Program-made: the position numbers and the translations under genes | Origin: Chloroherpeton thalassium ATCC 35110 | GTDB lineage: Bacteria; Bacteroidota; Chlorobiia; Chlorobiales; Chloroherpetonaceae | DNA length: 64,000 nt | Assembly: GCF_000020525.1 (NCBI RefSeq) | Contig: NC_011026.1 | Span: 62,001-126,000, forward strand | Direction of reading: 5' to 3' | The notes under the pieces: generated by a model | The model's input: the letters and a program-made list of their open reading frames with translations, nothing else | The model's database searches: none | Told to the model about the DNA's origin: nothing | Shown: positions 1 to 64,000 of the stretch, one piece after another | Layout: each line of letters starts with the position of its first letter | Position numbering within the stretch: the stretch's first letter is position 1

Positions 1-2
1 AG

Positions 3-803
3 CATAAGATTCAGGCCGTGATGCACTTTGCCGCGTATGCTTATGTCGGCGAATCGGTACAAAATCCAGCAAAATATTACCGGAACAATGTTGCAAGCAC
101 GCTCAACTTGCTTGATGCGATGCTTGCGTATAAAGTAAAAAAGTTCATATTTTCATCCACTTGCGCCACTTACGGCGAACCAGATGAAATTCCAATTACC
201 GAAACTCACCCGCAAAGACCGATTAATCCCTATGGCCAATCCAAATTGATGGTTGAGAAAATTTTGGATGATTATGACCATGCCTATGATTTGCGCTCGG
301 TGCGGCTTCGCTATTTCAACGCGGCAGGCGCTGACCCAGACGGCGGCATCGGCGAAGACCACGACCCGGAAACCCATCTCATCCCATTGGTTTTAGACGC
401 CGCGCTGGAACGCCGCGCTCACATCTCCATGTTTGGAACAGATTACGACACGCCCGATGGCACTTGCGTTCGCGATTATATCCACGTGACCGATTTAGCC
501 GAAGCGCATGTGCTTGGCCTGAAATATCTTGAAAATGGTGGGAAAACAGATTTCTTCAACTTAGGCAATGGCAACGGTTTTTCGGTTAAAGAGGTCATTG
601 AAACCGCGCGAAAAATCACAGGAAAAGAGATTCCCGCAAAAATAGCCCCTCGCCGCCCAGGCGACCCGGCAAGCTTAGTTGGAAGTTCGGAAAAAATAAA
701 ATCAGCGTTAGGCTGGAAACCTCAATTTCCAGATTTGCCAGCCATCATCGAGACGGCATGGCAATGGCACAAAACCCGCTTTGGCCGGACTGCACAGACA
801 TAA
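3..803 (+). CDS. galE: UDP-glucose 4-epimerase, 5' truncated
   Basis: The frame is already open at base 3, so the true start lies upstream of the window and the N-terminal NAD-binding GxxGxxG loop is missing. The enzyme interconverts UDP-glucose and UDP-galactose using tightly bound NAD, feeding cell-surface polysaccharide synthesis in the cytoplasm. The visible part has the family signatures HFAAYAYVGES, the active-site region STCATYGEP, the YxxxK catalytic pair in YGQSK, and RYFNAAGADP, all typical of extended short-chain dehydrogenases of the GalE group. The C-terminus is complete. The next gene begins 34 bases downstream on the same strand but is functionally unrelated. Confidence 0.95.
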   Translation, partial: HKIQAVMHFAAYAYVGESVQNPAKYYRNNVASTLNLLDAMLAYKVKKFIFSSTCATYGEPDEIPITETHPQRPINPYGQSKLMVEKILDDYDHAYDLRSVRLRYFNAAGADPDGGIGEDHDPETHLIPLVLDAALERRAHISMFGTDYDTPDGTCVRDYIHVTDLAEAHVLGLKYLENGGKTDFFNLGNGNGFSVKEVIETARKITGKEIPAKIAPRRPGDPASLVGSSEKIKSALGWKPQFPDLPAIIETAWQWHKTRFGRTAQT

Positions 804-837
804 TTTTTTATAAGTTCAAAAATATCAGAAGTTAGTT

Positions 838-1272
838 ATGCAAATACCGGCGCGTAAACTTGAAATTGTTAAAGAACACGCGATTCAATCGTTTCCCGAA
901 GAATGTTGCGGGCTTTTGGCTGGAAAAGTTGAGTTAAGCCATGATGGGTTCTACGAAAACGTGATTTATGAGGTGGCGCCTTGCCGAAATGTTTTGACTT
1001 GGGACAGGCAATTTGGCTTTGAAATCTCCTGGCCTGAAATCTGCGAAGTGGAATCCGAAGCCAGAAGCATGGGCTACGAAATTCTCGGCTCGTATCATTC
1101 TCACACCAACGCTGAGGCCGTTCCATCAAATCACGACTACGAAAATTCGACACCTAACCACTCGATGTTGATTCTTTCGGTCAAAGGCAATCTTGTTCTT
1201 CAAACACGCTGCTGGACACGGCAAAATGGCAATTATTTTCATGAAGAAAGAATTCATGTCAGACGTTGGTAA
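838..1272 (+). CDS. JAMM/MPN+ metallopeptidase, Mec family (copy 1)
   Basis: A 144-residue single-domain JAMM zinc peptidase. The complete motif is visible: Glu22 in the PEECCG segment, then His87-x-His89, Ser97 and Asp100 in SYHSHTNAEAVPSNHD, the canonical HxH-x7-S-x2-D. Stand-alone bacterial JAMM proteins of this size include Mec (Mycobacterium), which cuts cysteine or a peptide from a sulfur-carrier protein. The cysteine synthase gene immediately downstream supports that role here. No sulfur carrier protein with a C-terminal GlyGly is encoded nearby, so the substrate is inferred only. It shares family and layout with the second JAMM gene at 2781-3209, making this a two-copy arrangement flanking the synthase. 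Confidence 0.9.
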   Translation: MQIPARKLEIVKEHAIQSFPEECCGLLAGKVELSHDGFYENVIYEVAPCRNVLTWDRQFGFEISWPEICEVESEARSMGYEILGSYHSHTNAEAVPSNHDYENSTPNHSMLILSVKGNLVLQTRCWTRQNGNYFHEERIHVRRW

Positions 1273-1366
1273 AGCTTTTCCAAACGAATTTTTCCTTGCG
1301 TTAGGCGGTTTATCTGAAAACTCCTCTTTAGGCAATGGGTCGTGGGACTCTAAATATAATAGGCGC

Positions 1367-2311
1367 ATGTTAGTTACTCATCAAGCTGTAGTTGAAAAGC
1401 ACATTTTTTCCCTGATCGGAAACACGCCACTCATTCGCATCAAAAAATTGGCACGCGAGTGGGGCATTAACGACAATGTGGAAGTTTATGGAAAAGCGGA
1501 ATGGATGAACCCGGGCGGCAGCGTTAAGGATCGCGCGGCACTGAATATCATTGAAACAGCTGAAGCTCGCGGCGATTTGACTCACGATAAAATTTTGCTT
1601 GATGCCACCAGCGGAAATACCGGCATTGCCTATGCCATGATTTGCGCCGTGAAGGGCTACCGTGTCACGCTTTGCCTTCCTGAATCTGCCTCAAAAGAGC
1701 GTAAAGAAATTTTGCAAGCTTATGGCGCAACGCTGGTCGAAACGCCGGCATCCGAGTCGAGCGATGGTGCGATTCTGAAAGCCATTGAGATGTACAAGAA
1801 CAACCCTGACCTTTATTATTATGCCGACCAATACAGCAACGATGCGAATTGGCAGGCGCATTACCACTCGACTGGCATTGAAATTTATGAACAGACTCAC
1901 GGGAAAATCACGCATTTCGTCACGGCAATTGGCACAAGCGGGACATTCGTGGGAACAACCCGCCGGTTGAAAACTTACAATCCTGATATAAAATGCATCG
2001 CCGCGCAGCCAGATGTAGCCGTTCATGGCATCGAAGGTATTAAGCATTTGGAATCGGCAATGGTGCCCAAAATTTATGACCCCGCTTTATCCGATCGCCT
2101 GCTTGAGATCTCAACGGAAACCGCCTATGAATATGCCCGAAAATTGGCACGAGTCGAAGGCTTATTGGTTGGCATTTCAGCAGCGGCCAACCTTTTTGCG
2201 ACGCTCACTATCGCCAAGGAAGTTTCCGACAGTGGCAAGAATGGCGTGATTGTGACCGTGCTTTGCGACAATGGCATGAAATATCTTTCCGAACCATTTT
2301 GGATACAATAA
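1367..2311 (+). CDS. Cysteine synthase, CysM/CysK family
   Basis: A 314-residue PLP-dependent beta-replacement enzyme that makes cysteine from an activated serine (O-acetyl- or O-phosphoserine) and a sulfur donor. The substrate loop is visible in NPGGSVKDRA with the PLP lysine at residue 54, the asparagine loop in TSGNTGIA, and the phosphate-binding AIGTSGT. The ATG at 1367 is chosen because SLIGNTPLIRI, the usual family N-terminus, follows it. The longer frame from 1193 overlaps the preceding JAMM gene in another frame and encodes no recognisable sequence. Being placed between two JAMM peptidases resembles the mec-cysO-cysM cluster of actinobacteria, so a protein-bound thiocarboxylate may be the sulfur donor. 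Free sulfide use cannot be excluded. Confidence 0.93.
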   Translation: MLVTHQAVVEKHIFSLIGNTPLIRIKKLAREWGINDNVEVYGKAEWMNPGGSVKDRAALNIIETAEARGDLTHDKILLDATSGNTGIAYAMICAVKGYRVTLCLPESASKERKEILQAYGATLVETPASESSDGAILKAIEMYKNNPDLYYYADQYSNDANWQAHYHSTGIEIYEQTHGKITHFVTAIGTSGTFVGTTRRLKTYNPDIKCIAAQPDVAVHGIEGIKHLESAMVPKIYDPALSDRLLEISTETAYEYARKLARVEGLLVGISAAANLFATLTIAKEVSDSGKNGVIVTVLCDNGMKYLSEPFWIQ

Positions 2312-2418
2312 TCTCGAATACTTTTCACTTAAATCTTTTCTTTATAGAAATGGGTTTTATGCCAGAACACTAACGGTTATTTTAAGGTTGAATGTAAAAC
2401 CAGAAAAAAGCGCATAAC

Positions 2419-2784
2419 ATGAGAGTCAACATCAAAATCACGTCTCCAAAAGAATTTCACTTTAAAAATGGAGCGCCGGAAGTTGATGCAACCGTTATCA
2501 AAACAACGGAGTTGATGAGCCAGAAGGCGGGCAGTCTCGCACATGCGATCCTGACAGAAATTTCTCCTGCCTTAGCGCTTAGAACCGTTAGTGGCAATTT
2601 GCTGTTGCTTCTACCTGAAACCAACCAAGGCATGAACCAAATGATTAAAGGCCATGCCATTTGGGCAAAAGTATTTCTGATTCCGTTTGGCACAAAAGAA
2701 GGCGCTGGCTTTTATGAAGATGAAAAGTTGACCTTACTTGGCCGCGCGATGGTGGCCGTTGTTAAAAGCAAAGAACTTTTATGA
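2419..2784 (+). CDS. Unknown protein of the cysteine/JAMM cluster
   Basis: A 121-residue protein I do not recognise. It has no signal peptide, cysteine or obvious catalytic motif. The middle contains alternating hydrophobic stretches (SPALALRT, GNLLLLLPE, HAIWAKVFLIPFG) that suggest a compact alpha/beta domain. It ends in KELL, not GlyGly, so it is not a classical ThiS/MoaD/CysO sulfur carrier. Its stop codon overlaps the start of the downstream JAMM gene (ATGA), which implies translational coupling and a shared task with that peptidase. A partner or adaptor of the JAMM peptidase is a guess from position only. Confidence 0.75.
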   Translation: MRVNIKITSPKEFHFKNGAPEVDATVIKTTELMSQKAGSLAHAILTEISPALALRTVSGNLLLLLPETNQGMNQMIKGHAIWAKVFLIPFGTKEGAGFYEDEKLTLLGRAMVAVVKSKELL

Positions 2785-3209
2785 TTATCAAAGAAAACCT
2801 ACATACACTGCTGCTTGGCCAAGCTGAAACGGCTTATCCCGAAGAAACTGGCGGATTGCTACTTGGAAAAATTGTGGATGGCGCGCTTATCGTTGAAATG
2901 GTTTTGCCGCTGATTAACATCAGAGAAGAGTCGCGGCACAACCGCATTGAGCTCGATCCAATGGACTATGCCAAAGCGGAGCGAACTGCCATGAAGCACG
3001 GACTTGGCGTTTGGGGTTTTTACCACACCCATCCTGACGCGGACGCGATTCCGTCTGAATATGATCGACAACATTTTCCTTTCACGGAATGGTGGTATCC
3101 TATTTTGAGCGTTCGTAAGGGCATTTTTTCGGAAATGAAATGCTGGCAGCTAACCGACTCGCGAAAAGATTTCACGGAATGTATTATCAAAATCGTCACT
3201 GATTCTTAA
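2781..3209 (+). CDS. JAMM/MPN+ metallopeptidase, Mec family (copy 2)
   Basis: A 142-residue JAMM peptidase with all zinc and catalytic residues: Glu22 in PEETGG, His82-x-His84, Ser92 and Asp95 in FYHTHPDADAIPSEYD. It differs from copy 1 in replacing the cysteine of the N-terminal PxExCG motif by glycine and in the loop after the motif, so the two are diverged paralogues rather than a recent duplication. The start overlaps the stop of the preceding unknown gene by four bases. The likely role is isopeptidase or C-terminal peptidase action on a small sulfur-carrier or ubiquitin-like protein, by family knowledge. The actual substrate is not identifiable here. Confidence 0.9.
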   Translation: MIIKENLHTLLLGQAETAYPEETGGLLLGKIVDGALIVEMVLPLINIREESRHNRIELDPMDYAKAERTAMKHGLGVWGFYHTHPDADAIPSEYDRQHFPFTEWWYPILSVRKGIFSEMKCWQLTDSRKDFTECIIKIVTDS

Positions 3210-3252
3210 ACACGCACGTGCCAAATTTGCGAAACGCCCTCATATATCCAAT

Positions 3253-3351
3253 TCAGAAAGTTAAAATTTCATTGAAATCAAAATTCGGCTTTTCGCCGCC
3301 AAAAGCCTTCGCATAATCTTCCGCTTTGTTAAAAATATCATCGGAATTCAT
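3253..3351 (-). CDS. Possible 32-residue acidic small protein
   Basis: A short ATG-to-TGA frame in the gap between the JAMM gene and the NifX-like gene, read on the minus strand. The translation starts MNSDDIFNKAEDYAKAFGG and ends FNEILTF. It is rich in Asp, Glu, Lys and aromatic residues with a plausible amphipathic helix, more protein-like than random sequence in this AT-rich gap. No Shine-Dalgarno sequence is visible upstream, which is not decisive in this lineage. It could also be the remnant of a longer gene, because the same frame stays open for at least 27 bases upstream of the ATG. Confidence 0.3.
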   Translation of the reverse strand: MNSDDIFNKAEDYAKAFGGEKPNFDFNEILTF

Positions 3352-3425
3352 GCAAATGAAGGACGAAATATGCGTATATTTTAACATTAAATGCGGATCT
3401 TTTGCAAATATAAAACTCAAATATT

Positions 3426-3959
3426 ATGCTAATAGCAGTAGCAAGCCAAAATCGCAAAGAAATTACTGGCCACACCGGACGCTGCCATCGTTTTTGGATT
3501 TATGAAATGGTGGATGGAAAAATTCAGCAAAAAGAATTTTTAGAGTTGTCAAAAGAACAGTCGTTTCACTATGCGTCTGTTCATGAAGCGCATGAATTGG
3601 ATCGCGTTGATGTGCTCATCTGTGGTGGCTTGGGACAAGGATTGGTTCAAAAGCTCGCACGGAAAAACATTACCGTTATTTCCACAATGGAAAAAGACAT
3701 TGAGAAAGCAATAGCGGATTATTTATCCGGCTCGTTATCGCAGCTTTCACCAGAGGAACACGATCATGATGACGATCATGATCATGACCATCATCACGAC
3801 TCGAATGAAACCACCTTTGTGCAATTAAGCGCCGGCCTGAACGCATTTGATGCCGATGGAAATGCGCCAGACAAAGAGGGAAACTGTCATCATCAGTCTG
3901 GTTGCAACCATGATGATCATCACGGCGAGAAGTCTCATGGCGGAAGTTGCCACCACTAA
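3426..3959 (+). CDS. NifX/NifB-type dinitrogenase cofactor-binding domain protein with His-rich tail
   Basis: A 177-residue protein. Residues 1-105 form a dinitrogenase iron-molybdenum cofactor-type domain: MLIAVAS start, GHTGRCHRF, and DVLICGGLGQGL, the usual gly-rich loop. This family binds FeMo-cofactor precursors or other Fe-S/metal clusters. The C-terminal third is extremely rich in His and Asp (EHDHDDDHDHDHHHD near residue 110, then HHQSGCNHDDHHGEKSHGGSCHH at the end, described here as two metal-binding blocks). Those look like nickel, zinc or iron sequestering tails. No nif genes are visible nearby, so a general metal-cluster chaperone role is as likely as nitrogenase maturation. A bidirectional terminator follows. 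Confidence 0.88.
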   Translation: MLIAVASQNRKEITGHTGRCHRFWIYEMVDGKIQQKEFLELSKEQSFHYASVHEAHELDRVDVLICGGLGQGLVQKLARKNITVISTMEKDIEKAIADYLSGSLSQLSPEEHDHDDDHDHDHHHDSNETTFVQLSAGLNAFDADGNAPDKEGNCHHQSGCNHDDHHGEKSHGGSCHH

Positions 3960-3979
3960 TTGGGTTTTTCTTGAAAAGA

Positions 3980-4014
3980 AAAAGGCTACCAGAATATTTT
4001 TGGCAGCCTTTTTT
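3980..4014. terminator. Bidirectional terminator between NifX-like gene and recA
   Basis: A 10-bp stem (3982-3991 with 4001-4010, one mismatch that becomes a G-U pair on the minus strand) with a 9-base loop. It is followed by a T-run in both directions. It sits between the convergent NifX-like gene and recA. Confidence 0.8.
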
Positions 4015-4016
4015 CG

Positions 4017-5090
4017 TTAGCTATCGGATGAAGAATCATCATCGGAAGAGCCTTCCAGCTTCAATCCAACCATTTGCTCTTTAACTTGCGCATAAATTTT
4101 ATTGAAAAGCGCCTCATCCGCTTTAAGTAACGTTTTCACGGTTTCGCGACCTTGCCCCAACTTGTCGTTTTCGTAGCTAAACCACGCGCCTGCTTTTTTC
4201 ACGATTCCCAATTCGACAGCAAGATCAATCAATTCGCCGATTCGCGAAACGCCTTCACCATAAATAATATCAAATTCTACGGTTTTGAACGGCGGCGCAA
4301 CTTTATTCTTTACAACCTTCACTTTGGTGCGATTGCCAACGATTTCCGTTCCGTCCTTAATTTGCGCGATTTTTCGAATATCGAGTCGAACTGAGGCATA
4401 AAACTTGAGCGCTTTTCCGCCAGTTGTGGTTTCTGGCGAACCGTACATCACGCCGATTTTGTCGCGCAATTGGTTGATGAAAATCGCGACACAGTTTGAT
4501 TTTGAAATTGCGCCGGTGAGTTTTCTAAGTGCTTGGCTCATTAACCGTGCTTGCAATCCCATTTGGCTGTCGCCCATCTCGCCTTCGAGTTCGGCTTGCG
4601 GAACGAGCGCCGCAACCGAGTCGACGACAATGATGTCGACCGCTCCACTGCGGACGAGTGTTTCAGTAATGGAAAGCGCCTGCTCACCCGATTCCGGCTG
4701 ACTAATCAAAAGCGATTTGATATCAATCCCGAGCTTTCGTGCATAAGATTGATCAAAGGCGTGCTCCGCATCGACAAACGCAGCAATGCCACCCGCTTTT
4801 TGAGCTTCAGCAATCGCATGAAGTGCCAAAGTCGTTTTACCGGACGATTCAGGACCATAAATTTCAACAATTCGCCCTTTCGGCAAACCGCCAACGCCGA
4901 GCGCATAATCCAGCGAAATTGATCCGGTTGAAACCACCGGAACTTGCACGACGGCATCATCACCGAGTCTCATGATTGCCCCTTTGCCAAATTGCTTTTC
5001 CAGCGATTCAACAGCGAGGTTCAGTTGCTTGAGTTTTTCGTCTTTTACTTTTTGCTCTTGCTCTTGGGATGATGCTTTTTCTTTTGCCAT
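4017..5090 (-). CDS. recA: Recombinase RecA
   Basis: A 357-residue RecA, the ATP-dependent strand-exchange protein of homologous recombination and co-protease of the SOS response. Walker A is GPESSGKTT at residues 79-87, the Walker B region is [12 protein letters not shown], and the L2/[20 protein letters not shown] segment is intact. The C-terminus is acidic and Ser-rich ([10 protein letters not shown]), as in many RecA proteins. It is a single-gene unit on the minus strand, ending in the shared hairpin at 3980-4014. I see no convincing LexA-type operator in the roughly 90 bases upstream. Confidence 0.98.
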
Positions 5091-5180
5091 TTACGTTAAA
5101 AAGTGTAAAGTTATCGTCTGTTATAGTCTCCATCGATGGTGATATATGTAATTCCGTGAAATGGATTTTCAAAACCGCTA

Positions 5181-5783
5181 TCAACGAAATCGCTTAATGA
5201 TGCATCCGCGTGGCTTCACGTTGTCGGGTGAAATGTGCTTGCCATTTAAGAGCTGCTCAATTGCATCGTGCAAGTATGGCTCCGTCACCCGCTCCTCGCG
5301 CTGGTTATCATCAATTGGGCCATGATATTGAACAATGAGATTTTTATCGATCAAAAACGCTTCTGGCGTAACCGAAGCGCCATACATATCGGCCACTTTA
5401 TTTTCCTCGTCTTTCAAAACAGGGAAGTTTAAGGATTTTGCTTTGGCGTGTGTATAAACTTCTTCAAACGACTCCGTCTGATTGGAATTGATGCCGATAA
5501 AATCAAGGTTATTCTCTTTTGCGTATTTGGCTAACTTGATTAACCGAAAATTATAGGCGTTGGAAACGGGGCATTCAGTTGAGAGAAATACAATGACAAA
5601 GCCAACTTTTCCTTTTCTTTTGCTTAATCGGTATGACTCCCCATCATGATCAGGAATCGAAAAATCAGGCGCTTTGTCACCTGGCTGCAACGATATTTGT
5701 GCAGCCGCTGCTAAAGAAACGAACGAAAAAATAACTAAAAGAATAACAGGGAATATCCATTTTTGAAGCACTTGTCTATTCAT
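5181..5783 (-). CDS. Secreted redoxin, AhpC/TSA-type thioredoxin-fold protein
   Basis: A 200-residue protein with an N-terminal signal peptide or anchor (WIFPVILLVIFSFVSLAAAAQ) and a thioredoxin-fold redoxin domain starting at the GDKAPDFSIPDHDG segment. The active-site region is STECPVSNAYNF. It has a single cysteine followed by PVS rather than CxxC, as in a known group of peroxiredoxin-like extracytoplasmic proteins, and a second cysteine lies near the C-terminus (PRGCII). The ATG at 5783 is preferred over the GTG at 5789. It is the last gene of a minus-strand group after the epimerase (21-base gap) and the biotin carrier. An envelope thiol-peroxidase or redox role is inferred. Confidence 0.85.
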   Translation of the reverse strand: MNRQVLQKWIFPVILLVIFSFVSLAAAAQISLQPGDKAPDFSIPDHDGESYRLSKRKGKVGFVIVFLSTECPVSNAYNFRLIKLAKYAKENNLDFIGINSNQTESFEEVYTHAKAKSLNFPVLKDEENKVADMYGASVTPEAFLIDKNLIVQYHGPIDDNQREERVTEPYLHDAIEQLLNGKHISPDNVKPRGCIIKRFR

Positions 5784-5804
5784 GGGCACCCGAAGGTTTA
5801 TGGT

Positions 5805-6830
5805 TCATGCTTTGTGAAGAAACGGCTTGGTAGCTTGACTTGCTCTCAGCAAATCTAACACCGTTTCGACAAAAGGCCGATATTTAAGCCCTAACGCCTG
5901 CTTGGATTTTGAGTTATCAAAATATAGCGCTAATTCGGCTAATCTTACGCCATCAAATGTGACTGTTGATGTGCGCCGCATCACACTGGCCATCACCTCA
6001 GTGCCCATGCCAAGCACTCGCCCAAACCACTTATTGAGCGGCTCGGCTGTTCGGCTTCTACTTCCTGGAACGCGCGTTGTGAGATCAAAAAGCGCTTTGT
6101 AGGTTAAATTTTCTGAGACAATGTTGTAGCGCTCGCCGTTTTCGCCTCGTTCCCATGCCAGCAAATGCGCGGTTACCACGTCGGAAATATCCACAAAACC
6201 AACGCCACCAGTCGGATAAAACGGAATTAGGCCTTTATAAATATCCTCAATAAAACTGGATGCACTGTTTACGGGATACAAACTACCAGGATACGAGCCC
6301 ATCACCGCGCCCGGATTAACCATCACCGTGTGCAACCCTTCAAATGTTCCGCGAAGCACTTCCAACTCAGAAAGATACTTCGCCGCCATGTAGCCATAAC
6401 GATGTTGCCAAGGCTCAAATGCCTGACTTTCAGGGTTTAACGCGCCACTTTCGATCACGCCGACCGCAGCCACCGAGCTGGTATGAATCAATTTTTTGAC
6501 TTGATTTCGCAAACACGCATCAACCAAATGACGCGTTCCCAGCACATTGATTTTATATAATTTACGCCGATCCCGCTGCTGATAAGAAACCAACGCCGCC
6601 GTGTGAAAAACCACGTCCACGTTTTTTGTGGCTTCCCATAATGACAACGGAACGGTGACATCCCCATCAATGAATTCAACGGGCACTCCCTTTAAAACAT
6701 GGCGCGGGGAATTTTTCCGGACAAGCGCTTTGATCTGAACCTGCTTGCCGTACTTTCGGTGAATCGCTAACACCAAGGCCGAGCCGATATATCCTGTCGC
6801 GCCTGTAACTAAAATTTTTATATCAGGCAC
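5805..6830 (-). CDS. NAD(P)-dependent epimerase/reductase (extended SDR)
   Basis: A 341-residue extended short-chain dehydrogenase of the dihydroflavonol-4-reductase/HpnA-like group. The N-terminus carries the Rossmann loop VTGATGYIGSAL, then HTAALVSY, the serine segment HTSSVAAVG, and the catalytic YxxxK in YGYMAAKYLSE. The start is GTG at 6830, whose first base is also the last base of the stop codon of the upstream biotin carrier gene, so the two are translationally coupled. Substrate cannot be told from sequence. Sugar-nucleotide, sterol/hopanoid-like or aldehyde reduction are all possible in this family. Confidence 0.85.
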   Translation of the reverse strand: MPDIKILVTGATGYIGSALVLAIHRKYGKQVQIKALVRKNSPRHVLKGVPVEFIDGDVTVPLSLWEATKNVDVVFHTAALVSYQQRDRRKLYKINVLGTRHLVDACLRNQVKKLIHTSSVAAVGVIESGALNPESQAFEPWQHRYGYMAAKYLSELEVLRGTFEGLHTVMVNPGAVMGSYPGSLYPVNSASSFIEDIYKGLIPFYPTGGVGFVDISDVVTAHLLAWERGENGERYNIVSENLTYKALFDLTTRVPGSRSRTAEPLNKWFGRVLGMGTEVMASVMRRTSTVTFDGVRLAELALYFDNSKSKQALGLKYRPFVETVLDLLRASQATKPFLHKA

Positions 6831-7339
6831 TACGCTATTTTTAACAAAAGTTGATTTTTCTCAACGGGCTGACGCTCTGAGACCAAAATTTCCGTCACTG
6901 TTCCCGAAACGGCTGACTTAATTTCATTCTGCATTTTCATCGCTTCTAAAACCAAAAGCCCTTGACCTTTTTCGACCGGATCGCCAACCGACACATGAAG
7001 TTTTACAACCAAGCCAGGCATCGGCGATTTTAAATCACCCGACGCTTTTTTGTTCTCAATCTTAATGCCAAGCCGCTCAATTAAGAGTTGTGTCTCATCT
7101 ACGAGTGTCACTTCCGTTTCATTTCCTTCAAACTTAACGGTGAATGTTCCTTCCGATTGCAGCAAGCGAATAGTAAAAACTTGATTTTCATACACGACCT
7201 TATGCAAGTCGCCACCAAGAGGCATCATTCGAACCGTTTTTTCTTCACCGTCTATCTTGAGCGACACCTCTTCTTGGGCTGCGTTTTCAAGCTCAATATC
7301 ATATTTGGCCGCTTGGCCAACCATTGCTTTATATTTCAT
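6830..7339 (-). CDS. Biotin carboxyl carrier protein
   Basis: A 169-residue protein whose last 75 residues form a biotinyl/lipoyl domain with the biotin-accepting lysine in EAMKMQNEI, preceded by SPMPGLVVK. This is the canonical hammerhead of acyl-CoA carboxylase and decarboxylase carrier subunits. The N-terminal about 90 residues resemble the linker domain of propionyl-CoA or methylmalonyl-type carriers. No biotin carboxylase or carboxyltransferase gene is adjacent, so the partner enzyme must be encoded elsewhere. It heads a three-gene minus-strand group with the epimerase (overlapping by one base) and the redoxin. The upstream gap contains a dispersed repeat at 7395-7468. Confidence 0.92.
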   Translation of the reverse strand: MKYKAMVGQAAKYDIELENAAQEEVSLKIDGEEKTVRMMPLGGDLHKVVYENQVFTIRLLQSEGTFTVKFEGNETEVTLVDETQLLIERLGIKIENKKASGDLKSPMPGLVVKLHVSVGDPVEKGQGLLVLEAMKMQNEIKSAVSGTVTEILVSERQPVEKNQLLLKIA

Positions 7340-7394
7340 GCTAAATGAAATTTTTTTTCCTGATAAACATAGGCGTTAAATAAACCGTGCTTTT

Positions 7395-7468
7395 GTTATG
7401 CTAAACGAAGCAAAGCGCCCAGTCTGCGGGCAAAAGTGGATTCTTCGCTAAGAAGCTCAGAATGACAT
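7395..7468. repeat. Dispersed REP-like element (TGTCATTCTGAG type)
   Basis: Read on the minus strand this begins ATGTCATTCTGAGCTTCTT, continues GCGAAGAATCC, and ends GCTTCGTTTAGCATAAC. Elements with a TGTCATTCTGAG...GAAGAATCT end are common non-coding repeats in several bacterial phyla. The outer ends are only partly complementary. It fills the gap between the biotin carrier gene and hscB. Confidence 0.6.
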
Positions 7469-7519
7469 AGTAAATAATTGATTTTGAAAAGCCATCATGA
7501 TAAATAAGTCCAAAATAGC

Positions 7520-8080
7520 CTAAAGTTCATCAGGATTTAGTGTATTCAAAATGGTTCGGAGAGACGAGCGAATGTAATTCTTTTTTAACAGGATGTCGCG
7601 AATGGCGGTAATGAGTTCCACTTTTTTTTCCGGCGCGGTTTCCTGATCAAATTTCTCGGCAAGCGCGTCGATTTCCTTGTTAAAATTCTCTTTTTCTTTA
7701 CCGAGATGCGCGATCATCTCGTTCAAATGCTGATGAAGTTCTTCCGTCGGCTCGGATTGATATTCCATCAATTTTTCCTGCATTTCCATCAGTTCCATGA
7801 GCATTTCCGCCGGCGCATTTTTTTTGCCTTTCTGGTCTTGCAATGGGCCAAGATAGCGTTCAATCACATAAATCAAGCGTTTGTCGCGGTCTTTCAGCGT
7901 AGCAAATGCGTGGTTCAAGCTTGACGAAAGATCCAGACTCAGGTCTTTTTGAACTGAAGTTTGATGATAATCGGGATGGACCTGACGGCTTAAATCATAG
8001 AACCGCTGTTGCAGTTCTTTCATATCCAAATTGAGTTTTTCTTTTATCCCGAAAAGCTCAAAATAATTTCTTTCTTGCAT
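7520..8080 (-). CDS. hscB: Fe-S cluster co-chaperone HscB
   Basis: A 186-residue J-protein that delivers scaffold-bound iron-sulfur clusters to the Hsp70 HscA. It starts NYFELFGI and carries the HPD motif of the J-domain at QVHPDYHQ (about residue 36), with helix DLSSSLNHAFATLKD matching the family. The C-terminal three-helix HscB oligomerisation/IscU-binding domain is seen as LMELMEMQEKL and the acidic helical region after it. Glu- and Lys-rich helices run to the end at residue 186, close to the usual HscB length. No isc genes flank it. Frataxin and a HesB-like protein occur elsewhere in the window. Confidence 0.9.
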   Translation of the reverse strand: MQERNYFELFGIKEKLNLDMKELQQRFYDLSRQVHPDYHQTSVQKDLSLDLSSSLNHAFATLKDRDKRLIYVIERYLGPLQDQKGKKNAPAEMLMELMEMQEKLMEYQSEPTEELHQHLNEMIAHLGKEKENFNKEIDALAEKFDQETAPEKKVELITAIRDILLKKNYIRSSLRTILNTLNPDEL

Positions 8081-8221
8081 GAAAAACTAAAATAATTTTG
8101 AGAAAACGACCCGTGTAATCTATGCTGTTTATTGTATTTTAACAGGCTCTTGCGTGAATTTACAAATTTTAAACCGGAAGAGCGGATAACTTTTGCAATT
8201 TGTAAGCGACTTTGTTTAAGC

Positions 8222-9511
8222 ATGGAACTACGGCGTGAGGAGTCCGGCGAGGCTCAAAACAGCGCAGCATCGTGTGTTCAAAAAACGGTGCTGCCTAACG
8301 GATTAACGGTCATTACCGAACATGTGCCTGGTGTGCGAAGCCTTTCCGTTGGACTTTGGACAAACACCGGCTCCCGAGATGAAACGCCGGAAAATAATGG
8401 CGCGGCGCATTTCATCGAACACATGGTTTTCAAAGGCACAAGCAAACGCGACTATATTCAAATTTCAAAAAGTTTGGAGAGCGTTGGCGGCTATTTGAAT
8501 GCGTTTACCACCAAAGAACATACCTGTTTTTACGCTCGCAGCCTTGCTGAGCATTTGAAAATCACCATCGATGTTTTAACCGACTTGGTCTTTCGCCCGA
8601 CTTTTCCAGAAGAAGAATTGGAAAAGGAAAAAGACGTCATTATCGAGGAAATCAAAAGCACGGAAGACACGCCCGACGATTTGATCTTTGATGATTTTGA
8701 TAAATTTTTGTTCGAAAGTCATCCGCTTGGCTTGCCTATCGCTGGCACGGAAGAATCGGTCGACGCATTAACGCGCAACGACACTATCGCTTTTCTGAAA
8801 GCTTGTTATCGACCCGAAAAAATGTTGCTCGTCGGGACGGGCAATCTAACGCACGACGCGCTTCTGAATTTCGCCGAATGCTTTGTGCCAAAGCGAAAAA
8901 CCAAACCGAAATCCGTGCGCCAAACTTACGATTTTGGGCAATACCAGCCATTTACGAAAGAAATCGCCAAGCCCATTCAGCAAGCGCATATTCTCATTGG
9001 CGCGCCGTACATTCGCGACGATAAAAATTATTTCTCCGCCATTTTGCTCAACACGCTGCTCGGCGGCGGCATGAGCAGCCGACTGAATTTATCGCTCAGG
9101 GAAAAACATGGGCTGGTTTATTCCGTTTTTTCCAGCATTTCTACCTTCGACGAAATCAACACGTTTTCCATTTACGCCGGCACAGACAAAGATAAGGTCA
9201 AGAAAACCGTTGCGCTCATTCACGAAGAACTTGGGCAACTTTTGGGAAAAAATGTGCCAAAACGAGAATTGGATTTGGCAAAAGCACAACTCAAAGGCGC
9301 GGTGATTATGGGGCAAGAAAGCGTTTCGAAGCGGCAATCGCATTTGGCTCGCGATCATTATTATTTTGGCCGCGACTTTTCATTTGACGAATTAATCGAG
9401 ATGGTCGAAAGCGTTTCGGCAAAAGATATTCGTTCGGTTGCCGAGCAAATGCTGGATGCCTCAAAATTCTCCACGCTCATCTATCAACCGAAACGACGGG
9501 GAAAAGCGTAA
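8222..9511 (+). CDS. M16 family zinc protease (processing peptidase-like)
   Basis: A 429-residue insulinase-family (M16B) peptidase. The inverted zinc motif HFIEH is at residues 63-67, and the second zinc glutamate follows in the VIIEEIKSTED segment. The family start VLPNGLTVITE lies at residues 24-33. The C-terminal M16 half contains the gly-rich LLGGGMSSRL segment with the conserved arginine and the Tyr of GLVYSV. The ATG at 8222 is preferred because the longer frame from 8132 begins with TTG and adds an unconserved stretch. It is cytoplasmic by sequence (no signal peptide) and transcribed divergently from hscB. Substrates of these small M16 peptidases are mostly unknown. Confidence 0.93.
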   Translation: MELRREESGEAQNSAASCVQKTVLPNGLTVITEHVPGVRSLSVGLWTNTGSRDETPENNGAAHFIEHMVFKGTSKRDYIQISKSLESVGGYLNAFTTKEHTCFYARSLAEHLKITIDVLTDLVFRPTFPEEELEKEKDVIIEEIKSTEDTPDDLIFDDFDKFLFESHPLGLPIAGTEESVDALTRNDTIAFLKACYRPEKMLLVGTGNLTHDALLNFAECFVPKRKTKPKSVRQTYDFGQYQPFTKEIAKPIQQAHILIGAPYIRDDKNYFSAILLNTLLGGGMSSRLNLSLREKHGLVYSVFSSISTFDEINTFSIYAGTDKDKVKKTVALIHEELGQLLGKNVPKRELDLAKAQLKGAVIMGQESVSKRQSHLARDHYYFGRDFSFDELIEMVESVSAKDIRSVAEQMLDASKFSTLIYQPKRRGKA

Positions 9512-9656
9512 TTCCAAAATAGGTGGATACACAGTTAAAAAGTCAATTCGAGCAACGAGAACTTTTATTATTCTGAAAAGTATACATGCTTTGGATTGAA
9601 ATAAAATTGTTCTTACACACTTACCTCATTAACATTACGCGGAAAAAAGTGCAACT

Positions 9657-10571
9657 ATGAACCGAAATTATTATGACATACTTGGCGTGCAAAAAAGCGC
9701 CACAGAAGAAGAAATAAAAAAAGCGTATAGAAAACTCGCCGTAAAATATCATCCCGATAAAAACGCGGGAAATAAAGAAGCAGAGGAAAACTTCAAGGCC
9801 GTCAACGAAGCCTACGAAGTTTTGAGCGACCCGGAAAAGCGCAAAATGTATGACCGCTTCGGAAAAGATTGGAAGCATTATAAAGAAGCCGGACCTCAAG
9901 CACGCGATTTTGATAGGTCGCAGTTTAGCGGCAAACGACGTCAAAATGCGTATTCGAACGCTGGTCATGAGGAATTTTTCAGTGGCGACGGTGGAGAAAG
10001 TTTTTTTGATAGTTTTTTTGGCTCAGGATTTGGCGGACGCGGTAGAAAAGCACAGGCGTTTCGCGGACAAGACATAACCGCGGAAATTAACATCACGCTC
10101 AAAGACGCTTATAACGGAACCGAGCAACTTTTTAAAGTTGGTTCGCAAACCATCAAGTTGAAAATTAAGCCGGGCATTAAAGACAAGGAAGTTCTCCGGC
10201 TGGCCGGACAAGGCGCTCCCAGTCCGAATAGCGGCCAGAAAGGCGATTTGCTCCTAACAGTTAATATTCTGCCGGATGATACTTTTGAGCGTAAGGGAAA
10301 CGACCTGCATTGCCAAATTCCGGTGGACTTATACACGGCGATTTTGGGCGGAAAGGTTAATGTCAAGACGTTTAAAGGAACGGTCAAGTTGGATATTCCA
10401 AAAGAATCAGACAATGGCATGAAGTTGCGCTTGGGCGGTTTGGGAATGCCGGATTACGATTTGCAAGGCAAATACGGCGACCTGATCGCAACGGTTTCTG
10501 TTCAGCTGCCGCAACGCTTAACAAAGAAGGAAATCGCCTTATTCAAAGAGCTTGCGGCACTTAGACAATAA
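9657..10571 (+). CDS. cbpA: DnaJ-class curved-DNA-binding-like chaperone
   Basis: A 304-residue type II J-protein. The J-domain covers residues 3-68 with the HPD motif in YHPDKNAG. A Gly/Phe-rich linker ([22 protein letters not shown]) follows, then a DnaJ C-terminal substrate-binding region with two beta domains. The cysteine zinc finger of DnaJ is absent, which marks it as CbpA or DnaJ2 rather than DnaJ proper. It activates the ATPase of Hsp70 and may also bind DNA, by family knowledge. It stands alone on the plus strand and ends near a symmetrical hairpin at 10602-10642. Confidence 0.92.
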
Positions 10572-10601
10572 AAGCCCAAGTAATATTTTTGAAAAAAAAC
10601 A

Positions 10602-10642
10602 AAATCCTATCGGTGAGAAAAATCTCGTAGCCGATAGGATTT
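10602..10642. terminator. Terminator hairpin between cbpA and nuoI
   Basis: A perfect 12-bp stem (10602-10613 with 10631-10642) around a 17-base loop. On the minus strand it is followed by a TTTTGTTTTTTTT run, so it best serves the minus-strand nuoI. It also lies just past cbpA. Confidence 0.8.
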
Positions 10643-10679
10643 CGCTGTCAACCGCAGGATAAAAAAATCTCGTCGTCGT

Positions 10680-11231
10680 TTATACTTCCAAGTTCGAAAC
10701 TTGCTCTTCAGGTCGGCGAACCTTGTTTTTATATTCCTTCAAAAAGTCCAATCTTTTTTGCACGCGCGCCACAGGAACTAACAGCTTCGATTTATCCATA
10801 ATCGCATTTTCGCGATTGTTGAAAGTAATATCGTATTCGTCGCTCATCACGATGGCTTCTTCTGGACAAACCTCCTCGCAGTAACCGCAATAAATGCAGC
10901 GTAGCATGTTGATTTCAAACGTAGCCGGATGGCGTTCTTGTTCCAGCTCAGTTTCTTCAGCTTGGATGCTAATGGCCATCGGCGGACAAACGCGCGAGCA
11001 AAGCCCACATGCCACGCAGCGTTCGCCGGTTTTATCGTCGCGTTCTACCAGCACTGGACGCCCACGAAACACCGCTGGCGGCTGCCACTTGACATCGGGA
11101 TATTCGGTCGTGAAAATCGGCGCGAAAATCTGGCGAAATGTATAACCAAGCCCTTTGAGAACTTCCGGCAAATAAAGTCGCTCTAAAAAATTTAAGCGCG
11201 TCGGCTTGAATTTGGGATTTTTTTCGTGCAT
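10680..11231 (-). CDS. nuoI: NADH-quinone oxidoreductase subunit I (2x[4Fe-4S] ferredoxin type)
   Basis: A 183-residue complex I subunit I. Two complete ferredoxin motifs are visible, [12 protein letters not shown] and [12 protein letters not shown], which ligate the N6a/N6b clusters that pass electrons towards the quinone site. The [13 protein letters not shown] segment after the second motif is typical. The ATG at 11231 is chosen over the TTG at 11255. No other nuo gene is adjacent, which is unusual because nuoI normally sits between nuoH and nuoJ. It could be a second copy or a relocated one. The C-terminal [14 protein letters not shown] tail is charged and species-specific. Confidence 0.9.
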
Positions 11232-11255
11232 GGTGTGTGGTGCGATTGATTGCAA

Positions 11256-11621
11256 GACATGACCTATTTTTCAGTATAAACTGCCAATGTAGCAGAAAGA
11301 TTTCCTGAAAAACTTACTCGAGCTGTTCAATATAACTTGCAAAAAGCGGCATTTCAAACACAGATGATGAGAAGAAAATAAGCGGCTATTTTTAAAAAGA
11401 TGTAGAGACAAGAAAGCGCCTTGCCTCTACTTTTTGGCTTATAACTAAGTGGCTTTTATGAATTCAGGTTACTTCACACAATTAGAAATTCATCTATCCA
11501 AAAAGCATTTCCAACCCAAAAACCCACCCCTCAACTAATTTATCCAAAATTTTATCCGCAAAGATTTGGTTAAAAATCGCCGAGCGTGTATCTAATCGCT
11601 TCAATTTAACCGATTCGGGAG
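11256..11621. other. Intergenic region upstream of mfd and nuoI
   Basis: About 370 bases without a convincing gene, holding the divergent promoters of nuoI and mfd and one hairpin at 11402-11436. Short frames that run antisense into mfd extend here, but I see nothing conserved in them. Confidence 0.5.
11402..11436. terminator. Terminator-like hairpin with T-run, TAGAGAC arms
   Basis: Arms 11402-11412 and 11420-11430 pair with one mismatch (G-U on the minus strand) around a 7-base loop. A T-run follows at once on the plus strand and three bases later on the minus strand. It does not follow any identified gene on either strand. Confidence 0.55.
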
Positions 11622-14600
11622 ATGAAAAATACGGATGCCGCCCAAGAGGCCGTTTCAGTTGAGATAGAGGGTTTTTCGTTGCCGAGCTTTCGGCAGCGCA
11701 TTTCGGAGTCCGCGACGACGCGGCTCTTGGTTCAAAAATGTGAGGAGAACGCGCCGAGCGTTTCGGCGCAGGGCGTCTACGGGTCGCTGGCTGCGATTTT
11801 GACCGCGCTGATGTTCGAGACGCTTCGCCGTCCGGTGTTGCTGGTTTGCAACGAGGAGCGCGTTGATTTGTTTGAAAACGATTTGCGCCAACTCGCGAGC
11901 GCAAAGGACGTTTGCGATTTCGTCTCCGAGCCGTCGCTTACGCTGGCCACGCTTGTCGCCGACCCGCAAAAAATCACGGTCGCCTCCACGCTTGAACTTC
12001 AAAAAAAGGTATTGCCCAAAAAAGAAGCGTTGGAAAAACAGGTTCGGCTGTCCGAAAACGAGCCGTTCGGCTACGAGACGCTCATTCGGTTTTTGCAAGA
12101 AAACGGGTTTGACCAAAAAGATTTTGTCGAAAGCGAAGGCGATTTTTCGGTGCGCGGATCGGTGGTGGATGTGTTTTCGTTCGGCGCGGCCTCGCCCGTT
12201 CGCATCGAGTTTTTTGGCGACGAGCCGGAATCCATCCGCTTTTTTGATATTAATTCGCAGCTTTCCAAAGAAAATATTTCGTCCGTTTCCATCGTCTCGA
12301 ATTTGGTTGCTGCCGAAGATGCCGAATCGGAATGCGTTTCCCTGCTGGATTATTTGCCCGCAAACACGCTCGTCGTTTTGGACGGCTACGACACGCTTCG
12401 CTTTGAGGACAGCGACGCCGGCGTTTTGGAGGAATCGGAAATTCGCGCCGATTTGGAGACTTTTCAACAAGTCCGTTTTCATCTGTTAAGTCCGGCGGAG
12501 ATCGATTTTGCTTCGGCGGTGATTCCCAAATTCAATTCCAATTTTGCGCATTTTTCGCAGCATGTCCGCCAAGCGGTGGCAAATGAATATGACATTTTGG
12601 TGGCGACGAAGTCCAAAAAAGAGCTTCAGGAACTTGTTGAATTTATTTCCGTCGCGCCGTTTGAAGCGTTTGAATCGGACTCGCAAAACGCGCCCGCGCC
12701 AGAGGAAATCATTCTTCGTTCCCTTCATCAAAATCTTTATGAGGGATTTCAGTTTGAAAACACCGTGCTTTATACCGAGTCGGATGTTTTCGGAAAGTTG
12801 CATTCGCACAAGCAGCATCGGCGGCGCAAGCATCGCAAGATTTCGCTGCGTGAATTGCGGGCGCTGAAGGTCGGCGACTACATCGTCCATGAGGATTACG
12901 GCATCGGCGTGTTTATGGGCATGGAGAAAACCAAAGTCGGCGGCTCGGAGCAAGAATGCGTGCTGGTGGAGTACGACAAGGGCGACAAGCTTTTTGTCAA
13001 TATTCAAAATCTGCATTTGCTTTCGAAATATTCGTCGGCGGAAGGTAAAGTCCCGACGCTCTCCAAGCTCGGCAGCAACAAGTGGCAGGCGAACAAGGAG
13101 AAAATCAAGAAGCGCCTCAAGGACATCGCCCGCAACCTGATTGCGATTTACGCCAAACGAAAAATGACGAAGGGCTTTGCCTGCAAGCAAGATTCGGTGT
13201 GGCAGCGCGAGTTTGAGGCCGCGTTTATTTTTGACGAAACGCCCGACCAAATGTCCGCCATCGAGTCCATCAAAGCCGACATGGAAGCCGTTGCGCCGAT
13301 GGACAGGCTCATTTGCGGCGATGCCGGTTTCGGCAAAACCGAAGTGGCGATGCGAGCGGCGTTCAAGGCGGTCGAGTCCGGCAAGCAGGTCGCCGTGCTT
13401 GTGCCGACGACGATTTTGGCGCACCAGCATTTCAACACGTTCAAGCTGCGTTTTCAAAATTTCCCGATGCGCGTTGAGGTCTTGAGCCGTTTCGTGCCGA
13501 AAAAATCGCAAAAAGCGGTGATTGCGGAAATTGGTGAAGGGAAAGTGGACATCGTGGTCGGGACGCATCGGATTGTTTCGAAGGATGTAAAATTTACCGA
13601 TTTGGGCTTGCTCATCATCGATGAGGAACAGCATTTCGGCGTGGCGGCAAAGGAAAAATTGCGCGAGGATTTCCCGTCGGTCGACACGCTCGTGCTTTCG
13701 GCGACGCCGATTCCGCGCACGCTGCAATTTTCCATGATGGGCGCACGCGACCTTTCCATCATCTCCACGCCGCCGAAAAATCGCCAGCCCGTTGAGACCG
13801 TCATTCACGAGTTCGATGCGGAAATGATTAAGCAGGCGATCGGCAGAGAAATCGGGCGCGGCGGGCAGGTGTTCTTTTTGCACAATCGAATTAATTCGAT
13901 TTCGGAGATGTATGAGTTGGTGAAAAAGCTCTTTCCGCGAGCGCGGGTCGGCGTGGCGCACGGGCAAATGCCGACGAAGGAATTGGAAGCGGTGATGCTG
14001 GATTTTATTCAAAAGGAATTGGATGTGCTGGTCTCGACCGCGATTGTCGGCTCGGGCTTGGACATTTCGAACGCGAACACGATGATCATCAACCGCGCCG
14101 ATATGTTCGGGCTGTCGGATTTGTATCAGCTTCGCGGGCGCGTAGGTCGGTCGGACAAAAAAGCTTATGCGTACCTTTTCACGCCGCCGCTTTCCACGCT
14201 GAAGCAAGACGCCTTGCAGCGCCTCGCCGTCATTGAGGCCTATACGGAACTCGGCTCGGGCTTCAGCGTCGCCATGCGCGATTTGGACATTCGCGGCGCG
14301 GGCAATTTGCTCGGCGCGGAGCAATCGGGCTTCATCTTCGATTTGGGATTTGATGTCTATCAGAAAATTTTGGAGGAAGCGGTTTCGGAACTCAAATCCA
14401 CCGAGTTCCAAAATATTTTCGCCGAATCCGAACGCTTGAAGCTTCAACCGAAAAAGCCGTGCGAGGTGATTTTTTTCTTCGACGCGCTGATTCCGGCTTA
14501 TTATGTAGAGTCGGCGTCGGAGCGTTTTGCGCTCTATGAAAAGCTCTCCAAAGCGAACACTTACGAGGCACTCGGCAAACTCGCCGCCGAGCTAAACGAC

Positions 14601-14954
14601 CGTTTCGGCAAGATGCCCGAAGAGTGTCAAAGCCTGTTTGATGTCGGCGTTCTGCGAATTTTAGGCACGGAATTGGAACTGCAACGGCTTGAAATTTCGG
14701 AAACGAAAACTGCCGTATTTTTGCCGGAAGGCGAAAACAAAGCCTTTTACGAGGGCAAAAAGTTCGAGGTGATTTTGGCGTCGGTGCAATCCGATTGGCT
14801 CGCCAAATTCAACCCGCAATTCAGCAATGAGAAAAAGCTGAAAATTATTCTTTCGTTTGCCGAGAACATGAAAAAACGCCCGCAAAAAGCGCTGAACGAG
14901 ATCATTGATGTGATGAAAAAAATGAAAGCGTTGGTGGAAGAGCAAGAAGGATAA
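11622..14954 (+). CDS. mfd: Transcription-repair coupling factor Mfd
   Basis: A 1110-residue DNA translocase that removes stalled RNA polymerase and recruits UvrA to damage. The N-terminal UvrB-homology module has FGYETLIRFLQENGF and VRGSVVDVFSFGAASPVRIEFFGDEPESI as separate conserved stretches. The CarD-like RNA polymerase-interaction domain begins around GDYIVHEDYGIGVFMGM (about residue 417). The RecG-like motor has Walker A GDAGFGKTEVA near residue 566, DEEQ in IIDEEQHFG near 667, and the VLSATPIPRTL motif. The C-terminal TRCF domain is complete. Codon use is clearly more GC-rich than in flanking genes, and a 653-residue open frame runs antisense, as also seen for ligA and mutS. Confidence 0.97.
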   Translation: MKNTDAAQEAVSVEIEGFSLPSFRQRISESATTRLLVQKCEENAPSVSAQGVYGSLAAILTALMFETLRRPVLLVCNEERVDLFENDLRQLASAKDVCDFVSEPSLTLATLVADPQKITVASTLELQKKVLPKKEALEKQVRLSENEPFGYETLIRFLQENGFDQKDFVESEGDFSVRGSVVDVFSFGAASPVRIEFFGDEPESIRFFDINSQLSKENISSVSIVSNLVAAEDAESECVSLLDYLPANTLVVLDGYDTLRFEDSDAGVLEESEIRADLETFQQVRFHLLSPAEIDFASAVIPKFNSNFAHFSQHVRQAVANEYDILVATKSKKELQELVEFISVAPFEAFESDSQNAPAPEEIILRSLHQNLYEGFQFENTVLYTESDVFGKLHSHKQHRRRKHRKISLRELRALKVGDYIVHEDYGIGVFMGMEKTKVGGSEQECVLVEYDKGDKLFVNIQNLHLLSKYSSAEGKVPTLSKLGSNKWQANKEKIKKRLKDIARNLIAIYAKRKMTKGFACKQDSVWQREFEAAFIFDETPDQMSAIESIKADMEAVAPMDRLICGDAGFGKTEVAMRAAFKAVESGKQVAVLVPTTILAHQHFNTFKLRFQNFPMRVEVLSRFVPKKSQKAVIAEIGEGKVDIVVGTHRIVSKDVKFTDLGLLIIDEEQHFGVAAKEKLREDFPSVDTLVLSATPIPRTLQFSMMGARDLSIISTPPKNRQPVETVIHEFDAEMIKQAIGREIGRGGQVFFLHNRINSISEMYELVKKLFPRARVGVAHGQMPTKELEAVMLDFIQKELDVLVSTAIVGSGLDISNANTMIINRADMFGLSDLYQLRGRVGRSDKKAYAYLFTPPLSTLKQDALQRLAVIEAYTELGSGFSVAMRDLDIRGAGNLLGAEQSGFIFDLGFDVYQKILEEAVSELKSTEFQNIFAESERLKLQPKKPCEVIFFFDALIPAYYVESASERFALYEKLSKANTYEALGKLAAELNDRFGKMPEECQSLFDVGVLRILGTELELQRLEISETKTAVFLPEGENKAFYEGKKFEVILASVQSDWLAKFNPQFSNEKKLKIILSFAENMKKRPQKALNEIIDVMKKMKALVEEQEG

Positions 14955-14990
14955 AATAAGCTTTCACGCGAAGAGATGAAGATGCTTGAA

Positions 14991-15021
14991 CCTCATCAGC
15001 CGCTCACAACGACTGATGAGG
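14991..15021. repeat. Short inverted repeat between mfd and rsfS
   Basis: Perfect 9-bp arms CCTCATCAG and CTGATGAGG separated by 13 bases, in the convergent gap between mfd and rsfS. There is no T-run on either side, so a terminator is possible but not proven. Confidence 0.5.
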
Positions 15022-15101
15022 ACGCAACAGCAATGACATTGAGCCGACCAGGTTTGGCAACCCAATCCAATCTCGCCATTATTTCGCGCTTTCTTTTTCA
15101 G

Positions 15102-15566
15102 CTAAAGCACGGGGTCTTTGATGCGCTCAAATTCAGCGTCGCCCCAAAGCTTTTCAAGGCTGTAAAAACTTCGCGTTTCCTTCAGAAATACGTGAATCAC
15201 AACATCCACATAATCAATCAAAACCCAACTGAGTTCGTGAGTGCCTTCCACATGATAAGGCTTTTCGCCATCTTCGTGCAGCCCTTCAATGATCGCGTCG
15301 GCAACAGCTTTGACCTGCGTATCAGAATCGGCGGTGCAAATCACAAAAAAATCGGTCATCTCAGCGACCTTGCGCAAATCCATGATCACAACATCATAGC
15401 CTTTTTTGGAAAAAGCCAGTTCAGCGGCTCGCCGCGCAAGCAGTTCGGCCTCGCTACTAAGATGTGCTGATGGCTGGCTGGATGATGTGGCTACGGCGTG
15501 AATAAATTGTCCGGTTGGGGCGGCGTTAAAATGAGATTCTTTTCGAAGTGATGTTTTTATTTCCAT
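15102..15566 (-). CDS. rsfS: Ribosomal silencing factor RsfS
   Basis: A 154-residue RsfS/Iojap protein that binds L14 on the 50S subunit and blocks subunit joining when nutrients are scarce. The core is recognised by GYDVVIMDLR, TDFFVICTADSDTQVKA, EGLHEDG and the signature WVLIDYVDVVIHVFL followed by FYSLEKLWGDA. The first 40 residues are Ser/His/Ala-rich and not conserved, so a later start is possible. It is the last gene of a minus-strand group after tsaE and tsaB, separated from tsaB by about 124 bases. Confidence 0.95.
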   Translation of the reverse strand: MEIKTSLRKESHFNAAPTGQFIHAVATSSSQPSAHLSSEAELLARRAAELAFSKKGYDVVIMDLRKVAEMTDFFVICTADSDTQVKAVADAIIEGLHEDGEKPYHVEGTHELSWVLIDYVDVVIHVFLKETRSFYSLEKLWGDAEFERIKDPVL

Positions 15567-15690
15567 TTAAACAGGTTTTCTGTTTGAGAAACGATCTTAA
15601 AAATTGTGTAAATCCGACATGATTTTTCAAATTTTATTTCTGCATGGCAGCTGATAATAGACATTGCACGAAGAACTGCCAAATGAAATT

Positions 15691-16401
15691 TTACACAAAT
15701 GGCGTCTTTTTTGAGACCTTCGCCTCAAATTCTTTCAAGTAAAGCGGCACGGCATCGTTTATTGGCGCAAACGCTTTTGCGTGAAACAGCCGCTCGGCAA
15801 TTGGCAAAAGCGCCGCCGCATTGAAAAAATCAGCTTCCAAAAATGAAAATTGCTCGCTTGGCTGCATGTTTTCAGTAAAGCGCGAAAGGTTTCGCCCCAC
15901 AATTGCGATTTCTGCTGAACTTTCTTTTTGCGCAACGCTTTGCATAAGCTCATCCAAAATGCCATAGTCATTTTGCAGGGAAAATTCCGAGTTGGCGCTC
16001 GTTTCCCATTCGGTGCGCACTGCAACAGCAGAATAAAATTCATCCGCTTTGGAATGTACCACTGGCAAAATGATTGGCGCTTGGGTTTTTGAAAGCGCAG
16101 CTTCGGCAATCGCTTGAAGCGTTGGAATCATGATGAGCGGCACGTTCAATCCAAAGCACAATCCCTTGACGCACGACATGCCAATACGGAGCGCCGTAAA
16201 TGAACCCGGCCCAGCCGAAAGCGCCACCGCATCGAGATCCGCTGCCAAAACGCCTGCATCGTTGAGCGTCTCGGAAATCAGCGGCAAAATCTGCTCGGCA
16301 GTTTTTCGCCATTCCGAGGAGAAGCGAAGGCTTACCGGCTCGTGATTTTTCACAGCAATGCTCAACGGAGCTGCCGTGCACTCAATTGCTAAAATCTTCA
16401 T
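15691..16401 (-). CDS. tsaB: tRNA t6A biosynthesis protein TsaB
   Basis: A 236-residue ASKHA-fold pseudo-enzyme that partners TsaD in making N6-threonylcarbamoyladenosine at position 37 of ANN-decoding tRNAs. The N-terminus MKILAIECT and the hallmark LSAGPGSFTALRIGMSCVKG are conserved, and HSKADEFYSAV matches the YeaZ family. The length agrees with TsaB rather than the longer TsaD. It lies 34 bases downstream of tsaE, giving a tsaE-tsaB pair. TsaD is not in the window. Confidence 0.94.
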   Translation of the reverse strand: MKILAIECTAAPLSIAVKNHEPVSLRFSSEWRKTAEQILPLISETLNDAGVLAADLDAVALSAGPGSFTALRIGMSCVKGLCFGLNVPLIMIPTLQAIAEAALSKTQAPIILPVVHSKADEFYSAVAVRTEWETSANSEFSLQNDYGILDELMQSVAQKESSAEIAIVGRNLSRFTENMQPSEQFSFLEADFFNAAALLPIAERLFHAKAFAPINDAVPLYLKEFEAKVSKKTPFV

Positions 16402-16435
16402 TGAACTTCAAAAAATCTATGGATTAACAAATAAC

Positions 16436-16879
16436 TCAAAACCGCGATTTGCCGCCAGAAATTACAACGCGCCGCTCATTTTCGCCACAGGGCTCAATTT
16501 GAACGGTAATCGCCTGTTTCGGAAAAAAACGTGGGAAACGGTCTGCCCATTCCACAATGGAAACGCCATCGCCGAAAAGATACTCGTCAAAGCCGATGGC
16601 CGGAAGTTCGGTTTCTGACTCAATCCGATACAAATCAAAATGGTAAAGCGATATCGCAGAGCCTTTTGAGACGCCTTCATAAATATTGAGCAGCGTAAAA
16701 GTCGGGCTGCTTACGCTGGCTGTACAATGAAACACATCGCAAATGCCACGCACAAATTCGGTTTTACCTGCACCGAGCGTTCCAACCAGCAACACAATAT
16801 CTCCACGCTGAAGCGTTTCGGCAAACTCGCGCGCTCGGCCACGCGTTTCTTCAGCTGAACGCGATAAAAATTCTTTCAT
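16436..16879 (-). CDS. tsaE: tRNA t6A biosynthesis ATPase TsaE
   Basis: A 147-residue P-loop ATPase needed for the TsaB-TsaD t6A cycle. The Walker A loop is VGTLGAGKTEFVRG, followed by the typical VSSPTFTLLNIYEG and LYHFDLYRIESE segments, and SIVEWADRFP corresponds to the switch-II/E-W-A region. Length and motif order match TsaE. It is upstream of tsaB in the same orientation. Confidence 0.95.
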   Translation of the reverse strand: MKEFLSRSAEETRGRAREFAETLQRGDIVLLVGTLGAGKTEFVRGICDVFHCTASVSSPTFTLLNIYEGVSKGSAISLYHFDLYRIESETELPAIGFDEYLFGDGVSIVEWADRFPRFFPKQAITVQIEPCGENERRVVISGGKSRF

Positions 16880-16965
16880 GTTTTTTCATCATGCGCTTTT
16901 GGCGCGATTAAAAAGGCGCAATATGCGATATCCAACCCTTTTCAGAAAACAATCACCTCAGTTTT

Positions 16966-17553
16966 TCATTCCGATTTTTCCAGTTCACCTGATTTGTTCC
17001 AGCGGAATTTTTCCAAAATGCGCGAGCAACGTTTTCTCTCGTAACTTCCGCTGCCATCGCTGTGAAGCAGCGCGGTTTCCTCAAGGCGCTTTCGTTGGAT
17101 GAATTTTCGCAGCAAATATTCGGTGGCTGAACCCGTATGCCGCCAACGCAAGAAAAATCTCGGCTTCGCAAAAAGGGTGTCTTCATAAATGAGCGTTTTT
17201 CCAGACCGGCCATCTCGATTGATCATCAGCTCAAATCCCCCCGCTTGAAGCGCATTTTTTCCGCGAAAAACGCCTTTTAAAAAGATCATGTTCGATTCAA
17301 ACGTGTTGAAAAGGGAATTTTCTAACGCACTTTTGGAAGTCATTGAACCCTCGGATGCAATTTGCGATAACGTGAGAAATAAGGTACTTGGAAGCCGCAA
17401 AACCGCTTTGGCGTCTTCTGAAGTGTTGTTCAATGCCGGAATTGTCACTAAATTTGCCTTTTCTAATAATTGAAGAGACTTTTCAGGATTTTGTCCGAAC
17501 AAGAGCGAAGCGCAAAAGATGAGCCGGCACGCGGTAAATAGCAAGCACTTCAT
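16966..17553 (-). CDS. Unknown exported protein upstream of tsaE
   Basis: A 195-residue protein I do not recognise. It begins with a likely signal peptide (CLLFTACRLIFCASLLFGQNPEK). The remainder is mixed polar with a repeated phenylalanine and arginine pattern (FFLRWRHTG, KFRWNKSGE) and a probable beta-rich central part (AGGFELMINRDGRSGKTLIYED). The C-terminus is basic and Ser-rich. It lies about 86 bases upstream of tsaE on the same strand and is divergent from the amidase gene. A periplasmic or envelope location is inferred from the signal only. Confidence 0.65.
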   Translation of the reverse strand: MKCLLFTACRLIFCASLLFGQNPEKSLQLLEKANLVTIPALNNTSEDAKAVLRLPSTLFLTLSQIASEGSMTSKSALENSLFNTFESNMIFLKGVFRGKNALQAGGFELMINRDGRSGKTLIYEDTLFAKPRFFLRWRHTGSATEYLLRKFIQRKRLEETALLHSDGSGSYERKRCSRILEKFRWNKSGELEKSE

Positions 17554-17600
17554 GGTTCGGATTGAGATTGGATGGATTATAAAAGACTTTTGAAAATTTA

Positions 17601-19391
17601 ATGGTTTTTCATCAAAGAAGCTTGAAAAATAAGATCGCGGCGCACGCCCAGCCGGCCTTTGCTGAAGGCGTTTTTTCCACAGGCGATTGCGACAAAAAGC
17701 AACACAACTTGGCGCTCCTCACCCTATTCCTTTTTCTTACACTTTTACTTCTTTTACCGCAAAACGCATTGGCGGGCGAAACCATCAGCGTTTCGGTCAC
17801 TTTAGAAAACAAGCAGGTTTATACAAAAAAAATCGCGCTTTATAGCGTCGGAAATCTGAAAATGGTGGCGGTTTCAGAACTTTGCGACGCCTTGCGGCTT
17901 TCGAACACGCAAAGCTTGGCCGATTTGGTCGTCACGGCAAAACCGGAAAGTCAGCGCGAGTTTTGCACGTTTAGGCCGCTTAATCATTTTGCCGTGATTC
18001 GCTCGATGGAAGGCAGCAAACCTGCACACGTGTTGCAACTTGGTGTTGCGCCAGCTATGATTGGCGGCACGATTTATCTTCCGCCGGCGCAAGTTGCTCG
18101 GCTTTTTTCATCGTGGCAAGGGCTAAAATTTGAATACAATTTGGTAACCAAAATTTTTACGGCTGACTTTTCGCAAAAACTTTCGGCCTCGATTGCAAAA
18201 TCACCTACGCCGCCCAGCCTTTCAGAAAAAGATGAAAAGGAAAGCTTAACGCTCGACGAACAAGACAAAGTCGATACGCGATTTACGATTCCAAAATTCA
18301 GCATCGATGAAAAAGCAAACGGCGCAATTATCCGCATTTATTGCACGCGCCCAGAGGTCGAATATGAATTCATCCGCCCGAATAAAAACGGGGTCGCGTA
18401 TTTGACTTTCCGAAACGCCGTTGGCGATATCAAAAACCTAACGCAGACTTTTAGCACAGGATTACTAAAGGAAGTGACTGCGTTTGCGTTGCGTTCCGGC
18501 GGCTTGCAACTGACGCTGAACTTTAACACGAAACGCTACAAGATTAAATCGACCGAATGCAAACGCGACGAAAAAAGCGATGATTTTCTGGTGCATGTTC
18601 TCAGCGATGTGGATGTTTCGGAAATTTACAAGACGGAAAAAGAGAAGGAAATCAAAGCGCTGCTGCAAGAAGATCGCGAACGATGGAAACTGGACGTTAT
18701 CGCACTCGACGCAGGCCATGGCGGGAAAGATCCTGGCGCGATTGGCTATTCTGGCACGTACGAAAAAAATGTGGTGCTCGGCGTGGTGATGGAACTTGGG
18801 AAATTGATAAACCAATATTGGCCAGATGTGAAAGTGGTTTATACCCGAAAAACAGACGACTTTATCGAGCTCGACGAGCGAGGAAGAATTGCCAACCAGC
18901 AAAATGCCAAGCTTTTTGTGAGCGTGCATTGCAATGCGAGCCGCAATCAGCGAGTTTCAGGTGTGGAAGTCTATATGCTCGGCTTGCATAAAACCGATGC
19001 GGCACTTCGCGTGGCTGAGCGCGAAAACGCCGTTATTTTGCAAGAAGATGATTACAAGGATCGCTATAAAGATTTCACTGACGAGAACCTGATTATGATC
19101 ACCATGGCACAAAGTGCGTTTTCGTATCAGTCGCAGAAACTGGCTGATTTGATCAATAGAAATATCCAAGAAAGAACGAAACAGGCTGGCAGAGGTGTTA
19201 AACAAGCTGGATTTATGGTGCTTTGGACGCCTTCAATGCCAAGCGTTTTGGTTGAGGCTGGCTACATTACCAATCCTCGCGAAGAGCGTTTCCTAAAATC
19301 TAAAGAAGGCCAGCTACGAGTGGCTCGCGCTATTTTTGAAGGCCTCAAAAAATATCGATCGGATTATGAAGCGCAATTAAAAGCGCGGTAA
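17601..19391 (+). CDS. N-acetylmuramoyl-L-alanine amidase (AmiC-type)
   Basis: A 596-residue secreted cell-wall hydrolase that cleaves the amide between N-acetylmuramic acid and the stem peptide. A long hydrophobic segment (LALLTLFLFLTLLLLLPQNALAGE) acts as signal. The middle (about residues 230-335) resembles an AMIN-type beta domain. The C-terminal Amidase_3 domain has the zinc ligands in LDAGHGGKDPG and VSVHCNA, with a glutamate ligand in YEKNVVLG and the catalytic glutamate in LVEAGYITNP. The C-terminal signature IFEGLKKY is usual. The start ATG at 17601 gives a long, polar N-region before the signal, so a later start is possible. Confidence 0.93.
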   Translation: MVFHQRSLKNKIAAHAQPAFAEGVFSTGDCDKKQHNLALLTLFLFLTLLLLLPQNALAGETISVSVTLENKQVYTKKIALYSVGNLKMVAVSELCDALRLSNTQSLADLVVTAKPESQREFCTFRPLNHFAVIRSMEGSKPAHVLQLGVAPAMIGGTIYLPPAQVARLFSSWQGLKFEYNLVTKIFTADFSQKLSASIAKSPTPPSLSEKDEKESLTLDEQDKVDTRFTIPKFSIDEKANGAIIRIYCTRPEVEYEFIRPNKNGVAYLTFRNAVGDIKNLTQTFSTGLLKEVTAFALRSGGLQLTLNFNTKRYKIKSTECKRDEKSDDFLVHVLSDVDVSEIYKTEKEKEIKALLQEDRERWKLDVIALDAGHGGKDPGAIGYSGTYEKNVVLGVVMELGKLINQYWPDVKVVYTRKTDDFIELDERGRIANQQNAKLFVSVHCNASRNQRVSGVEVYMLGLHKTDAALRVAERENAVILQEDDYKDRYKDFTDENLIMITMAQSAFSYQSQKLADLINRNIQERTKQAGRGVKQAGFMVLWTPSMPSVLVEAGYITNPREERFLKSKEGQLRVARAIFEGLKKYRSDYEAQLKAR

Positions 19392-19608
19392 AAACCCGAT
19401 TTAGATTGCCCAGAAAATTCCAGAAAAGGCCATCGCATAGGTTACAAAATGTTCAAGCATTTTTTATTTTTACCCTATTGTTAACATAGAGTCAGAAAAA
19501 AAACCTACCCCGTTTTCACTCACATGTTTTAATAAAAAAGGTATTTTGCGGTTTTCAGATGCGGATACCATTTGTTGCTGGATGCTTTAACTTTTTTATG
19601 TAGAAGAT

Positions 19609-21069
19609 ATGACACCGTTTAATAGCCATCCCCCCAATAGACTCACCAAAACGCTTGATGCAATTAGCAATGCGGTTGATTGGGACAAAGTGCTAAAATT
19701 TTTAGACGAGCATTCTGTTGAAGACTCAATCGTGAAACTTCCACCTGAAAAGCTGCTGCGAAACATGAAGTTCGTGTTCCTACAGCATATTTACGATCTT
19801 GCCGACTATGACTTAATCGAACTCATCAACGATCGGATCTCTTTTAAGATCTTTTTTGGACTTGAGCCTGATGATGATTTTGAAGATGATGAGGCTTCAG
19901 CTGCGTTTCGAGAGCTGCTTCTTGAAAAAAGGCTGTACACGCCTCTGATTAATTTTATATGGGCATCTCTTGAAATCAGCGGCTTTTCGATTGAAAAAGG
20001 TGTTATTATGGATGCGCGAATACGCGACACCGAGACACCTGCGCCAAAACCACCCGACACGCCCCACGAACCAGCAAAGCACCCATCACCTGAATTGCAT
20101 ATTAGTTATGACACCGTTCAAAAGATGATTCGCGGTGAAATTGCGCAGCCATTTGAAACCTATGCGCTACAAATGCAGTTGCATCAAGCTCAAAAAGATG
20201 TTCGCAGCGGCGCGCTTTCTTTGGACGAAGCCACGGAAAATCTGTATAAACTCTGCGCTTTGGTGCTAACGAAAAAAAAGCCGGCGGAAAAAAGCCCTAC
20301 GCCGCCAGCCAGCCCGGCACCAAAAACAACCACACCTCATGCTTTACCACAGAAAGTCAACCATGACCTTTTGAGAAAGCTGATTCTGGGCGAAGTTCAC
20401 TATCACTTCAAGCATTATGCGCTTCAGATGCAACTGCATCAATCCCAAAAAGAAGTCCGCAACGGCGTGATTTCCTTAGACGAAGCAACAGACAACCTTT
20501 ATGAGCTTTGCAAGCGCTTGCTGACGAAACAGTTGCCGGCTCATAAACCGCAAGTCGAACACGCCTTGCCACCAGCAAAAGAGCCGCCAGCCACATTCAA
20601 AATCAACCGCGAGATCCTTGAAAAAATGATTCGCGGCGAGCTCAACCAAAACTTCAAGCATTATGCACTTCAAATGCAATTGCATCAAGCGAAAAAAGAA
20701 GTTGGCTCGGGCAGTTGCTCAATCGACGAAGCCGTTGAAAAGCTCTACGATCTTTGCAAGCATGTACTTGTGCACAAGCCATACGACGAGCTCACGCACG
20801 AAACCCACGACACGCACGAAACGCATCCGCTTCCGCAACATAGAAAATTACCCGACATCAACCGGGTTGAATGGAAAAAGTTAGTTACGGGGGAATTGGA
20901 ACATCAATTTAGAAATTATGTTTTGCAGGTGCAGCTACACCAAACTAAAAAAGAAGTTCGCAGCGGAAAGCTCTCGGTTGAACGCGCTGTTCAAAATTTA
21001 TACAATTTATGCCTAAGGGTTCCCTTAGCGGTTCAAACAGATTTCAAACAAATTTTTAAAGAGTGGTAA
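19609..21069 (+). CDS. Domesticated IS5-type transposase N-domain fused to four novel repeats
   Basis: A 486-residue protein. Residues 1-140 match the N-terminal DNA-binding domain of IS5-family transposases (DUF772 type): LPPEKLL, FLQHIYDLADYDLIELIND, RISFKIFFGL, FRELLLEKRLY, and GFSIEKGVIMDARI, where Asp135 sits where the first catalytic Asp of the DDE triad would be. The rest of the catalytic domain is absent. It is replaced by four copies of a 54-residue repeat at about residues 170-223, 254-307, 336-389 and 420-474. Each has a G-E start, a YALQMQLHQ core, KKEVRSG and a LDEATxNLYxLC end. Pro-rich linkers separate them, and the third contains an H-E-T/H-D-T repeat. The next gene starts three bases after the stop. 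Confidence 0.8.
   Translation: MTPFNSHPPNRLTKTLDAISNAVDWDKVLKFLDEHSVEDSIVKLPPEKLLRNMKFVFLQHIYDLADYDLIELINDRISFKIFFGLEPDDDFEDDEASAAFRELLLEKRLYTPLINFIWASLEISGFSIEKGVIMDARIRDTETPAPKPPDTPHEPAKHPSPELHISYDTVQKMIRGEIAQPFETYALQMQLHQAQKDVRSGALSLDEATENLYKLCALVLTKKKPAEKSPTPPASPAPKTTTPHALPQKVNHDLLRKLILGEVHYHFKHYALQMQLHQSQKEVRNGVISLDEATDNLYELCKRLLTKQLPAHKPQVEHALPPAKEPPATFKINREILEKMIRGELNQNFKHYALQMQLHQAKKEVGSGSCSIDEAVEKLYDLCKHVLVHKPYDELTHETHDTHETHPLPQHRKLPDINRVEWKKLVTGELEHQFRNYVLQVQLHQTKKEVRSGKLSVERAVQNLYNLCLRVPLAVQTDFKQIFKEW
20101..21040 (+). repeat. Four-fold 54-residue protein repeat
   Basis: At DNA level the four repeats lie at about 20116-20277, 20368-20529, 20614-20775 and 20866-21030 with spacings near 250 bases. 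The conserved protein core YALQMQLHQ(A/S)(Q/K)K(D/E)VRSG, with helices before and after, points to a small three-helix module. Copies 1-3 are closest, and copy 4 replaces YALQMQ by YVLQVQ. The copies differ at synonymous sites, so the duplication is old. Confidence 0.85.
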
Positions 21070-21072
21070 GCC

Positions 21073-22065
21073 ATGCAAAAAAAGCTATATACACTTGCAG
21101 AAGTGACGGAGTTTATTCTGCAAGGCGCTAAATTAGTCATTTCTGCCGATGAAAGCTTGTTGGATCAACTCCCTGCTGGCAATTGGATCGGCGGTACAAT
21201 TCCCTACTTTATGACCGAACAAGGCGGCTCATTTTCAAAAGATAAACTCTTTGTCGATGACTTAAGCGCTTACGGACTTGAAGTATCATTCAAAGCGTAT
21301 GACGAAACTGATATTCAAACTATCACTAAAAGTAGTTTTGAAAATGGCTTCACCATTTTAATTCTCCCTGCTGGCTCTAAGGTTCACGAATCATTCAGCC
21401 TCAACTCGATGAGCTATAAGGACATTTTCTTTAAGCCCATCACAGGCTATGTTTCTGGTTTCGATTTGAATTTGTTAGGCTCAGCGACGGCAAAAACATA
21501 CCTTGGAAAGGCGCAAATGAAGTATGAAGATAAAGGCGTAGCCATGCACGTGAAGCTGCCTGACGATCAATTTGCCAAAATTGAAATTTTTAATTTGATG
21601 GAAATTGACGAAAGCTCCGACGTAATCACTTTTCCCGAGACAGGCTTCTTACAAAAAAGCTGCATGGTAAATGGCAAAGCAACCAACTTGGCAGAATATT
21701 TATCGAACTTGAATTACGCGGCTGGCCTCCCGCTCATTGCCAATTGCCAAGGCGCTTTGATCAATCGCAGCATAGAAAAGCTCGATATGGACAACAAAAC
21801 AGTGCTTTTCTATGCGCCTGTTTTCAGCGATGAAGTGTATCGGTTGGCAAAGCCCGTAACCAACTATCATGAGGAATTCCAGAAAAGAATTGAAATTTAC
21901 GCAGACGAAAACGTGATCTACTCGGTGCTTTGCGTGGTTTATTATATGGTTGGCGAGCTTGAAAACAAAAAACTGCCGGTTTCTGGCTCGTTCACTTTTG
22001 GCGAAGTCGGCTACCAATTGCTGAACCAAACGCTTGTTTATTTAACCCTGAGCAACTCTCACTAA
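21073..22065 (+). CDS. Uncharacterised partner protein of the repeat gene
   Basis: A 330-residue cytoplasmic-looking protein with no signal or membrane segment. It has a recognisable small family pattern, GNWIGGTIPYFMTEQGG near residues 36-52, a sheet-rich middle (KVHESFSLNSMSYKDIFFKPITGYVSG) and a C-terminal helical part (VGYQLLNQTLVYLTLS). I believe it belongs to an uncharacterised conserved family (perhaps DUF6976-like), but I cannot name a function. The gly-rich start is faintly reminiscent of FIST sensor proteins, which is only a guess. It begins three bases after the transposase-derived repeat gene, so the two are co-transcribed and probably co-functional. Confidence 0.75.
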   Translation: MQKKLYTLAEVTEFILQGAKLVISADESLLDQLPAGNWIGGTIPYFMTEQGGSFSKDKLFVDDLSAYGLEVSFKAYDETDIQTITKSSFENGFTILILPAGSKVHESFSLNSMSYKDIFFKPITGYVSGFDLNLLGSATAKTYLGKAQMKYEDKGVAMHVKLPDDQFAKIEIFNLMEIDESSDVITFPETGFLQKSCMVNGKATNLAEYLSNLNYAAGLPLIANCQGALINRSIEKLDMDNKTVLFYAPVFSDEVYRLAKPVTNYHEEFQKRIEIYADENVIYSVLCVVYYMVGELENKKLPVSGSFTFGEVGYQLLNQTLVYLTLSNSH

Positions 22066-22166
22066 GGAAAAACAGCTTCATGCCAGATCAGGCTCGATGT
22101 TTTTCTGTTTTTTTTCGCTTTGAAAAACTGAAATGGCGCTGATTGGAATCACTGAAAAATAGGTTG

Positions 22167-22226
22167 GCATTTGCCGCAATGATGAACACTGACACGAACG
22201 TGTCGAAACATTATTGCAGCAAATGC
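22167..22226. repeat. Nested 60-base inverted repeat (cruciform-like)
   Basis: Arms GCATTTGC-C-GCAAT (22167-22180) and its complement (22213-22226) pair over 14 bases with one mismatch. The enclosed segment contains a second small hairpin GACAC-GAAC-GTGTC (22191-22204). It lies in the convergent gap between the 330-residue gene and the radical SAM gene. There is no T-run, so it is more than a simple terminator. Confidence 0.65.
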
Positions 22227-22282
22227 TTCGAAATAACAGGGATGCGCGTTGATGAATAAACGCCGGCGACAAACACTTATGC

Positions 22283-23170
22283 TCAAGTTCGATCTAAACG
22301 GCTCAGGCCAAAATGCCTGGCAAGCAAAACCGCATCTCGGAAATCTTTTTCCGGCAGTCGCTTATCCACGCCTTGAAACTCATCGGTTCGGTAGCATGGA
22401 TGATACTGATCCATTAAATTCACGTAAGTATTTGTAGAAATGGAATTGGCAACGAAGAACAGCACGCGCTCCGTTTCAACTAATTTTCCAGGCATCACCA
22501 AATGACGCAAAAGCAAGCCCCGCTGTGCCACGCCGTACGAATCCAGCACCAAATCACCGACTTGCCGGTGCATCTCCAACACAGCTGCACGATTGACTTC
22601 CACATAACTTTTCACATGGGTTAATCGCTGAGCGGTCATCGAATCGGCAAATTTTACATCCGGCATGTAAATATCAATGATGTCTTTCAGCATTTTTAGC
22701 GCCTCCAGGCTATCGTAACCGCCTGTATTATAAACAAGAGGCAAACGCAACCCTTTTTTTGCAGCAATGAAAACGGCTTCGATAATTTGCGCAACGACAT
22801 GGCTGGGACTAACAAAATTAATATTATGGCAGCCTTGCGCTTGCAGTTCAAGCATCATTTCAGCGAGCCGCTCGGGGGAAGCTTCCTCACCAATTCCCTT
22901 GTGGCTGATTTCCCAATTTTGACAAAATTCACATTGCAAATTGCACCAGCTAAAAAAAATTGTCCCGGAACCATTCCAGCCGCGCAAGGGATTTTCTTCG
23001 CCATGATGCGCACCGTAAGTAAAAACTTTGGCTTGACGCCCGGTATGACAAACTGCGCCAAGCGTTGAAACCAATCGATCCACACCGCAGTAGTTTGCAC
23101 ACAAATCGCATCGCTTCAAATGCGCGTACGCTTTATACACACGTTTTTCAAGTTGTCCGGTGTGCAGCAA
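22283..23170 (-). CDS. Radical SAM protein, pyruvate formate-lyase-activase-like (COG1313 type)
   Basis: A 295-residue radical SAM enzyme. The cluster motif CxxxCxxC is CNLQCEFCQNWEIS, and an extra N-terminal cysteine set (CDLCANYCGV) precedes it as in COG1313 proteins. The YNTGGYDS and YMPDVKFAD segments are usual for the group. No ATG exists in frame, and TTG at 23170 is the nearest start. Reading on upstream in the same frame gives FFPSYLDLL, which homologues also have. An ATG followed by ACAGAACG at 23202 would join this if one T were added to a T5 run, so a one-base frameshift is suspected. The substrate is unknown. Confidence 0.88.
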   Translation of the reverse strand: MLHTGQLEKRVYKAYAHLKRCDLCANYCGVDRLVSTLGAVCHTGRQAKVFTYGAHHGEENPLRGWNGSGTIFFSWCNLQCEFCQNWEISHKGIGEEASPERLAEMMLELQAQGCHNINFVSPSHVVAQIIEAVFIAAKKGLRLPLVYNTGGYDSLEALKMLKDIIDIYMPDVKFADSMTAQRLTHVKSYVEVNRAAVLEMHRQVGDLVLDSYGVAQRGLLLRHLVMPGKLVETERVLFFVANSISTNTYVNLMDQYHPCYRTDEFQGVDKRLPEKDFRDAVLLARHFGLSRLDRT

Positions 23171-23235
23171 GTCCAGATATGAGGGGAAAAACGTTCTGTC
23201 ATCTGCTTAACATGAGTTCAATTAATCAATTAACC

Positions 23236-23284
23236 AAAACCGGCTATTCGAACCCAAAGTTTGCACAAAAGGTTTAAATAGCCG
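23236..23284 (-). terminator. Terminator downstream of the PEBP-like gene
   Basis: The arms CGGCTATT (23241-23248) and AATAGCCG (23277-23284) pair perfectly, with an extended inner pairing GAACC/GGTT. A short GTTTTGG tract follows on the minus strand. Confidence 0.5.
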
Positions 23285-23310
23285 ATTCTACAAAAAAGCA
23301 AAAGCTTGAG

Positions 23311-23805
23311 CTACTTTTTCTTTTTTTCATAAGTGCCGATCAATTCCGCTTTTGCGAGAATGTGCCCGTCCATTGCTTTTTCTAACGCTGCTTTTGTCGG
23401 ATTTCCTAAATCTGGCAAAACCACGTCCAGCGCATAAAGCTTATGAAAATAACGATGCCGACCAATCGGTGGACAAGGGCCGCCATAACCGGTTCGTTTG
23501 TAATCGTTCAGGCCTTCTCGCGTTCCCTCCGGCAAGGCCATCGCCGCGCCGTTTTGCGGAAAGCTTTTCACCGTTGGCGGAATGTTGTACAAAACCCAAT
23601 GCACATAAGTCATTTTCGGCGCTTTCGGATCGGGCGCATCGGGATCATCGACGATTAAAACCAAGCTTTTGGCATTTTCAGGCACATGTTGCCAAGCCAG
23701 TGGCGGCGAGACATTGCGGCCTTCGCAGGTGTAAGCCTGAGGAATTTCTCCGCCATTTGAAAAAGCGGATGAGGTCAAAATGAAAGTCATAAGCAATGCC
23801 ATCAT
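23311..23805 (-). CDS. YbhB/YbcL-type phosphatidylethanolamine-binding family protein
   Basis: A 164-residue protein with a signal-like N-terminus (MMALLMTFILTSSAFSNGG) and the PEBP (Raf kinase inhibitor-like) fold: YTCEGRNVSPPLAW, LVLIVDDPDAPDP, VHWVLYNIPP, GYGGPCPPIGRHRYFHKLYALD. This DPDAP/HRY pattern is diagnostic. The biochemical role of bacterial YbhB/YbcL proteins is not settled. It lies three bases downstream of the nitroreductase gene (stop of the latter at 23809), implying an operon in order unknown protein, nitroreductase, PEBP. Confidence 0.95.
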   Translation of the reverse strand: MMALLMTFILTSSAFSNGGEIPQAYTCEGRNVSPPLAWQHVPENAKSLVLIVDDPDAPDPKAPKMTYVHWVLYNIPPTVKSFPQNGAAMALPEGTREGLNDYKRTGYGGPCPPIGRHRYFHKLYALDVVLPDLGNPTKAALEKAMDGHILAKAELIGTYEKKKK

Positions 23806-23808
23806 TTT

Positions 23809-24375
23809 TTAGATATTTAAGATGATATCGTCAAGGGAACGCTTTGGAACGTGATGCACACCGTCTTCGCTGCGCCAATATTTGACATCTTCTTTGAGAT
23901 CTTCCAGCACAACAGTTTCTTTAGGCACGCCAAGCGCGAGCACCAGAAAAATTTGAAAATCGCCAGGAATGCCCAATGCGTCTTGAAGCGCATCGCGCTG
24001 CACAGAGGCAATTACGCAACCGCCAAGTCCTTTTTCGGTTGCGCCGAGTAAAATGCTCTGCGCGGCGATGCCTTCATCGCAATAAATATTTTCGGAAATC
24101 CGCCGATCGCCCAGCATGATAATGTAAGCAGAAGGCCGCTCGCCTTCTTTTGGGCCTGGCCATTCTTTCAAATAGCCCGCCCAGCGAAGCGTGGTAAAAA
24201 TGCGTTGTATTTTTTGCTCGTCGTTCGAAAGGATGTACTTCAACGGTTGCAAATTCGCGGCAGAAGGCGAGAGGCGCGCTAACTCAATCAGCTCTTTTAA
24301 CGTGCCTGTACTGATTTTCTCATCTTGAAGAAATCGCCGATAACTACGATTTTTCAGAATTAAGTCTTTGATCAT
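23809..24375 (-). CDS. Nitroreductase family protein
   Basis: A 188-residue FMN-binding nitroreductase-type enzyme. The N-terminal RSYRRFLQDEKI is the FMN phosphate-binding stretch, LSPSAANLQPLKYILS the conserved loop, ILLGATEKGLGGCVIASVQ the FMN-contacting helix-loop, and GDFQIFLVLALGVPKE the C-terminal strand. These enzymes reduce nitro compounds, quinones or flavins with NAD(P)H, and the true substrate cannot be inferred. The ATG overlaps the stop of the upstream DUF697-like gene by four bases (ATGA), so translation is coupled. Confidence 0.93.
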   Translation of the reverse strand: MIKDLILKNRSYRRFLQDEKISTGTLKELIELARLSPSAANLQPLKYILSNDEQKIQRIFTTLRWAGYLKEWPGPKEGERPSAYIIMLGDRRISENIYCDEGIAAQSILLGATEKGLGGCVIASVQRDALQDALGIPGDFQIFLVLALGVPKETVVLEDLKEDVKYWRSEDGVHHVPKRSLDDIILNI

Positions 24376-24989
24376 GATTTTTTGCTTTCACCATTCTTTT
24401 CGGAGCTGCCTTGACCTGTCGCGTAAGGCGCTACTAAATCTTGCATTCTACGCAAAATCTCGTTTTGCTGCTCTTCCGTCAAGCCTGGCTTACTCAACTG
24501 ACTAACCAAGTCTTTATATTCCTTCACTTGCTCTTTTGGCATATCTTCGAACCACTTCTCCACATCCGGCTTTTCCATATTTTCGGCGCGGCGCTTGTAG
24601 ATGCGAAGCTCTTTAACACCAACTTCATCCAACTCTTTATCATCATTAAAAATCAAATAGACCGTCCAACCAATAACCTGCGCGGCGGTAAACGAGATCG
24701 AAGCGTTGGCCGTTGTACCAATTAGAGGAATCCATTTCACAGTCATGGCTAACACGCGAGAACTGGCAAAAAGCCCCATGTTAGGAATCAACCATTTAAG
24801 CGCTTTCTCCATTGTTAGGCTTTTGTTATGAACTTTACCAAGCCCCATAATCATGGCTGCAGTCAGTGCGGTGACGGCGATATCGTCCCCGATTAAAGTT
24901 GGGCTCATCACGTAAGCACTGGCGGCCTCTGCGGTTGCAACGCCGGTGATGATTACGGCACTACTCGCTAATTTGCTATCCATTTCCAT
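24372..24989 (-). CDS. DUF697-like helical membrane protein
   Basis: A 205-residue protein (ATG at 24989, since the frame from 25007 starts at TTG). Residues 5-120 are Ala/Gly-rich with several hydrophobic helices (AASAYVMSPTLIGDDIAVTALTAAMIMGLGKV, AASRVLAMTVKWIPLIGTTANASISFTAAQVIGWTVYLI read as separate helices). That pattern is typical of the DUF697/YcjF group found next to or within GTPases. The C-terminal 85 residues are charged and helical (EKWFEDMPKEQVKEYKDLV). No GTPase is adjacent. It heads an operon with the nitroreductase and PEBP genes. Confidence 0.6.
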   Translation of the reverse strand: MEMDSKLASSAVIITGVATAEAASAYVMSPTLIGDDIAVTALTAAMIMGLGKVHNKSLTMEKALKWLIPNMGLFASSRVLAMTVKWIPLIGTTANASISFTAAQVIGWTVYLIFNDDKELDEVGVKELRIYKRRAENMEKPDVEKWFEDMPKEQVKEYKDLVSQLSKPGLTEEQQNEILRRMQDLVAPYATGQGSSEKNGESKKS

Positions 24990-25127
24990 TTTGTTTTTTC
25001 CCCTCAAAATTTTCTGTTAGGTCAAGATGAATCAATCAGCCATTTTTGACAATAGATGGTTGAACTTACAACTTTGTAACGTGTCAAATTTACAGAGAAT
25101 AGCCCAAAAATTCACTTGACTTCCATT

Positions 25128-25778
25128 TTAAAATAACCGCACCACTTCGGATGGGTGCGTTACCGTTTTTTTCGCGCCGGCTGCCAGAAGCTCTTCTTTT
25201 GTGCGAAACCCCCACAGCGCGCCAACCGGATACATGCCAACGCTTGTGGCGGTTTTCATGTCGACGCCGCTATCGCCTAAATACAAAAATTGGTCAGGCG
25301 AAATCGCTAATTTTTCTATGATGCGCTTTGCACCGTAAGGATTCGGCTTTTTAGGAATGCCTTCCTTTGGACCTAAAACTTCCAAAAATGTCCATTTGCC
25401 CAAAATGCCCTTCACACACTGATGAGTTAAATCATAAGGCTTGTTTGAAAACACGGAGAATTTGACGCCTTTCGCGGCCAAATGATCAAGCATGTCTTCG
25501 ATGCCAGGATATAGCGTGGTTTCTACATCGTAGTGAGCTTGATAGTAAGTTTCAAACTCTGCTACGCACTGTGTGATGAAGTCTTCATCGACCACGCCAT
25601 CGGGCAGAGCTCTACTCATGAGCTCTCGGACGCCATCGCCAATAAAGTTTTTATACGTCGGAATGTCGTGCTCAGGAAAGCCATTCTTTCGAAGAATCGC
25701 ATTGACGCCGTTGCCAATATCACCTAATGTGTTAATTAACGTGCCGTCTAAGTCAAAAAGAACCGCGGAAAAATTCAT
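25128..25778 (-). CDS. gph: HAD-family phosphatase, phosphoglycolate phosphatase-like
   Basis: A 216-residue haloacid-dehalogenase hydrolase. Motif I is FDLDGTLINT (nucleophile Asp), motif II is in VFSNKPYD, the conserved lysine in PKKPNPYGA and the acid pair in LYLGDSGVDMKTA. The cap domain and length match Gph, which removes phosphoglycolate, though other phosphosubstrates are common in the family. The ATG at 25778 is preferred because the longer upstream frame is unconserved. It lies downstream of kaiC and kaiB in the same orientation, about 79 bases after kaiB, so an operon with the clock genes is plausible. Confidence 0.85.
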   Translation of the reverse strand: MNFSAVLFDLDGTLINTLGDIGNGVNAILRKNGFPEHDIPTYKNFIGDGVRELMSRALPDGVVDEDFITQCVAEFETYYQAHYDVETTLYPGIEDMLDHLAAKGVKFSVFSNKPYDLTHQCVKGILGKWTFLEVLGPKEGIPKKPNPYGAKRIIEKLAISPDQFLYLGDSGVDMKTATSVGMYPVGALWGFRTKEELLAAGAKKTVTHPSEVVRLF

Positions 25779-25857
25779 AAGATTTGCATTAAAAGATTTT
25801 GTGTTATGAGCAAGTTTGCCCCAAAAAACAACCCGTTCACATAAAGAAAACAAGAGA

Positions 25858-26178
25858 TTAAAGCTTATCTGGATTATATCCAAGCCCTTGAAGAACCCTT
25901 TGGGAATCACTGAAATCGCCGATGATTCGCATTTTAGGCTCGGGGGATAATTTAATCAAAAGTGGCGTGGCAAGTACATTGTCGTTTTCAAGTAGTTGCG
26001 GATTTTCGAGAACGTCATAAATTTCTAACTGGTACATTCCAGGGAAATGGGCTTCACAAATTTGTTTTAGGTTATTAATTGCAACATTTGTTTTCACGCT
26101 ATCACCCAAAACATACAGACGCAAAGCGATTGAGGTACTTTGCGCGCTCGCTCCAGATCCATTCTTATCATTCATCAT
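25858..26178 (-). CDS. kaiB: Circadian clock protein KaiB homologue
   Basis: A 106-residue KaiB-family protein. It contains LRLYVLGDS, NNLKQICEAHF, YQLEIYDVLENPQLLENDNVLATP as consecutive conserved stretches and IIGDFSD with the C-terminal RVLQGLG, all in family order. In cyanobacteria KaiB switches fold to bind the KaiC N-domain. Here it immediately follows the kaiC gene (18 bases from its stop to the ATG at 26178). The TTG at 26193 is a less likely start. No kaiA is visible in the window, as in most non-cyanobacterial systems. The role may be in circadian or stress timing. Confidence 0.95.
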   Translation of the reverse strand: MMNDKNGSGASAQSTSIALRLYVLGDSVKTNVAINNLKQICEAHFPGMYQLEIYDVLENPQLLENDNVLATPLLIKLSPEPKMRIIGDFSDSQRVLQGLGYNPDKL

Positions 26179-26196
26179 TCTATAAAAATTCAAAAG

Positions 26197-27921
26197 TTAA
26201 TAGCCTCTTTTGTAACCTCTCATTTCTTCGATTTTTTCCTTTGTTTGCGTATGCTGCGTTTTTCGCATTTCGGCCACATGCAATTGGTGCTTTAATTCAT
26301 TTTCAAAATACTCATATTCCGAGCGCAGCGATTCAATTTGGGCATCGAGTATTTTTCGTTTTCGCGCCATTTGCAAAAGAATCAGCTCCCGTTCATCTTT
26401 CATCAGAGCATCTTCCATGCTGTCGCGGGCTTCTTGCAACGTGCGCGCCGTACCCAGCCGAACGCCCTCTTGCCCTCTGTAAACCTCCATCAAATGAATG
26501 CCTTCGCTGGTAATCAAAAACTCGCGCATTTGATTCGAATGGCCCATGCCCCGAGACTTGATGATATAAATCAAGCGGTTTTGTTCATTTTGATTTCTTA
26601 CCATTTGCACAGTCATCCATGTGTCCATCAGCGAAGAAATATCCATTTGAGTGATTTCATTCTGCGCATTGGTATCCGAGAGGTTTGTCATTATGGTGGT
26701 AATGTGGCGCATTTTTAAATAATCGATCAAGCGCGACATCATCGATTTGACTTCAATCGATTCGCCTACCGCTAAAAAGCTCGAAACGGGATCAATGATT
26801 AAATGCTGCGGCTCGTACGTTTCAAGCAGTTTTATCAGTTTAACCAAGTGATATTCCAAACCGCACATGGTAGAACGCGTGGGCTCAAAAAGCAGCAATC
26901 CTTTTTCAATGAAAGGCTCAAGCTCAACGCCAATGGAGCGCATGTTTCTGACAATTTGCCAAACGGATTCCTCCATGTTGAGGTAAAGACATTTTTCACC
27001 GCGCCCGCAAGCCGCTTGCGCAAATTGACTTGCCAAGCTGGATTTGCCCGTGCCTGCTGCGCCCGTTAAGAGCACGCTGCTTCCACGATAAAATCCGCGT
27101 CCGCCCAACAGTTCATCTAACGACGAGAGCCCAGAGGGAACAAAATCAGTTGCAACATCATAGTTCAAACCCACCGAAGTGATCGGCAAAAGCGAAAGAC
27201 CCTGCTCTGAAATGATAAACGGATATTCATTTGTGCCATGAAACGAACCTCGATACTTCAATACCCTGAGCCGACGCGTGGGCACTTGGTTCTGAATCCG
27301 GTTATCCAACTGCACCACACAATCCGACACGAACGCCTCTATGCCATGTCGAGTTTTGCCATAACTATCCGTTTCGCCGGTAATGATCACCGTCACCCCT
27401 TTACTTTTCAGCCAGCGAATTAATCGGCGAAATTCTGTTCGCAGCGCACCCACATTTTTATACGTTGTAAATAAAGTTTCTACCGTATCCAGAACCACTC
27501 GTTTTGCGCCAATTTTATCTATGGCAAACTCAAGCCGAACAAATAAGCCGCCTAAATCATATTCGCCCGATTCAAGAAATTCCGAGTCGCCCAAATCCAA
27601 ATGCTTGATGAGTAGCGCGCCGCTTTGCTCAGCAGCTTCTAAGTTCCAGCCAAATGATTGCATGTCTTCAAGCAAATCTTCTTTTTTTTCCTCAAACGAG
27701 ACAAAAAGACCATGCGCCCCAAACTGCTGAATGCCTTGCACCAGAAACTCCATTGCGAGCAATGTTTTGCCACAACCTGCATTTCCAAGCACCATTGTTG
27801 ATCGTCCTTTGGGAATGCCGCCAAAAAGAACTTCATCCAATCCTTTAATGCCTGTTGGACATTTCGGAAGTCCTGCCTTCATTTTTTCTACGTTGCTCAT
27901 CGGATTGTGTTGTTCATTCAT
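26197..27921 (-). CDS. kaiC: Circadian clock ATPase KaiC homologue
   Basis: A 574-residue two-domain RecA-like ATPase. The CI domain has Walker A GNAGCGKT (residues 46-53) and catalytic Glu77-Glu78. The CII domain has Walker A GAAGTGKS (287-294) and Glu317-Glu318. The autophosphorylation site aligned with Ser431-Thr432 of cyanobacterial KaiC is Ser429-Ser430 (MDISSLMD), with Thr424 in the place of Thr426. A charged, coiled-coil-like tail of about 80 residues extends beyond the usual end. Start candidates are ATG 27921 and ATG 27900. kaiB follows by 18 bases. It likely runs a KaiA-independent phosphorylation timer, by inference. Confidence 0.95.
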   Translation of the reverse strand: MNEQHNPMSNVEKMKAGLPKCPTGIKGLDEVLFGGIPKGRSTMVLGNAGCGKTLLAMEFLVQGIQQFGAHGLFVSFEEKKEDLLEDMQSFGWNLEAAEQSGALLIKHLDLGDSEFLESGEYDLGGLFVRLEFAIDKIGAKRVVLDTVETLFTTYKNVGALRTEFRRLIRWLKSKGVTVIITGETDSYGKTRHGIEAFVSDCVVQLDNRIQNQVPTRRLRVLKYRGSFHGTNEYPFIISEQGLSLLPITSVGLNYDVATDFVPSGLSSLDELLGGRGFYRGSSVLLTGAAGTGKSSLASQFAQAACGRGEKCLYLNMEESVWQIVRNMRSIGVELEPFIEKGLLLFEPTRSTMCGLEYHLVKLIKLLETYEPQHLIIDPVSSFLAVGESIEVKSMMSRLIDYLKMRHITTIMTNLSDTNAQNEITQMDISSLMDTWMTVQMVRNQNEQNRLIYIIKSRGMGHSNQMREFLITSEGIHLMEVYRGQEGVRLGTARTLQEARDSMEDALMKDERELILLQMARKRKILDAQIESLRSEYEYFENELKHQLHVAEMRKTQHTQTKEKIEEMRGYKRGY

Positions 27922-27980
27922 TTCAAATGTAAAATCTGTGAAATCATGAAAGGCCTGCTTTATCAAAATTGAAAATCAGC

Positions 27981-28175
27981 CTAATCGGAAAATAGCTCGA
28001 GAGAAGCAAGAGCATCCTCTTCATCGCTGGTTAGAGAGAAGCTATTATTAATGAAGTTAGGAATTTTTCTCAAAAAGAGGAGAAAAACCTTAACCATGAA
28101 CGTGCTTATCAGAAAAGAAAATACCGCCATGGAGACGCTTTTAGCAATCCGCTGAAGCAAAACGCCTTCACGCAA
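27981..28175 (-). CDS. Doubtful small membrane ORF upstream of kaiC
   Basis: A 64-residue frame, unrecognised, with one strongly hydrophobic helix (MAVFSFLISTFMVKVFLLFL) and an acidic C-terminus (SDEEDALASLELFSD). It is on the same strand as kaiC, just upstream, in a 268-base gap. A real small membrane protein is possible, but the signal is weak. Confidence 0.25.
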   Translation of the reverse strand: MREGVLLQRIAKSVSMAVFSFLISTFMVKVFLLFLRKIPNFINNSFSLTSDEEDALASLELFSD

Positions 28176-28189
28176 ATGGTTAGAACACG

Positions 28190-30736
28190 CTATTTTAAAA
28201 GCAGCATTTTCTTGGTTTCCAAAAATGACCCGACACGAATTTGGTAGAAATACACGCCGCTTGCCAACATGCTGGCATCAAATCGGTAGACATGCCAGCC
28301 GGCACTCGCTTGAATTTGCTCAGTCTTGATTCTTCTACCAAGCTGGTCAAAAATTTTCAAGGTCGCTGTTCCAGCCTGCGGCAAACTAAAACGAATGAGC
28401 GTACTCGGGTTGAACGGATTCGGGTAATTTTGCTCGAGCGCGTATTCATACGCTTTCGTTTCGGGCTCGGCGGCCACGACTTGCGTGATTTCAATACTGA
28501 CCGTTTGCGAATATTCATGGCGCTCGCCGGAAATATCCACACTCACAATTGTGTAGTTGTAAGTTTCGCCCAGATGGATTTGCGTATCCGTGAAGTTGTA
28601 ATTTGTGGCGAGGCTGGTTGTCCCTTGCCCTTTCAGCGCATCTATATTTTTATAAGACGCGATTTCCACGCCATCGCGATATAGTATGAAACCTTCGTTT
28701 CCGGCTTCCGATGCGGTTTGCCATTTGAGCAAAACGCCCGAGCTGGCGACTGTTCCCGTAAAACGCTGAAGTTCAACGGGTAAGGGTGAATCTTCAAATC
28801 CACCGACAATCACCCAATCCGAAAAGCTTTGAACATGTTCCGCAACCACTTTATTGAGCGACGTATCGGAACTGGCCGCACGCGGATATTTTCGCCACGA
28901 AACGCCGTTCCACGCGGCAAGTTGAAGCTCAAACTCGGCAGTGTGCGAAAAACCAGCGCGAGCAAGCTGCGCGTCGGTGTAGAACATCTCGATGGTGGCG
29001 CTATCCGGTGTGCCGCTCAGTTGCACAAATCCAAGCAGCGCACGATCCTGAGCGCCCAGCGCATGATGAAGCGAATCGCTGAAAATTTTGTAGGAATTCA
29101 TGAGAGTTGGCGTGGCGTCGGCATCGTCGTAGATGGCCAAGAGCGGAAGCGATTCATCCACAAGACCAACGCCAACTTTTGCCGAATCGCCATTTGCAAG
29201 CGTTTGTGCGGCTGCTTCGCCATAAAAACACGGCGATCCTTTATCCGTATTCGTGTTGCTTAAAGTATGTGTCGCCGCCACAAAATCCGACTGCGAGAGA
29301 AGGCCGTCATAGCCAAGCGCAAGATTGGCGAGCTCCAAAGCGACGCCAGCGCCAAACACATCACCATCGGTATAATCGACACGCGCGATCTCGCCGCCAC
29401 CCAACGAGTCAGGCTCAACAAGCACAATTTCATCTGCGCCATTGCCGATGGTAACATTTGTAAAAACATAATCCGGCACAAGCGATCCATCGCCAAGCGG
29501 GTCGCTGCTTTTGGCAAAAAGCAAAAACCCATGAGGCGAAATGCTAAGCGTGCCGTTGTTTGCAATTGTATGCGCGTCCGAGCCATCATCTTTGATGAGG
29601 TAGCCCTCCAGATTAAATGTGGAATCCGTCGGATTATAGAGCTCGATATACTCACCGAGAGCGTCGCTGGTAAAGTTAGGATTTGCCATGAACTCGCTGA
29701 TGATGAGTTCGCCAGCAAGCGGCTTATTTGGTCGCGTTTGCACATTGAACGAAGCTGAAGCGCTGAGCAACAAGTCGCCGCTTGTGCGCGAAACCAGGAG
29801 CGCCAAATTATTTTCAACTTCAGCGTATGCCAAACCGGAAATCGTAACGGAAGAGGCATCGCGAGCAATCGTCGCAGAAAGTGCGCCGCTAAGCTTTTCA
29901 GGCGAGCCCGAAGTAAGCGAAAGCTGTATGCCGGTTTCTTCCTGAACCGGCTGCGCCCTGCCAGCAGAATCCAACGCGCTCACTACCACGCTAAACCATT
30001 TATCCGCATAAGGATCGCGCCCTTGATTCACCACGATCTGAAGTTTGGTAGGAAAAAACACCGGATTGCCGCTGAAGCGAGATCCGTCATTTTTCGTGCC
30101 TGGAGAAAAAATCGCCCCTGCAGCCGCCGTTGCAGCGGAATGTTTGACGAACGCACCGGAGAGATCGGGGTCGCGTGTTAAGGATTCGTTTTGCCCACCT
30201 TCTGCGCCGTAGCTCGCAGACGCGTGCACTGCTGCGCTATCCGAAAGCGTTAGGTCATCGCCAGTATTGTTTAGCCCTAACCTCCCCGTTGATGAAACTT
30301 GCACCAAACTGCCACCAAATGAACCTGCGGGCACGCCGCCGCCAAAAATCACAATCGATCCGCTATCGGGCACGAGCGTTCCGGCCTCAAATGTATGGCG
30401 AACGCCCACGCCATCCGAAAGCGTCCAGCCGCCGAGGTCAACCGACGCGCCGCTCAAGTTCAAAATTTCCACAAATTCATCGTCGCTGGAATCAACCGTG
30501 CCGTCGCCATTTGCATCACCGGCTGTGGCGTCAGGATCTGCTAAAATTTCGTTGATTACCCAACCACCACTTGCAAGGCCGCTCGCGCCGGATTTATCGC
30601 GTTCCTTATCGATGGATATTTTTTCAATGTTTGAAAAATCAGTCCTTTGCCACGCACTTTGCGCAAAAGCCCGTTTTGCCAAAAGAAAAATTGCCAAAAT
30701 ACAAATGGATGCAAAAAACAGATTTTTCACCATCAT
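28190..30736 (-). CDS. Type IX-secreted lamin-tail-domain protein
   Basis: An 848-residue exported protein. After a signal peptide (IFLLAKRAFAQ) come a lamin-tail domain (VINEILADPDA, FVEILNLSGASVDLGGW; about residues 55-170) and a second copy (LIISEFMANPNF, EYIELYNPTDSTFNLEG; about 342-450). A calcium-like DANGDGTVDSSDD loop lies inside the first. The C-terminal 85 residues are a Por secretion sorting domain (YPNPFNPSTLIRFSL, LKIFDQLGRRI, GVYFYQI, KMLLLK). Such proteins cross the outer membrane by the type IX system and are anchored or released. Its function is structural or surface-related, not determined. Confidence 0.93.
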   Translation of the reverse strand: MMVKNLFFASICILAIFLLAKRAFAQSAWQRTDFSNIEKISIDKERDKSGASGLASGGWVINEILADPDATAGDANGDGTVDSSDDEFVEILNLSGASVDLGGWTLSDGVGVRHTFEAGTLVPDSGSIVIFGGGVPAGSFGGSLVQVSSTGRLGLNNTGDDLTLSDSAAVHASASYGAEGGQNESLTRDPDLSGAFVKHSAATAAAGAIFSPGTKNDGSRFSGNPVFFPTKLQIVVNQGRDPYADKWFSVVVSALDSAGRAQPVQEETGIQLSLTSGSPEKLSGALSATIARDASSVTISGLAYAEVENNLALLVSRTSGDLLLSASASFNVQTRPNKPLAGELIISEFMANPNFTSDALGEYIELYNPTDSTFNLEGYLIKDDGSDAHTIANNGTLSISPHGFLLFAKSSDPLGDGSLVPDYVFTNVTIGNGADEIVLVEPDSLGGGEIARVDYTDGDVFGAGVALELANLALGYDGLLSQSDFVAATHTLSNTNTDKGSPCFYGEAAAQTLANGDSAKVGVGLVDESLPLLAIYDDADATPTLMNSYKIFSDSLHHALGAQDRALLGFVQLSGTPDSATIEMFYTDAQLARAGFSHTAEFELQLAAWNGVSWRKYPRAASSDTSLNKVVAEHVQSFSDWVIVGGFEDSPLPVELQRFTGTVASSGVLLKWQTASEAGNEGFILYRDGVEIASYKNIDALKGQGTTSLATNYNFTDTQIHLGETYNYTIVSVDISGERHEYSQTVSIEITQVVAAEPETKAYEYALEQNYPNPFNPSTLIRFSLPQAGTATLKIFDQLGRRIKTEQIQASAGWHVYRFDASMLASGVYFYQIRVGSFLETKKMLLLK

Positions 30737-30842
30737 GCTCTAAAGTTGGGGGTTAAAGAAGCGTCCTGTTGGGGACAGGAACATTTAGGTTTGGAAGTTA
30801 CAATTTCTTCGGATTTTTTTTGCAAAAATTGAGCAACGCGGG

Positions 30843-31586
30843 CTAACCTTCCGGCTCGCGAATCGCCGCCGAAAGCAGATTTGCGCGCACCATTGCAACC
30901 GCAAAAATACCAGCTGTTTCGGCACGAAGCACACTTTCGCCAAGCGTCATTTCTTGAAATCCTGCCTGTTTAGCCGCCAGCACTTCCGCTTCCGTGAAGC
31001 CGCCTTCGCCTCCGATTAAAAACAAAATGCTTTTGCCGGAAAAACCTTGTACAAGATGTTGCGCCGAATTCTCATACGCAATCAGCTTGACTTCATCGTT
31101 TCGCTTCAGCACTTCCTCAAATGGCTGAATTGGATGCAGCTTCGGAAACCACATTTGCCGAGACTGCTTCGAGGCCGCCAGCACAATTTTTTCCCAACGC
31201 TCATGCTTTTTTTCATATTGCTTTTCGGCAGGGCGAGAAACGGTTCTGTGCGTCATCATTGGCAATATTTCCGCCACACCAAGCTCGGTCGCCTTTTCCA
31301 GAAAAAAATCGAAGCGCTCTGAGGCTTTCATCAGAGAAAGCGCAACGGCGATTTTGGTTTTTGGCGCAGGCTTTTTTTCCTGACTCAGGATTTTCAGCTC
31401 GGCTGAATTTTTGCCAATCTGTTCTATTTCAGTTTGAAAACAAGTTCCTCGACCGTCGGTTATCCAAAGCGTATCGCCTGATTTTTTGCGAACCACCCTA
31501 ACAATGTGATGAAACTCTTGGTCGGCGAGTTCTATACGATTTTTAGTTAGGTCAATGTGCGATTCCGGGACAAAAAAAAGTTCCAT
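30843..31586 (-). CDS. rsmE: 16S rRNA m3U1498 methyltransferase RsmE
   Basis: A 247-residue SPOUT methyltransferase that methylates N3 of U1498 in 16S rRNA. The N-terminal PUA-like part has HHIVRVVRKKSGD. The SPOUT core shows ALSLMKASERFDFFLEKATELGVAEILPM, the SKQSRQMWFPKL stretch, and the SAM-binding knot LIGGEGGFTEAEV and LGESVLRAETAGIFAVA. All are diagnostic. It is transcribed divergently from the UPF0316 membrane protein. Confidence 0.95.
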   Translation of the reverse strand: MELFFVPESHIDLTKNRIELADQEFHHIVRVVRKKSGDTLWITDGRGTCFQTEIEQIGKNSAELKILSQEKKPAPKTKIAVALSLMKASERFDFFLEKATELGVAEILPMMTHRTVSRPAEKQYEKKHERWEKIVLAASKQSRQMWFPKLHPIQPFEEVLKRNDEVKLIAYENSAQHLVQGFSGKSILFLIGGEGGFTEAEVLAAKQAGFQEMTLGESVLRAETAGIFAVAMVRANLLSAAIREPEG

Positions 31587-31760
31587 AAGTCAATTTTACT
31601 ATCAAGATTTTTCGGCGCTAAAAAAGCCGTTCTCCTTGCAAAATATAGCGAGTTTAAAGAAATGAATCGCAACAGACCGCCAATTTTGCATCGCAGAGAC
31701 GCACTTTGATGCGTATATTTACCGTAATGATTTTATCAACTCATTAACCCGCCCGTTGCT

Positions 31761-32318
31761 ATGCAACCCGAAATTTTGCTCCTTGGAATCGGAATTTTTA
31801 TGCTTCGGACTGTTGATGTATCGCTTGGCACGCTGCGAACCATTAGCATTATTCAAGGCCGGTTGACCGCGTCGTTCTTTTTAGGGCTCGTGGAGGTTTC
31901 AATTTGGCTAACCATCATCTCGGCAACGCTACAATACATTTCACAAAATCCAATGATTGGCATTTTCTATGCCTTAGGTTTTTCGACAGGAAATGTGGTA
32001 GGCATCTTTTTAGAACGCAAAGTTCCGATAGGGAATGTGACCATGAGACTTTTCGTCAAAGAAAAAGATCTCGATTTGGTGGAAAAGCTTCGGGAAAAAG
32101 GTTTTTCCATTACCAAATTTTCGGGAGAAGGGCATTCTGGTGCGGTGTATTTGCTCTTTTGCTTTACGCAAAAAAAGCGCTTACCAGAATTTTTAGCGGA
32201 AATTCAAAGCCGCGATGAGGTTTTCTACACTGTTGATTACGGCGGCTATGGCGCTAAAATTTTAGCCCCAACCCCAACCCAACCCACTGGCTGGCGCAAC
32301 AAATTAAAATTCAAATAG
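31761..32318 (+). CDS. UPF0316 / DUF2179-type membrane protein
   Basis: A 185-residue protein with about three transmembrane helices (EILLLGIGIFMLRTVDVSLGT, FFLGLVEVSIWLTIISATL, MIGIFYALGFSTGNVVGIFLE given as separate helices) and a C-terminal soluble DUF2179-like domain (DLDLVEKLREKGFSITKFSGEGHSGAVYLLF read in parts) that ends VDYGGYGAKI. The VDVSLGTLRTISIIQG signature marks UPF0316. The function of the family is not known. Its C-terminal domain is also found in other membrane proteins. Confidence 0.9.
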   Translation: MQPEILLLGIGIFMLRTVDVSLGTLRTISIIQGRLTASFFLGLVEVSIWLTIISATLQYISQNPMIGIFYALGFSTGNVVGIFLERKVPIGNVTMRLFVKEKDLDLVEKLREKGFSITKFSGEGHSGAVYLLFCFTQKKRLPEFLAEIQSRDEVFYTVDYGGYGAKILAPTPTQPTGWRNKLKFK

Positions 32319-32342
32319 ACTTTCGAAACAGCGCACGCCGAT

Positions 32343-32388
32343 CTTTCTGGAAACCCTGAAAAACCGGATCTACATGGTTTCCAGAAAG
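32343..32388. repeat. 13-bp perfect inverted repeat at convergent gene ends
   Basis: CTTTCTGGAAACC (32343-32355) is perfectly complementary to 32376-32388, separated by 20 bases. One arm overlaps the last codons of the GNAT gene. No T-run is present on either side. It may act as a factor-independent-like stop structure between the two convergent genes. Confidence 0.6.
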
Positions 32389-32867
32389 TGCTTTAGTTCC
32401 GCTTCAGTCAGGCGATAGGGAAGCCATTCTTTGGTTTGCTTGGCGCCGGTTTTCTCATAGAATTCGATGGCTGGTTTGTTCCAGTCGAGCACTTGCCATT
32501 CCATGCGCCCGCAGCCGCGCTCGAGTGCAAGCTGAGCAAAAAACTTGAAAAAAGCCGTTCCTACACGCTTGCCGCGAAAAGCTTCATCCACGAAAATATC
32601 TTCCAGATAAAGCGTCGGCTTCGCCAAAAAGCTTGAAAATGTCTCAAAAATCATGGCAAAACCAACCGGCTGCTTATCAAAATACGCCAGAAAAGCTTCG
32701 TACTTTGGCTTCTCCGAAAAACCATATTTTTTCAAGCGCGCTTTGGCGTCGGCGTCGGGCGGCGTGAGGCTTTCGTAGTTCGCGAAGGCTACGATCTGCG
32801 AGAAAAAAACCTCAAAGTTTTGCTCCGTGACCGGCTCAATTTCTATATGTTCAAAATCGGTTTTCAT
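32370..32867 (-). CDS. GNAT family N-acetyltransferase
   Basis: A 165-residue Gcn5-related acetyltransferase. The acetyl-CoA loop is FRGKRVGTAFFKF (R/Q-x-x-G-x-G/A pattern), preceded by LYLEDIFVDEAFRGK and followed by CGRMEWQVLDWNKPAIEFYEKTGA, a diagnostic stretch. It resembles the diamine/spermidine N-acetyltransferase-like group of GNATs. The acceptor is unknown. It is transcribed alone on the minus strand, and its 3' end lies inside the inverted repeat at 32343-32388. Confidence 0.9.
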   Translation of the reverse strand: MKTDFEHIEIEPVTEQNFEVFFSQIVAFANYESLTPPDADAKARLKKYGFSEKPKYEAFLAYFDKQPVGFAMIFETFSSFLAKPTLYLEDIFVDEAFRGKRVGTAFFKFFAQLALERGCGRMEWQVLDWNKPAIEFYEKTGAKQTKEWLPYRLTEAELKHFLETM

Positions 32868-33050
32868 AATTCAGCAACAAATTTAAATGGCCAGCGATGT
32901 TAAGAAATGGGCTGCAATACTTTTGCTTCGGCAAAAAAAAAATTTGCAAGGCACTTCAAAAAAACAGGTCAGTTGGCTTGGCCATTCCCAAAAGCATCGC
33001 AGATTTTTTTCATTTCTAACGAGGCCAAAGCCAAGCGCCGTGAAGGGAGA

Positions 33051-33569
33051 TTATTCAGCAATTTCCACATCGCCAAACGAAATCAGCCGTCCCATACCGT
33101 CATAAATTCGGAGGCGAAATTGCTTCCCCTGAATTTGCGTCAGAGAGCTGCTTGGCGAAAGTCCGACCAAGCTAAAAGAAAAAGTTTTTGCGCCATAAGA
33201 CACATCGGGCAATTGATATAGAAACACCCCGACACTGTTGATGTTGTTCGCATAAATATAAACGCCCGATTCTGGAATGTTCGCGATGAATGTCATCGTG
33301 ATGGTCACAATGCCATTGCTTGTTGGATTTGGATAAGCCGGCTTGATATAAACATTATTTTTGAAATAATTTTGAATGCGCCAATCGTTCGAATCCTCAT
33401 CGACCACATTTCCAGTTGCATCCGTTTCAGTAATTTCGCCGTCGGAGCTGTTGGAAATATCTTCCTCGTCTGTGCCAACCGAACAGCCCGCTGCGAGCCA
33501 AAACAGCAACAAAACCACTGCCGCTTGCCGCCAACGCATCGCGATTTGCAAAAATTTATTTCTGTTCAT
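33051..33569 (-). CDS. Lipoprotein with YPNP sorting-like domain
   Basis: A 172-residue protein. A signal peptide with a lipobox LLFWLAAGC (Cys29) is followed by an acidic linker (GTDEEDISNSSDGEITETDATG) and a beta-sandwich-like domain. That domain starts AYPNPTSNGIVTITM and includes RLRIYDGMGRLISFGD, the pattern of a type IX C-terminal sorting domain. A short truncated core in a lipoprotein is unusual, since sorting domains normally end soluble cargo. It may be an inner- or outer-membrane anchored protein that adopts the same fold. Function unknown. Confidence 0.75.
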   Translation of the reverse strand: MNRNKFLQIAMRWRQAAVVLLLFWLAAGCSVGTDEEDISNSSDGEITETDATGNVVDEDSNDWRIQNYFKNNVYIKPAYPNPTSNGIVTITMTFIANIPESGVYIYANNINSVGVFLYQLPDVSYGAKTFSFSLVGLSPSSSLTQIQGKQFRLRIYDGMGRLISFGDVEIAE

Positions 33570-33931
33570 TTCTAACGGTTTCGTTATCAGTGAAATATTT
33601 AAAAATATTCAGCCTAACCGATTATGGCAAGCCCGCCATTTTTCCTAAGCGGGAAACCGGCGCGAGAAACAAGGTCGCCTGCAGAACATAATTTTGCGAG
33701 TGGCTCAACACGCAAGAACTTCTTTTTCTCCATCGGTTATCTTATCACAAACATTTTATTTTGATTGTTTGTATTTGTTTCGATATTTGAACCGCAGGAA
33801 CGCATTTCCTGAAAATAGCGCAAAGATCTGCTCGCTTAGTTCTATGCGCAGAAAAATTTATTTTATTTCGCAAGAGAGCACAGCGAACCGTCCGCAGCCT
33901 CTTGAAGCAAACGCAATCAACCGATTTATTT
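33570..33931. other. Intergenic region before the lycopene cyclase-like gene
   Basis: About 360 bases between divergent genes, AT-rich in the middle, holding presumed promoters of the lipoprotein and the CruA-like gene. I see no conserved small gene or hairpin beyond a short AATATTT/AAATATT symmetry near 33595-33610. Confidence 0.4.
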
Positions 33932-35467
33932 ATGATGACCCTTTCGGAGATCAAGCAAAGTCATCGGCTGACTTATCAGTATTTTTCAGAATGCCAACAT
34001 GGCGAACGCTGGCTGCAACGCATTGTGGAATTGGATCAATACTGGGAGCAAATTGGCAAACGCAGCACCACGCAAGTTGTTTTTTCAAGCGATGCTTTAC
34101 CGAAAAATGTGCGCATCAACGGCCATTTCGATTTGATTTACGCAGGCTCAACCCTTGGCACGATTCATGCCGCAGCTATGGCCGCTATCTACAAGAAAAG
34201 CGTTTTGCTTTTTGATAAACACACGCCGGCCAAAACCCATCGGGATTGGAATATTTCCAAACAAGAGCTTTTGGCGCTGGCGCAGATTGGGTTGCTCACC
34301 GAAAAGGAAATTGAATCCGCGATTACTAAAAAATATCAAACCGGATTTGTCGAGTTTGCATCAACTGAACCGCCAACACGGCTTTACCTTGAGCATGTGT
34401 TGGATTGTGCCATCGACTCCGACACCATTTTGCGCCACTGTTTGGAAAAAATGGAAGGCGAAAAAAATCTCGTTTTAGGAAAAACCACGTTTAATCGCTG
34501 CTTTCAATGCGACGATGGGATTGTGGTTGAAGTAACCAGCGATGACGGAAGGCTGGAATATTACAAAGCAAAAGTTATGATGGATGCGATGGGCATTTTG
34601 TCGCCGATTGCGTTGGAGCTAAACAACGGGAAACCGCAAACGCATATTTGCCCAACGGTTGGAACGGTAGCCAGCGGCCTTTTGGATGTGGATTACGACA
34701 TCGGAGAAATTTTGGTCAGCACCGAACCTGAAGAATATACAGCAACTGGCGCTCGGCAGCTTATTTGGGAAGGCTTTCCGGCCAGCAACACCGAAATGAT
34801 AACCTATTTATTTTTCTACGATCGCATCGACTCTAACAATGACAAATCGCTTCTGAACCTTTTCGAAACTTATTTTCAAAAACTGCCCACCTACAAACGG
34901 CCTGGCGCGGATTTCAAATTACACAAGCCGGTTTTTGGAATCATCCCCGCATATCATCACAACGGCATGGGCAAAACACGCGAAACCGCTGCCGATCGGA
35001 TTTTGCTTTTGGGCGACGCAGCGACACTTTCTTCACCGCTAACATTTTGCGGGTTTGGCTCAATGGTTCGCAACTTGGCACGAACAACCAAACAGCTGAA
35101 CACCTTGCTCGATGAAGGCCGCTGCACGAAATCGGATCTTGAACGCGTGAGCGCCTACGAAGAAAATGTCGCGATTATGTCGAATTTGATGAAGTTCATG
35201 TGTTTCGAAAAGGATAGCGATCCGCCGAACTTTGTCAACGATTTGATGAATGTTATCATGAAAGTTCTGAAAGATTTACCGCCGCGCTATGGCGTTTCGC
35301 TTTTCCGAGATGAAATGGCGCTTTCGGATTTCAATACCCTGATTTTAACCGTCGCGAAAAAATATCCGAAAATTTTTGAAATCACATTCCGAAAGTTAGG
35401 CGTTTCCGGCAGCTTAAGCTGGATTCAGAATTGGTTAGGTTGGCTAACAGCGCCAAAAGAGAAATAA
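33932..35467 (+). CDS. FAD-dependent lycopene cyclase-like protein (CruA/CruP family)
   Basis: A 511-residue flavoprotein (ATG at 33932 or 33935; the TTG at 33902 is less likely). It carries a modified FAD loop FDLIYAGSTLGTIHAAAMA, then THRDWNISKQELLAL, a family signature, and the C-terminal FAD segment RILLLGDAATLSSPLTFCGFGSMVR in two parts. This combination is diagnostic of the CruA/CruP family of carotenoid cyclases, which in green sulfur bacteria convert lycopene to gamma-carotene. It is shorter than typical CruA (over 600 residues by memory), so a CruP-like or non-carotenoid activity is possible. Convergent with the FtsX-type permease. Confidence 0.82.
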   Translation: MMTLSEIKQSHRLTYQYFSECQHGERWLQRIVELDQYWEQIGKRSTTQVVFSSDALPKNVRINGHFDLIYAGSTLGTIHAAAMAAIYKKSVLLFDKHTPAKTHRDWNISKQELLALAQIGLLTEKEIESAITKKYQTGFVEFASTEPPTRLYLEHVLDCAIDSDTILRHCLEKMEGEKNLVLGKTTFNRCFQCDDGIVVEVTSDDGRLEYYKAKVMMDAMGILSPIALELNNGKPQTHICPTVGTVASGLLDVDYDIGEILVSTEPEEYTATGARQLIWEGFPASNTEMITYLFFYDRIDSNNDKSLLNLFETYFQKLPTYKRPGADFKLHKPVFGIIPAYHHNGMGKTRETAADRILLLGDAATLSSPLTFCGFGSMVRNLARTTKQLNTLLDEGRCTKSDLERVSAYEENVAIMSNLMKFMCFEKDSDPPNFVNDLMNVIMKVLKDLPPRYGVSLFRDEMALSDFNTLILTVAKKYPKIFEITFRKLGVSGSLSWIQNWLGWLTAPKEK

Positions 35468-35540
35468 CCCAAAATTTTGGCGCTTAGTAGAAAAAGCCCC
35501 CATTTTTCACAGCATTTTTTAGAAATGACGCTGGAAAATA

Positions 35541-36815
35541 TCAAGCCACTTCGCCGCGCAAAATACGAACGGGTTTGAGCCGAGCGGCTCGCCGAGCGGG
35601 CCCAAATGCGGAAAATACGGTAACCAAAATCGCAAATATCACCACAATTATATGAGATTCAGGCATTTCAACAATGTTAATTCTATCGCTGCGAACCACG
35701 CCCGCCGTGCTAGACTCAAACCGAATGGTGGCAACAAAATCGCAAATCAAATGCCCAATCGCGCTGCCTAAAAGCGCACCAACCACCCCGATAAAAAGCC
35801 CTTCCAACATAAAAATAAGCGTAATGTTGGCCTTGCTCGTGCCGTAGGAGCGCATAATCGCAATATCTTTCGTTTTCTGAAGCACAACCGTTGTCATCAC
35901 AGAGGAAACCCCGAGCCCCGCTACAATAAAAACAAAGCCCACCAAAACAAGCGTCACGCTGTTGTTGCGTTTAATAAAGTCTAAAACGTTTTTGTTTGTT
36001 TCGTCCCAACTTTCGGTTTCGTAGCCAGTGAGCTTTTCCATGGTAGCTGCCACAAATCCCGACGCATTAATATCGTTCGTTTTAATCCCGATGCCCGTTA
36101 CGCTGCTTGCAGAAATGCCTTCGATGCGCTGTGCCAGCCGCAGGTTGATGTATCCCATTTTTTTATCGAACTCCGAAAACCCACTTTGAAACACGCCAAC
36201 CACAATCACTGGAAAAATTTCGCCATCTTCCGTCACCAAATCCAAACGGGAACGATATTTTGCTCGCAAATCGGAAGCAAGCACATCGCCAAGAATAATG
36301 CCGTTTGGCGTGTAACTCAGTTCTTCGATCGATCCCGACGTGATGATTTTTTCAAAGTTCGCAACTTGAGCTTCTCGCTCAGGAACCACACCGCGCGTGA
36401 TGCAGGATTTAAACCGCGTTTTGTTGCGAATGATCAGCTTGTTCATCACAAATGGCGAAATGGCCTCCACATTTTCAAGAGTTTGCGCTGTGGCCACCAC
36501 TTCCGTGTAAGCTTTTATAGCCGGTTTATCTTTGGTTGTCACGTTTTTTTCCACCACTGTAATTTGATTTTTCGAGTGCTGATCGGCAACCAAATTCTCC
36601 GGGATGAGCCGCTGAACGCGTTTTGGAAAAACAGAAACGTGCGGCGAAGAATCGATGATTTTCTCACGGATATTAGCCGATGAGCCTGACGCTACAGAAA
36701 TCGTGGTAATCAGCATGGCGCTACCAATTGCCACGCCCAAGGCGGTCAGAAAAGTTTGCCGCCGCCGATCGTTCAAGTGGAAAAAAGCAATTCTAAAAAT
36801 GTCGTAGAGTCCCAT
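35541..36815 (-). CDS. FtsX/MacB-type ABC transporter permease
   Basis: A 424-residue inner-membrane permease of the LolC/E-MacB group. An N-terminal helix (FLTALGVAIGSAMLITTISVASG) is followed by a periplasmic domain of about 230 residues, then three C-terminal helices (NSVTLVLVGFVFIVAGLGVSSVMTTV, IMLEGLFIGVVGALLGSAIGHL and a last one, VVIFAILVTVFSAFGPARRAARLKPV, read in parts). RAARLKPVRILRGE is the usual family end. The ATG at 36815 is preferred; another ATG lies at 36854. No ATP-binding partner gene is adjacent. Lipoprotein or small-molecule extrusion would be the family role. Confidence 0.9.
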   Translation of the reverse strand: MGLYDIFRIAFFHLNDRRRQTFLTALGVAIGSAMLITTISVASGSSANIREKIIDSSPHVSVFPKRVQRLIPENLVADQHSKNQITVVEKNVTTKDKPAIKAYTEVVATAQTLENVEAISPFVMNKLIIRNKTRFKSCITRGVVPEREAQVANFEKIITSGSIEELSYTPNGIILGDVLASDLRAKYRSRLDLVTEDGEIFPVIVVGVFQSGFSEFDKKMGYINLRLAQRIEGISASSVTGIGIKTNDINASGFVAATMEKLTGYETESWDETNKNVLDFIKRNNSVTLVLVGFVFIVAGLGVSSVMTTVVLQKTKDIAIMRSYGTSKANITLIFMLEGLFIGVVGALLGSAIGHLICDFVATIRFESSTAGVVRSDRINIVEMPESHIIVVIFAILVTVFSAFGPARRAARLKPVRILRGEVA

Positions 36816-36863
36816 AATTTCAACGTAAGAATAAAAATCTTGGAGGGTTGCCATTTAGAGAGA

Positions 36864-36897
36864 GTAGGAAGCGCCGCATATATGCGGCGCTTCCTAC
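36864..36897. repeat. 34-base perfect palindrome without loop
   Basis: The 17-base arm 36864-36880 (starting GTAGGAAGCGCC) is exactly mirrored at 36881-36897, with no spacer. It lies between the DUF4412 gene and the ABC permease. There is no T-run, so a standard terminator seems unlikely. It could be a strong binding site or a dispersed repeat. Confidence 0.75.
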
Positions 36898-36925
36898 TTG
36901 TTAGAATAGGTTCATTTCAACCGAA

Positions 36926-37663
36926 TTAGTCTTCGCTATCGTCATCCGCAGGCGCCGGCATATCTTCTTCCCATCCTTCCATCATTTCATTCATTTTGTT
37001 CATCGTGTCATCGTTGAAACTTTCTGATTTTTTGTAATCAGAAGGAATTTCAAAAAGCGAGGCCTTTAACGATTCTTTTTTGATGGAAGTGACTTCCGAT
37101 GTTGTGTTTGTTTCATGATCGATGATTTTCATCGGGAAGCCAACAATGCCAAGTTTTTCAAGCTGCTTTTCGAGTTCAGGATTTTCTTCTTCCGCGCTGC
37201 CTTGCAGTTTGAAGAACGTATTCCAATCCAGCACGTCTTTGGTCAGCCAAAATTCTGAAACGCCTTCGTAGCCTGAAATGCGAATATGGTTGCAGTTGTA
37301 GCCCAAAATCTTTTCTTGACCTAATTTTTCAATTTTTGTGTCCTCATCGTCGCTTTCATAGGAGTCATCTTCAGTAATTTGCGCCTCAAATTTAAGTTCG
37401 CTATAAGTTTTCGCTTCCGGGTTCAAGGTATAGATCGTGTTGGGTTGCTTCGCGTTGCGAATCGTAATAGCAGTGCGCTCGCCAACACCTGGAATTTTAA
37501 AACTCAATTCCGAACGGAAATTGTTATTTGAGAGGTAAATCGTGTTGATGTGCTCACCTTCTTCTGCTGTCATTTTTATATTAATGATGCCTTCAAACTG
37601 CCCGTAAGCAGCATTGCTGACAAACAGAAATATTGCAAAAAAATAAAAAATAGACTTATTCAT
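36926..37663 (-). CDS. DUF4412 exported protein, copy 1
   Basis: A 245-residue secreted protein with a clear signal peptide (IFYFFAIFLFVSNAAYGQF). It is a DUF4412-type beta-sheet protein: FEGIINIKMTAEE, ITIRNAKQPNTIYTLNPEAKTY and the closing LKASLFEIPSDYKKSE. The tail is Met/Asp/Glu-rich (MNKMNEMMEGWEEDMPAPADDDSED). The family has no assigned function; members are in the periplasm or outer membrane. It lies downstream of a paralogue (38519-37794), so the two are a tandem pair. The ATG at 37663 is preferred to the TTG at 37708. Confidence 0.85.
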   Translation of the reverse strand: MNKSIFYFFAIFLFVSNAAYGQFEGIINIKMTAEEGEHINTIYLSNNNFRSELSFKIPGVGERTAITIRNAKQPNTIYTLNPEAKTYSELKFEAQITEDDSYESDDEDTKIEKLGQEKILGYNCNHIRISGYEGVSEFWLTKDVLDWNTFFKLQGSAEEENPELEKQLEKLGIVGFPMKIIDHETNTTSEVTSIKKESLKASLFEIPSDYKKSESFNDDTMNKMNEMMEGWEEDMPAPADDDSED

Positions 37664-37793
37664 AATCAGTAAGCAATAAATTAAGAGTGATTTTGTTTTG
37701 TAAAACAACCGATGAATTTAATCTTTTTTATAAGAAAAATTCCGTGCAAAAATGAAAAAATATGTTCATTAATAAGTTAAGTTATACTAAACC

Positions 37794-38519
37794 CTAACGT
37801 TTTTGTTCTTGCAATTTCTTCATCATTTCCTTCATTTTTTCCATTTGCTCCTGGCTCATTTGCATTTGAGGCTGCATCTGCTGATAGTCCTTTGGAATGC
37901 TAAAAGCAGAAGCGGGAATGGCTTTCTTCTCGGCTTTGACAAGCTCCATTTTGACGGTTTGTCCATTTACCTGCTGAAGCATTTTAACTGGAAATCCATC
38001 CGCACCAGATTTATGCAACGCGTCTGCCAAAGCGGAATTTGACATTTTCGGATTTTGACTTTGCAATCGCCTAAAAGTATCAAAATCAAGAATTTCTGAG
38101 CTTAGCCAAAGATCCATATCGGTTGTCGCACCTGTAATTTTTACATGTTGGCATTGATAGCCTCTGATTTTTTCTTTGCCAATCACTTTCACATCGTACT
38201 CTTCATCCACATTCAGGCCACCGGTTACCGCTGCGGCTTTTTTCAAATCCAAAACCATGTAGCTTTTCGTTGCATCCATCAAAATGTAGGCCTCATCAGG
38301 ATTTTCATGCTTTAAAATCATAGAAGTTTTCATTGGCGCGGAAAACTGCGGCGGGGTAATCAGCATGTCCATTCGCTCGGCCTGACTGCCAAAAATAAAA
38401 GTCATTTGCCCGTTTCCTTGCGGAGACACCAACTCCATTTGGATCTCACCAACGAATTGCGCAAAAATAGGCGCGGCATAGAAATTCAGCACCAAAAACG
38501 TTAGGATTATTCTGAACAT
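37794..38519 (-). CDS. DUF4412 exported protein, copy 2
   Basis: A 241-residue exported protein with signal peptide IILTFLVLNFYAAPIFAQF and the same DUF4412 organisation as its downstream neighbour: FVGEIQMELVSPQGNG, MILKHENPDEAYILMDATKSY, GYQCQHVKITGATTD and a Met/Gln-rich tail (QMQPQMQMSQEQMEKMKEMM). The two copies share the domain plan but have diverged, notably in their acidic (copy 1) versus Met/Gln/Lys-rich (copy 2) tails. The gap between them is about 130 bases. Function unknown. Confidence 0.85.
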   Translation of the reverse strand: MFRIILTFLVLNFYAAPIFAQFVGEIQMELVSPQGNGQMTFIFGSQAERMDMLITPPQFSAPMKTSMILKHENPDEAYILMDATKSYMVLDLKKAAAVTGGLNVDEEYDVKVIGKEKIRGYQCQHVKITGATTDMDLWLSSEILDFDTFRRLQSQNPKMSNSALADALHKSGADGFPVKMLQQVNGQTVKMELVKAEKKAIPASAFSIPKDYQQMQPQMQMSQEQMEKMKEMMKKLQEQKR

Positions 38520-39065
38520 GGCTTCACTTTATTTAAAATTGTTATGATAAATTTTTCTAAAAAGTATCGGCGTTAGTGCGTCATCAACCTGCTAAAATTT
38601 CATAAAGTTAACGTTGTTGGTGGACATTATTTTCTTTTTCGCTTTAATTAGAAGGCGCTTTTTCCCTGCGTTTACGCTCATTTTTTAGGATGCGCCTCAT
38701 CTCTATTTCATCAAAACGCTTGGCCGGACCATGAAGCTCAAGCACCAGCAGCCAAACGAAGTCCATTATCACATAGATTTATTTTTTTCTATGCGCAAAA
38801 AAGCATGACGAAATAGATTAACAGTTGATGCAGCTGTGGCAAATCAACCAAAAAACGTGGTTATTTTTGCATCTCCGACGAAGAAATAAATTCGTCGAAT
38901 ATGCCGTGATGCTTAACGCAACATTTCTTGTAGAAAAATTGCGCCCGGCGGCGTTTTTCGTAGGGATAAAAATTTGGAAGCCTATTTTTTGAAACTCACA
39001 TTTCTTTTGATAGGCTGGTTTGAAAATTAAAATTAGCATTCACTCATTTTTCTCGAACGATAAAT
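38520..39065. other. 546-base gap before prmC
   Basis: This stretch holds the possible small protein at 38644-38766 and otherwise no conserved gene. A hairpin-like CATAGA/TCTATG symmetry lies near 38772-38793. A 73-residue minus-strand frame at 38818-39039 looks random. Confidence 0.45.
38644..38766 (-). CDS. Possible 40-residue membrane-anchored small protein
   Basis: An ATG-to-TAA frame upstream of the tandem DUF4412 genes and on the same strand. The translation starts with a hydrophobic segment (MDFVWLLVLELHGPAKRF) followed by a charged amphipathic helix (DEIEMRRILKNERKRREK) and ends APSN. That layout suggests a small membrane-anchored protein. A GTG lies two codons upstream of the ATG. 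I see no clear Shine-Dalgarno. The charge pattern looks non-random, which raises confidence above a chance frame. Confidence 0.4.
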   Translation of the reverse strand: MDFVWLLVLELHGPAKRFDEIEMRRILKNERKRREKAPSN

Positions 39066-39950
39066 ATGTCTCAATCGCAAAACTGGACGGTTCTTTCGCT
39101 CTTAAAAGCAAGCAGCGATTTTTTTGCACAAAAAAATATCGACGACGCGCGACTCAATGCCGAATTGCTCTTGGCGCATACGCTGAACCTGAAACGAATG
39201 GACTTGTATTTGAAATTCGACATGCCCGTCACGGAACAGGAGCGCCAAACCTTTCGCGAACTTTGCAAACGGCGACTCGAAGGCGAGCCCGTTCAATACA
39301 TCATTGGCAATCAAGATTTTTTTGGACTGACGCTCGACGTGGATTCGCGCGTTCTGATTCCACGCCCCGAAACGGAACTGCTCGTTGAAGAGGCGCTCAA
39401 CAGCCTTTCGCAGTTGGATTTCGGGGACGAGAAAATCAAGATTTTGGACATCGGCACGGGAAGCGGGTGCATTGCGCTGGCGTTTGCCTCGCAGCTCTCG
39501 AACGCGGAAATTCTTGCCGTTGATGTTTCTTCGGAGGCGCTTGCGCTGGCAAAACAAAATTCAGAAAAAAATAAACTTAAGTCTGAAGTCCGTTTTTTGA
39601 ACATAGATATGCTTTCAGCGCATTTTTACGATGAGGTTCCAGGAAGCTATCATTTGATTATCTCCAATCCTCCTTATATTCCAATAGCAGAGCGCGATTC
39701 ACTTCAAGTGGAGGTGAGAAATTTTGAACCGGCAATTGCACTATTTGTTCAGCAAGGATTCGAGTTTTACGAAAAAATCGCTCAAGAGGCTGCCAGGTTG
39801 CTCAAGCCAAACGGCCTTTTGTGCTTTGAACTCCACGCGGATGGCGCCACAAAAGTGAATATCATTTTAAAAAAAAATGGTTTTGAACAGATCCGTTTTG
39901 TTCAAGATTATGCTGGTTTTTCGAGAATTGCAATTGCCAGTAATTCTTAA
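39066..39950 (+). CDS. prmC: Release factor glutamine methyltransferase PrmC
   Basis: A 294-residue protein that N5-methylates the Gln of the GGQ motif in release factors. The N-terminal helical part has DDARLNAELLLAHTL; the substrate segment is GEPVQYIIGNQDFFGL with RVLIPRPETELLVE. SAM-binding loop ILDIGTGSGCIALAFA and the catalytic NPPY in IISNPPYIP are intact. It is a monomeric cytoplasmic enzyme. It is followed, 12 bases after the stop, by the hydroxyacyl-CoA dehydrogenase-like gene, so an operon is probable. Confidence 0.95.
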   Translation: MSQSQNWTVLSLLKASSDFFAQKNIDDARLNAELLLAHTLNLKRMDLYLKFDMPVTEQERQTFRELCKRRLEGEPVQYIIGNQDFFGLTLDVDSRVLIPRPETELLVEEALNSLSQLDFGDEKIKILDIGTGSGCIALAFASQLSNAEILAVDVSSEALALAKQNSEKNKLKSEVRFLNIDMLSAHFYDEVPGSYHLIISNPPYIPIAERDSLQVEVRNFEPAIALFVQQGFEFYEKIAQEAARLLKPNGLLCFELHADGATKVNIILKKNGFEQIRFVQDYAGFSRIAIASNS

Positions 39951-39962
39951 TACACCCAGATA

Positions 39963-41159
39963 ATGAACAGCAAAATTATTGGAATTGTCGGCGCAAAAAG
40001 TAGTGGCGTCAATATGGCCATTACAGTCGCAAAGGCAAACCACAGCGTGCTAATTTACGACCCGAACCCTGTTCTTTTGCAGCAAGTGACTTCAAGAGTG
40101 CGGAAAGTGATGGAAAAATGGCAGCAGAGAAACCTGCTCACGCCAAAGGAAGCCAATTTGTTAGTTGAACGGATTTGTCCGGTTTCGACTATCAAAAGCT
40201 TGTCTTCTGCGGATGCCATTTTTGAGACGGGCTCCGAAAGCTTGGAGAAGAAAAAAGAGCTCTTCAAATCACTCGATGAATTTTCTCCCGAGTCGATCAT
40301 TTTGGTATCAACCAGCGCCTTCATTTCTGTCACAACACTGGCCTCTGTCTGCTTTTTCAAGAAAAGAGTGATTGGCATGCAAATTCATCATCAATCTTCG
40401 ATGGCCTCGTTAATTGAGCTATCGCAAGGCATGGACACTTCGCGCGAGGTGCTGAAACAGTCTATCGAGCTTGGCCGATCACTGGCAAAAGAAGTGGTAA
40501 TCTGCTACGACATGCCCGGACTCATTGTCCATCGGGTTTCTCGAAACTTTTTTGGAGAAGCGTTGCGAATCTTTGAAGAAGGCACGGCCTCGATGCTCGA
40601 AATTGATGCGTTTATGCGGCAAGCCGGCGGCTTTCATCTTGGACCTTTTGAACTGCTCGACTGCCTCGGCATAGACAAAACCTACATCAGCGATTTGGAG
40701 CTCTATAACGCATTTTTTCAAGAACCGCGTTTTCGTCCCACCCATTTGATGAAAACACTTTTTGAATCCGGCTATTACGGAAAAAAGTCGGGCAGAGGCT
40801 TTTATGATTACTCGATTAATGAGGCTGCGCCCAGAATGGCCATTCAACAAAGTGAACAAGAAGCGGCCAGAAAATTTTTTCAAAACCACTACATCAGCTT
40901 GTTTATGGTTAAGCAAGCGGTTTTTGCAAGAATCATCGCGATGCTCGTGAATGAGGCGCTTTTTTGCGTCCAGGAAAATGTGTCTTCCGAAGGCGACGTC
41001 GACCTTGCAATGAAGTATGGCATGAGCTTCCCAAAAGGGCCAATTGAATGGGGGCGCGAAATCGGCTTTGATAAAATCGCTTCGGTCTTAAATGCGCTCT
41101 ACAATGAATTTCGCGACGATCGCTATCGGCCTGCGCCACTTTTAAAAATTTATCAATAA
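39963..41159 (+). CDS. 3-hydroxyacyl-CoA dehydrogenase-like protein
   Basis: A 398-residue NAD-binding protein of the hydroxyacyl-CoA dehydrogenase family. The N-terminal Rossmann loop is IIGIVGAKSSGVNMAI, which lacks the usual GAGTMG pattern (third Gly replaced by Ser), followed by VLIYDPNP. A first HCDH-type helical domain (ENVISSEGD-like region is not at this point; the recognisable part is GGFHLGPFELLDCLGIDKTY and GYYGKKSGRGFYDY) appears in the middle, and a second one covers the end (NEALFCVQENVSSEGDVDLAMKYGMSFPKGPIEWG in parts). The family converts 3-hydroxybutyryl-CoA or related acyl-CoAs. The altered dinucleotide loop makes the cofactor uncertain. Confidence 0.82.
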   Translation: MNSKIIGIVGAKSSGVNMAITVAKANHSVLIYDPNPVLLQQVTSRVRKVMEKWQQRNLLTPKEANLLVERICPVSTIKSLSSADAIFETGSESLEKKKELFKSLDEFSPESIILVSTSAFISVTTLASVCFFKKRVIGMQIHHQSSMASLIELSQGMDTSREVLKQSIELGRSLAKEVVICYDMPGLIVHRVSRNFFGEALRIFEEGTASMLEIDAFMRQAGGFHLGPFELLDCLGIDKTYISDLELYNAFFQEPRFRPTHLMKTLFESGYYGKKSGRGFYDYSINEAAPRMAIQQSEQEAARKFFQNHYISLFMVKQAVFARIIAMLVNEALFCVQENVSSEGDVDLAMKYGMSFPKGPIEWGREIGFDKIASVLNALYNEFRDDRYRPAPLLKIYQ

Positions 41160-41200
41160 CGCAGTCACCCTCGCAAATAGGCTTTGCAATTGACTGCAAC

Positions 41201-41226
41201 AAAAAAGGCGACCTTGGTGGTCGCCC
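41201..41226 (-). terminator. Terminator of the CPBP protease gene
   Basis: GGCGACC (41207-41213) and GGTCGCC (41219-41225) form a 7-bp stem with a 5-base loop. On the minus strand a T6 run follows at once, as expected downstream of the CPBP gene. Confidence 0.8.
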
Positions 41227-41265
41227 TTACAAAACAGCCTGAGCTTCTGTAAAAAACCTCTCAGC

Positions 41266-41970
41266 TTAACTCACCAATTTCGGAATCAAGAAAATATCCA
41301 AAATCATGGAAACCATCGTTGTGGTGTGAATGAGCGCCGAACCCCAAAGGTTGCGCGTGTTGGCTACCAAATAACCGCCGATGATGCCGATTGGCATGGC
41401 CATCATGGCCATCAACCCGCGCTCGAACAGGCCGACCGGCGCAACCGCAAAGTGATTGACCATATACAAAATCGTGGTGATTGCCACCACCAAATGTTTG
41501 TTCAAGCCTTTTTCAAGCAGCGCGGAAAAAAGAATCCCGCGCCAAAGGAACTCTTCGGCCAAAATGAGCAGCGGGAAAAGATACAGCATGTTCATGCCTA
41601 CCAAAATTTCTTCCATTTGTGCCATCGGTTCGCCGCCACCTTTCAAATACATGTAAGTGTTGGCCACATCCATCACAAACAAAAAGCCGCCGATAATACC
41701 ACCCCATTTCAAGCTTTTGCCGAGATTTTCCGTTGAAATGAACATCTCTTTCCACTCGCCCGTGTTTTTGCCGTGCCAAAGCACGATACCGATACCGCCT
41801 AACACATAAATGAACAGCGCCGGCCATTCGCCTGCTGGCGTGAAATGACCGATAAGCCCACTCACCCAAATAACGCCGGTTAAAATCAACGAAAGTTGAA
41901 GCCGCTTTTCGTATAAGCTTTCCTTAAAGCCGGCGTTAGAAAATCTTGTTTGCTCCATATTTTCCCCCAT
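41266..41970 (-). CDS. CPBP family intramembrane protease
   Basis: A 234-residue integral membrane protein with about six helices. The CPBP/Rce1 motifs are visible: EE-x3-R in LAEEFLWRGILF, then the NHFAVAP histidine and the last histidine in WGSALIHTTTM. These are the catalytic glutamates and histidines of the family. Bacterial members may process peptides or protect against bacteriocins. The start ATG at 41970 gives a polar N-terminus before the first helix (LILTGVIWVSGLIGHF). It is a single gene with its own terminator. Confidence 0.9.
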   Translation of the reverse strand: MGENMEQTRFSNAGFKESLYEKRLQLSLILTGVIWVSGLIGHFTPAGEWPALFIYVLGGIGIVLWHGKNTGEWKEMFISTENLGKSLKWGGIIGGFLFVMDVANTYMYLKGGGEPMAQMEEILVGMNMLYLFPLLILAEEFLWRGILFSALLEKGLNKHLVVAITTILYMVNHFAVAPVGLFERGLMAMMAMPIGIIGGYLVANTRNLWGSALIHTTTMVSMILDIFLIPKLVS

Positions 41971-42195
41971 TAGAAAAATTGATGGTATTGGTTTTTGCTA
42001 TTTAAAATGCCCGAAAGGTTCAAATATAGAATAAGTTACAGAAATCACGCGGGCGAAAGGCAAAAAAAAATAAACGGCCACGATGACAAGTGAAAACCCG
42101 TGTTGGTCTGAGCGTGGAATGTTTCCGAAGCGCAAAAAGATAAACGATTGAATGACAACATTCCCGTGTCGTGCGAACTGATGCCGGAAAGCAAA

Positions 42196-42218
42196 GGGCA
42201 GACACACGGGGTCTGCCC
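42196..42218 (-). terminator. Terminator-like hairpin downstream of ligA
   Basis: GGGCAGAC (42196-42203) and GTCTGCCC (42211-42218) form a strong GC-rich 8-bp stem. The minus-strand T-run after it is short (CCCTTTGC), so termination is probable but not certain. Confidence 0.55.
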
Positions 42219-42223
42219 CGCCT

Positions 42224-44344
<2,121 letters not shown>

Positions 44345-44437
44345 TTAAAACGCGCCGGCTTTTGTTGCACGATTTTCAGGTGTTTTTCCTAATTTTCAGA
44401 AACATTGTTCTGATAACGCAACGCATCCCCCAAAACC

Positions 44438-46648
44438 ATGCAAGCTTATCCCTCCGTGCGGCTGCTCTTTTTGAGCATCGCTGGCATTTTGCTTGGCGAA
44501 GCGTTTCCCGCTTATGCCAAAATTTATTTATGCGCCGCTGCTGGACTTGGCGCATTGTCGTTTTTTCTTGCCGTTTTTGACTTGTTTTTTAAGCGTTATG
44601 TTTTTCTAAAAAGTTGGCCAGCGAGCTATATTTTTTCTGTGATATTTTCGTTTGCAGCGCTCATTTCTTTCCAAGAAACCCGCGTTTCGCACAATTCCAT
44701 TTTGCACTATCTCAATGACGAGCACTGGATAAAAGGGAAAATTTTGGGCAAACCGAACATCTCGGAAAACCATGCTTATTGGGACATGGAAGTTCGGGAA
44801 ATCATCGTTGAAATTGATACGCTTCCGGTTTCGGGAAAAGTGCGCGTGTGGCAAAGTTCGCCGCGAAAGCTTGATATAGCGCTTCAAGATGGCGAGTTCG
44901 TTTGGGCTTTTGGCAAACTCAAATTGCCTGAGCCCACCCAAAATAAAGGCGAAATTGACTTTGCGAAATATTTAGCGTCAAAAGGAATTTACGCCGAACT
45001 AAAAAGCTACGGAGAAGGAAATCTTCAGCAAATAAATGAAGTGGATTTATCCATATTTGAGCAGTTTTTGGTAAAGCCAACTTATGATTTTATCGATCAT
45101 TCGATTGAAAAATTGATTCCTTTCGGCGACGAAAAATCGTTCATCAAAGCGATTTTACTTGGCGATAAAAGTGGCCTTTCCGATGAGATAAAACTGGCTT
45201 TTCAGCGCACAGGAACATTTCACGTGTTGGCGATTTCCGGTCTCCATGTTGGATTATTTGTGCTCGTTTTGGGCGCATTTTCGCAGCGATTTAAGCAATC
45301 GCGGAGTGGAAAATGGGTGGTTTTTCTCATTTCCACTTTTGTGCTTTTGCTTTACGCCGCGGTGACAGGCGCTGCGCCGCCAGTGAAACGCGCCGTTTTA
45401 ATGGCGATTGTCTTTTTAGGCACAACGCTTTACGAAAAAAAGACTTACGCATTAAACACGCTCGCCTTTGCGGATTTCCTCATCCTTCTAATTTCGCCAA
45501 AAGATTTGTTTTCGCTCAGCTTTTTGCTCTCAAACGCGGCGGTGATTTCAATCATTTTACTTTACCCAAAACTCATTTCTCTTGCCATTTTTGACAACAT
45601 CGAAAGCTCAAAATATTGGCTCTTGCCGCAGATTGGGGGAATTGTAAAAAATATTTGGCAAGCCATTGCTTTGACAATTTCGGCAAGTCTCGGGGTTTCG
45701 CCGATTTTGGGTTTGACCTTTGGCAGCGTTCCGTTGCTTGGTTTGCTCGCAAATTTGCCGGTCACGTTTCTCGTGTCGTTGGCGGTTTATGCCATGCTTC
45801 CCGCGCTATTTTTCAATTTGTGTTGCGCCGAGTTCGCCGCGCTTTACGCGCTTTGCGCATGGTTTTTCATCCGCGTGAGCATTCAGATTAGCAATTGGTT
45901 CAGCCAGTTTTCCTTTGCAGCAATTTCCATAAATGCAAGTTGGCTAAGCGCCCTGTCGTTTTACCTTTTTATCGGATTCTTGTTTAACCTTTATAACCAA
46001 AAAAGCAGAGCAAAATGGACGATATTTTTACTCATTAGTTTGAATTTTATTCTGTTTGGTAAACTCTTTTTTGAGAAAAATAAAGAAGAAAAGTTAATCA
46101 TAAATGATCTCAGAAAAGGCGTTTCCGTTCTGTGTAAAACCCAAACAGAATCAATCGTGATCGATGTTGGCATGAGCGATTATGACGCGACGCGAACCCT
46201 GAAACAAGTTCAAGTTTTTCACGCTTTGCCGAGCGCATTTTTGCAATTTGCTTCATCTGACCGAATCATCACGGAGGCTGCGACTGCTCCGATTTTTTCA
46301 AGAAAAGAACATCAGCTTCGGCTAAAAACCATCGGCGTTTTTCGCCCAAATAAAAATGTGATGAAAGTGATGACGAAAACGCAGCAAGTACTTTTCGTGA
46401 AAAAAGTGGGCGTATTAAAACCCGAGCCATTTTATCGAGTAAGCACATTGATTTTGCATTTGCGAAAATTTTCTGACGCAGACGAAGTGCGTTTGCGCGA
46501 ATGGGTGAATTTTGCAAAGCCCGAACGGGTTGTTTTTTCAACGAGCCCGTTTATGCGAAAATCGGAGCGGCAAAAACTACACAAGCTGATTTTTGCCGAA
46601 GCGCGCTATTTTTCGCCGCAAATCAATGGGCAGCTCGTGTTTGATTAA
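44438..46648 (+). CDS. comEC: ComEC/Rec2-family DNA uptake protein
   Basis: A 736-residue membrane protein. After N-terminal helices comes the DUF4131-like domain (HWIKGKILGKPN, KLKLPEPTQNKGEIDFAKYLASKGIYAEL in parts). The Competence core follows, with the diagnostic AISGLHVGLFVLVLGAF near residue 270, AAVTGAAPPVKRAVLMA and LLSNAAVISIILLYPK. The last 190 residues have the general size of the metallo-beta-lactamase domain of ComEC, but the HxHxDH motif is not visible, as in some Bacteroidetes-type ComEC proteins. The protein makes the inner-membrane channel for transforming DNA. Whether the organism is competent is unknown. Confidence 0.88.
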   Translation: MQAYPSVRLLFLSIAGILLGEAFPAYAKIYLCAAAGLGALSFFLAVFDLFFKRYVFLKSWPASYIFSVIFSFAALISFQETRVSHNSILHYLNDEHWIKGKILGKPNISENHAYWDMEVREIIVEIDTLPVSGKVRVWQSSPRKLDIALQDGEFVWAFGKLKLPEPTQNKGEIDFAKYLASKGIYAELKSYGEGNLQQINEVDLSIFEQFLVKPTYDFIDHSIEKLIPFGDEKSFIKAILLGDKSGLSDEIKLAFQRTGTFHVLAISGLHVGLFVLVLGAFSQRFKQSRSGKWVVFLISTFVLLLYAAVTGAAPPVKRAVLMAIVFLGTTLYEKKTYALNTLAFADFLILLISPKDLFSLSFLLSNAAVISIILLYPKLISLAIFDNIESSKYWLLPQIGGIVKNIWQAIALTISASLGVSPILGLTFGSVPLLGLLANLPVTFLVSLAVYAMLPALFFNLCCAEFAALYALCAWFFIRVSIQISNWFSQFSFAAISINASWLSALSFYLFIGFLFNLYNQKSRAKWTIFLLISLNFILFGKLFFEKNKEEKLIINDLRKGVSVLCKTQTESIVIDVGMSDYDATRTLKQVQVFHALPSAFLQFASSDRIITEAATAPIFSRKEHQLRLKTIGVFRPNKNVMKVMTKTQQVLFVKKVGVLKPEPFYRVSTLILHLRKFSDADEVRLREWVNFAKPERVVFSTSPFMRKSERQKLHKLIFAEARYFSPQINGQLVFD

Positions 46649-46663
46649 CCTGAAAAAAACAGA

Positions 46664-46981
46664 ATGCAAATGATTGACATCAAAATAACGAAGGCCGCCG
46701 AAGAAAAAATACACGATTTAACAACTTCCGGCGAAGTGGAGCAAGGGACAATTCGCGTAGCAACGGGCTGCGCTGCGTGCGGCGGACTTTCGTTCGCGCT
46801 CGACTTCAACACGAAAAAAAAACCTGACGATGCGTTAGTCCCTCACGACAAATGGGAATTTGCTGTGGGCAGGGAGGTTCAAGAGCTGGTGGAAAATATT
46901 ACGATTGACTACGTCGAAAACGAGTTTGGCGGGAATTTTATTATTGAAACGGCGTACGGCACATCGGCTTGCTGGTGGTGA
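46664..46981 (+). CDS. HesB/IscA-like A-type carrier variant
   Basis: A 105-residue protein of the HesB/IscA fold. Instead of the three classical cysteines (Cys35, Cys99, Cys101 as CGCG), it has a Cys pair in GCAACGGLSF (residues 38 and 41-ish) and one cysteine in the final SACWW. The start could also be ATG 46670. The family carries or inserts Fe-S clusters. The changed cysteine pattern indicates a divergent member, and cluster binding must be shown. It follows comEC by 15 bases and ends near a terminator (47001-47052) that belongs to the opposite-strand gene. Confidence 0.82.
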   Translation: MQMIDIKITKAAEEKIHDLTTSGEVEQGTIRVATGCAACGGLSFALDFNTKKKPDDALVPHDKWEFAVGREVQELVENITIDYVENEFGGNFIIETAYGTSACWW

Positions 46982-47000
46982 TTTTTCTCGCGCATATATT

Positions 47001-47052
47001 AAAAAAGCAAGGCTGCCCAAAGTTTGACGAAAAAACACTTTGAGCAGCCTTG
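47001..47052 (-). terminator. Terminator of the SIS-CBS isomerase gene
   Basis: CAAGGCTGC (47008-47016) pairs with GCAGCCTTG (47044-47052), and the inner CAAAGT and ACTTTG extend it. The loop is about 13 bases, and on the minus strand a T6 run follows. It also stands between the convergent HesB-like and isomerase genes. Confidence 0.8.
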
Positions 47053-47058
47053 TGAAAG

Positions 47059-48060
47059 TCAAAGCCCAAGCGAAACCAAATCGTGAATATGCACAATGCC
47101 AATGGGCTTTTGCGCATCATCGCAAATAATCATCTGGGTGATGCGATGCGCTTCCATCGTTTCTAAGCAGTCTTTGGCAAGCGTTTCTTTCGTCAGATAT
47201 TTTGGGTTTGGCGTCATCACATCTTTTGCCGAAAGACGAGAAAGATCTTTTCCCGTTTGCACAATTCTGCGAAGATCGCCATCGGTGAAAAACCCGACTA
47301 ACTTTCCGGTTTCTCCATCAACCACAATGGCCGCACCAAAACGTTTTGAGGTCATTTCCAGCAGCAATCCAGTGAATGAGACCGTATCTTGAATGATGGG
47401 AAGCCGCTCCCGCGTGGCCATAATATCCGCAACGCGCATGGTGAGCCGCTTGCCAAGCGCGCCACTTGGATGCGTAACAGCAAAATCATATTGAGAAAAC
47501 TTTTTGGCTTGCATCAAAGCCATAGCAAGCGCATCGCCCATGGCCAGCATCGCAGTTGTGGATGTGGTTGGAGCAAGATCGTACGGACAAGCTTCTTTTT
47601 CCACCGCTACGTCCAAAACGGCATCGGCTCGGAGCGCCAAAGCAGAACGAACATTTCCAACCATTGCAATAATTTGAACTTGAAGCTGCTTTAATGCTGG
47701 CAGGATGTAAAGCAGTTCTTCTGTTGTGCCACTTTTGGAAAGCCCGATCACCACATCGCCTTTGCTAACCACGCCCAAATCGCCGTGCGCCGCTTCAGAC
47801 GGGTGCATAAACACGGCTGGCGTGCCGGTTGAAGTCATTGTGGCCGCAATTTTCTGCGCAATAATGCCGGACTTTCCCATTCCGGTAATAATCACTTTAC
47901 CCGTTGCATTCAAAATCAGACGAACCGCCGCGTTGAATTGCTCATCAAGTCGTGTAGATACCGCCTCGAGTGCTTTTGATTCCAGCAAAAGCGTTTGTCG
48001 GGCTAAATCAATAAAGTTCAAGGTGCATGTGTTTTGATTAAACGAAGCATTAGCGTTCAT
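47059..48060 (-). CDS. kdsD: Arabinose-5-phosphate isomerase, KpsF/GutQ/KdsD family
   Basis: A 333-residue sugar-phosphate isomerase converting ribulose-5-phosphate to arabinose-5-phosphate, first step to Kdo. The SIS domain shows VIITGMGKSGIIAQKIAATMTSTG in parts, HPSEAAHGDLG and SKSGTTEEL, with the catalytic histidine in HPSEAAHG. A GLVVDE-like linker leads to two CBS domains (VADIMATRERLP and DVMTPNPKYLT). The ATG at 48060 is preferred over the longer frame from 48090. It is upstream of nothing else in its operon, and the mutS gene ends 160 bases away. Confidence 0.93.
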   Translation of the reverse strand: MNANASFNQNTCTLNFIDLARQTLLLESKALEAVSTRLDEQFNAAVRLILNATGKVIITGMGKSGIIAQKIAATMTSTGTPAVFMHPSEAAHGDLGVVSKGDVVIGLSKSGTTEELLYILPALKQLQVQIIAMVGNVRSALALRADAVLDVAVEKEACPYDLAPTTSTTAMLAMGDALAMALMQAKKFSQYDFAVTHPSGALGKRLTMRVADIMATRERLPIIQDTVSFTGLLLEMTSKRFGAAIVVDGETGKLVGFFTDGDLRRIVQTGKDLSRLSAKDVMTPNPKYLTKETLAKDCLETMEAHRITQMIICDDAQKPIGIVHIHDLVSLGL

Positions 48061-48219
48061 AAAATAACGCTTCCAAAGGTTGAAATACAACGCTTTTTAG
48101 AGGATTTTCGCAATTATAAAGAAGGCTGGAAATTTACATTGGCGCGCCGTAGAGAACGCTGGCGCGATGACGCTCAAAGTGAGATGCGGGGGATTTTTCA
48201 GGCGAAAAAGTTGAATCGC

Positions 48220-50862
48220 TTAAGATTCGGCCAAATGCTTCAGTTCTGAAAGTTTTATCAAGGCTTCAATCGGCGTTATTTTATTGATATCAATTTCAGC
48301 CAACGCGTCGCGCAATTTTGTGTCGCCCATTTCAAAGAGCGAGATTTGCAAATCTTCTTTCGGCACGATGCGCTTTTTGTTTTTCTGCGCTTTTTTTGTC
48401 GGCTCGGTTTCGCCCTCTTCCAGTTCGGCCAAGATGGCTTTCGCCCGCGAGATAACCTTATCGGGCAAGCCGGCCATTTTGGCGACTTCAATGCCGTAGC
48501 TGTTGTCCGCCGCGCCGCGCACGATTTTTCGCAAAAAAATGACCGTATCCTCAGTTTCCTCAACCGTCGCGTTGAAGTTTTTGACGCGCACGAGCTGCTC
48601 TTCCAATTCGGCCAGTTCGTGGTAATGCGTTGCGAAAAGCGTCTTTGCGCCGATGGCGTCGTGGATAAATTCCGTCATCGCCCACGCGATGGACATGCCG
48701 TCGTAGGTGCTGGTGCCGCGCCCGATTTCGTCGAGCAAAATGAGGCTTTGCGCCGTGCCGTTGTTCAAAATGTTGGCGGCCTCGTTCATTTCCACCAAAA
48801 AAGTGCTTTCGCCCGCCGCGAGGTTGTCCGATGCGCCCACGCGCGTAAAAATTTTATCCACCAGCCCGATCGACGCCGATTCCGCCGGCACATAACTTCC
48901 CGCTTGCGCCAGCAAGACAATCAGCCCGACTTGTCGCAAAAACGAACTTTTGCCCGACATGTTCGGCCCCGTGATAATTTGCACGCGCGTTTCCACATCC
49001 AATCGGCAATCGTTCGGCACGTATTTTCGGTCAATCGGCATGATTTTTTCCAACACCGGATGCCGCCCGTTTTTGATGTCGATCACATCGTTCTCATGAA
49101 TTTCCGGCTTTACATAATTGCTTTTTTCCGCAAGCTCGGCATACGAGCAAAGGCAATCGAGCGTGGCAATGTGCTCGGCATCGGCCTGAATTGTCTCGGC
49201 GTCTTCGGCGATGCGCTGCCGGAGCGCCGAAAAAAGCTCCTGCTCGAGCGTGATGCGCCGCTCTTCCGCCGTCAAAATCTTTTCCTCGTACTCCTTCAAA
49301 ATCGGAATCGTATAGCGTTCGGCATTGACGAGCGTTTGCTTTTTCTCATAATAATCCGGCACTTTTTCCGAATTGGCCTTGCTCACCTCGATGTAGTAAC
49401 CGAAAACGCGGTTGAATTGCACCTTGAGCGATGAAATGCCGGTTTTCTTGCGCTCGTCGGCCTGAACTTTTTGAAGCATCTCTTTGGCCGAACCGGCGAG
49501 CGAGCGCAATTCGTCAAGTTCCGCGTTGTAGCCCTCGCGAATCACATTGCCGTCGTTCAGCGTGGCGGGCGTCTCGGGATTAATCGCCCGAAAAATTTCC
49601 TCCGTCAGTTCCGGCGTGGCGGTGAGGCCGTTTTGGAGTTCGGCGACGAGCGGCGTTTCAATTTCCAAAAGCGCCGCTTTGAAGTCCGGCACTTGCGCGA
49701 GCGAGCCGCCCAAGCTCAGCACTTCTTTCGGGTTGGCGCGTCCGGTTGCGATTCTGGCCAACACGCGCTCCATATCACAAATCGATTTGAACGCCTCGCG
49801 CAAATTCGCCTTGAGGTCTTTTCGGGTTAAAAACACCTCGACAGCGTCCAAGCGATTTTGAATTTGCGACATCCGGCGCGACGGGCGTCCGACCCATTTT
49901 TTGAGCAGTCTCGCGCCCATCGCCGTGACGGTTTTGTCAATCACATCGATGAGCGTGCCTTCGCGTGCGCCGGTTTGCATGGCATATAAAATCTCCAAAT
50001 TGCGCTTGGTTTGCGGGTCTAAGGCGATGTGGTCGGCGGTCTCAAATCGGGAAATTTTTTTGATGTATTGCAACTTGCCGCGTTGGGTTTCCTCGAGGTA
50101 ATTCAAAATCACGGACGCTGCCACCTTGCCCGCCGAAAACTCCTCGACGCCGAACCCTTTGAGCGAGTGCGTTTTGAACTGCCCGAGCAGCGTTTGTTCG
50201 GCAAAATCATGGCTAAACATCCACTCGTCAAGCTCGGTGAAATTGAGTTCCTCGTAGGTCATGTTTCGGAGGCTATCTTTCCACGAGCGATTTTTTTTGG
50301 AAATAATGACCTCCGCCGGCTGAACGGTCTGGAGCAAATCTTTGAGGCCGGAAAGCGGGACTTCGGCCACTTGAAATTCCGCCGTCGTAACATCGATAAA
50401 CGCGACGCCCGAGATTTCGCGTTTTCTATCAATCTCGGCAAAATGAACGGCGCAAAGGTAGTTGTTGCGCTTTTCGTCCAAAATGCGATCGTTGAAATTC
50501 ACGCCGGGCGTGACAATGTCCGTCACCTCGCGCTTGACGACGCCACGCGCAAATTTCGGGTCTTCGACTTGGTCGCAAAGCGCCACGCGAAAGCCGCGTT
50601 TCACCAGCCGCGCTACATAATTTTCCGCCGCGTGATGCGGAAAACCGGCCATCGGCACTTCGGCGGACGAGCCGTTCGAGCGCCGCGTCAGCACGATGTT
50701 CAAGGCTTCGGAAACGGCTTTGGCGTCGTCAAAAAATGTCTCGTAAAAATCCCCCACCCGAAAAAGCAGAATCACGCCCGGATATTGCGATTTTATTTTA
50801 TCGTACTGCCGCATCATCGGCGTTTCATCTTTTTTACCTTTTTGTATTTTTGACTTCGCCAT
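48220..50862 (-). CDS. mutS: DNA mismatch repair protein MutS
   Basis: An 880-residue MutS that recognises mismatches and triggers repair with MutL. The mismatch-binding domain starts at QYDKIKSQYPGVILLFRVGDFYETF in parts, with the Phe-x-Glu motif FYETF. The ABC-type ATPase has Walker A GPNMSGKSSFLRQVG, the signature DNLAAGESTFLVEM, Walker B LILLDEIGRGTSTYDG and the H-loop TLFATHYHEL. The C-terminal part has a Lys-rich segment (EPTKKAQKNKKRIVPKED). The ATG at 50862 is preferred because the frame to 50970 adds only a basic unconserved stretch. As for mfd and ligA, GC and antisense open frames (362 and 274 residues) are unusually high. Confidence 0.97.
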   Translation of the reverse strand: MAKSKIQKGKKDETPMMRQYDKIKSQYPGVILLFRVGDFYETFFDDAKAVSEALNIVLTRRSNGSSAEVPMAGFPHHAAENYVARLVKRGFRVALCDQVEDPKFARGVVKREVTDIVTPGVNFNDRILDEKRNNYLCAVHFAEIDRKREISGVAFIDVTTAEFQVAEVPLSGLKDLLQTVQPAEVIISKKNRSWKDSLRNMTYEELNFTELDEWMFSHDFAEQTLLGQFKTHSLKGFGVEEFSAGKVAASVILNYLEETQRGKLQYIKKISRFETADHIALDPQTKRNLEILYAMQTGAREGTLIDVIDKTVTAMGARLLKKWVGRPSRRMSQIQNRLDAVEVFLTRKDLKANLREAFKSICDMERVLARIATGRANPKEVLSLGGSLAQVPDFKAALLEIETPLVAELQNGLTATPELTEEIFRAINPETPATLNDGNVIREGYNAELDELRSLAGSAKEMLQKVQADERKKTGISSLKVQFNRVFGYYIEVSKANSEKVPDYYEKKQTLVNAERYTIPILKEYEEKILTAEERRITLEQELFSALRQRIAEDAETIQADAEHIATLDCLCSYAELAEKSNYVKPEIHENDVIDIKNGRHPVLEKIMPIDRKYVPNDCRLDVETRVQIITGPNMSGKSSFLRQVGLIVLLAQAGSYVPAESASIGLVDKIFTRVGASDNLAAGESTFLVEMNEAANILNNGTAQSLILLDEIGRGTSTYDGMSIAWAMTEFIHDAIGAKTLFATHYHELAELEEQLVRVKNFNATVEETEDTVIFLRKIVRGAADNSYGIEVAKMAGLPDKVISRAKAILAELEEGETEPTKKAQKNKKRIVPKEDLQISLFEMGDTKLRDALAEIDINKITPIEALIKLSELKHLAES

Positions 50863-50995
50863 ATTTTTTGCTTTCAAAAATTGCGCCTGTTTTATTTTCC
50901 GATTTTTCCATTTTCGCTTTACGGGGGCAAGAAAAGCTTGTAAATTAAGGTCTTTTTGGAAAAAAATCATATTGTTTCACAGTAAAACAAGCATT

Positions 50996-51430
50996 ATGTA
51001 TCAAGTCCTTTTATTTCTACATGTCGCCTCATTCGCCATTTGGATGGGCATTGTGGTGGCCTCGCTCATGCTCATCAAATCGATGCAACCGAAGCTCACG
51101 GATTTTGAGGCAAAGGAAATTCCCGAATTTGTGAAGGTGCTGAAAAGTTATATCGGCTGGGAAGTCAAAATTGTGGATGTGATGTTTTTAACCGTAATTA
51201 TCACGGGCGCACTGCTCGCACATTTCTACATCGGCTGGAACACTTGGACGATTACGAAAGGCATTTTGGTGTTTTTCCAACTTTTCGCAACCATCGGCTA
51301 TGTCTTCGTCGCCGTCAGAAAGCTGGAATATCCCTGCAAGCCGAGCGAGTTCAAAAAATGGTACACGCTTTTTACGATTTCGCTCTCATTTTTCACGGCA
51401 ATGCTGCTCTTTGTTTTCTTTGGGCGGTAG
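50996..51430 (+). CDS. Small membrane protein, DUF2269-like
   Basis: A 144-residue protein with four predicted helices: MYQVLLFLHVASFAIWMGIVVASLML, VDVMFLTVIITGALLAHFYI, ITKGILVFFQLFATIGYVFVA and LFTISLSFFTAMLLFVFFG (each shorter than 30 residues, given in parts). The HVASFAIWMG pattern is like the copper-resistance D/DUF2269-type four-helix proteins. The ATG at 50996 is chosen over TTG at 50972. It is divergent from mutS and independent of rplU downstream. Function unknown. Confidence 0.75.
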   Translation: MYQVLLFLHVASFAIWMGIVVASLMLIKSMQPKLTDFEAKEIPEFVKVLKSYIGWEVKIVDVMFLTVIITGALLAHFYIGWNTWTITKGILVFFQLFATIGYVFVAVRKLEYPCKPSEFKKWYTLFTISLSFFTAMLLFVFFGR

Positions 51431-51534
51431 CGAAAATTAATTCCGGTAAAAATCTTGAGGGAAGCTTTGAATAGTTTACAAAACTTATTAAATTTTGGGC
51501 TCGTCTAAAATCAAAGTTTGAACATAATAGGAAA

Positions 51535-51831
51535 ATGCGGGCTCTTGTAGAAATTTCTGATAAACAGTTTTTTGTAACGGAAGGCGAAAAGCTTTTTGTT
51601 CCGACACAAAAAGCAGAAGCAGGCGACACCCTGACTTTTGAAAAAGTGCTTTTACAAAGCGACGGCGCGGCAGCAAGCCTTTCTCCGTCGTGCAAAGTAA
51701 CAGCAAAACTTCTGCGCCACATTAAAGGCGATAAAGTTACCGTTTTTAAGAAGAAACGCCGTAAGCGCTACCGTGTAACACGCGGGCATCGCCAAGGATT
51801 CTCAGAAATTGAAATCCTTTCCGTTGCTTAA
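51535..51831 (+). CDS. rplU: 50S ribosomal protein L21
   Basis: A 98-residue L21, which binds 23S rRNA domain I next to L20. The typical start MRALVEISDKQFFV and the middle VTAKLLRHIKGDKVTVFKKKRRKRYRVTRGHRQGFSEIEI are clear family matches (quoted in parts here). Basic residues in the KKKRRKRY run contact RNA. It is followed 35 bases later by rpmA, forming the usual L21-L27 pair. Confidence 0.97.
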   Translation: MRALVEISDKQFFVTEGEKLFVPTQKAEAGDTLTFEKVLLQSDGAAASLSPSCKVTAKLLRHIKGDKVTVFKKKRRKRYRVTRGHRQGFSEIEILSVA

Positions 51832-51866
51832 GAGAGATATTTATTTAACTCATAACTTGATAAACC

Positions 51867-52121
51867 ATGGCTCATAAAAAAGGTGGAGGTTCTACCAAAA
51901 ACGGTCGCGATAGTAACCCTCAGTATTTAGGCGTGAAAGCATTTGGCGGCCAGGAGGTTTCAGCAGGTTCAATTATCGTTCGCCAGCGCGGCACGGCATT
52001 TAAGCCGGGTAAGCTTGTTGGCATCGGACGCGATCACACCATCTTTGCCCTTCAATCAGGGAAAGTTTTCTTCCGTAGTGGCCGCAACAACAAAAAGTTT
52101 GTTGATATTATCCCTGCGTAA
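51867..52121 (+). CDS. rpmA: 50S ribosomal protein L27
   Basis: An 84-residue L27 that lies at the peptidyl-transferase centre. The N-terminus [17 protein letters not shown] is the classical flexible tail, and [29 protein letters not shown] and [15 protein letters not shown] are diagnostic. It is the second gene of the rplU-rpmA operon, closed by a strong terminator at 52148-52177. Confidence 0.98.
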
Positions 52122-52147
52122 CAATTGATACGTTTTGCATCTTGATA

Positions 52148-52177
52148 AAAGCCGACTCGATACGTCGGCTTTTTTTA
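52148..52177 (+). terminator. Rho-independent terminator of rplU-rpmA
   Basis: AAAGCCGAC (52148-52156) pairs with GTCGGCTTT (52164-52172) around a 7-base loop, followed by a T-run. It lies 26 bases after the L27 stop. Confidence 0.92.
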
Positions 52178-53356
<1,179 letters not shown>

Positions 53357-53394
53357 GTTTTTTTCATCCTACGCGAAAATAGCCTTGAGGGAAG

Positions 53395-53427
53395 AAAGCG
53401 TCCGGTATTTATCGGGCGCTTTTTATT
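53395..53427 (+). terminator. Terminator of mdh
   Basis: A stem of AAAGCGTCCG (53395-53404) with CGGGCGCTTT (53413-53422; one G-U pair) and a T5 run. It is 38 bases downstream of the mdh stop and upstream of the convergent M61 gene. Confidence 0.85.
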
Positions 53428-53473
53428 TGAGAAAAAAATTCGAGTCCTCGTTTCGCTCTGTTTTCTTAAGCTT

Positions 53474-55411
53474 TTATGGCAAAGAAAGGATCGATTTGTA
53501 AATGTCTTTCTGACTTTTGATTGGGTCTGGAAAAGGCACAATGGCATCATCAATCGCTTTTCTCCAAACGATTTTTCCCTTCAGCACTTTCGACATCCCT
53601 TTTCTTAACACCGTAACGGAAATATCTTTCTTATTTTGATACACCTCCGCTGAAAGAAATTGCCGTAGAAAATCCGCCGAGTTCTCCGCTTTCACCTGGT
53701 TGATGGAAAGGATAATATCATCCGGCTTTAACCCGATTTCTTGCGCCGTTGAACCTTCGGACACATAATCGGCGAAAAACGCGCCTGCCGAATCGGGACT
53801 TGCCGAAAAACCCATGAACGGCTTTTCCGATACGCTGCGATTTAACAACAACCCCGCTTTATAAAGATATTTATCGAAAGGAATCGGCGCGGTGCCCGAT
53901 ATGTACTTTTCATAAAATGCGGAAACATCTGCACCGGATAGCCTGTTGATAATTGTCATCAGCGAATCGTCCTGAAAAGCTTTTCCCGTGTTGCCATATA
54001 TTTTATTCATCGTGAGCATGAGGCTATCGAGCCCAAACCGATTTTTCGTTTGAAGCCGGAGCTCAACATCCAACATCATCGCCACCAGCGTCCCTTTCAC
54101 ATACAGCGGAAGAATTTCGTCTAAGCTTTCGATCGAGGCGATTTCCAAACTTAATTTTTCCAGATTAGCGTCGTAATCATCCTTATCCAATTCCCAATAC
54201 TGATAGCGTTGCAGCAAGTTTGCAAAAAATAGTTCTTTCGGAATCACGCCGGACTTTACTAAAAGCAAGTCGGCGTAGTAGTCCGTGACGCCTTCCACGA
54301 ACCACATATTTTTGGTATGGCACTTGGCCTGATAATCAAACGCCGTAAGTCGGTCGGAGAAAATCTTTTTTGGATTCCACACATGAAAAAACTCATGGCT
54401 TACTGTGCTCGTAATCTGATGCTGCCGAGCTTTTTCCCAATTGAAAAGTGGTAGATGATATGCCGATGCTTGCCGATGCTCCAACGCACCGTACATTTCT
54501 GAATATCGCATTGGCGTTAGGTGATGAATAAATATGTATTTTTCGTAAGGCAACTCTTTATAAAAATTATAATGCGCTTGAACAATTTCCTTTGTAACCG
54601 CCAACAGCGAATCAGCTCTAAAAGAAAATCTTTTTTTATAAAGCTCGTTTTTATCAAAAATGGAATTGACGATTTCTAAGGAAGGATCGCGCTTTACCGT
54701 GCTATCGATGAGCAAAATGAGGCTGTGCGGCTTGCCCTGCACAAAGAAATCATGCCGCTCGTATTTTCCTAAAATGAATGGACTATCGACCAGCTCATCA
54801 TAATTTTTTGCAAGGCAAATTTTTGAATTTGGCGAAGTTTCTAATGGCGAGGCAACTTGAAACGAATCGGGCACGGAAAATATCACTTGGCAAGGCAGGG
54901 CTTTTAAACCCCAGATATAACCAAACACATTGGTTGAATTCGCGTAGCCGTAGCGGCCATTGAGAATGGTTTTTTCCGGCCAAAAAAGCTGCGACGACTG
55001 GGTTTCAGCAACCGAGTAGCAAATGCTTTTAATTTCATCGGCATCTTGAAATAGCCAAGAGCCCGTTTCAATTTCTGTTGGGAAAATTTCATCTCCTGAA
55101 GTTGTTATGGCGCGAAGATTTTGCACGTATTTTCCAAACTGAAAAAATTCATACGCGCCCGGCGCCCAGGAAGGCATCGAAAACTTGATTTCATGAGGGA
55201 GAGAAAGATTTTCAACTGAAAGCGAAACACGATAAAGGCCATGCGTTGTGTCGGTGGCGTCAACCTGATAAAGCACTCGCGCGGCAGGCGATGGCTGAAC
55301 CGACGCGGTGCTCGGCGCCGAACTCTGACATCCACTTGCAAAAAACATTAAAATTGCGAAAAATGCGAAAAGCTCCGCTTTGACACGGAAAAAATCTCTA
55401 CCTTTATTCAT
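53474..55411 (-). CDS. M61-family PDZ peptidase, lipoprotein
   Basis: A 645-residue lipoprotein (lipobox LMFFASGCQS, Cys28 from ATG 55411). It has an M61 glycyl-aminopeptidase-type N-terminal beta domain (SMPSWAPGAYEFFQFGKYVQ in parts), the HExxH zinc site in SHEFFHVWNPKKIF, and the M61 end of the catalytic domain with WFVEGVTDYYADLLL, where the third zinc ligand is in the GVT-E-like stretch. A C-terminal PDZ domain follows (GSTAQEIGLKPDDIILSINQ). The enzyme probably works in the periplasm or on the cell surface. The role of M61-PDZ proteins is peptide degradation, by family. Confidence 0.93.
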   Translation of the reverse strand: MNKGRDFFRVKAELFAFFAILMFFASGCQSSAPSTASVQPSPAARVLYQVDATDTTHGLYRVSLSVENLSLPHEIKFSMPSWAPGAYEFFQFGKYVQNLRAITTSGDEIFPTEIETGSWLFQDADEIKSICYSVAETQSSQLFWPEKTILNGRYGYANSTNVFGYIWGLKALPCQVIFSVPDSFQVASPLETSPNSKICLAKNYDELVDSPFILGKYERHDFFVQGKPHSLILLIDSTVKRDPSLEIVNSIFDKNELYKKRFSFRADSLLAVTKEIVQAHYNFYKELPYEKYIFIHHLTPMRYSEMYGALEHRQASAYHLPLFNWEKARQHQITSTVSHEFFHVWNPKKIFSDRLTAFDYQAKCHTKNMWFVEGVTDYYADLLLVKSGVIPKELFFANLLQRYQYWELDKDDYDANLEKLSLEIASIESLDEILPLYVKGTLVAMMLDVELRLQTKNRFGLDSLMLTMNKIYGNTGKAFQDDSLMTIINRLSGADVSAFYEKYISGTAPIPFDKYLYKAGLLLNRSVSEKPFMGFSASPDSAGAFFADYVSEGSTAQEIGLKPDDIILSINQVKAENSADFLRQFLSAEVYQNKKDISVTVLRKGMSKVLKGKIVWRKAIDDAIVPFPDPIKSQKDIYKSILSLP

Positions 55412-55508
55412 GATGCGCTTTTCTCGAACTTCTTTTGAAATTAAAATTGGCAAAAGGAAGCGCAATATTATGACTATGCGTTCTTTTTAAAAAGAAAACT
55501 TTTGAAAA

Positions 55509-56264
55509 ATGCTTGCAAAACGAATTATCCCTTGCCTTGATGTCAAAAATGGGCGTGTAGTGAAAGGCGTGCAATTTGAAGAATTGCGCGATGCCGGCTC
55601 AATTTTGGAACAAGCAAAATTTTATAATGACGAACTGGCTGACGAGCTTGTTTTTTTAGATATTTCTGCATCGATCGAGTCGCGGCGAACGACGCTGGAA
55701 GAAGTGCTGAAGGTTTCGGAACAGGTGTTTATTCCCCTGACGGTTGGCGGCGGCATTAATTCCGTTGAACGCGCGCGCGAAGCGTTTTTGCACGGCGCCG
55801 ACAAAGTTTCCGTGAATACCTCAGCCGTCAAAGAGCCAACACTGATTTCCGAACTGGCAGAACGATTCGGCTCGCAGGCGGTTGTCGTTGCCATTGATAT
55901 CAAAAATGTTGGAAGCCATTATGAGGTTTTCACGCATTCGGGCAAAACGCCAACCGGCCTCGATACGTTGGAATGGGCGCACAAAGTGGTTGAACTCGGC
56001 GCCGGTGAAATTCTTTTGACCAGCATGGACAGAGACGGCACACAAAAAGGCTACGACAATGTGATTTTGAAGGAAATTTCCACTTCCGTTGGCGTTCCTG
56101 TAATTGCATCGGGTGGCGCTGGGAATTTGCAGCATCTTTACGAAGGCTTTTCCATCGGCATGGCCGATGCGGCGCTGGCCGCCTCGATTTTCCATTTTCG
56201 CCAGCATTCGGTTCGTGAGGCAAAAGCATTTTTGCAAGAAAAAGGCATTGCGATTCGACTATAA
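55509..56264 (+). CDS. hisF: Imidazole glycerol phosphate synthase subunit HisF
   Basis: A 251-residue (beta/alpha)8 cyclase that, with HisH, forms IGP and AICAR in histidine biosynthesis. The start [20 protein letters not shown] contains the catalytic Asp (Asp11, in CLDV), the second catalytic Asp is in [15 protein letters not shown] (about residue 176-180), and the phosphate-binding [10 protein letters not shown] and the first half-barrel loop [10 protein letters not shown] are clear. HisH and other his genes are not adjacent, so the pathway is scattered. A hairpin at 56324-56353 follows. Confidence 0.97.
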
Positions 56265-56323
56265 AACAAAACGCTTGCTTTTAAATCAGACATGGATCAC
56301 ATAGACCATTTTTCCCAAACGAT

Positions 56324-56353
56324 ATAGAGACGCACTGGCGCGTCTCTATTATT
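56324..56353 (+). terminator. Hairpin with TAGAGAC arms downstream of hisF
   Basis: ATAGAGACGC (56324-56333) and GCGTCTCTAT (56340-56349) form a perfect 10-bp stem with a 6-base loop, followed by a weak TATTATTT tract. The arms resemble those of the hairpin at 11402-11436, so it may also be a dispersed element. Confidence 0.65.
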
Positions 56354-56547
56354 TATGAGAAAAGCCTGTTCTCCTAACGAACTTTCGATAACCCACAAGC
56401 ACGATTTAACTTACGCAATTTCATCGCGTAAATTCACTGCGTTTTGTCAATCAAAGAATCGATTTTTTCGTATCCAAGTAGGAACGTTTTTACAAAAAAA
56501 ATAGACATCTATTTGCAACCTGTTTTTTTCAACCCAACCGAACTTCT

Positions 56548-57687
56548 ATGAGAAAACGATTTACGCTTTTTTTCCTTTTCGCATTATTTGGCTTTTGGGG
56601 TGTGATTTCAGCACAAACCTCAAGCAGTTATTTTCCCGCCGAACAAAACCATGTTTGGTACTACAAGGTTACGCCATTAACTGCCAAAGGGAAAAATGAA
56701 AGCAGCGCTTTTTTAAAGGTCGATTCGCTCAAAGAAACCACGACCACAACGTACCAGGGAAAATCTGCAAAACGCTTGCTTAGCGCCTATGGTCTGCTCA
56801 ACGGCTCGCTCACGACACCATTTCTCGACACCACCTACTTGCATTTTGAAGGCACAAGCGCATGGCAATATTTGAGCGCGCTGCCCTCAACACTCAACAC
56901 CTCGCTTCTTTCAGATACCTTGCAAATGAAAAATGTGCTCGCGTTTCTGGATTCGTTAGAAGGCTGGGGGAATCTCTATCGCTTTGGCGAAAGTGTTTCA
57001 AAAACCTACACCGTTTTTGAAAAGCAAATCCAGGTTGATTTTGAAAACTTCCAATTGCCCGTTCAATTTAAAGTGGCAGGCAAACGCCTACCTGACCAGA
57101 CGCTTTCGCTCGAGGCTGGCGATTTTAACTGCAAGAAATTTGCGATCAGCTTCGGCATCAATTTGATTATTGACTTAGGCATTTTCGGCAAACAGACTGT
57201 TCCGGCCATCACAATTATGGATTCAACTTGGATTGCGCCCAACCATTGGATCGTCAAGCAGCTTTTGCCTACTACCAAAGTCGATTTATCCTCGCTGAAC
57301 ACGCTACTCAAAAGCGCCGGCTTGGATACCTTGCCCGTCACCGCATTTACGATTCCGGGCGAACTTACGGAGCTTATCAACCAGCCGATTTCCAGCACGC
57401 CCGCGCTTGGCACTGTGCCGGTCAGCGCGTTCAGTTTAGATCAAAATTATCCCAATCCGTTCAACCCACAAACCGCCATTCCATTCGAATTGGAAAAGGC
57501 CGGTTTTGTGTCGCTAAAGATCTATGACATTTTAGGCCGCGAAGTTCAACCCCTTGTTGAAAAAAAACTTTCTGCGGGAAAACATCTCGCGTTTTTCAAT
57601 GGCGAAAAACTGCCAAGCGGGCTGTATTTCTACAAACTGATTGCAGGCGGCAAACAAGAAATTCGCAAAATGATGCTTGTCAAATAA
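56548..57687 (+). CDS. Type IX-secreted surface protein
   Basis: A 379-residue protein with a signal peptide (RFTLFFLFALFGFWGVISAQ), an unrecognised beta-rich middle (YFPAEQNHVWYYKVTPL, the NHVWYYK opening also being common in such proteins) and a C-terminal Por sorting domain of about 80 residues: NYPNPFNPQTAIPFELE, VSLKIYDILGREVQPLVE, LPSGLYFYKL and KMMLVK. The type IX system would carry it to the cell surface. The function of the middle domain is unknown. Confidence 0.92.
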   Translation: MRKRFTLFFLFALFGFWGVISAQTSSSYFPAEQNHVWYYKVTPLTAKGKNESSAFLKVDSLKETTTTTYQGKSAKRLLSAYGLLNGSLTTPFLDTTYLHFEGTSAWQYLSALPSTLNTSLLSDTLQMKNVLAFLDSLEGWGNLYRFGESVSKTYTVFEKQIQVDFENFQLPVQFKVAGKRLPDQTLSLEAGDFNCKKFAISFGINLIIDLGIFGKQTVPAITIMDSTWIAPNHWIVKQLLPTTKVDLSSLNTLLKSAGLDTLPVTAFTIPGELTELINQPISSTPALGTVPVSAFSLDQNYPNPFNPQTAIPFELEKAGFVSLKIYDILGREVQPLVEKKLSAGKHLAFFNGEKLPSGLYFYKLIAGGKQEIRKMMLVK

Positions 57688-57702
57688 ATTTAGAATTAGA
57701 AA

Positions 57703-57718
57703 TTTATAGCGCTATAAA
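57703..57718. repeat. 16-base perfect palindrome TTTATAGC/GCTATAAA
   Basis: A loopless palindrome 16 bases after the surface-protein stop, in the AT-rich gap before the DUF1573 gene. It could be an operator-like site or a chance AT-rich symmetry. Confidence 0.35.
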
Positions 57719-57914
57719 ACGTGCAACCAAATTATGAGACCAAACAGTTTTAGAATCATGGACACGACATGGAAATACAAAGAATAAAATCAGTTACTGA
57801 AACCAGTTCAATTCAATACCAAACCAATATTTTATAAATTTTATTGTTTTTTGACGGATTGTTTTACATTTATTTTAAACATTAGAACTAACAGCGATAG
57901 GATTTAAAGATTTT

Positions 57915-58670
57915 ATGAGACACAAAAAGATTTCTTCCGAAAAACAGCCCAGCTTTGCTATGAAAAAGAGACTGATGCCAGTCGCTTTTTACTTCTGTCT
58001 GATCACGCTCATTTCGCCGCTATCTGCGTTGCAAGCTCAGCCCAAATTGAAAGCATCCTCAACGATGGAAAACTTGGGAACACTTTATGATGGCGCTCGC
58101 AAAACGGCAGCATTTACCCTTACAAACGTTGGGAAAGACACATTGAAACTGTTTAAAGTGACAACTTCTTGCGGCTGCACCACGCTCGAAGAAAAACCTG
58201 ACTATATTTTGCCAGGAAAATCTTGGAAAATGGAAGTTGAACTAAATTCAACAGGATTAAAAGGCGAGGTTCAAAAGTCGGTTTCGCTTTTAACTAACGA
58301 GCCAGGCACGGAAAGCACACATCGCTTTAGCTTGAAAGCCAATGTGATTTCCGAATTTGAATTGCTCAATAAACAAGACATCGTGCAACTCGGCGAATTT
58401 ATTCTTGGTGGGCGAGCAAAGCGTTCTGCTGAACTGAAGAACATAACGAATGAAGCTATTTTAATTATGAAAACGCGTTTTGATAACGAGCAGATCGAAG
58501 CCATTGCAGAAAATAAAATCGTTGAGCCGGGCGAAACGCTTGAAGTCACATTTGATTTTTCCATTAGCGAAGTCGGCACATTTACAGATGTCGTGTATTT
58601 AGTCACCAGCAGCATGAACCAACAATATGTTCCGGTGAAGCTAACTTACACGGTGGTTGCACGGCAGTAA
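57915..58670 (+). CDS. DUF1573 exported protein
   Basis: A 251-residue protein with a signal peptide (the more natural start for it may be ATG 57960, MKKRLMPVAFYFCLI) and a DUF1573 Ig-like domain: SSTMENLGTLYDGARKTAAFTLTN, the hallmark TTSCGCTTLEEKPDYILPG, and the PVKLTYTVV end of a second Ig-like part. DUF1573 members are envelope proteins, commonly in Bacteroidetes and Chlorobi; their function is unknown. It is closed by a terminator at 58715-58754. Confidence 0.9.
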   Translation: MRHKKISSEKQPSFAMKKRLMPVAFYFCLITLISPLSALQAQPKLKASSTMENLGTLYDGARKTAAFTLTNVGKDTLKLFKVTTSCGCTTLEEKPDYILPGKSWKMEVELNSTGLKGEVQKSVSLLTNEPGTESTHRFSLKANVISEFELLNKQDIVQLGEFILGGRAKRSAELKNITNEAILIMKTRFDNEQIEAIAENKIVEPGETLEVTFDFSISEVGTFTDVVYLVTSSMNQQYVPVKLTYTVVARQ

Positions 58671-59048
58671 CAAATTGGCTTGAACGCAGTTGCAAAAATG
58701 ACTTTTAGCCCCATAAAAAAAGGGAATTTCAACGAAGGTGAAGTTCCCTTTTTTCGTTATGAGAAAACTTTCCTCTTGCAACTTTCTGCCAACGCTTTCA
58801 GAGATTCTTCATTTTGAAAAGACCTTAGCTCGCACGCTTATTTTGTTGTTTACCAATTAGTTAAATCCTTCAGCTCATCACTTTGCCCCCTATTTTTGGC
58901 ACATAAATAGTTGGGCTTTCATACTATATTTCATCTTTAAAGTTTATCGGCATGTAAGTTGTTGCAATTGGTTTGAATTATTATTTTGAATTGTTTTTCA
59001 TTTTCTCGTTTTCAAACTTAAACGGATAAGAAAGGGACAAACGCAAAT
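58671..59048. other. 378-base gap upstream of the radical SAM gene
   Basis: The 5' part contains the DUF1573 terminator at 58715-58754. The rest is AT-rich, with no small gene that I can support. A purine-rich AAGAAAGGGAC stretch just before the radical SAM start may serve as its ribosome binding site. Confidence 0.5.
58715..58754 (+). terminator. Terminator of the DUF1573 gene
   Basis: An AAAAAAGGGAA-x-TTC arm pairs with GAA-x-TTCCCTTTTTT (one mismatch) around a 9-base loop, giving T6 at its end. It starts about 45 bases after the DUF1573 stop. Confidence 0.85.
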
Positions 59049-60260
59049 ATGCAAGCTGCTGTTGTGGATCATACCGAGGTTTATCGATTGCCTTGGTCAC
59101 TTACGGATAATGCGATTTCATGGTTAGAGCCAACTGCTTTGTGCAATTTGTACTGTGATGGCTGCTATCGTATGAATGAGAAAGACTCTCACAAATCATT
59201 GGACGTTGTCAAGCAGGAGCTGGATACATTTCAAAAACTCAGAAATTCCGACTGTATTTCAATTGCCGGTGGCGATCCGCTGCTGCATCCACAAATTCTT
59301 GACATTGTTGCCGATGTGAAGAGGCGCGGACTCAAGCCAATTGTCAATACAAACGGCAAAGCCCTCACCATGGAATTGCTCAAAGATTTGAAAAAAGCAG
59401 GCGTTTATGGATTTACCTTCCACGTGGATAGCAAGCAAGGACGCGATGGAAAATGGGCGGGAAAAACTGAAATTGAACTAAACGCGCTTCGCCAAGAATA
59501 TGCCGACATGTTGGCCAAAGTGGGCGGCATTAGCTGCTCGTTCAACTCGACGGTTTATGAAGATACCATGCAATACATGCCCGACATGCTCAACTGGGCG
59601 CATCGAAACATCGATATCGTGCATACCATGGTATTTATTGCGTATCGCGAAGTCATCCCAGACATGCCATTTGATTGGTATGCGGGCGGACAAAAAGTAG
59701 ATTGGGATAAAATTTGGTATCATACCGATAGGAAACGCGACATTAACATTAGCGCCTTACACATGTTGCAAAAAGCTCGCGAAACGCATCCCGAGTTTAT
59801 GCCATGCGGCTATTTGAACGGAACAGAAATTCCCGATTCGTTCAAATGGATGCTGAATGTTCGCGTTGGCACGAAAGAGAAGATTTTCGGCTTCATGGGG
59901 CCAAAGTTTATCGAGCTCGTCATGACGGGCTATCATTGGTTTACCGGAAAATATCTCTCTTACGCCTCGCCAAAAGAAACTCGAATTGGAAGAACGGCGC
60001 TGATGTTCCTTTGGATGCTCGACAAAGGGGCGCGAAAAGCCGCCGGGCGCTTTTTCACCAACCCTCTGAATTGGTTTAAGCGCTTACATTTCCAAACCGT
60101 TATGTTTATCCAGCCGGTCGACTTTACCAAGCACGGCGGGCAAAGCATGTGTGATAGCTGCCCAGACATCACCGTTTGGAACGGCCAGCTTGTGTGGTCG
60201 TGCCGACTTGAGGAGTTGAAAAAATACAACACGTTTCTAAAGAGCGTTCCGAAAGACTAA
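59049..60260 (+). CDS. Radical SAM enzyme with C-terminal cysteine motif
   Basis: A 403-residue radical SAM protein. The SAM cluster motif CxxxCxxC is CNLYCDGC (Cys32, 36, 39). ISIAGGDPLLHP is the GGE-like glycine motif and NTNGKALTMELLKDL the next strand and helix. Near the C-terminus MCDSCPDITVWNGQLVWSC has three cysteines that could bind a second cluster. The middle part contains a long region (WYHTDRKRDINISALHML) not typical of simple activases. Substrate unknown. HpnH-like lipid or SPASM-type modification enzymes have similar layouts. It is a single gene with a terminator. Confidence 0.85.
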   Translation: MQAAVVDHTEVYRLPWSLTDNAISWLEPTALCNLYCDGCYRMNEKDSHKSLDVVKQELDTFQKLRNSDCISIAGGDPLLHPQILDIVADVKRRGLKPIVNTNGKALTMELLKDLKKAGVYGFTFHVDSKQGRDGKWAGKTEIELNALRQEYADMLAKVGGISCSFNSTVYEDTMQYMPDMLNWAHRNIDIVHTMVFIAYREVIPDMPFDWYAGGQKVDWDKIWYHTDRKRDINISALHMLQKARETHPEFMPCGYLNGTEIPDSFKWMLNVRVGTKEKIFGFMGPKFIELVMTGYHWFTGKYLSYASPKETRIGRTALMFLWMLDKGARKAAGRFFTNPLNWFKRLHFQTVMFIQPVDFTKHGGQSMCDSCPDITVWNGQLVWSCRLEELKKYNTFLKSVPKD

Positions 60261-60287
60261 ATCGCCAGCTCGCGTTTCTCGAACTTC

Positions 60288-60324
60288 AACAGCCGACGTC
60301 GCAACCCGAAGTCGGCTGTTTTTT
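60288..60324 (+). terminator. Terminator of the radical SAM gene
   Basis: AACAGCCGAC (60288-60297) pairs perfectly with GTCGGCTGTT (60311-60320) around a 13-base loop, followed by T-run. It begins 28 bases after the stop. Confidence 0.9.
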
Positions 60325-60452
60325 CATCGCCAAATAGACCTTGCTATCGACCTATAATTTTTTCGCGAACTTTTTCAGTGCAACAGGCAATCTCTCATGA
60401 GAAACGCCTTGCAAATGTTAAATTAAACTGTGAAAGTTACCCTTAAAACAAG

Positions 60453-60803
60453 ATGAATGGAAATATGACGAATCAACCCGATAGCGAATCAAAACAGCAA
60501 CCGCTTCAAATTAACATCCAGCTCGATCCAGATACAGCACAGGGCATTTATTCCAACATTGCTGTCATCAATCATAGCCCTTCGGAATTTATTTTGGACT
60601 TCACGCGCCTTTTTCCTGGAATGCAATCGGCCAAAGTCCATGCGCGCATTGTGATGACACCGCAGCACGCCAAAATGTTAGCCAAAGCGCTTGAGCAAAA
60701 CATCGCCAAATATGAATCGGATAACGGCGCCATCAAGGTGGACGAGGCTTCTCACTCCGAGCAAATGGGTTTTCACATCGCCAGAAATCTTCAGCAAAAA
60801 TAA
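60453..60803 (+). CDS. DUF3467 protein
   Basis: A 116-residue soluble protein of the DUF3467 family, recognised by GIYSNIAVINHSPSEFILDF and MTPQHAKMLAKALEQNI. The family is found in many bacteria without known role. The first 20 residues are polar and disordered (NQPDSESKQQP). It stands 31 bases upstream of the frataxin gene on the same strand, so the two probably share a transcript. Confidence 0.9.
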   Translation: MNGNMTNQPDSESKQQPLQINIQLDPDTAQGIYSNIAVINHSPSEFILDFTRLFPGMQSAKVHARIVMTPQHAKMLAKALEQNIAKYESDNGAIKVDEASHSEQMGFHIARNLQQK

Positions 60804-60833
60804 TTTCAGTTCAACTTTTTAGCCCAACCAAGC

Positions 60834-61151
60834 ATGACGGAAAAAGAAATCAGAATTTTTCTTGATGAAACATTAGAAGACATTCAAGACAAACTTGACG
60901 CGATGGACGACGATGAGCTTGACTTCGAAACTTCTGATGGCCTCGTTTCTATTGAAACCGAAGACGGCACGAAGTATATTGTCAGCCGCCAATCTGCCAC
61001 AAACCAAATTTGGCTGGCCGAACCCATCAATGGATGGAAATTCAACTTGCAAGATGGAAAATGGATTTCCGATAAAGAAAATCACGAGCTTTATAGCTTT
61101 CTCGAAGCGCTGCTTAGCCAAAAACTTGGAAAGCCCATTCGGTTAAAATAA
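60834..61151 (+). CDS. cyaY: Frataxin CyaY
   Basis: A 105-residue frataxin-like protein that regulates or feeds iron into Fe-S cluster assembly on IscU. The fold is identified by an acidic N-terminal helix ([20 protein letters not shown]), [33 protein letters not shown] and the final [11 protein letters not shown]. The acidic cluster in the first helix is the usual iron-binding surface. Bacterial CyaY is usually about 106 residues, in agreement. Only hscB and the HesB-like protein from the same pathway are in the window. Confidence 0.9.
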
Positions 61152-61199
61152 GCTTCTTGTCAATTTCTGCCTGCCCGGCGACTTAAGAACGTAAATTTT

Positions 61200-63125
61200 A
61201 TGCGGCTGATTCTTTGGACTTTTTCCTTGCTATTTTTTCTTTTCAACGCGCGGGTTTCCTATTCCCAAACGGATGCTGCGCGACGCCCGATTCCTTATCC
61301 CGTGCGTTATTCAAATGCGTTCAAAGAAGCTGTGCATCATCAAACGCGAACGCTGAACGGCGCGCCGGGCAAGGCTTATTGGTCAAATCCGACTCGCTAC
61401 ACACTCCATGCGCTGCTTTCCCCTGAAACCAAAATGCTACAAGGCCAAGCCACCATTTCTTACACCAATCAATCGCCTGATACGCTTAGCCAATTGGTGG
61501 TGCAGCTTCGGCAAAACCTTCACAAAGAAGGCGCTATTCGCAATCGTGAAGTGGAAACTACGGACGGAATGCAGCTTTCGAAAGTTATGGTCAATGGGCA
61601 GCATTACATGGAACGACGCCTTCGCTCGCGAACTGGCTATAAAGTTCAAGGCACGCTGATGTATATCAGCCTCTATCAGGATTTATATCCTGGCGAAACG
61701 GCAGAGCTTGCGTTCAGCTGGAATTTTCAAATTCCTGATGGTGACTCGCCGCGTATGGGGCAAGATGGCGAAGTTTTTTTTCTGGGTTATTGGTATCCGC
61801 AAATGGCCGTTTATGATGACATTCAAGGCTGGAACGACGATCTCTACATGGGCAATGCAGAATTTTACATGGACTACGCCGACTACGATGTAAACATCAC
61901 AGTTCCTGAAGGCTGGCTCATTGCCGCCACTGGCGAGTTGCAAAATCCCGAGGAAGTGCTTTCCACCGAAACGCTCACAAAACTTGAGCAGGCTCGCGAA
62001 AGCGATGAAGTAACCACAATTGTGGATAAAACCGAGCAATTTCCTGGCGTTTCAACGCGCACCAGCGAAAGCGGCTTGCTCACCTGGCACTTTACCGCCG
62101 AAAATGTCCGCGACTTTGCATTTGGCACTTCCGACCGCTACGTGTGGGACGCGATTCCTACAAACATTTCGGGCAAAAAAATCATGGTGCACTCGTTCTA
62201 TCGTTGGGGGACTTCCGCATGGAAACGCGCGGCGGAATTTGCTCGCTATTCGGTGGAGTATCTTTCCAGCCGACTTGTGCCGTATCCCTATCCAAATCTA
62301 TCGGTGGTGGAAGGCATTATCGGCGGCGGCATGGAATACCCAATGATTACGCTGATTGGCGGACGGCGAACCGATTTCACGCTTTTTAGCGTCGTTTTTC
62401 ATGAAATCGCGCACAACTGGTTTCCCATGCTGGTTGGCAGCAACGAAACACAATTTGCTTGGATGGACGAAGGCCTGGTAACTTACTACACCAACGAAGG
62501 CAAAGAGACTTTTTTTACCAACGACATGGTTTGGGAATTCGAAGCGGATCAATACGAAATTTTTTCCGAAACGGATACCGAAATTGAGCCGATGCGCCAC
62601 GCCGACTTGTTTCCAATTTCAGGCATTGCGCGCCGCGTTGGTTGCTACAATAAACCCGCACTGGCACTTCGCGCCCTTCAAGGCGTGTTTGGATATCAAT
62701 TGTTTAACAACGCCATGCGATTATATATCGATCGTTGGACAAACAAGCACCCGCAGCCATTTGATTTTTTCAATACGTTTGAGCAAGTAACGGGAAAAAA
62801 TCTCGATTGGTTTTGGACCAGCTTTTTCTACGAGACTTGGCCGCTCGATCAAGCCATTTCAGAAGTGAAAATCGAAAACGGCCAAACCACCGTTTTCATT
62901 GAGGATTTGGGACTGTTACCGATGCCCGTGCTTGTTTGCGCCACGCTTCAGGATAGCTCCCTGCTTGAAAAAGAAATTCCCGTTGAACACTGGCTACAAG
63001 GCAACCGCACAGCCGAAATTACATTTGAGAGCAACAAAGTGAAAAAAGTAGACCTTGACCCACAGCATTTTTTCCCCGACATTAATAGGAAAAATAATTC
63101 ATGGTCGTTGGAAAGCGCGCCTTAA
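61200..63125 (+). CDS. M1-family metallopeptidase
   Basis: A 641-residue secreted zinc aminopeptidase-like enzyme. A signal peptide (LILWTFSLLFFLFNARVSYSQ) is followed by the M1 N-terminal beta domain (YTLHALLSPETKMLQGQATISYTNQS in parts), the GxMEN-type motif as GGGMEYPM, and the zinc site HEIAHNW (about residue 401) with the third ligand 18 residues later in MDEGL. A C-terminal extension (about 190 residues after the catalytic domain) contains helices and an Ig-like end. The substrate is probably peptides in the periplasm or at the surface. Confidence 0.93.
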   Translation: MRLILWTFSLLFFLFNARVSYSQTDAARRPIPYPVRYSNAFKEAVHHQTRTLNGAPGKAYWSNPTRYTLHALLSPETKMLQGQATISYTNQSPDTLSQLVVQLRQNLHKEGAIRNREVETTDGMQLSKVMVNGQHYMERRLRSRTGYKVQGTLMYISLYQDLYPGETAELAFSWNFQIPDGDSPRMGQDGEVFFLGYWYPQMAVYDDIQGWNDDLYMGNAEFYMDYADYDVNITVPEGWLIAATGELQNPEEVLSTETLTKLEQARESDEVTTIVDKTEQFPGVSTRTSESGLLTWHFTAENVRDFAFGTSDRYVWDAIPTNISGKKIMVHSFYRWGTSAWKRAAEFARYSVEYLSSRLVPYPYPNLSVVEGIIGGGMEYPMITLIGGRRTDFTLFSVVFHEIAHNWFPMLVGSNETQFAWMDEGLVTYYTNEGKETFFTNDMVWEFEADQYEIFSETDTEIEPMRHADLFPISGIARRVGCYNKPALALRALQGVFGYQLFNNAMRLYIDRWTNKHPQPFDFFNTFEQVTGKNLDWFWTSFFYETWPLDQAISEVKIENGQTTVFIEDLGLLPMPVLVCATLQDSSLLEKEIPVEHWLQGNRTAEITFESNKVKKVDLDPQHFFPDINRKNNSWSLESAP

Positions 63126-63310
63126 CCAAAAGGCGATTCAATTACCAGGAAAAAATTCAAGAAACGCGATCAAATAAAATTCATTGCAAAAAATGAGATA
63201 ACAGCCTTTTCTACAATCCAATTAACCGACGAAGCGGTATTTTTTCAACGAACAAAGTAAACGCACGTAGCAAGCATAACTGAGCTTGCAACCATAAAAA
63301 TGACTCTGCG

Positions 63311-64000
63311 ATGCAAAAAGAAGTTTTTTCCGATTTGCTCAAACAAGCCCAACACAAGCTTGACCGCAAAACCAAGCCCGTTGGTTCGCTTGGTAAACTT
63401 GAAACATTAGCCGCGCAACTTGCAGCCATTCAAGGTTCGCTCGAACCAAACATCGATAAAAAGCGAATGCTCATATTCGCAGCAAGTCATGGCATTGCAG
63501 CCGAAGGCGTCAGCGCGTATCCACCGGAAGTAACCGGACAAATGGTGCTCAATTTCCTCAACGGCGGAGCGGCGATTAATGTGCTTTCGCGCCACGGCAA
63601 AATGAATTTACATGTGATTGATGTTGGCGTGGATGTCGATTTATCGGACTCAGCAAAAGAGGCGTCGAACTTCTTTTCGCGCCGTGTAACAAATGGCACC
63701 AAAAGCTTCCTCCGTGAGCCTGCCATGACAGCAGAAGAATGCGAAGCTGCGCTGAAAGCTGGTTACGAGCAAGTTCAGCTCGCGCACGAGCAGCAAGTTC
63801 GTTTATTAGGCATTGGTGAAATGGGCATTGGAAACACGACTGCCGCTGCCGCGCTTTTTTCCGCGCTGCTAAATATTCATCCAGAGGAAATTGTAGGACC
63901 AGGAACCGGCCTGAATGAAGCAGGCGTTCGCCACAAAGCGTTGGTGATTCAAAAGGCTTTAGATTTGCATCGCGAAAAATCTGGCGCTGATCCGGTTGCT
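63311..64000 (+). CDS. cobT: Nicotinate-nucleotide:DMB phosphoribosyltransferase, 3' truncated
   Basis: The frame from ATG 63311 stays open to the end of the window (230 codons), so only the N-terminal two thirds of the usual about 350 residues are seen. The enzyme activates the lower-ligand base of cobalamin by transferring ribose phosphate from nicotinate mononucleotide. DRKTKPVGSLGKLE at the start, FAASHGIAAEGVSAYP, GEMGIGNTTAAAALFSALL and GPGTGLNEAGV are all diagnostic. No cobalamin riboswitch is apparent in the 185 bases upstream. Confidence 0.93.
   Translation, partial: MQKEVFSDLLKQAQHKLDRKTKPVGSLGKLETLAAQLAAIQGSLEPNIDKKRMLIFAASHGIAAEGVSAYPPEVTGQMVLNFLNGGAAINVLSRHGKMNLHVIDVGVDVDLSDSAKEASNFFSRRVTNGTKSFLREPAMTAEECEAALKAGYEQVQLAHEQQVRLLGIGEMGIGNTTAAAALFSALLNIHPEEIVGPGTGLNEAGVRHKALVIQKALDLHREKSGADPVA

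Follow-up and report, generated by a model that had tools for sequence, protein, structure and literature searches.

The window analysed here, a stretch of 64,000 nucleotides from contig NC_011026.1 of Chloroherpeton thalassium, carries at 19609-21069 on the plus strand a single intact open reading frame with an ATG start, 486 codons for amino acids and no internal stop. The product begins with an IS5-type transposase N-terminal domain (residues 10-146; 19636-20046), which is followed by Pro-rich linkers and four copies of a helical module. The first linker (residues 141-165; 20029-20103), evident in the sequence, has a pLDDT below 50 over most of its length. Module 1 (residues 166-222; 20104-20274), module 2 (residues 246-309; 20344-20535) and module 3 (residues 328-391; 20590-20781) are without the last helix, and module 4 (residues 411-486; 20839-21066) is complete; all are on the plus strand. 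After three intergenic nucleotides, a second plus-strand gene (21073-22065) specifies a 330-residue, FIST-superfamily-like protein of the DUF6976 family (PF22396, 3.5e-121). The two genes probably form an operon, in which the DUF6976 protein would be the partner of the 486-residue protein. The gene at 19609-21069 is present once in the genome, which is a single contig of 3,293,456 bases.

The four repeats can be followed in the DNA, where the later copies are 65-78% identical to the first over 96 nt and are spaced by 255, 246 and 255 nt, and in the protein, where 20 of about 70 columns are invariant. A profile built from 23 stand-alone modules, with the sequences of the window left out, matches the 486-residue protein in four domains with 142 bits, against 5.6 bits for the best of 200 shuffled sequences; modules 1 to 4 contribute 19.6, 33.7, 25.6 and 59.9 bits. 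The sequence-only reading, which described four repeats with Pro-rich spacers, is thus borne out at the level of DNA, protein and profile, except for the size of the unit, which is about 75 residues rather than 54. The shorter figure arises because modules 1-3 are without the last helix. Helical repeats had also been foreseen, and in the full-length model (pLDDT 66, pTM 0.38) three helices are predicted in each of modules 1-3 and four in module 4. The head and the modules are predicted to be ordered and the linkers disordered, an architecture that would resemble beads on a string.

The repeat is not listed in Pfam, NCBIfam or PADLOC, nor in the PDB by sequence, where searches with the repeat and DUF6976 profiles gave no significant match. 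Zero PADLOC matches were obtained for a link to defence. An origin of the repeat in the AraC-type HTH_18 domain was considered and rejected: the summed repeats reach 30.3 bits against a cut-off of 33.6, single repeats reach 15-17, and for two stand-alone modules the AraC HTH_18 family is not listed at E-values up to 10. The nearest relative of module 4 is a stand-alone protein of 77 residues from a Cytophagales MAG (L052), with 49% identity. In a tree, the four modules of the window cluster together (support 0.86) and lie beside the one module of a Cytophagales MAG protein.

The head is matched over residues 17-146 by the IS5 transposase model NF033581 (transpos_IS5_4; E=4e-12; profile positions 3-133 of 285), and the N-domain taken alone gives 25.9 bits with PF05598 (DUF772), above its cut-off of 23.1, so that the proposed IS5 N-domain in the first 140 residues stands. 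With 46 bits, the 486-residue protein does not reach the family cut-off of 140 bits for the IS5 model. The alignment of the head with IS5 transposases extends as far as D135, the first DDE aspartate, and its predicted structure is helical with a beta-hairpin (pLDDT mostly 80-93). Identity to IS5 relatives has fallen to about 30%; L64, D66, D75-R76, S78-F79, G84-L85, R101, G131 and D135-A136 are kept in the alignment with IS5 proteins, and the GRP motif, P92, T96 and W98 (P92-D-x-x-T-x-W), which are conserved in IS5 relatives, are changed. The net charge of the head is -14 (pI 4.4), compared with -6 to +3 in these relatives. We read this as a domain that has probably kept its fold and lost its original surface residues. 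DNA binding by the head is doubtful, because the conserved surface residues are lost and the domain is very acidic; the description of the head as a DNA-binding domain is therefore unsupported as it was put. The head may bind DNA of another kind, dimerise or contact a protein.

What is shared with IS5-family transposases (NF033581, PF05598) is thus their N-domain, residues 17-146, through the first DDE aspartate. Unlike them, the window protein is acidic, has lost conserved surface motifs and is without the catalytic remainder: a complete DDE catalytic domain is absent and no remnant of the remaining transposase follows the head. No convincing inverted-repeat pair flanks the gene (19000-22200), and no second IS5_4 transposase was found in the 3.29-Mb genome. 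The view that this is not a mobile element is upheld on all these counts. If the locus were the decayed or non-autonomous remains of an IS5 element, with a repeat gene of other origin captured behind it, the IS5 N-domain would be accounted for, but this reading is already contradicted, as there is no convincing inverted-repeat pair, no C-terminal DDE part and no second copy, and the repeats are explained by the module that partners DUF6976; it is scarcely credible.

Searches for the protein as a whole were largely empty. Nothing beyond matches to the IS5 N-domain was found in the phylum sample, no homologue in GTDB contigs, viral contigs or phages, and only weak IS5 matches among plasmids, so that no second genome with an IS5 head joined to modules was found in any of these collections. 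Foldseek gave no match for the full-length model. One repeat match in a genome of the sample (G073, E 0.0098) was dropped, as it sits among overlapping reading frames on both strands.

The module, by contrast with the whole protein, shows conserved synteny with DUF6976. DUF6976 is present in 4 of 394 genomes of the phylum; in the other three of these, and in three plasmid copies, the reading frame directly upstream resembles one repeat. This partner is a 373-residue protein with two module copies in Ideonella and a small reading frame in the others. The module is confidently detected in exactly the four DUF6976 genomes among 389 of the phylum (other matches have E-values of 1.6e-4 or more), giving a hypergeometric p of about 1e-9 with kinship ignored. 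When genome contigs were scanned with an alignment of DUF6976, at least 580 relatives came up; 80 were retained, and nearly all of these have a small module-like reading frame upstream. In a set of 87 loci, which includes some near-duplicates and one identical pair (L050 and L126), 82 have one to four copies of the module, either as part of the gene next upstream or in one polypeptide with DUF6976; most of the partners are headless. By record title, the sampled loci come from Bacteroidota, Chlorobi/Ignavibacteria, Proteobacteria, Spirochaetes, Chloroflexi, Clostridia, Acidobacteria, Opitutales, Oligoflexia/Bdellovibrio and others. Judged by these comparisons, the repeat is a tandem form of an undescribed helical module of about 75 residues that partners the DUF6976 family. 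The sequence-only reading was right that the repeat is new, but it is no orphan; and the protein is better described as a partner of DUF6976 that acquired the N-domain of a transposase and came to carry several copies of its module than as a transposase in which repeats took the place of the catalytic domain.

Five DUF6976 loci are without the module (L057, L067, L079, L100 and L114). In three of them a bacteriohemerythrin-like gene lies directly upstream in its place (L057:164-580, L067:4574-4984 and L100:232-642), and in L057 a GAF-SpoIIE gene lies downstream of DUF6976; such neighbours suggest a gas or redox signal. In the Lachnospiraceae locus L114 (5001-5963), no module is detectable near DUF6976. 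No constant third gene accompanies the pair in the 58 loci scanned, where genes for SpoIIE, histidine kinases, response regulators, GAF and hemerythrin proteins each occur in two or three. In five flavobacterial loci (L054, L055, L059, L062 and L069) the module carries on its C-terminal side a long extension that is charged and probably coiled; directly downstream lies a third gene, of about 120 codons, for which Pfam gives no convincing match. An Achromatium contig has a caspase (Peptidase_C14) and FGE-sulfatase protein encoded downstream of DUF6976 (L113:7571-9778).

In Chloroflexota, the module and DUF6976 are joined in frame as one polypeptide of 410-420 residues (twice in L119, in L071 and in more). 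The two fusion genes of L119 (1415-2653 and 4749-5993) are 60% identical and have a LuxR-type response-regulator-like gene between them. Among the hints that the module and DUF6976 may touch each other directly, this Rosetta-stone pattern is the strongest. For one fusion, the model, with a four-helix module, a poorly ordered linker and DUF6976, is confident (pLDDT 92), and its pTM of 0.80 could also be reached by two independently placed domains and is no proof of docking; in part of the alignment used for this model, module and DUF6976 sequences from a single locus were paired by translating across the stop codons that separate them in the natural DNA.

DUF6976 is likely to be a remote member of the FIST superfamily. 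Pfam FIST_C (PF10442) gives the DUF6976 protein 12.2 bits (E 0.2), below the cut-off of 28.5, and hhalign of DUF6976 against FIST proteins of related genomes gives a probability of 90.8 and an E-value of 1.2e-6 over columns 31-328, almost the full length. With the model of a DUF6976 relative, the best PDB matches in Foldseek are to FBXO22, a eukaryotic FIST-domain protein (probabilities 0.97 and 0.95; E 1.3e-3 and 3.8e-3); the E-values above 0.001 and TM-scores of about 0.4 count against these matches. It is the hhalign and Foldseek results together that make the relation likely. DUF6976 is probably ligand-sensing; no mention of the family was found in the literature searched. FIST proteins of the NosP kind serve as ligand-sensing subunits attached to a partner of their own, which they control and whose gene lies next to theirs; NosP itself, a sensor carrying heme, binds a kinase and inhibits it (PMC12570481). 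Next to DUF6976 one regularly finds the new helical module instead of a histidine kinase.

The acquisition of a transposase head is not confined to the window. Many beta- and gammaproteobacteria have a module protein with a different N-domain, of the ISL3 type. In L118, which has four modules, the head matches the ISL3 zinc ribbon PF14690 above cut-off (3e-6) and NF033550 (1.1e-5); the other ISL3-type heads align with that of L118 and have lost the zinc-ligand cysteines. These proteobacterial proteins share the layout of the window protein, with an N-domain, low-complexity linkers, one to four modules and DUF6976 next to them, but their heads come from an unrelated transposase family. The four modules of L118 are nearest one another in the tree, as are those of the window, so the copies multiplied separately. 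Given the IS5 head here and the ISL3 heads in Proteobacteria, capture of a transposase N-domain by a module protein has happened at least twice. Reuse of a transposon-related part is also seen in domesticated proteins that serve bacteria as regulators, such as TldR, which is described as an RNA-guided transcription factor with DNA as its target (PMC13418256). The window protein differs in reusing the N-domain only, with doubtful DNA binding.

On balance we favour, with some reserve, a role for the 19609-21069 product as a multivalent adaptor for the DUF6976 protein of the next gene; the binding, its stoichiometry, the ligand, the output and the target of the head are what we infer. Each helical module would bind one FIST-like DUF6976 subunit, four modules on flexible linkers would gather several sensors onto one protein, and the IS5-derived head, its fold kept, would dimerise the adaptor or attach it to a target. 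The earlier suggestion of a scaffold or regulator is still the best conjecture, and a specific partner is now added to it. Several features count against the adaptor. Modules 1-3, without the fourth helix, may bind DUF6976 differently or not at all; some DUF6976 loci, as listed above, have no module; and the DUF6976 protein of the window has VLC in place of CNC in the FSCNCILNY motif of nearly all relatives, so that the first cysteine and the asparagine are lost and the second cysteine is kept.

In an alternative arrangement, the head would bind operator sites and the modules would recruit FIST-like sensors whose ligand alters transcription. The N-domains of IS5 and ISL3 transposases are thought to share end binding to DNA, and the joining of these two unrelated domains to the same module, as well as the near-neutral to positive net charge of the ISL3-type heads, would fit such a DNA-anchored regulator. 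The acidity of the IS5 head and its changed GRP and P92-D-x-x-T-x-W positions argue against it, as do the loss of zinc-ligand cysteines from ISL3-type heads other than that of L118 and the prevalence of headless partners, and we consider it rather unlikely. Still less probable, to the point of being a poor candidate, is that part of a transposase gene was joined to a module gene by accident and that the head has no role. That the combination of IS5 head and modules is known from a single genome, with no homologue found, would be expected of such an accident, but the 140-residue frame has stayed open and fold positions have been kept despite about 30% identity, and there is a parallel ISL3 fusion in many proteobacteria.

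The adaptor reading can be set in a wider frame, for which the chances seem evenly divided: an undescribed and widespread pair of adaptor and FIST-like DUF6976 protein, in which repeated capture of IS5 or ISL3 N-domains and multiplication of the module would have given rise to multivalent sensor-binding regulators, a convergent domestication of transposases. These results establish a protein module that is new and conserved and connect it with a family of FIST-like proteins, of unknown function, that occurs in many bacterial phyla; the natural fusions of module and DUF6976 make direct interaction testable. The independent joining of two unrelated transposase N-domains to one module suggests that parts of mobile elements may become signalling proteins.

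Follow-up and report, generated by a model that had tools for sequence, protein, structure and literature searches.

The KaiC-KaiB hourglass of Cereibacter (Rhodobacter) sphaeroides (PMC10076222; structures 8DBA, 8FWI and 8FWJ) is formed by a KaiC of the KaiC2 type, with a Ser-Ser phosphosite and a long helical tail, that is encoded ahead of kaiB and without a kaiA. Two serines at the phosphosite are characteristic of KaiC2 proteins (PMC5520375), and the C-terminal tail is present in a large KaiC clade (PMC10076222). Autodephosphorylation of KaiC is established, and no external phosphatase is required in the systems studied (PMC5520375, PMC10076222). An operon of kaiC, kaiB and a PAS histidine kinase gene has already been described in Rhodopseudomonas palustris and R. 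sphaeroides (PMC4794148). In R. palustris a kaiC of the KaiC2 type is followed by kaiB and then by the PAS histidine kinase; in C. sphaeroides an HWE histidine kinase gene stands straight after kaiB. In the paper library searched, no work on a KaiC from green sulfur bacteria was found.

Here we analysed a kaiC-kaiB pair of Chloroherpeton thalassium. It lies in a stretch of 64,000 nucleotides, referred to as the window, which spans bases 62001-126000 of a genome that consists of one contig (3,293,456 bases). The order of kaiC and kaiB is that of the described systems. The kinase gene of R. palustris has no counterpart beside the pair, and the place of the HWE kinase is taken by an unrelated gene of the HAD family.

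Gene order and KaiC2 identity

The first-pass annotation described the locus as a kaiC-kaiB-phosphatase operon with a divergent KaiC. The three genes are found in this order on the minus strand (Table 1). kaiC and kaiB are separated by 3-18 bp, as set by the choice of the kaiB start, and no kaiA adjoins the pair. The KaiB domain was recognized by PF07689; the protein scores below the cut-off of the cyanobacterial equivalog TIGR02654.

Table 1. Features of the window, the second kai locus and third genes that carry the N-terminal module.
Feature	Position	Strand	Remarks
kaiC2 (CI and CII RecA-like domains)	26197..27921	-	574 aa, ATG at 27921; PF06745 x2, E 1.5e-107
kaiC C-terminal tail, residues ~490-574, coiled-coil extension	26197..26454	-	predicted single helix 490-571 (AF2)
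kaiB	25858..26193	-	at most 111 aa by start choice; PF07689, E 2.8e-24; matches PDB KaiB chains
HAD-family phosphatase, phosphoglycolate-phosphatase-like	25128..25778	-	216 aa; PF13419, E 5.2e-29
211-aa protein, nitroreductase and PEBP-like genes, downstream of HAD	23311..25007	-	conserved block with HAD
Second kai locus	L012:5079-8382 (genome 2,843,078-2,846,381); kai genes at about 2,843,600-2,846,400		318-aa probable KaiA-like protein, KaiB, 505-aa KaiC
Third genes with module (alignment A2)	L043:5262-6413, L044:8179-9345, L117:7827-9005, L119:4237-5409		
Third genes with module, further loci (alignment A2)	L099, L101, L107, L121, L035, L138-L140		

The window KaiC reached 691 bits with NF006799, above its cut-off, compared to 323 bits with the cyanobacterial circadian equivalog TIGR02655, for which the cut-off is 546. 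In sequence searches of the PDB the best match was the C. sphaeroides KaiC 8DBA (8dba_A) with 535 bits over residues 17-570 including the tail, whereas KaiC structures from other sources gave at most 339 bits. Identity to C. sphaeroides KaiC is 44% overall and 48% in the core; between the tails (96 aa in the window KaiC) it is 26% over 96 columns. Walker A motifs (GNAGCGKT and GAAGTGKS) and catalytic EE pairs (FEEK and MEES) are present in both RecA-like domains, and the equivalents of S413, S414, W419, Y436 and R450 are retained. A tree built from 37 KaiC proteins placed the window protein with KaiC2 at 100% SH-aLRT, apart from the other, Ser-Thr KaiC of the genome.

Both peculiarities reported for this KaiC, a Ser-Ser phosphosite and a coiled-coil tail of about 80 residues, were confirmed. 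The phosphosite reads DISSLMDTW. In an AlphaFold2 model (mean pLDDT 73.6) the last ~82 residues form one unbroken helix, 490-571, with pLDDT mostly between 63 and 86 in this block. The coiled-coil-extension class of the C. sphaeroides type is defined by a helical C-terminal extension of at least about 50 aa, which places the window KaiC in it. The top 17 structural matches of the model were C. sphaeroides KaiC entries (8FWJ, 8FWI, 8DBA and 8DB3), at rmsd values of 34-40 and with an unreliable relative domain orientation. Among 42 aligned KaiC2 sequences, however, 41 carry Ser-Ser and 38 a tail of 84-111 residues. In agreement with the literature, both features are thus the norm for KaiC2 rather than a departure from it, and the window kaiC-kaiB is a real, ordinary KaiC2-KaiB pair of an already known bacterial timer kind.

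Other combinations of these parts were seen as well. KaiC2 at L039, L120 and L121 ends 5-11 residues past the core without a coiled-coil tail, with Ser-Ser and KaiB retained. About ten Bacteroidota loci (L100, L102-L105, L109, L112, L122, L126 and L127) encode KaiC2 with tail and Ser-Ser; no adjoining kaiB and no adaptor module (see below) were found there, and response-regulator-like genes lie near some of them.

Taken together, we consider it probable that the window pair is a derived KaiA-independent KaiC2-KaiB hourglass timer of the C. sphaeroides kind, the output of which was lost or replaced and next to which the HAD gene is an independent neighbour. Family, motifs, tail and synteny are direct observations; for the biochemistry of the window KaiC we infer, by homology, the mechanism described for C. 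sphaeroides and KaiC2 (PMC10076222, PMC5520375). KaiC2 would autophosphorylate two adjacent serines of CII without KaiA. The C-terminal helices would join two KaiC hexamers into a dodecamer, which, the tails being so little identical, can be assumed only tentatively for the window protein. Docking of KaiB on CI would favour the dephosphorylating state, in which KaiC would remove its own phosphates. The ATP/ADP ratio would set phosphorylation and reset the timer, such that the system would act as an hourglass and not as a free-running clock. The adjacency of the HAD gene would have arisen through genome rearrangement.

Output genes of KaiC2 loci

Elsewhere, the product of the gene after kaiB is a PAS histidine kinase in Bacteroidota, an HWE kinase in C. 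sphaeroides and a PAS-HD-GYP protein in Chlorobiaceae. The Chlorobiaceae loci (L043, L044 and L116-L119) come from the bacterial order to which the source of the window belongs and resemble the window in a single KaiB and a KaiC2 with a tail (~106 residues), but differ in their third gene. The third-gene proteins have a common N-terminal module of ~75 residues (consensus ELRxxLxEAxxTLxAIRxGxVDALVV...YTLxxADQxYR), followed by PAS and then by a histidine kinase or HD-GYP domain. It corresponds to no significant Pfam or NCBIfam family. With up to 14 candidates scored per genome, the module was found among the matches listed in 27 of 394 Bacteroidota genomes. All 27 fall within the 40 genomes that have KaiC2, where the gene for the module comes just behind kaiC2 and in the same orientation; among the matches listed for the 354 KaiC2-less genomes, again with at most 14 candidates scored in each, it did not occur. 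The module appears to be an output adaptor specific to KaiC2/KaiB that can be combined with different effectors.

In the genome of the window no module was found when all 29 candidates were scored, nor beside kaiB, and a Chlorobiaceae PAS-HD-GYP query picked up other proteins only, through their HD-GYP or PAS portions. The pair appears to have lost or swapped an ancestral PAS-kinase or PAS-HD-GYP output. Its present output is most likely a partner elsewhere in the genome; a decaying system is the less likely explanation. This makes the locus a natural case of a kaiC2-kaiB pair that persists although the usual output gene is missing, next to a KaiABC-like second system in a non-cyanobacterial genome, and a useful test case for the role of KaiBC-only timers.

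The third gene of the Chlorobiaceae loci is of the c-di-GMP phosphodiesterase type, suggesting a KaiBC timer with a c-di-GMP output in these bacteria. PAS repeats and HD-GYP are also present at a betaproteobacterial locus (L035).

Divergence of KaiC and KaiB

Although the features first named do not set the window KaiC apart, the description as divergent holds within KaiC2. Its terminal branch of 1.23 (median 0.17) is the longest among the KaiC2 compared in the tree of 37 proteins, and it is also the longest in separate trees of the CI (1.45) and CII (1.10) domains. The window KaiC departs from the other proteins at 12 of the 122 positions where these are at least 97% conserved; most other KaiC proteins do so at 0-3. 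The branch of the window KaiB is long as well (1.59). The KaiC2-KaiB pair has evolved unusually fast, judging from these comparisons. Since 11 of the 12 changes lie in CI, the domain that binds KaiB, KaiB binding or the CI ATPase could be altered. This divergence, together with the lacking output gene, is what is unusual here, and we regard it as mildly interesting.

Identity of the window KaiC is 42-45% to Chlorobiaceae KaiC2 and 47-51% to many Bacteroidota KaiC2. Its position within KaiC2 is insecure, as its long branch warns, and we do not claim horizontal transfer despite the higher Bacteroidota identity.

Such fast evolution would also be expected if the pair were decaying or repurposed, i.e. 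if after loss of the adaptor-PAS gene it had taken on a non-timing role or were heading towards loss while the second kai locus keeps time. The long KaiC and KaiB branches, the changes at conserved positions, the missing output module and the second locus, with its Ser-Thr KaiC and probable KaiA-like gene, all speak for this. On the other hand, the reading frames are open, and catalytic motifs and phosphosite are intact. We therefore regard decay or repurposing as an unlikely, though serious, alternative to a derived hourglass timer. That the orphaned pair was instead rewired, with a CI adapted to a new partner (conceivably a co-expressed HAD phosphatase, or else the second kai system and its probable KaiA-like protein), strikes us as very unlikely.

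The window KaiB contains a stretch LATPxLxKLSPxP as found in KaiB of the other kai locus of the genome. It differs from other KaiC2-linked KaiBs in this stretch; the KaiB grouping is weak (81% SH-aLRT, long branches).

Genomic context of the HAD phosphatase

The phosphatase carries the HAD motifs FDLDGT and GDSGVD. It has the HAD_2 fold in common with phosphoglycolate phosphatases of the Gph type but remains below the curated cut-offs: its best NCBIfam match, phosphoglycolate phosphatase, gave 131.8 bits for a cut-off of 225, and a further one 123 bits for a cut-off of 180.

It had been proposed that this enzyme, as part of a functional operon, might reset KaiC phosphorylation or couple the clock to carbon metabolism. 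The arrangement itself would allow this: the HAD gene occupies the position where the output gene usually stands and follows kaiB on the same strand after a gap of 79 bp (25779-25857), in which no terminator-like site was found and promoter-like matches occur at chance level only. Co-transcription with kaiB in this species is thus possible.

The distribution of the gene argues against a functional link. HAD orthologues were searched in 41 genomes, that of the window included. Within two Chlorobi families, f1 (that of the window) and f4, a full-length orthologue with 40-47% identity was found in all 31 genomes, usually as a single match, whereas only three of these have KaiC2. It is thus a general Chlorobi gene, also universal in Chlorobiaceae without KaiC2. 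In both other KaiC2 genomes of this set HAD and kaiC lie on separate contigs. Likewise, no HAD gene was found within ~5 kb of any of the 39 other KaiC2 loci, several of which end at contig edges, nor at three annotated plasmid loci, such that a conserved kaiC-kaiB-HAD linkage is contradicted. Instead, HAD is the first gene of a separate conserved block. In G001 (locus L058), a genome of the same family without KaiC2, the order of HAD, 211-aa protein, nitroreductase and PEBP-like gene is as in the window (46-67% identity). There the gene that precedes HAD is divergently oriented, so HAD starts its own unit. Because the block is intact in this KaiC2-less relative, its adjacency to kaiC2-kaiB is best seen as happenstance.

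With small-molecule phosphatases as the nearest families, the HAD protein is probably an independent housekeeping enzyme, the substrate of which would be 2-phosphoglycolate or a small phosphate ester resembling it, and probably a chance neighbour outside the kai system. Given also that KaiC dephosphorylates itself, we consider a functional kaiC-kaiB-phosphatase operon highly improbable; the neat-looking arrangement most likely came about by chance.

A second kai locus

The absence of KaiA, as first reported, holds for the surroundings of the window pair but not for the genome as a whole, in which a second kai locus includes a probable KaiA-like gene (Table 1). KaiC of this locus has a Ser-Thr phosphosite (HISTITDS). 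The 318-aa protein shows a weak PAS match, its C-terminal half is well conserved in G001, and in sequence searches neither Pfam nor the PDB yielded a significant match to KaiA. We call it probably KaiA-like from its position in the locus and from the published list of KaiA3 orthologues, which includes Chloroherpeton (PMC11372060). That the window KaiC is a clock protein of the canonical cyanobacterial type, working with a KaiA, can practically be dismissed: its TIGR02655 score, Ser-Ser site, long tail and place in the tree contradict it, and the KaiA-like gene sits elsewhere with a KaiB and a Ser-Thr KaiC of its own. Directly after kaiC of the second locus, in convergent orientation, lies a gene for a BLUF blue-light sensor (PF04940, E 3.4e-25).
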